Shown here one piece after another: positions 1 to 17,841 of a stretch of 17,841 nt of DNA. Numbering within the stretch: the first letter of the stretch is position 1; the number at the start of each line of letters is the position of its first letter. Both the position numbers and the translations under genes were made by a program. The DNA is from an uncultured Colwellia sp. (lineage in GTDB: Bacteria > Pseudomonadota > Gammaproteobacteria > Enterobacterales > Alteromonadaceae): NCBI GenBank assembly GCA_913020705.1, contig CAJWBY010000091.1, positions 1 to 17,841 of the forward strand. Reading direction: 5' to 3'. The notes under the pieces are model-generated. The model was given only the letters and a program-made list of their open reading frames with translations. It had not been told where the DNA came from and made no database searches.

Positions 1-485
1 AACAGATAAATAGGCATCGGCTTAGATTGGTCATACGCTAAGTGAATATTTAACCATTGGCGTTCTGGATCGTCCGTGCCATAATGAATATGATTATGAT
101 CCCACCGCCCACTATTTGTCTGAGAGGTTATTTCAACCCCAACGCTCTCGGACTTATCTCCGCCTGAGCCAGAACACGAAAGTATATAAGTTTTATTGCC
201 TATTTCTGATTCTGATATTGTTTCGCTACCAGACGTTGCTTTATCACCGCTCCAATTTCCAGATGCAGAACAGGTATCTGCATTAGTTGTAGACCAAGTT
301 AAAGTGAACTCTGAGTTTACTTCAACACTTTCGATAGTTGTTGACAGGGTTACCGTGGGGGAAGGGAAAGCAGGGGGTGGTGATGCATCAACATTACTGC
401 TGCTACCGCCTCCACATCCTGGTAATACTGTGAGAAATAATAAATTACAGATCAACAGAAAACGATTATTGAACATTTTAATCAT
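1..485 (-). CDS. Lipoprotein with Ig-like domain and possible esterase region (3' end outside window)
   Basis: The minus strand is open from an ATG at 485 to the window edge without a stop (about 161 codons visible). It begins with a lipoprotein signal peptide: a short basic start, a hydrophobic run and the lipobox LPGC followed by GGGSSS, so the mature protein should be lipid-anchored in the envelope. After a proline-rich linker comes a segment with TLTWSTTNADTCSASGNWSG, typical of the Ig-like repeats seen in gammaproteobacterial surface lipoproteins. The last visible part (RQWLNIHLAYDQ) resembles the start of an alpha/beta-hydrolase or carboxylesterase domain, but the catalytic part lies outside the window, so that is tentative. 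GAGG lies 9 bases before the ATG. A second ATG at 476 is possible. The plus-strand ORF over the same bases is only its shadow. Confidence 0.75.
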   Translation of the reverse strand, partial: MIKMFNNRFLLICNLLFLTVLPGCGGGSSSNVDASPPPAFPSPTVTLSTTIESVEVNSEFTLTWSTTNADTCSASGNWSGDKATSGSETISESEIGNKTYILSCSGSGGDKSESVGVEITSQTNSGRWDHNHIHYGTDDPERQWLNIHLAYDQSKPMPIYL

Positions 486-657
486 TTATACGAACCTCAA
501 GTTGAATTAAGTCTAGCCCAAAATACCAAAATTCGTTTTATTGTTAAAGCTTATTTATAAATCTTTACTTGACCTATTCCTATCGTTAAATCAATAGAGT
601 CTTACTTTTCTGCCAATATTTCCTATACAGTGTTTGTATTCTGTTTTATATTTAAAG
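486..657. other. Intergenic, promoter side of the lipoprotein gene
   Basis: AT-rich stretch between the lipoprotein start and the nth remnant. I see no ORF, RNA gene or convincing promoter hexamers here. It presumably contains the promoter of the lipoprotein gene. Confidence 0.4.
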
Positions 658-862
658 TCAAAAATGTTCAATTATGCAAGAACCACACTTTTTTTTGCGT
701 GCAAAATTGGTGTATCGACCATGCAGAATACGCCAGTGGTGTACATCAACTTTGAATTCTTTAGTGACAACCTTGAGTAGCTTGTTTTCAACTTAAACTA
801 CGTTTTTACCCATAGCAAATCTAGTTCGGGTTAATACATGATCGATGTGGATGTCAATAGCT
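658..862 (-). pseudogene. nth: Decayed 3' remnant of endonuclease III (nth)
   Basis: Reading the minus strand from 862 down to a TGA at 658 gives about 67 codons that align colinearly with the C-terminal third of E. coli endonuclease III, as I recall that sequence. AIDIHI matches the region with catalytic Asp138, and GKNV, KLLKVV, EFKVD, HHWRILHGRYT and CGSCIIE follow. About two thirds of positions match. It cannot be functional. There is an in-frame TAA (793-795), the first Fe-S cysteine (in YTC) is Asn, and the fourth cysteine codon is replaced by the TGA. Only the two middle cluster cysteines remain. The 5' two thirds of the gene are absent: an IS1182 element abuts the fragment at the AGCT duplication, and I find no nth-like sequence on its far side. 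A functional nth is expected elsewhere in the genome. Confidence 0.82.
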
Positions 863-879
863 CAGGCTGTGTGAAAACT
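863..879 (+). repeat. IS left terminal inverted repeat
   Basis: CAGGCTGTGTGAAAACT, a perfect inverted match to 2612-2628. Preceded by AGCT, which is repeated after the right end. Confidence 0.88.
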
Positions 880-1003
880 AAGTTTTGATCACCTTTTGGA
901 CTAAGTACACAATTTATATGATCAATCGGTCTTAGCAGGAGATCCAAGTCAACGAGTAGATTTAGTATAATAAAGCGGTAAACCAACGCAGGAGATTACC
1001 GCA

Positions 1004-2437
1004 GTGTCTCACCACATAAAAGGGCAATCAAGAACCCAAGCTACTCTGTTTCCAGAGGCACTCGATGACTTTGTTACCGATGAAAACCCTCTAAGAGTCA
1101 TTGATGCATTTGTTGATAGTGTAGATTTAGCTTCATTAGGGTTTCAAAAAGTCGTAACCAAGGCAACTGGCCGCCCATGTTACCATCCAGGCATGATGCT
1201 CAAACTCTATATTTATGGTTATTTAAATCGTATCCAATCCTCACGCCGATTAGAAAAAGAAACTCACCGCAATGTTGAATTAATGTGGTTACTAGGGCGA
1301 TTAACTCCCGACTTTAAAACCATTGCAGACTTTAGAAAAGACAACAGCACAGGCATTAAGAATACGTGCCGTCAATTTATCCAGCTATGCCGTGAAATGA
1401 ATATGTTTACTAATGCGGTAGTTGCCATTGATGGTAGTAAGTTCAAAGCAGTAAACAATAAAAAAAAGACCTACACGCCTAAAAAAGCAAAGGACTTAAT
1501 TGCTCGGTTCGATGCGAGTATTGCTCACTATTTATCGGTTTTAGCGGATAAGGATAAACAAGAATATTCTGATGAAGATGTCACGGTCATGCATGAGAAA
1601 GTGGCGTGGATGAAGAAGAGACTTGTTGAATTAGCCGAGATTGAAAGAAAAGTGAATGAACATCCTGACAAACAATTATCACTGACCGACCCTGATTCAA
1701 GACTCATGAAAACGAGCAATATGGTGCGCCAAGTGTGCTATAACGTTCAATCTGCCGTAGATAGCCAACATCACTTGATCATTAGCCACGAGGTTACGCA
1801 AGCAACAGATAGAGGTAAGCTCCATTTAGTTGCTAGTCAAGTACAAGAAGCACTTGGAACCACAAATATAACCTTTGTGGCAGACAAAGGTTATTACAGC
1901 AGAGTTGATATTAAAAACGTGCTCGATACAGGCGCTGAAATGCTTGTACCTAAAGGTGATACTTCGGGCGCTACAAAAGCAGGGATATTCAACAAAAACC
2001 AATTCAAATACGACAAAGAAAAAGACGAATACATTTGCCCTGCGGGCAACGTATTACCTTATCGCCGCAATGCCATTGAAGATGGTTTAAAGCTAAAGAT
2101 CTATGTAAACCATATCGCTTGTAGAGATTGTGCAATTCGTGCAAAGTGCACTCGCTCACGCAAAGAGCCAAGAAAAATGAGGCGTTGGGAACATGAAAAT
2201 GAGATTGATGCCATGCACCAACGGCTCAAGGAAGCGAGCGACACGCCACTTATCCGAAAGCAAACAGTAGAACATCCATTTGGCACCATAAAAATGTGGA
2301 TGGGCGCTACTCATTATTTAACTAAGCGCTTAAAAAACGTAAGTACAGAGACTAATCTACATGTTCTTGCTTATAATCTGAAACGAATGATGTCGATTAA
2401 AGGCACTATTGGTTTAATGGAGTTAATCAGACAATAG
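1004..2437 (+). CDS. IS1182-family transposase
   Basis: DDE transposase of 477 residues that cuts and joins the ends of the surrounding element. The N-terminal part (about 1-120), with HPGMMLKLYIYGYLNR and the RRLEKE segment, is the DUF772-type domain of this family. The catalytic part shows the expected acidic residues: Asp143 in AIDGSKFKA, Asp294 in VADKGYYS and Glu423 in VEHPFGTIK. A cysteine cluster (about residues 345-382, CPAGN, CRDC, KC) precedes the last part, as in other IS1182 transposases. The start is GTG with AGGAG at 990-994, nine bases upstream, and a TATAAT box at 966-971 lies inside the element. The gene is full length without frameshift. ORFs in other frames over it are shadows. 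Confidence 0.93.
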   Translation: MSHHIKGQSRTQATLFPEALDDFVTDENPLRVIDAFVDSVDLASLGFQKVVTKATGRPCYHPGMMLKLYIYGYLNRIQSSRRLEKETHRNVELMWLLGRLTPDFKTIADFRKDNSTGIKNTCRQFIQLCREMNMFTNAVVAIDGSKFKAVNNKKKTYTPKKAKDLIARFDASIAHYLSVLADKDKQEYSDEDVTVMHEKVAWMKKRLVELAEIERKVNEHPDKQLSLTDPDSRLMKTSNMVRQVCYNVQSAVDSQHHLIISHEVTQATDRGKLHLVASQVQEALGTTNITFVADKGYYSRVDIKNVLDTGAEMLVPKGDTSGATKAGIFNKNQFKYDKEKDEYICPAGNVLPYRRNAIEDGLKLKIYVNHIACRDCAIRAKCTRSRKEPRKMRRWEHENEIDAMHQRLKEASDTPLIRKQTVEHPFGTIKMWMGATHYLTKRLKNVSTETNLHVLAYNLKRMMSIKGTIGLMELIRQ

Positions 2438-2611
2438 TTGGTCTTATTTGGTCGAAAAGACTCACTATTAGTGACAAAAACACCAATATAAAGGTAATAA
2501 CTCTACAGGGATCTCATCACGTTAGTCATCGAAAATTATCTTAAATTCTTGTAAAGTAGCTATTATTAACACGAGCACACAGATAGTGCGCGAACAGCAC
2601 AGTTGTTTATG

Positions 2612-2628
2612 AGTTTTCACACAGCCTG
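2612..2628 (-). repeat. IS right terminal inverted repeat
   Basis: Complement of the left end, 17 of 17 bases, followed by the AGCT target duplication at 2629-2632. Confidence 0.88.
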
Positions 2629-2632
2629 AGCT

Positions 2633-2930
2633 AATTTCAGCTTGTGGCTAAAAGACGAAATATTAATTTAGTTACTTGAAACTTCCCTTTGCGCACTAAA
2701 TAATCTTAATCTCTTAGTGGCAAAACTGATGTAATTATCCAAGTCGACTTATTGTAGGTGATACAACAGATACCTTTGGATTTATGGGGTGTCTGGTTAA
2801 CGAAAATAAAAAGCATCATAATGGATAAGTATTATATGTACCGTCTTCCCCTTTAATTTATTGAGTTTTTAACAGCGTAAGACATAAAAGATTATTCATT
2901 AATTTTTAGTGCGGTAATCAAAATCTTTTA
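2633..2930. other. Intergenic between the IS and the TetR gene
   Basis: About 300 bases with no convincing gene. On the minus strand a short stop-bounded run in one frame reads YISFATKRLRLFSAQREVSS, which looks protein-like but which I do not recognise. It may be another decayed remnant. A 10-bp AT-only inverted repeat (2884-2893 with 2922-2931) overlaps the tetR stop codon but has a 28-base loop and no GC, so it is not a convincing terminator. Confidence 0.35.
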
Positions 2931-3512
2931 TTATTCATACTTACGTAGTAATGCGTCTATATGTAAACTTACAGCGTCGAGGATCATTTTTTCCCAAGCT
3001 CCCGGTTCAATAACATCAGCAATGGCATGATGTTGTAAACTAATATAACCATGAATTAATGCCCATATTTGTAGTGCCGCTTGTCGCCTACTATCATAGT
3101 TTGCATCATCGGGGAGTAAAGTTGCGATAACATGGGTTATATGAATAAACGCTTTCTTTGCAGCTTCTTGTGAGAGTTCAGAAGGTATATACCCGCTATC
3201 ACTTTCACCAAAAATTAGTCGGTAGTGGCCTCGATATAACTGTGCTGTATTAATATAACCTTTGGCTGCAGCTAAAACGCCTAACTTAGGATGTTTAAGA
3301 TCAATAGAAACTTGAGTTGCGGCTAATACTAATTCAAATCCTTCAATATAAAGTGCATCTAAGATCCCTTGTTTACCCTCAAAATAGCTATAAATTCCTA
3401 TCGTCGATAAATTAGCTTCACGCGCTATTGCACGAACGCTTAATGCTAATAATCCTCCACGAAGAAATAACTGCGATGCAGCGGCCAAAATTTTTTCTTT
3501 AGTATTTTTCAT
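2931..3512 (-). CDS. TetR/AcrR-family transcriptional repressor with WHG-type C-terminal domain
   Basis: Protein of 193 residues, normal for TetR regulators. Residues about 5-50 form the helix-turn-helix DNA-binding domain (ILAAASQLFLRGG, IAREANLSTIGIYSYFEGK). The C-terminal part holds WALIHGYISLQHHAI, the WHG signature of one TetR ligand-binding subgroup. The gene is divergent from the flavoprotein-DUF2855 pair, and two near-identical palindromes lie in the 231-bp gap. I infer that it represses that pair and possibly itself, and is released by a small ligand, likely the substrate of the oxidoreductase. The ligand cannot be told from sequence. The ATG at 3512 has only a weak AAAGAA upstream. 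Confidence 0.9.
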   Translation of the reverse strand: MKNTKEKILAAASQLFLRGGLLALSVRAIAREANLSTIGIYSYFEGKQGILDALYIEGFELVLAATQVSIDLKHPKLGVLAAAKGYINTAQLYRGHYRLIFGESDSGYIPSELSQEAAKKAFIHITHVIATLLPDDANYDSRRQAALQIWALIHGYISLQHHAIADVIEPGAWEKMILDAVSLHIDALLRKYE

Positions 3513-3588
3513 TTAAATTTCTTTATAAACGATCTACTTAATCAATAAGTTTAATTTACCACATAATACAAAAATGATCTTGACAAAA

Positions 3589-3625
3589 TATAACAGTGTT
3601 ATAATGTAGAAAATAACAGCGTTAT
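3589..3625. promoter_or_regulatory. Two tandem palindromic operators, probably for the adjacent TetR protein
   Basis: TATAACAGTGTTATA (3589-3603) is a perfect 15-bp palindrome. ATAACAGCGTTAT (3613-3625) repeats it with ATAAC/GTTAT arms, centre to centre about 23 bp, roughly two helical turns. They sit in the divergent region between tetR and the oxidoreductase gene. A TTGACA (3580-3585) and a TATAAT (3600-3605, overlapping the first palindrome) are present but spaced only 14 bp, so the exact core promoter is unclear. Binding at either site should block transcription of the plus-strand unit. Confidence 0.68.
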
Positions 3626-3743
3626 ATTTAAGTTAAATAAAAAATAAATAATGAGTTAAATTGTGAAAATTATAATTTACTAAACTTAATAATAAAAATC
3701 ACATAACACATAGTTAACAATTCACACTTAGGAAGAGATATTT

Positions 3744-5184
3744 ATGGAAATTAAAAAATTAAATACTGATTATCTAGTTGTAGGTAGCGGTGCAATGGGT
3801 ATGGCATTTGTTGATGTTTTATTGAGTGAAACTGATGCTAATATAATTATTGTAGATAAGCACCATAAACCGGGAGGACACTGGAATAGCGCTTATCCTT
3901 TTGTAACTCTCCATCAACCATCCAATTTCTACGGTGTAAGTTCAACTGAATTAAGTAAAGGATTCAAAGACGAAGTAGGCTTGAATAAAGGACTAAGTGA
4001 ATTAGCAAGTGGTGCTGAAGTCAGTGCATATTTTTGATAATGTCATGAACCATAAGTTTTTAACATCTGATCGCGTTTCTTATTATCCAATGTGTGAATA
4101 TTTAGGTAATAATAAGTTTACTTCAACCACAAGTGGTCAAGCGTTTGAAGTTACTGTCAATAAACGAACTGTTGATGCGACATATTTAAATACTTCAGTA
4201 CCCTCTACGCATACCCCAAATTTTTCAATAGATAATGATGTTAACTTTGTTCCATTAAATAACCTGCCAATTATACAAGCCCCCCACTCACTATATGTTG
4301 TGGTTGGCGGCGGTAAAACAGGTATAGACGCATGTATTTGGCTGCTAGAAAATCAAGTTGACCCAGATAAAATCATGTGGATAACACCTCGGGATGCTTG
4401 GCTAATAGACAGAAAAAACACACAACCAACAGAAGAGTTTTTCTTTGATACTATGGAAGCACAAGCAGCTCAAATGGAAGCAATGGCTAACGCTTCAGAC
4501 ATAGATAATTTATTTGAAAGATTAGAGAATGCAGGTGTATTGATTAGAATCGATAAAAACATTAAGCCTGAAATGTATCACGGAGCTACAATTTCTGAAC
4601 TCGAACTCGCACAATTAAGACGAATTAAAAACGTTATACGTAAAGGACGCGTGACCCATATATCAAAAAATAATATTGCGTTTGAAAAAGGTGAAAACAC
4701 TACGCCTGACAATACTTTGTTTATTGATTGCTCAGCAAGTGCCATACGTGAATTTAAACCGTTACCTGTTTTTAATGGTCATGTTATTACCCTGCAAATG
4801 ATCCGAATCATTCAACCCGTGTTTAGCGCGGCACTTATTGCTCATATTGAAGCAGAATATCAAAACGACGATCAAAAAAATGCGTTGACTCAAGTTGTTC
4901 CAGCACCAAATAAATCAAACGACTGGTTAACAGTAAACGCGGCAAACATGCGAAATCAATATATTTGGTCTCAAGACAAATCATTACAGAAGTGGCTTTA
5001 TTTCAACCGATTAGACGGTTTTAGCAAAATGGTTGTCGACATATCAAAAGAAGACATAGCCAAACAAGCTGTTCTCAACCGTTTACGCAGTAATATACCC
5101 GCTGGCATGGGAAATTTAACAAGATTAATTTCAACATTAAAGTCTCCCGTTAAATTAATCGATAAGGAAAAAGCCAATGCATGA
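3744..5184 (+). pseudogene. FAD/NAD(P)-binding oxidoreductase (flavin monooxygenase-like), split by a one-base frameshift
   Basis: Two overlapping frames (3744-4037 and the frame open to 5184) make one protein of about 479 residues. The first part has a FAD-binding Rossmann fold: LVVGSGAMGMAF (GxGxxG at residues 14-19), an acidic residue ending the second strand (Asp38), then PGGHW and HQPSNFYGVSS, as in flavin monooxygenase-like enzymes. The second has VVVGGGKTG (about residues 188-193), a second nucleotide-binding fold that fits NAD(P)H. Removing one T from the run at 4031-4035 restores SAYF-DNVMNHKFL without a gap, so this is a single-base insertion, a read error, or less likely programmed slippage at TTT TGA. 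AGGAAG lies 8-9 bases before the ATG. The stop overlaps the start of the DUF2855 gene by 8 bases. The substrate is unknown. If the shift is real, the N-terminal piece (97 residues) cannot work alone. Confidence 0.82.
4031..4035 (+). other. Frameshift site (extra T in a T5 run)
   Basis: The frame reads TAT TTT TGA. Taking out one T gives TAT TTT GAT AAT and joins the two halves of the oxidoreductase. Homopolymer indels are common as both mutations and sequencing errors. Confidence 0.8.
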
Positions 5185-6271
5185 ATTTCAAGTAAACAAA
5201 ACGGACTTCACTCAAACAAGAATTGTCAACAACCCTAATATCACAGTAGATACACCGTTAAAGACCAATGAAATTATTGTAGAGATTGAAAGTTTTGCTT
5301 TAACTGCTAATAATATTACTTATGCCGTTTTAGGTGACAAACTCGGCTATTGGCAGTTTTTTCCCGCAACGGATAATGATGATAAACAATGGGGCATAAT
5401 TCCTGTTTGGGGATTTGCTAACGTTGTATCATCGAACAGTGATGAAATATCGGTTGGTGAAAAACTCTTTGGATACTTTCCGCCTGCGTCTTTATTCAAA
5501 ATGCAAGCATCAAACATTAAGTCACAGCGATTTATCGACGGAAGTAATCACCGTAAACTACTCCCGCCCGGTTACAATGTTTATCGCAGAGTATCAACAG
5601 AGCCGGGTTATAATACTAATTTTGACGATCAGCGTATGTTGTTATTTCCGCTTCATATAACTTCATACTGTTTATGGGATTATCTCAAAGATAATGATTG
5701 GTTCAAGGCGGATCAAATTATTATTATTAGTGCTTCTAGTAAAACAAGTATTGGATTAGCTTATGGGTTGAATGAAGATAAAACTGCGCCCACTGTTATT
5801 GGTATGACGGGTAATAATAATACTGAATTTGTTAATAAACTCGGGCTTTATCAACAAGTCATTTCTTATAATGACATTGATAAAATCAATAAAAACATTA
5901 AAACCGTCATTGTTGATATGTCTGGCAATACACAACAGTTACGCAAAATTGAAGAGCATCTTGAGGATAATTTACAACACTGTATTCAAGTAGGATTAAC
6001 CCATTGGGACGAAGCACAAGCAGAATCTCCTTTTAAAGACGCCTCAAGTGAAATGTTTTTTGCACCAGCACATATACAAAAACGTATTGCTGAATGGGGA
6101 GCCAAAGCGTTCGAAAACCAGTCTATGAACTTTATGACAAACAGCGCAAAACATAGTGCCAACTGGTTGAATTTTAGTCATATAAAAGGCTTAACGGCAA
6201 TGAGTGATACATACAAACAAGTATGCAATGGCCATTTGTCGCCAGAGCAAGGTGTGATTATAAAACCTTAA
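5177..6271 (+). CDS. DUF2855 family protein
   Basis: Protein of 364 residues matching the full length of the DUF2855 family, recognisable from the N-terminal run IVEIESFALTANNITYAVLGD, followed by YWQFFPA and WGIIPVWGFA, and VGEKLFGYFPP further on. These features recall the GroES-like half of medium-chain reductases, and IIIISASSKTSIGLAYGL near residue 185 fits a nucleotide-binding turn without the usual zinc ligands. Family function is not established. It is probably soluble and cytoplasmic. The ATG lies 8 bases inside the preceding oxidoreductase gene (ATG...TGA overlap), with AAGGAA 7 bases upstream, so the two are translationally coupled and likely act in one pathway under the TetR protein. 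A strong hairpin follows its stop. Confidence 0.87.
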   Translation: MHEFQVNKTDFTQTRIVNNPNITVDTPLKTNEIIVEIESFALTANNITYAVLGDKLGYWQFFPATDNDDKQWGIIPVWGFANVVSSNSDEISVGEKLFGYFPPASLFKMQASNIKSQRFIDGSNHRKLLPPGYNVYRRVSTEPGYNTNFDDQRMLLFPLHITSYCLWDYLKDNDWFKADQIIIISASSKTSIGLAYGLNEDKTAPTVIGMTGNNNTEFVNKLGLYQQVISYNDIDKINKNIKTVIVDMSGNTQQLRKIEEHLEDNLQHCIQVGLTHWDEAQAESPFKDASSEMFFAPAHIQKRIAEWGAKAFENQSMNFMTNSAKHSANWLNFSHIKGLTAMSDTYKQVCNGHLSPEQGVIIKP

Positions 6272-6279
6272 AGAGCGTT

Positions 6280-6318
6280 TATATTAAAGGCTGTAGATAA
6301 GCTACAGCCTTTAATATA
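6280..6318. terminator. Strong bidirectional hairpin terminator
   Basis: The arms TATATTAAAGGCTGTAG (6280-6296) and CTACAGCCTTTAATATA (6302-6318) pair perfectly over 17 bp around a 5-base loop. They start nine bases after the DUF2855 stop. The A/T-rich outer stem can serve both directions, ending the DUF2855 unit and the convergent beta-lactamase gene. A second, weaker inverted repeat (TATTGTGA 6340-6347 with TCACAATA 6373-6380) lies nearer the beta-lactamase stop. Confidence 0.85.
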
Positions 6319-6395
6319 CAGTCAATATTATTGCTTTGATATTGTGAAATCTGCTTACTTCAAAGATACATCTCACAATAATAATCATCATGATT

Positions 6396-7280
6396 TTATT
6401 GGTTATAGACAGTGAAAATTTCTTTTCCTATATCCGCAATAGCTTTATTACGCTGTGCGAAGGACGCATCGGTTTGAGTTAAATAAATACTGATAATTAA
6501 AGGCGTTCTTTTATCAGACCAAACAACTGCGGTAATTGCTCTAGAGCCAAAACCACCAGAACCCGATCGGTCTGCAATCGACCACTCCTTTGGAAGTACT
6601 GAACGTAATAAACTTCCCGTGACTTTATTATCCATCATCCATTGTTTCAGTTGGTCTTTTGATATCTGAGATAATTCATCCCCAAACAATAATCTATGTA
6701 AACTTTTCACCATTGCATTTGGCGTTGTTGTATCTCTTTTATCACCATCAATTGCTTCATTTAAATCAGGTTCTATTCGATCTAAACGTGTTACATCATC
6801 ACCTATTCCACGCATAAACTGGGTTAACGCCTCAGGTCCTTTAATACCTTTAAGTACTATATTGGCGGCGGTATTGTCACTCATAATCATCGCGGCTGAG
6901 CATGCTTGTTTTAATGTCATTATTTTACCAATATTCTTCTCAGTTATCGGTGACCAAGTAACAAGTGATTTTTTCGTTATAATTGTTGAAGTATCAAAAG
7001 ATTGGATCCCTTTTTCTACATCAGAAAGTAACTTTGCACAGGCTAAAGCTTTGAATGTACTCATTAATGGAAATCTTAAATTACCGTTATAATGCCATAA
7101 ATCATTAGCCGCTAAATCATATATAGATACGCCAATACGTGCACCTGTCTTAAGCTCTTGCTCTGCTATTTCTTTTGATATCGTATTAGCTTGAACACTA
7201 ACAACGATCCCCATATTAAAGATTAAAAAGAAGATCGAAAAACTGAAGTTAATAAAAAGGCTTTTAAAACTAGATGTCAT
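6396..7280 (-). CDS. bla: Class A beta-lactamase, CARB/carbenicillinase (RSG) type
   Basis: Periplasmic serine beta-lactamase that hydrolyses penicillins. From the ATG at 7280 it has 294 residues. A signal peptide ends near VSVQA (about residue 31). All active-site elements are present: S74-T-F-K77 (Ambler S70xxK), S134-D-N (SDN loop), E170-P-D-L-N (omega loop, general base) and R238-S-G in place of KTG. An Arg in that position with DRSGxGGFGxRxITAVVW is the mark of the CARB/PSE carbenicillinase group. Cys81 and Cys127 match the disulfide Cys77-Cys123 of class A enzymes. The frame is open up to 7337, but only from a TTG without a ribosome site, and the signal peptide fits the ATG. No integron, transposon or regulator lies beside it, suggesting a resident chromosomal gene. 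Confidence 0.93.
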   Translation of the reverse strand: MTSSFKSLFINFSFSIFFLIFNMGIVVSVQANTISKEIAEQELKTGARIGVSIYDLAANDLWHYNGNLRFPLMSTFKALACAKLLSDVEKGIQSFDTSTIITKKSLVTWSPITEKNIGKIMTLKQACSAAMIMSDNTAANIVLKGIKGPEALTQFMRGIGDDVTRLDRIEPDLNEAIDGDKRDTTTPNAMVKSLHRLLFGDELSQISKDQLKQWMMDNKVTGSLLRSVLPKEWSIADRSGSGGFGSRAITAVVWSDKRTPLIISIYLTQTDASFAQRNKAIADIGKEIFTVYNQ

Positions 7281-7731
7281 AACAAATACCGTACTCTGTT
7301 TTATTAGACAGTTACAGATTTTGAAAGTAAAAATCAAAACGAGTAAATGCGTATATTAATACGTTGAATTTCAACATATGTTTGAAGCGTGTAATTATAT
7401 TCTTAAATCAATCTGGAGCAATGTTCAAATTATGATGAAATGTGGCAGAAAAATGTCAACTCATTTTTAAAATCTTTCCATTGCATAATTAGTTAATATT
7501 TAACCACGAAAGCTGACTTATTGAGTATCAACCGTCACTTTGAATATTTACGTAATCGACAATGTCTTCATCGAGTAGATCATTGAAAAGTTCTCTAACC
7601 TTAATACACTCAGGCCAGATATGTATGTCGTAATTTTATGGAGCACAAGCTTGAAATTTTAATTGGAAATATTCGACAAAACAAAACTCGCTTTATCGAT
7701 ATTAGTTTTTAAAATGCTTATAGAACTGCAG
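7281..7731. other. Gene-free stretch with one unidentified coding-like remnant
   Basis: About 450 bases upstream of bla and downstream of the pirin gene. On the minus strand 7528-7635 is open for 35 codons between stops and reads like protein (IHIWPECIKVRELFNDLL then DEDIVDYVNIQSDG), but it has no start codon or ribosome site, and I cannot assign it. The rest, including the presumed bla promoter, shows no confident signal. Confidence 0.4.
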
Positions 7732-8565
7732 TTAGGCAATTTCACCAAACTTCCCTAATTGATAATCGGTTATCGCTTGTCGAAGTTCTTTTTCAGTATT
7801 CATCACAAATGGTCCCATGTGAGCAATTTTTTCGTTAATTCTATTACCCACTAAAATCAATGCTCCCGCACCATGCTGTGAAGCAGTAATAGACATTGCT
7901 TGTTGCGAATCAACGATAGCCATTTGTCCTGTATTTAAACGAGGGGAGATAAAACTACCGGTGTGAACATATACTAATACTTGTTCAGCCCCAGACAAAT
8001 CCAACTCAGCTTTAGCGTTATTATCAAGTGTCATATCTGCTATTGCCCCATTAGCTGCCAACCCCGTTAACGGTGATGAATCAGTGTTACCACCAAATGT
8101 CCAATGGCCTGCAAGTAATTTTAGGCTTGCACCTGTTTCATTCGTTAATACAGGTAAACGGGTAGAATCTTGGTAGCGCGCCGGACGTAACTTATCTTTT
8201 GCTGGCATGTTTAACCATATTTGAAAACCATGCATGCTTTCATCTTCATCCACCATGGGCATTTCGGAATGTACTACGCCATAACCTGTACTCATCCATT
8301 GTACATTACCAGGCGTTATTGTCGCTTTATTGCCAAGTTGATCTTGGTGTTCAAAACTTCCTTTTATCATATAAGTGAATGTCTCAATACCACGATGAGG
8401 ATGCGCAGGAAAACCGCCCATGAAATCACTTTTTTGATCAGACTTTAATTCATCAAACATTAAATATGGGTCAAAATATTTACCGGTAAAGTCAGCGATA
8501 CGTGAAATTTTCACACCATCACCATCTTGAGTCGGCTCCGAATTAAATGTATTCAATATAATCAT
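7732..8565 (-). CDS. Pirin family protein (YhaK-like)
   Basis: Bicupin protein of 277 residues. The N-terminal cupin keeps the pirin metal ligands: His55 and His57 in AHPHRGIETF, His99 and Glu101 in VVHSEM, plus GNVQWMSTGYGVVHSE, a pirin signature. The C-terminal cupin ends with HMGPFVMNTEKEL, also typical. Bacterial pirins bind iron, and some are quercetinase-like or redox sensors. The exact activity here is unknown. I chose the ATG at 8565 rather than the frame opening at 8598 because AGGAG stands 5-9 bases before it. It is the last gene of a minus-strand unit (22 bp after the hydroquinone reductase gene), and this context matches E. coli yhaK near yqjG and yqjF. Confidence 0.92.
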   Translation of the reverse strand: MIILNTFNSEPTQDGDGVKISRIADFTGKYFDPYLMFDELKSDQKSDFMGGFPAHPHRGIETFTYMIKGSFEHQDQLGNKATITPGNVQWMSTGYGVVHSEMPMVDEDESMHGFQIWLNMPAKDKLRPARYQDSTRLPVLTNETGASLKLLAGHWTFGGNTDSSPLTGLAANGAIADMTLDNNAKAELDLSGAEQVLVYVHTGSFISPRLNTGQMAIVDSQQAMSITASQHGAGALILVGNRINEKIAHMGPFVMNTEKELRQAITDYQLGKFGEIA

Positions 8566-8570
8566 ATTTT

Positions 8571-8575
8571 CTCCT
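8571..8575 (-). promoter_or_regulatory. Ribosome binding site deciding the pirin start
   Basis: AGGAG on the minus strand, 5 bases before the ATG at 8565. It rules out the longer frame that opens at 8598. Confidence 0.75.
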
Positions 8576-8587
8576 AAGTAACTTGAG

Positions 8588-9571
8588 TTAAACGCCAATT
8601 AGCTCTCGGTGATGAGGTACTGACCAGTCTTGGTTATGACCTGTAGGAACGATACCATAAGTGTTAATCGACTGATGACTCGCATAATAATGGCGTTTGA
8701 TATGAGCCATATTTACCGTTTTTGCGATGTTTGGTATTTGATACAACTCCAACATGTAATGATAAATATTATTGTACTCTTTGATCAATTTCAGATTACA
8801 TTTGAAATGCGTATGATAAACCGAGTCAAAACGAACTAGCGTTGGCCATAAACGCCAATCAGCTTCAGTCAACTCGTTACCCGTTAAATAGCGCTGCGTA
8901 GCAAGTTTGTCATCAAGTTGCTGCAAAGCATCAAATAAATGTTTAACATTTTCGTCATAAGCTGCTTGTGTACTAGCAAAACCAGACTTGTAAACACCGT
9001 TATTTATATTGTGATAAACCAATTCATTCACTTCATCTATATCTGATTTTAAATACTCAGGATAATAATCTACGCCATTACCCGTTAACGCATTAAAAGC
9101 AGAATTAAACATACGGATAATTTCTGACGATTCATTATTCACAATCACGTTTAACTTTTTATCCCACAACACAGGTACAGTAATAGGGCCGTTGTAGTCA
9201 GGCGCTTTTTCATAGTACCTTTCAAACATATACTCACTTGAATAAAGCGTATCCCCAGTAGTACCATAAAGCGCTTCAGAGTTATCATCATGCGAAAAGC
9301 TCCAACCGTATTCAAGCATATCTGGGTGAACCACACTCACCGTTATATAGTCTTCAAGACCCTTAAGCTGACGAAAAATTAAAGTACGATGTGCCCATGG
9401 ACATGCTAATGATACATAAAGATGGTAACGCCCTGCTTCTGCTTTAAATCCAGAATTTCCAGTTACCCCAGCACTACCATCAGCGGTGATCCAATTTCTA
9501 AATTGTGAATCTTTACGACGATACTCACCGTCTTTAATGCTGCTTTTCCAATTACTCTTTACTTTATTCAT
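8588..9571 (-). CDS. yqjG: Glutathionyl-hydroquinone reductase (YqjG/ECM4-type glutathione S-transferase)
   Basis: Cytoplasmic enzyme of 327 residues, full length for this group. It reduces glutathionyl-hydroquinones, freeing the hydroquinone and oxidised glutathione. The thioredoxin-like half carries the catalytic C57-P-W-A-H-R motif, followed by VSVVHPDML, the YSSEYMFERYY region and VPVLWDKK with NNESSEIIRMFN, all characteristic of the family. The helical C-terminal half includes TEADWRLWPTLVRFDSVYHTHFKCN, the most conserved block. GGAG precedes the ATG by about 9 bases. It is the second gene of the doxX-yqjG-pirin unit, 29 bp after the DoxX gene. The pairing with a DoxX protein and a YhaJ-like LysR regulator supports a role against quinones or nitroaromatics. 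Confidence 0.94.
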   Translation of the reverse strand: MNKVKSNWKSSIKDGEYRRKDSQFRNWITADGSAGVTGNSGFKAEAGRYHLYVSLACPWAHRTLIFRQLKGLEDYITVSVVHPDMLEYGWSFSHDDNSEALYGTTGDTLYSSEYMFERYYEKAPDYNGPITVPVLWDKKLNVIVNNESSEIIRMFNSAFNALTGNGVDYYPEYLKSDIDEVNELVYHNINNGVYKSGFASTQAAYDENVKHLFDALQQLDDKLATQRYLTGNELTEADWRLWPTLVRFDSVYHTHFKCNLKLIKEYNNIYHYMLELYQIPNIAKTVNMAHIKRHYYASHQSINTYGIVPTGHNQDWSVPHHRELIGV

Positions 9572-9600
9572 GTTGATTTACTCCGAGATATTTGGATAAA

Positions 9601-10041
9601 TTAAGATATTCTTTTCTCTAATAATTTATCTACAGAAAACTTACCTGCACCGCTAATCATCAAAGCAACAGATATAGCCAGCAAGGCCAACGCAAACTCA
9701 TATCCGTTCGCACTCATAAATAAACCATTAACAAAGTGCACACTAAAAATAGCAACCAACATAGTTACAGCTAGCATTAATGCTGCAGGACGTACCATTA
9801 AGCCAATTAATAAGGCAATGCCACCGAAAAACTCCGCACTACCTGCGAGCAATGCCATTTGATAACCTGGCTCAATGCCTATCGATGCCATCCATTGACC
9901 TGTTCCCTCTAGGCCATAACCGCCAAACCAAGCAAATAGTTTTTGGGCTCCATGTGCGATAAAAATAATGGCTGCAGGGATCCTAAGTGCCAAAGTATCG
10001 AAACCCGCGTTTGTTGATAGTATTTTGTTTAAGTTAGACAT
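9601..10041 (-). CDS. DoxX family membrane protein (YqjF-like)
   Basis: Inner-membrane protein of 146 residues with four predicted transmembrane helices (about 16-36, 61-81, 86-107 and 113-131). The start LALRIPAAIIFIAHGAQKLFAWFGG is the DoxX signature, and GSAEFFGGIALLIGL marks the second helix. Family members are linked to respiratory or thiol redox functions; a biochemical role for YqjF is not settled. AAGGAA lies 8 bases before the ATG. First gene of the unit, with a TATAAT box upstream and a dyad typical of LysR binding, so it is probably activated by the divergent regulator as E. coli yqjF is by YhaJ. Confidence 0.9.
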   Translation of the reverse strand: MSNLNKILSTNAGFDTLALRIPAAIIFIAHGAQKLFAWFGGYGLEGTGQWMASIGIEPGYQMALLAGSAEFFGGIALLIGLMVRPAALMLAVTMLVAIFSVHFVNGLFMSANGYEFALALLAISVALMISGAGKFSVDKLLEKRIS

Positions 10042-10083
10042 AATTAATTTCCTTAATATTCATTGTATTTGATTGTTGAAACC

Positions 10084-10089
10084 ATTATA
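10084..10089 (-). promoter_or_regulatory. -10 box of the doxX-yqjG-pirin unit
   Basis: On the minus strand it reads TATAAT, 43 bases before the DoxX start. No good -35 hexamer stands 17 bases upstream (TATTAA), which fits an activator-dependent promoter. Confidence 0.55.
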
Positions 10090-10120
10090 TTTAATGGCCC
10101 CTCTAATTAATAACGGTAAT

Positions 10121-10141
10121 AACTGAACTATTAATTCAGTT
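10121..10141. promoter_or_regulatory. Putative LysR-type regulator binding site
   Basis: AACTGAA (10121-10127) and TTCAGTT (10135-10141) form a perfect 7-bp inverted repeat with a 7-base centre. It contains the T-N11-A form of LysR sites. Its centre is about 54 bases before the start point predicted from the TATAAT, and its edge is 11 bases from the lysR ATG, so it could both activate doxX and control lysR. Confidence 0.62.
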
Positions 10142-10152
10142 TATTTGAAGTA

Positions 10153-11061
10153 ATGATTTCACCTATAACACTTGACGCTTTAAAAGTTCTTGAAGCAATA
10201 GAACGTAAGCAAAGTTTCGCCGCTGCAGCAGAAGAACTATTTCGCGTTCCCTCTGCAATTTCGTACACCATTAATAAACTTGAAGATGATTTAGGTATTG
10301 CGTTATTTGACCGCAGCAAGCGTAAAGCCGAATTAACCCCAGTAGGAAAAATGATTGTTGAGCAAGGACGATTAATATTAAATGCCACCGATGAACTTAC
10401 TCATATGGCTAAACAGTCTGCCAGTGGTTGGGAGCTTGAGTTAAGAATTTGTATAGATTCAATTTTAAAATTCACACCATTTTATTCACTTATCGCACAG
10501 TTTCAAAAAGAGTATCCTTGGATCGATATTCGCTTAACTGAAGAGGTTTTTGGTGGGACTTGGGATGCATTAAATAGTGGGCGATGTGACCTTATGATAG
10601 GTGGAGAAGGAGATACTTCAGGAAGTGAATTTACTTCTCATCATATTGGTTCAATTGATTTCATATTCGCAGTAAATGCATCTCACCCTCTGTGTAATGA
10701 GCAACAACCTATTACTAATTTAATGATAAAAAAATATCCATCTATTGTCGTTGCTGACAGTTCTCGTGACTTACCCACCCGTTCGGTTGGTTTACTTGAC
10801 GGACAGGCTAGGATCACCGTGCCTAACATTGAGAAAAAAATAGAAGCCCATTGCAAGGGAATTGGCGTTGGCTATTTACCAGCTCATCGCATTACTCGTG
10901 AAGTAAACTCTGGAGAGTTAGTCGCTTTATCATTAAAAGGCCGTGAAAATAGACAGCATGATTTATACATTGCTTGGGGGAAAAGAAATAAAGGTAAAGC
11001 ACTTGCGTGGTTTGTAAATAAACTACAACAAATGGATATGAATGAATTATTGGATCATTAA
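10153..11061 (+). CDS. yhaJ: LysR-family transcriptional regulator (YhaJ-like)
   Basis: Protein of 302 residues, the usual LysR length. Residues about 5-63 are the winged helix-turn-helix (ALKVLEAIERKQSFAAAAEELFRVPSAISYTINKLEDDLG, ALFDRS), and the rest is the periplasmic-binding-like effector domain. It is divergent from DoxX, hydroquinone reductase and pirin genes, the same partners as E. coli YhaJ, which activates yqjF in response to dinitrotoluene breakdown products. The YhaJ assignment rests on sequence style and this synteny. The ATG has no good ribosome site (GAAG is too close), so expression may be low, as is common for LysR genes. Confidence 0.88.
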   Translation: MISPITLDALKVLEAIERKQSFAAAAEELFRVPSAISYTINKLEDDLGIALFDRSKRKAELTPVGKMIVEQGRLILNATDELTHMAKQSASGWELELRICIDSILKFTPFYSLIAQFQKEYPWIDIRLTEEVFGGTWDALNSGRCDLMIGGEGDTSGSEFTSHHIGSIDFIFAVNASHPLCNEQQPITNLMIKKYPSIVVADSSRDLPTRSVGLLDGQARITVPNIEKKIEAHCKGIGVGYLPAHRITREVNSGELVALSLKGRENRQHDLYIAWGKRNKGKALAWFVNKLQQMDMNELLDH

Positions 11062-11204
11062 GCTCAAATAATCGTCAGTTATACAAAAAATTACACTTAG
11101 CTACAAAACCAAACATTTACTGTACAAAAGTGGTGTAGTCAGTTTCTTAGCACTCCCTTAATATATCAACTCTCCCAAGCAATTATTATTAAGGAAATAT
11201 TGAA

Positions 11205-11675
11205 ATGCTACATAAATTAGAGCCTATAAACGGAGTTTCAATATATAACAATACAAAAGAAGCTTTCGCTGAAAAAACTTTACATCTTCTGACTCGGTTA
11301 TCAATCAATGTACTTTCATTATTCTACAAAGGTAAATCAATTGAATTGCAGGAGACGCCAGAAAATACCCAACACCTTCAATATGAAATTATTCATCTAG
11401 TGGGAGAGATTAATTTCAACAACTCTGCAGTTATGAAAAAGAAATTATTAAACGTAATATCTGATCAAAAATCAGTTTTATTAGATTTTACAAAATTAAA
11501 TGTTATCGACAGTTCAGGAATAGCAACGCTGATTGAAATTTTTAATATTGCCGCTACAGCTGGCTTAAAACTACACATTGTTGGCGCCAATAATTTACCT
11601 TTGAAGATGTTAGAGTTAACTCAACTCAACAAAGTATTTACGTTATTTGATTCTATTCAAGATATAAAAGCATAA
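11205..11675 (+). CDS. STAS-domain protein (anti-sigma factor antagonist-like) with N-terminal extension
   Basis: Protein of 156 residues. Residues about 60-156 form a STAS domain with the signature NVIDSSGIATLIE, in which DSSG (102-105) holds the serine phosphorylated in RsbV/SpoIIAA-type antagonists. This domain is about half identical to the STAS protein at 15704-16027, and both end with MLELTxLNKVF-like and DIKA/EIKG sequences, so they are paralogues and may compete for the same partner. The first 55 residues (with an LLTRLSINVLSLFYKGK stretch) are extra, have no known domain that I recognise, and could be a short amphipathic or membrane-touching segment. AAGGAA is 8 bases before the ATG. 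It runs towards the phosphatase gene, 43 bp apart. Confidence 0.88.
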   Translation: MLHKLEPINGVSIYNNTKEAFAEKTLHLLTRLSINVLSLFYKGKSIELQETPENTQHLQYEIIHLVGEINFNNSAVMKKKLLNVISDQKSVLLDFTKLNVIDSSGIATLIEIFNIAATAGLKLHIVGANNLPLKMLELTQLNKVFTLFDSIQDIKA

Positions 11676-11718
11676 CCGCTACATTAAATTTAGTAAGTCA
11701 CTAAAACAATCAATGGGT

Positions 11719-12975
11719 TTATTGGAAAACTTCAATAGCGCACAGCGTTAAATCGTCACACAGCTCATCACTTTCATTGAAATTCGTTAATGCGTCTGCT
11801 ACATCATCTACTAAACAATGTGGGCACGCTTCTGCATCAATCAAAACTTTTTCTAAGCGATCAAAACCAAACTCTTCTTGTTTGGTATTTCTTGTTTCGA
11901 GCACTACATCAGTATAAAGAAAAATAATATCATGATGCATCACCTTAATTTCATGATTACTCCATTCGTACTCTTTCAAAACTCCTATTGGAATGTCTTT
12001 ACCTTGATCAAGTCTGATTAAAGTGTCACCTCTTTTGATAAAGCCATAAGGATGTCCTGCACAGGCATAACACAAAATTTTGGTTTCAGGATCATAAGAC
12101 ATAGTGATAGCAGTAATGAACTTACCGCGATTTTTACGAGTGAAAAAATGTGTATTAACGTACTCGATGACTTGTGCAGGTTTTGGAGTATCCCCTTCGG
12201 GTTTAAAGGTACGTAGAATGGCATCAAACATTGCTGCCTCAACCGCTGCACTTGGTCCATGTCCAGTAACGTCGGCAATCATCACACCAAACTTATGAGG
12301 TTCACCTTCAGGTTTATCTTTCGATAAACTTGTGACATCAAAATAATCACCACCCGCTTCTTTATAAACTTTAAATTTAAACGCTAATTCTATACCGGGA
12401 ATTGATAGATCTTCTTCTGGTAATAATAAATGCTGCAGTCGAGAAATTTCACTTAATTCTTGTTCTCGCCAATTAGTGATCTCTTGTAATTTTTTCTTTT
12501 CTTCAGCACGAGCAATGCTCAATACAGCAAAGTTTACTAATAGATTAAGCTTTGATAAATCAAGACTGTGGCTATCATTTTCGGCATCTAAAATTAGCAC
12601 CCAACGCTCAACCTTAGCATCGAGTAGAATTGGCAAAACTAAAACATCGTCATAGTTTGCTAAATCATCTTGAAATAATGCAGCACAGTGTTCTTTGTAG
12701 ACATGAGATGGGCTAGACATTTTTTGCCATTGCTCAATAAAGTTACCACGAAAAATACGTTGTTCATTTGAACGTTTTAGGATTTCAGCCACTTTATATA
12801 TTGGCTGGCTGTTAGGGTGACAATAGTTAGAAATTTGAAAATGATTATCATCCAAATTTAAACTATTTATCACCGCAATAGTACAATCACCAAGCTCAGT
12901 AGAAAGGATGCTTTGTAGAAAAGCTAATGAATTAGGGAAACCTTCAATCTGACTTAACTTAGTAAGGTGTGTCAA
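11719..12975 (-). CDS. GAF-like sensor and SpoIIE/RsbU-type PP2C serine phosphatase
   Basis: Protein of 418 residues. Residues about 12-155 look like a GAF-type sensor domain; 156-185 (ARAEEKKKLQEITNWREQELSEISRLQ) form a coiled-coil linker with the QHLLLPEE motif that precedes PP2C domains of this class; 195-418 are the phosphatase. Metal-binding motifs are intact: AGGDYFD (207-213), ADVTGHG (234-240), AGHP (306-309), YTDVV (354-358) and DDLT (407-410). Such enzymes dephosphorylate STAS antagonists, reversing a kinase of the RsbW type, and both are encoded in this operon. The start is TTG, supported by AAGGAAG six bases upstream. No in-frame ATG precedes the sensor domain. It is the last gene, 38 bp after mlaC. 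The GAF ligand is unknown. Confidence 0.93.
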   Translation of the reverse strand: MTHLTKLSQIEGFPNSLAFLQSILSTELGDCTIAVINSLNLDDNHFQISNYCHPNSQPIYKVAEILKRSNEQRIFRGNFIEQWQKMSSPSHVYKEHCAALFQDDLANYDDVLVLPILLDAKVERWVLILDAENDSHSLDLSKLNLLVNFAVLSIARAEEKKKLQEITNWREQELSEISRLQHLLLPEEDLSIPGIELAFKFKVYKEAGGDYFDVTSLSKDKPEGEPHKFGVMIADVTGHGPSAAVEAAMFDAILRTFKPEGDTPKPAQVIEYVNTHFFTRKNRGKFITAITMSYDPETKILCYACAGHPYGFIKRGDTLIRLDQGKDIPIGVLKEYEWSNHEIKVMHHDIIFLYTDVVLETRNTKQEEFGFDRLEKVLIDAEACPHCLVDDVADALTNFNESDELCDDLTLCAIEVFQ

Positions 12976-12981
12976 TACCGT

Positions 12982-12988
12982 CTTCCTT
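12982..12988 (-). promoter_or_regulatory. Ribosome binding site supporting a TTG start
   Basis: AAGGAAG on the minus strand, 6 bases before the TTG at 12975. The next in-frame ATG (residue 86) would remove most of the sensor domain. Confidence 0.7.
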
Positions 12989-13013
12989 TTAGGTAATAAA
13001 TTAGGATTAATTG

Positions 13014-13607
13014 TTAAGAAGGTTTAGCGGAAACTTTCTTTTTCAGTACTTCATTCAAACCGGCTAAACCGCTGCGCTTTAAAGTAGCTTTATAGTCATT
13101 AGTATAAGTACTTATCAAAGATACGCCTTCAGCAGAAAAATCGTAAATGCGCCATTGATCATTTCTAAGTAATAATTTGTAATTTACTGGGATCTTTTTA
13201 TCAGTTAATACAATGTTGGTATTAACCTTGGCATATTTGCCTTTTTTAATTTCTTCTTTTAGATATTCTACTTCTTCATTGTTGTATTGATTTAACAATG
13301 AAGCGTAAGTGTTCACAATAACTTGCGTGAAAAGTGAAATAAACTCTTGTTTGTCTTCTTTATTCGCTTTTTTCCAGTATCGCGAAACTACCCGTTGGGA
13401 AACTACGGGGATATCCATTTTGTTTTTCACTATTTCGGTAATACTGACTTTCTTTTCTTCAAGTGATAATGCTTTATTACCAGCAACGCTAACAAAAAGA
13501 TTAACAGCTTCTGTTAATGATGAGGTTGGTGTTCCCGTTTCAGCTTTTGAAACAAAAGAGCTAAAAGTACATAGGGTTAATAAAACTGTTATTAGTATAT
13601 TTTTCAT
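13014..13607 (-). CDS. mlaC: MlaC/Ttg2D-like periplasmic phospholipid-binding protein
   Basis: Secreted protein of 197 residues from the ATG at 13607, with a signal peptide MKNILITVLLTLCTFSSFVSKA and cleavage near residue 22. The mature part matches the MlaC family: VSQRVVSRYWKKANKEDKQEFISLFTQVIVNTYASLL and, later, NYKLLLRNDQWRIYDFSAEGVSLISTY, the family's most conserved block. MlaC proteins carry phospholipids across the periplasm between the outer-membrane complex and the MlaFED transporter. A GTG at 13625 would extend the N terminus by six residues, but the ATG gives the proper signal peptide and lies just after the mlaD stop. It sits between mlaD and the phosphatase gene, which is unusual for an mla operon. 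Confidence 0.9.
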   Translation of the reverse strand: MKNILITVLLTLCTFSSFVSKAETGTPTSSLTEAVNLFVSVAGNKALSLEEKKVSITEIVKNKMDIPVVSQRVVSRYWKKANKEDKQEFISLFTQVIVNTYASLLNQYNNEEVEYLKEEIKKGKYAKVNTNIVLTDKKIPVNYKLLLRNDQWRIYDFSAEGVSLISTYTNDYKATLKRSGLAGLNEVLKKKVSAKPS

Positions 13608-13611
13608 GGTT

Positions 13612-14070
13612 TTACTCGTTATCACTATCTGAACTAAAAATATATTTACTGACTAATTCTTCAATACTAATAGAAGATTCTGTTTCAATGATCTCATCAC
13701 CTGGTTTTAATATATCATCTGATGCACCAGGAGAAATTTTAACAAATTTATCACCAATAATTCCTGATGTTCTGATAGAAGCAATCGTATCTTCAGCTAA
13801 GATAACACCGCTATCAAATACAAAAACAGCCACAGATTCAAAGGTTTCTTTATCAAGTTCAATACTCGTTACTTTACCCGCTTTAACGCCGGCAATCTCT
13901 ATAAAAGCGCCCTCTTTTAAGCCTGAGCTACTGTCAAATTTTGCAACTAACTGATAACTGTCAGCAGAATAACCAGAAACACCAGCAATAGTTACCGAAA
14001 GATAAGCCATTGTACCCATGCCAAATAACATAAAGAGGCCTACAATAAAATTCACGTTCATTTTTTTCAT
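13612..14070 (-). CDS. mlaD: MlaD-like MCE-domain protein
   Basis: Protein of 152 residues, somewhat shorter than E. coli MlaD. One N-terminal transmembrane helix (about 8-28) anchors it in the inner membrane. The periplasmic MCE domain follows (about 38-116) with YQLVAKFDSSSGLKEGAFIEIAGVKAGKVTSIEL and IRTSGIIGDKFVKISPGA, both typical. MlaD forms the hexameric ring on the transporter that exchanges lipid with MlaC. The end, rich in acidic and serine residues, replaces the longer tail of canonical MlaD. AGGAAA precedes the ATG. It follows mlaE by 16 bp. Confidence 0.93.
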   Translation of the reverse strand: MKKMNVNFIVGLFMLFGMGTMAYLSVTIAGVSGYSADSYQLVAKFDSSSGLKEGAFIEIAGVKAGKVTSIELDKETFESVAVFVFDSGVILAEDTIASIRTSGIIGDKFVKISPGASDDILKPGDEIIETESSISIEELVSKYIFSSDSDNE

Positions 14071-14086
14071 AATATATTTCCTAAGC

Positions 14087-14896
14087 TCACAACATTAATG
14101 AGCTAACAATGTAATCAACAAATAACATTAATACAGCACTGAGCACTACGGCTTGCGTCGTTGCCTGACTCACCCCAACAGCACCAGACTGTTTTTGCTC
14201 AATGTGTAAATAAAAACCTTTAGACATACAAACAGTCATGATAACTAAGCCAAATAGAAATGACTTAACAATACCCATCCAAACATCATTCCAAACAATG
14301 GTATCAGCCATACCTACTAAAAATGCGCCATCGCTGACACCATGAATTAATACGCCTACAATATATCCGCCACCTATACCAAAAGTGTCAAACATTGCAG
14401 TAAGTAAAGGTACTGAAATTATTGCAGCGAGTAATCTTGGCAACATAACATAGTGAAAACTGTCGATAGCCATACAATCAAGCGCATCAAATTGTTGTTC
14501 ATTCCGCATAATGCCTATTTCAGCACAGGTCGCGGAGCCTACACGAGCAATAACCATAAGTGCTGCCATCACTGGACCTAACTCACGAATTAAGCTCATG
14601 GCAACCGCAGCCCCTAACAGATCAACGGAGCCGAAGCGGATCAATGTATCGTAAAACTGAAGTGCAACAACCATACCCGTAAAAAGCCCGGATATTAAAA
14701 TAAGGGGAACCGTTCTCGCGCCAATGAAAAGAAGTTGCTTGATTGTTTCCTCTAAGGGGAAACGGTACATCCACAATCTTGATAAGGTATTAAAAAGAAA
14801 AACGCCTAATCTACCTGAAGATTCAACAATGCCTAAACCTGAATCACCCAAATGTTCAATTTTCGTTTTAACTTTCGTCATAAATACGGTCAACAT
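14087..14896 (-). CDS. mlaE: MlaE-like ABC transporter permease
   Basis: Inner-membrane protein of 269 residues, the normal MlaE length, with about five to six membrane segments. The conserved LILISGLFTGMVVALQ, the LIRELGPVMAALMVIARVGSATCAEIGIM block and NEQQFDALDCMAID (the coupling helix that contacts the ATPase) identify the family. Together with MlaF and MlaD it forms the lipid-transporting core. The ATG at 14896 begins one base after the mlaF stop, and the GGGGAAAA used as ribosome site overlaps the end of mlaF. An internal ATG at 14881 lacks such a site. Confidence 0.94.
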   Translation of the reverse strand: MLTVFMTKVKTKIEHLGDSGLGIVESSGRLGVFLFNTLSRLWMYRFPLEETIKQLLFIGARTVPLILISGLFTGMVVALQFYDTLIRFGSVDLLGAAVAMSLIRELGPVMAALMVIARVGSATCAEIGIMRNEQQFDALDCMAIDSFHYVMLPRLLAAIISVPLLTAMFDTFGIGGGYIVGVLIHGVSDGAFLVGMADTIVWNDVWMGIVKSFLFGLVIMTVCMSKGFYLHIEQKQSGAVGVSQATTQAVVLSAVLMLFVDYIVSSLML

Positions 14897-14897
14897 G

Positions 14898-15701
14898 CTA
14901 ATTTTTCCCCGTAGTTAAACGTTTAATATATTCGTCCGCATCGAGATGTTCATCTCTAGCTCGGCGATTAATCATGTTTTGAATGCGTATATCTTTACTG
15001 TTTTTTATTTCATCTACGGTACCAGTAATCGCTATTTCGCCATCAAATAACACCGTAATTTTATCTGCAATTTTAAACGCACTCTCTAATTCATGAGTAA
15101 CAACGATGATAGTCATGTTCATGGCATCACGCAGTTTAAGAATTAATTCATCAAGCTCAACGGCAGTAACAGGATCAAGCCCTGCTGATGGCTCATCAAA
15201 AAAGAGTAATTTGGGATCCATTATCACCGCACGCGCCAAACCAGCGCGTTTTAACATACCACCCGAAAGCTCAGAAGGCATTAGATCTTCATAACCGGCT
15301 AAATTCATTAACTCAAGCTTTAACCGAGTCATGATATCAATAGTGTGTTCATCAAGTTTGGTATGATGCTGTAAAGGAAGCTTTATATTTTCGCCAACGG
15401 TCATCGAACTAAATAGTGCTCCTCCTTGAAAAGCTACACCCATTTTTTGTCGTAACTTTAACAGTGTTTTACGGTTAGCGTTAACCACATCAACACCATC
15501 AATAACAATACTTCCTGAAGTGGGCGTGAGTAGCGCTAACATGTGATTAAGTAATGTACTTTTACCCGAACCACTCCCCCCCATAATGACTCTAATTTCA
15601 CCTTTTTCTACAGAAAAATTAATGTCTTTAAGTATGTTGCGATCACCGTAATGTGTCACCAGATTTTTGACTTCAATAATGCTTTGATTACTTGACGTCA
15701 T
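14898..15701 (-). CDS. mlaF: MlaF-like ABC transporter ATP-binding protein
   Basis: Cytoplasmic ATPase of 267 residues that energises the MlaE permease. All ABC motifs are in place: Walker A GGSGSGKST (41-49), Q-loop Gln92 in VAFQGGALFSSMTVGEN (typical of MlaF), signature LSGGM (145-149), Walker B LLFFDEP (165-171) with Glu170, and the switch His203. In E. coli this subunit binds the STAS protein MlaB. Here the gene directly follows a STAS gene by two bases, suggesting that this STAS protein is its partner. AAAGGAT is the ribosome site. The C-terminal extension past the nucleotide-binding domain (about 235-267) fits MlaF. Confidence 0.95.
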   Translation of the reverse strand: MTSSNQSIIEVKNLVTHYGDRNILKDINFSVEKGEIRVIMGGSGSGKSTLLNHMLALLTPTSGSIVIDGVDVVNANRKTLLKLRQKMGVAFQGGALFSSMTVGENIKLPLQHHTKLDEHTIDIMTRLKLELMNLAGYEDLMPSELSGGMLKRAGLARAVIMDPKLLFFDEPSAGLDPVTAVELDELILKLRDAMNMTIIVVTHELESAFKIADKITVLFDGEIAITGTVDEIKNSKDIRIQNMINRRARDEHLDADEYIKRLTTGKN

Positions 15702-15703
15702 GA

Positions 15704-16027
15704 CTATCCTTTTATTTCGTCAAGGCTGTCTATCATTGGAAATACTTTATTTAAATGGGTTAGTTCCATTACTTGTAAAGGCGCTCCTGTAGCTCCAACA
15801 ATCGTCAAAGACAACTGTTTGTTTTTCGCTAGATTGTAAGTTTCCACTAAGGTGGCAATACCTGAACTGTCTATGTAACTTAATGCAGAAAAATCAACGA
15901 TAACTGAACTGCCCGATTCGACAATATCAAGCAACTGTTTTCTCACCTGAGGAGAATTGTGTAAATCTACTTCGCCAGTAAGTGCTAATAATTGATAATG
16001 TAGGTGTTTTTTTTGCTCAAAGGTCAT
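15704..16027 (-). CDS. STAS-domain protein, RsbV-like antagonist and candidate MlaB substitute
   Basis: A 107-residue protein that is all STAS domain. SYIDSSGIATLVE carries DSSG at 53-56, the phosphorylatable serine site of RsbV/SpoIIAA antagonists. E. coli MlaB, the STAS subunit bound to MlaF, has a Thr-containing variant there, as I recall it. The gene overlaps the RsbW-like kinase gene by 11 bases, with AAGGAT as ribosome site, and ends two bases before mlaF, so it stands between kinase and ATPase in position and probably in function. I infer two partners: the kinase, which would phosphorylate it, and MlaF. Its close paralogue lies at 11205-11675. Confidence 0.9.
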   Translation of the reverse strand: MTFEQKKHLHYQLLALTGEVDLHNSPQVRKQLLDIVESGSSVIVDFSALSYIDSSGIATLVETYNLAKNKQLSLTIVGATGAPLQVMELTHLNKVFPMIDSLDEIKG

Positions 16028-16445
16028 TTTGAGATCCTTTAGGTAAGTGTTTTTTTAATTCTAAAATATTGCCTACTGAACCTTCAGGAGGAAGCAGTTG
16101 AACAAAGTCCATCACTTGATATATAAGTTGTAAGCCCAGTCCTCCAGGCTCTAGTATATTCGTTTTTCTCAGCTCTAAGCATGATTTATCAATACATTTT
16201 GCAAAATCTTGCAAATGAAATATTGCTTCATTTTCATGCTCAAAGATTTCAAGAATAATTCGTCCAGATTCGCCACCGTAGGCATAGCGAATGATATTGG
16301 TGCAGGCCTCGTCAATAACAAGGGTAATAAGGTTAATATCACTCTCGGAATACATTAACACATGGCATGCCTCTCTCACTTTATCCCTTATTTGGCATAA
16401 TTGGCTGGTACAAGCGCTGTGTTCAACATGCAGAATGCGTTTCAT
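16017..16445 (-). CDS. RsbW-like serine-protein kinase (anti-sigma factor type, HATPase)
   Basis: Cytoplasmic protein of 142 residues with a GHKL ATPase domain, the size of RsbW/SpoIIAB kinases. The N-box is VIDEACTNIIRYAYGG (43-58, with Glu46 and Asn50), a G1-like Asp80 lies in LQDFA, and GGLGLQLI (101-108) forms the ATP lid. The G1 box lacks the usual glycine after Asp, so ATP binding should be tested. Such kinases phosphorylate a STAS partner and, when the partner is phosphorylated, bind another target, usually a sigma factor. Here no sigma gene is near; the partner gene overlaps by 11 bases, and mlaFEDC follow. It is the first gene of the operon. Its ribosome site is weak (AAAGA). Confidence 0.88.
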   Translation of the reverse strand: MKRILHVEHSACTSQLCQIRDKVREACHVLMYSESDINLITLVIDEACTNIIRYAYGGESGRIILEIFEHENEAIFHLQDFAKCIDKSCLELRKTNILEPGGLGLQLIYQVMDFVQLLPPEGSVGNILELKKHLPKGSQNDL

Positions 16446-16577
16446 AGATATTGTCTTTTATTAGTGTTCTTAAAGGTTAACATTATTATCCTTAAATAAG
16501 GTAGACATGAAGTAGCTAAAATAACTTTCAAAATAGCATAAAAATTAATTTTCATCTAAAATTTAAAACCTTGCAAA

Positions 16578-16597
16578 GGTATACCGACCTGTCTACC
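16578..16597. promoter_or_regulatory. Putative TetR-type operator upstream of the HPP gene
   Basis: GGTATACCGACCTGTCTACC is an imperfect palindrome, with arms GGTATAC and GTCTACC (6 of 7 matching). It has the TAGAC-N6-GTCTA form common for TetR-family repressors and lies 32 bases before the HPP start. A matching half-site GGTAGACA occurs at 16500-16507, nearer the RsbW-like gene, 8 bases inverted relative to 16590-16597. The regulator is not encoded in this part of the window. Confidence 0.45.
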
Positions 16598-16629
16598 ATT
16601 ATCAATAATTAAGTAAATGGGTTATCAGA

Positions 16630-17106
16630 ATGAATAATATTCAAAAAAATAAATTATTACTCGCCATTATCCCGGGTTTTGGCTCATTTTTAGCTATATT
16701 TTTTTTAGCTTTTATCAGTGATATCACCAACGAAGGACTCTGGTTGATGGCACCATTTGGCGCGACAACAGTATTAGTTTTTGGATTACCCAAAAGCCCC
16801 CTTGCACAGCCTAAAAATGTAATACTGGGTCATGTAGTGACCGCAATTGTTGGTTTGTTTTTTGTTTCATTTGGTATTATTGAACCTTGGACAATGGCAT
16901 TGGCTACAGGCATCGGCGTTTCACTGATGCTATTAACAAACACCACTCATCCGCCAGCAGGCGCTAACCCGCTACTTATATTAATGACACATCAAGATTG
17001 GGCATTTCTTTTTAATCCAGTATTGGTAGGTGCAGTTTCGATAGTTATTATAGGTTGGGCCTTTAATATTTTACGTAATAAAATAATTCTCACGCCAACT
17101 AGATAA
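16630..17106 (+). CDS. HPP family integral membrane protein
   Basis: Protein of 158 residues with four to five transmembrane helices (about 10-31, 36-52, 64-82, 88-104 and 128-148). The motifs APFGATTVLVFGLPKSPLAQP and NTTHPPAGANPLL (His107-Pro-Pro) define the HPP family, whose plant and cyanobacterial members are reported to act in nitrite transport. The bacterial substrate is not certain. The ATG has only a poor ribosome site. It is divergent from the kinase-mla-phosphatase operon, 184 bp away, and a TetR-type operator lies in the gap. No link to the operon is evident. Confidence 0.9.
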   Translation: MNNIQKNKLLLAIIPGFGSFLAIFFLAFISDITNEGLWLMAPFGATTVLVFGLPKSPLAQPKNVILGHVVTAIVGLFFVSFGIIEPWTMALATGIGVSLMLLTNTTHPPAGANPLLILMTHQDWAFLFNPVLVGAVSIVIIGWAFNILRNKIILTPTR

Positions 17107-17425
17107 ACAACAAAGGAATCTAAATGATTTGGTCAATAAATTAGTAACAACTCTTTGATGAAACCGAGTTCAAAGGATTAAGGGTGCTTGAAGATTGAAC
17201 CTGATTATGTTGTGTCTGATTAAATGGATACTGATTTACCTTAAATTTATAAACATCATAAAAACACCAACAATCATTTAATTCAATAAATAAAACTGCT
17301 TATTATTCAAGGAACTGTACCTATAAGTACCTAGCTTACTAAATTGTACCTACTTTTTCTCATCATTATATTTCCATATCATTAAGCGGTATCTACTTTA
17401 CTTTTAAACAATTTACAGGAGAAAA
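17107..17425. other. Intergenic between the HPP gene and the SDR fragment
   Basis: About 320 bases. An AAGGAATCTAAATG at 17113-17126 looks like a ribosome site and start, but the frame stops after six codons (MIWSIN). In the same frame QLFDETEFKGLRVLED follows between stops, so a decayed small gene is possible. The SDR promoter region with its GTACCTA repeats occupies the right end. Confidence 0.35.
17317..17352 (+). promoter_or_regulatory. Three GTACCTA repeats, probable regulator sites for the SDR gene
   Basis: GTACCTA occurs at 17317-17323, 17327-17333 and 17346-17352, spaced 10 and 19 bases, i.e. about one and two helical turns on one face of the DNA. They stand 74-109 bases before the SDR start. 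GTAC-containing repeats resemble sites of HxlR-type regulators, which often control reductase genes, but no regulator gene is visible. Confidence 0.5.
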
Positions 17426-17758
17426 ATGATGGACTTTACACATCAAGGAAAAGCAATGGTTATCGGTGGTTCAAGTGGTATGGGGTTAGCGACTGCGAAA
17501 TTATTAGTTAAGCACAATGTTGAAGTTATTATTGTAGGTCGTAAAGCCGAAAAATTAGAGGAAGCATTAAAGCAACTTAATGCGATAGGAAAAGCTTCTG
17601 CGATCCAAGCTGATCTTTATAAAGAAAACCTTGCACTAAAGTACCGTTTACTTTCTTCCCTATTCGGCGGTTTTGGCCATCAATCAGGTAGTCGATTAAG
17701 GTATTACCCGGTAAGGTCACCGACATCAGGTTTCCTAACACGTCGTAATCGTAATTAG
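17426..17758 (+). pseudogene. Short-chain dehydrogenase/reductase, truncated
   Basis: The first 66 or so codons are a clear N-terminal SDR Rossmann fold: AMVIGGSSGMGLATAKLLVKHNVEVIIVGRK contains the GxxxGxG cofactor loop, and the Arg/Lys after the second strand suggests NADPH. A complete SDR has about 240 residues with NAG and S-Y-K catalytic motifs. None is present, because the reading frame passes at 17607-17624 into sequence that is antisense to an Rhs gene and stops at 17758. The AGGAG (17417-17421) better fits the second ATG (17429) than the first. No catalytic activity is expected. Confidence 0.85.
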
Positions 17759-17841
17759 TAATAATATCTGTAGTATTAGTATCCGTCTTGGACATCAATT
17801 CGCCGTTATCTGTATAAAGGTACGTATTATCGCCATAAAGC
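17577..17841 (-). pseudogene. Rhs/YD-repeat protein fragment (5' end outside window)
   Basis: The minus strand is open from the window edge to a stop at 17577 (88 codons). From the edge it reads [20 protein letters not shown], then [29 protein letters not shown] and [11 protein letters not shown], the tyrosine-aspartate repeats and the conserved strand of Rhs-type shell proteins. Large Rhs proteins enclose polymorphic toxins. After KDQL the normal continuation (NPIAEL-like) is missing, and the frame runs into antisense SDR sequence, so the 3' part, including the Rhs core end and any toxin tip, is lost here. It could also be a contig-end repeat copy. Confidence 0.85.

Follow-up and report, generated by a model that had tools for sequence, protein, structure and literature searches.

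A putative partner switch with a lipid transporter as its probable output in an Mla-type operon of an uncultured Colwellia sp.

Background

The SiaABCD system of Pseudomonas aeruginosa is a partner switch that does not act on a sigma factor, its output being a diguanylate cyclase. According to excerpts of a study of the Syp system, the targets of known partner switches are sigma factors and, in the case of SypA, a protein not yet identified, and SypE is a dual kinase/phosphatase (PMC8256260), comparable to the fused kinase/phosphatase reading frames that occur among the loci found here. In Escherichia coli, a structural study places Thr52 of MlaB at the MlaF interface, where T52E weakens binding, and Tyr261, Leu265 and Leu266 of the MlaF tail between MlaB and MlaF (PMC7367683). 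The T52A substitution abolishes ATPase activity (PMC5016091, in part) although the mutant MlaB remains bound to MlaF (PMC7367683, PMC5016091, both in part), an observation that speaks against simple on/off binding. Phosphorylation of MlaB has been hypothesized (excerpts of PMC5016091), and in the corresponding passages of PMC7367683 both the control of the active MlaB level and the regulation of Mla by STAS phosphorylation are stated as open, without experimental evidence of phosphorylation. Searches of an open-access library gave no description of a kinase-STAS-phosphatase switch within an Mla operon.

Organization of the locus

The window analyzed here is a stretch of 17,841 nucleotides from an uncultured Colwellia sp. 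An earlier note on this DNA had described, between positions 11719 and 16445, seven minus-strand genes in the order RsbW-like kinase, STAS, MlaF, MlaE, MlaD, MlaC and SpoIIE-type phosphatase, with gaps of at most 38 bp, and this description holds: all 7 of the 7 reading frames are present at these coordinates and carry the expected Pfam domains. From kinase to phosphatase, the gaps are -11, 2, 1, 16, 4 and 38 bp, and operon status is deduced from these gaps only. The features, including a second STAS gene next to the phosphatase gene, are as follows.

16017..16445, minus strand: RsbW/SpoIIAB-like serine kinase, 142 aa (Pfam HATPase_c_2, 9.5e-15; PDB sequence matches; alignments)
15704..16027, minus strand: STAS protein, 107 aa (Pfam STAS, 9.4e-21; TIGR00377; PDB matches)
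14898..15701, minus strand: MlaF-type ATPase, 267 aa, with a C-terminal YxxxL tail (Pfam ABC_tran, 2.5e-32; blast and tree)
14087..14896, minus strand: MlaE-type permease, 269 aa (PF02405, 3e-68; TIGR00056, 215.5 bits, cut-off 212.2; tree)
13612..14070, minus strand: MlaD-type MCE protein, 152 aa (PF02470, 1.7e-18; TIGR04430, 134.6 bits, cut-off 135)
13014..13607, minus strand: MlaC-type periplasmic lipid carrier, 197 aa (PF05494, 2.2e-39)
11719..12975, minus strand: PPM/SpoIIE-type phosphatase, 418 aa (Pfam SpoIIE, 2e-38; predicted structure and fold search for the GAF fold)
11205..11675, plus strand: second STAS-only protein, 156 aa (Pfam STAS, 4.2e-18)

The MlaC start was taken at the ATG at 13607, with a GTG lying upstream at 13625, and the phosphatase frame starts with TTG. 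A promoter scan gave 18 sites versus 21.7 in shuffled sequences, and a terminator scan gave 5 versus 2.8. No MlaA lipoprotein gene was found among the 20 window reading frames scanned with Pfam.

With MlaE, MlaD and MlaC domains over the Pfam cut-offs and an MlaF-type ATPase in one inferred operon, the locus has the composition of an Mla system. Three of its proteins score below the E. coli-type NCBIfam equivalog cut-offs (MlaD 134.6 against 135, MlaF 206.9 against 441, MlaC 52.8 against 195), as does the STAS protein against the MlaB model, so that we take the transporter for a paralogue of the E. coli system rather than its orthologue. Since an ordinary mlaFEDCB operon is also present in 10 of the 12 genomes with a module of the window type (type I), the switch-linked transporter is an additional Mla system that accompanies the ordinary one; in G008 and G009 the module copy is the only one found. 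That canonical mla operons carry MlaB and neither kinase nor phosphatase, as the earlier note had it, is true of E. coli and of one canonical copy in each of the genomes of 7 relatives.

Components of the switch

Among PDB sequences the kinase matches RsbW and SpoIIAB weakly, and it retains the N box (E46/N50), D80 of the G1 box and PGGLG at 100-104, residues that are invariant in 19/19 aligned modules. The usual G1 box of such kinases is D-x-G. The window kinase has D-F-A instead; within its family the Asp is kept and the Gly is replaced by Ala or Cys, the Gly being present in L018, L020, L021 and L036. Because the D-x-G signature is lacking, we say that the module works like an RsbU/V/W partner switch and claim no membership in that group.

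The phosphatase comprises a predicted GAF-fold domain (about 1-164), a long linker helix (140-183) and a PPM domain with Asp210, Asp235, Asp356 and Asp407/408, the metal-binding aspartates being invariant in 36 aligned sequences. It thereby joins a PPM/SpoIIE phosphatase domain to a predicted sensor, as expected of a partner-switch phosphatase. The motif that reads TDG in the other type of phosphatase is TDV in the window family; given this change and the loss of the G1 Gly, the activity of both enzymes is uncertain. For the GAF domain proposed in the earlier note, the support comes from the predicted structure and a fold search; Pfam detects none in this protein even at E<=5. The N-terminal part was also predicted alone and then fold-searched because the search with the whole model barely tested it; the SiaA PP2C structure 6k4e is among the structures matched by the phosphatase fold searches.

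In the operon STAS protein, the candidate phosphoserine is Ser54 within a YIDSSG motif that is found in 19/19 aligned modules; the acceptor-serine pattern was matched in 47 of 49 further loci, with DSSA in L264, while for L259 another STAS was read. This protein scores as an anti-sigma antagonist (TIGR00377, 67.2 bits, cut-off 53.45) and lies far below the cut-off of the MlaB model NF033618 (30.3 against 90). We assign it an MlaB-like role, with a C-terminus longer than that of MlaB; the possibility that it is a plain MlaB was rejected, given the failure against the MlaB model and the canonical operon that most type I genomes also hold. The second STAS protein is 47% identical to it over 106 aa, is encoded convergently with the phosphatase gene and possibly lies outside the module.

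Conservation and distribution

Another 10 loci have all seven genes in the same order and on the same strand, with kinase identities from 98% down to 39%, so that a one-off arrangement or an assembly accident was rejected. The arrangement is thus kept in relatives, one of the points on which the earlier note had left its proposal open to refutation, and it extends beyond Alteromonadales. Kinase profile searches recovered a wider family, mostly in the order phosphatase-kinase-STAS-MlaE-MlaF-MlaD, whose members lie in gammaproteobacteria and Nitrospirota and, for a few loci, elsewhere. Among 274 genomes of the class of the L010 genome, 42 of 47 kinases lie within 1.5 kb of a same-strand MlaE or MlaF gene, as do 26 of 30 in 198 genomes of the phylum of the L021 genome (the group names, gammaproteobacteria and Nitrospirota, are deduced from the names on the records of L010 and L021); these are not unbiased rates because the kinases were found with a profile built from module kinases. 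The kinases away from mla genes (5/47 and 4/30) include L181 at a contig edge and L160 on a cut contig. For background, 3 of 28 MlaE matches in 13 Nitrospirota genomes adjoin a kinase.

MlaA lipoprotein genes were identified in 5 of 5 candidate neighbors tested of related modules (L127, L129, L234, L245 and L247), which fits a predicted function in lipid transport between membranes. An apparent MlaE-MlaF fusion in L027 and L018 was rejected as overlapping reading frames in GC-rich DNA. The phosphatase of L127, a complete operon of the window type, is 99.7% identical to one recorded under Shewanella frigidimarina, so that a host is expected to exist in culture.

Association of the switch with MlaF

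We assembled 98 MlaF sequences (95 and 3 added later) and 97 MlaE sequences; loci in which MlaE or MlaF is incomplete were left out, as was L259 by a script rule. The trees used 67 and 65 of these, the remainder having been dropped to shorten the computation, after smaller earlier trees and before the present ones were seen. In the MlaF tree, 37 of 41 switch-linked sequences (not counting the long kinase-less L204) fall on one side of a branch with support 98/96, and the other four (L018, L020, L260 and L263) group with canonical MlaF. The switch-linked MlaE permeases derive from different lineages, a single clade being rejected (dlnL 143); the hypotheses for the AU tests were drawn from the smaller earlier trees and are not independent of them.

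Across all 98 MlaF sequences, the YxxxL tail is present in 65/65 switch-linked, 8/8 canonical and 1/25 kinase-less proteins, the last set being narrow (24/25 from Nitrospirota) and formed after manual exclusion of L211 and L212 and exclusion of L210 for its coverage. In L104, the sole kinase-less match, the tail is long and unrelated, and in L191 a seemingly garbled reading frame prevents any judgment of the tail. Among proteins read later, kinase-less L269, L283 and L204 are without the tail, which 5 of 6 additional canonical MlaFs carry; the exception, L282, has Phe in place of Tyr. In two genomes, MlaF is the only transporter gene of the switch operon (L250/L251), and MlaE and MlaD are encoded as a pair elsewhere in the genome, with no MlaF gene close by (L272/L270); two genomes with a bare switch encode a window-type, tail-bearing MlaF elsewhere (L275, L278). 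Given the MlaF and MlaE trees, the tail distribution and the sigma factor searches described below, the switch appears tied to the ATPase MlaF and not to MlaE.

Proposed mechanism and alternatives

The module is probably a partner switch with an ABC-type lipid transporter as its output, in which kinase and phosphatase would act on the STAS protein and this protein would gate MlaF; the comparative evidence thereby favors the suggestion of the earlier note that the phosphorylation state of STAS sets phospholipid transport. The kinase would phosphorylate STAS, most likely at Ser54, and the GAF-containing PPM phosphatase would remove the phosphate. By analogy with MlaB in E. coli, unphosphorylated STAS may dock on MlaF at its helical subdomain and its C-terminal tail and keep the ATPase on MlaE and active, whereas phosphorylated, or kinase-held, STAS would leave MlaF and transport would fall. 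The analysis itself establishes which genes are present and in what order, that most catalytic residues and the acceptor serine are conserved, that MlaF is inherited together with the switch and that the docking tail co-occurs with a STAS partner; from this we infer phosphorylation, STAS-MlaF binding, the direction of the effect, the signal and the direction of lipid movement.

Kinase and STAS could instead act on an effector encoded elsewhere (a sigma factor, a diguanylate cyclase or a SypA-like target), with the transporter genes merely co-expressed. The targets of known partner switches (PMC8256260, in part), the anti-sigma antagonist score of the STAS protein and five related kinase-STAS pairs of the order without mla genes would accord with such an effector. 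The operon contains no sigma factor gene, as the earlier note had observed, and lipid ABC transporter genes stand in its place; across 17 mostly draft genomes, no SigB/F/G-type sigma factor exceeds the TIGR02980 cut-off (0/17), while all 17 have sigma-70-family proteins below it. This result, together with the co-inheritance of MlaF, rather than MlaE, with the switch, the tail that tracks the STAS partner and the operons with MlaF alone, makes a distant target unlikely.

We give equally little weight to the idea that phosphorylation affects MlaF in another way (phospho-STAS activating it, or the serine being catalytic) or that the second STAS acts as a competitor or is itself the true substrate. 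The loss of ATPase activity with persisting binding in E. coli T52A points in that direction, and so does the paralogous STAS gene beside the phosphatase gene in the window and in L001 and L002; the weaker MlaF binding of T52E argues against it, and tblastn and blastp found no second STAS in L005, L006, L008, L009, L126, L127 and L129, the other module loci whose sequence continues beyond the phosphatase gene. It is more improbable still that STAS is a constitutive MlaB-like subunit that a degenerate kinase, sequestering it unphosphorylated or being inactive, merely titrates, a reading suggested by the altered G1 and TDV motifs but at odds with the conservation of the remaining kinase motifs and the DSSG serine in all 19 aligned modules, with the invariant phosphatase aspartates and with a phosphatase gene within 400 bp of the kinase gene in 41/47 and 29/30 survey loci, an arrangement that would serve no purpose if there were no phosphoprotein.

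Evolutionary implications

Canonical MlaF is placed among the switch-linked MlaFs in the tree (92/84 and 99/84), but the test does not reject a topology in which canonical MlaF lies outside this group (p 0.205). As a tentative scenario, less favored than not, a STAS-gated ABC-transporter phospho-switch may be ancient and widespread, with exchangeable sensors (GAF, HDOD or receiver domains) and permeases and a fixed MlaF-STAS core, and E. coli MlaB could be its stripped-down remnant, hence the phosphorylatable residue at the MlaF interface. The pairing is found again in distant bacterial groups and may account for on/off control of pumps that move lipids between the two cell membranes. Because these operons provide candidates for the kinase, the phosphatase and the sensor that would act on the residue equivalent to Thr52 of MlaB, the MlaB phosphorylation hypothesis becomes directly testable. 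If the proposed mechanism is correct, partner switches would gain a new class of output, a transporter instead of gene expression.

Comparison with described systems

The window locus resembles MlaFEDB/MlaC of E. coli in the F-E-D-C order, the STAS protein and the YxxxL tail of MlaF, with 37% identity for MlaF and 36% for MlaE; unlike the window, mlaFEDCB has neither kinase nor phosphatase, and the operon ends with the gene of its STAS protein, the short MlaB. With RsbU-RsbV-RsbW and SpoIIE-SpoIIAA-SpoIIAB the module has in common the N and G2 boxes of the kinase, the acceptor-serine motif of STAS and a sensor-linked PPM phosphatase, whereas the G1 box is degenerate and a lipid ABC transporter replaces the sigma factor. 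As in SypE-SypA of Vibrio fischeri, a kinase/phosphatase would act on a STAS-type protein; the output there is biofilm regulation, not a transporter.

The switch-linked Mla operon and its conservation

The earlier note had described seven minus-strand genes, encoding an RsbW-like kinase, a STAS protein, MlaF, MlaE, MlaD, MlaC and a SpoIIE-type phosphatase in this order (hereafter type I), with gaps of at most 38 bp. All seven ORFs were confirmed in place, the measured spacing is -11, 2, 1, 16, 4 and 38 bp, and the identities match Pfam (HATPase_c_2, STAS, ABC ATPase, MlaE, MlaD, MlaC and SpoIIE, respectively). The kinase is 99% identical to that of a Colwellia MAG. The window and two related loci also show the following features.

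1004-2437, plus strand: transposase of the DUF772/DDE_Tnp_1_6 type
3744-5184: an ORF with an NAD(P)-binding motif, overlapped in another frame by a second ORF that matches nothing in Pfam; possibly a single oxidoreductase gene that was interrupted
6396-7337, minus strand: beta-lactamase family protein (Pfam Beta-lactamase2, 2e-36)
11205-11675, plus strand: second STAS-only gene, convergent with the phosphatase gene; 47% identity to the operon STAS
13014-13607, minus strand: MlaC-type protein; best NCBIfam model is the hopanoid-associated HpnM (90 bits, cut-off 160), which outscores the E. coli MlaC model
17426-17841: plus-strand short-chain dehydrogenase ORF, cut short and overlapping an opposite-strand RHS-repeat fragment that extends past the window end; read as an insertion or an assembly join
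L001 14841-15311 and L002 14944-15414: second STAS-only gene in Colwellia-type loci, not seen in the other seven module loci that extend beyond the phosphatase

The neighborhood search showed that the arrangement is conserved in relatives. Genome contigs scanned with an alignment of 26 kinases yielded 76 loci, and tblastn with the window proteins recovered the full type I order in L001, L002, L004, L005, L006, L008 and L009; in L003 and L007, the first genes are present and then the contig ends. In a profile search, the kinase was found in 13 of the 394 genomes of the order, five previously known and eight new, with the complete module in three of the new loci (L126, L127 and L129). The type I module is rare (8/394 genomes of the order, some copies being cut by contig ends). 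The kinase gene is immediately preceded by an MlaA gene in L127 and L129 and by a cytochrome c' gene, with no MlaA there, in L126. The phosphatases of L127 and L126 are 99.7% and 99.5% identical to those named Shewanella frigidimarina and Gallaecimonas pentaromativorans, respectively, so cultured relatives exist. The five other new loci (L128, L130, L131, L132 and L133) are related kinase and STAS pairs without mla genes; dnaX lies nearby in all four tested (L128, L130, L131 and L133).

Type I is a second Mla system next to an ordinary mlaFEDCB operon. Each of the genomes G001-G007 carries an extra MlaE within an mlaFEDCB-ibaG operon adjoining yrbG and kdsD, with murA alongside in 6/7, as read from one copy per genome; a further match exists in G003. 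The same holds for G028, G171 and G215 over the 3.6 kb read; in G008 and G009, MlaE was found only in the module copy. The window MlaF and MlaE show 38-40% identity to the canonical copies of relatives.

Most active-site residues are retained across the modules. All 19 aligned modules keep the STAS motif YIDSSG and, in the kinase, the N-box Glu and Asn, the G1-box Asp and PGGLG; in the window family, Ala or Cys replaces the G1-box Gly. The phosphatase residues Asp210, Asp235, Asp356 and Asp407/408 are kept across 36 aligned sequences, with TDV in type I versus TDG in type II. Among 49 further loci, the STAS serine pattern is present in 47 (the exceptions are L264, with DSSA, and L259, where a different STAS was read) and the strict kinase N-box pattern in 43, the other six still having Glu and Asn.

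Other gene orders in a wider family

Five of the 76 loci (L010, L020, L021, L027 and L036) have the order phosphatase-kinase-STAS-MlaE-MlaF-MlaD; L018 begins at the kinase, no adjoining phosphatase having been found. The source records of these six include an Oceanospirillales MAG, two Nitrospirota, a Phycisphaerae MAG and the alphaproteobacterium Ferruginivarius sediminum. In L010, a CDP-alcohol phosphatidyltransferase gene (2757-3629) directly precedes the phosphatase, a possible link to phospholipid synthesis.

A second profile, built from these six kinases, matched 29/198 genomes of the L021 phylum (30 matches listed) and 45/274 genomes of the L010 class (47 matches). A same-strand MlaE or MlaF lies within 1.5 kb of the kinase in 26/30 and 42/47 cases, rates that are biased because the profile derives from module kinases; as background, 3 of 28 MlaE matches in 13 Nitrospirota genomes have a neighboring kinase in the 3.6 kb read around them. 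Phosphatase and kinase share a single ORF in 9/56 loci (L215, L219, L222, L223, L229, L236, L241, L244 and L247), and for the two of these checked with Pfam (L236 and L241) both domains were confirmed. Some loci end in STAS-F-E-D-C, with MlaA (L234), an ORF (L239) or nothing (L246) between D and C; others end in STAS-E-D-C with MlaF converging from the opposite strand, and there MlaA (L245, L247) or an ORF (L241) separates D from C. Sensor domains vary: GAF was detected by Pfam in all four phosphatases tested (L010, L020, L021 and L027), HDOD in L236 and L250, and a receiver domain in L246.

Co-inheritance of the switch with MlaF

In the MlaF tree (67 sequences), 37 of the 41 switch-linked proteins, representing all gene orders, fall on one side of a branch (support 98/96), a grouping that holds with the long-branched kinase-less L204 falling inside but not counted. 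Switch-linked and canonical MlaF together with L204 (48 sequences) separate from the other kinase-less MlaF (100/99). In the MlaE tree (65 sequences), type I and the FEDC/EDCF types form a group (100/99) with canonical MlaE and with part of the kinase-less Nitrospirota MlaE, and MlaE of the phosphatase-kinase-STAS-E-F-D loci is distant from this group. Because a smaller tree supplied the hypotheses and several sequences are long-branched, the tree-test p-values are indicative. A single clade of all switch-linked MlaE was rejected (dlnL 143), as it was (p 0.0005) when only the loci represented in the MlaF clade were taken, two of them being left out for want of MlaE; type I plus canonical MlaF as one group was also rejected (p 0.007). 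The MlaF tree unites most of the switch-linked sequences, whereas the MlaE tree splits them; our reading is that the ATPase and the switch were probably kept together while the permease was exchanged.

In G769 and G622, MlaF is the sole transporter component of the switch operon (L250, L251), and an MlaE-MlaD pair is encoded elsewhere (L272, L270), where the 3.6 kb read shows no MlaF; G719 and G643 have a bare switch, and a window-type MlaF (63%) is encoded elsewhere with MlaE and MlaD. In these four genomes the pattern is thus repeated in trans. The remaining switch-linked MlaF (L018, L020, L260 and L263) group with canonical MlaF, which hints that MlaB may have descended from a switch STAS; an alternative tree with canonical MlaF placed outside the switch-linked ones was not rejected (indicative p 0.205).

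The C-terminal docking tail of MlaF, which grips MlaB in E. coli, was sought as Y-x-x-x-[LIMV] in the final 22 residues of completely recovered proteins. It is present in 65/65 switch-linked, 8/8 canonical and 1/25 kinase-less MlaF, the last being a narrow control (24 Nitrospirota, one Phycisphaerae; L191 frame-garbled). Among sequences added later, both detached window-type MlaF and 5/6 further canonical ones have the tail, and three kinase-less ones lack it. This distribution is what one expects if the switch STAS occupies the place of MlaB.

Proposed mechanism and comparison with known switches

The T52E substitution in E. coli MlaB is reported to weaken MlaF binding (PMC7367683), and T52A to abolish ATPase activity with MlaB still bound (PMC7367683, PMC5016091), so the role of this residue may extend beyond binding. 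By analogy with MlaB, we propose that the unphosphorylated STAS protein would retain MlaF within the transporter, that phosphorylation of the candidate Ser54 by the kinase would release MlaF, and that the phosphatase, with its predicted GAF domain, would undo this phosphorylation in response to a signal.

No description of the arrangement turned up in an open-access library, without most subscription journals and bioRxiv preprints, and no paper was found there for MlaE with RsbW, MlaE with SpoIIE, or partner switching with ABC transporter, STAS and phospholipid; the papers that did come up deal with Mla, MCE, STAS or Rsb, or are unrelated. "Mla" has 0 occurrences in PMC8256260, and the passages of PMC11418112 mention no transporter or MlaB; neighboring topics are a regulator of Mce1 (PMC10517005) and Brucella Mpc (PMC12436622).

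A sigma factor of the SigB/F/G type (TIGR02980) scored over the cut-off in none of the 17 module genomes, mostly drafts, and in one of 14 control genomes; matches to the sigma-70 family below the cut-off occur in all 17. The module differs from RsbU/V/W systems in its G1 box and in this sigma factor result, and because of these two tests we do not class it as a member of that group. The comparative evidence supports the partner-switch reading of the earlier note: the module appears to work like a partner switch, with the transporter as its probable output.
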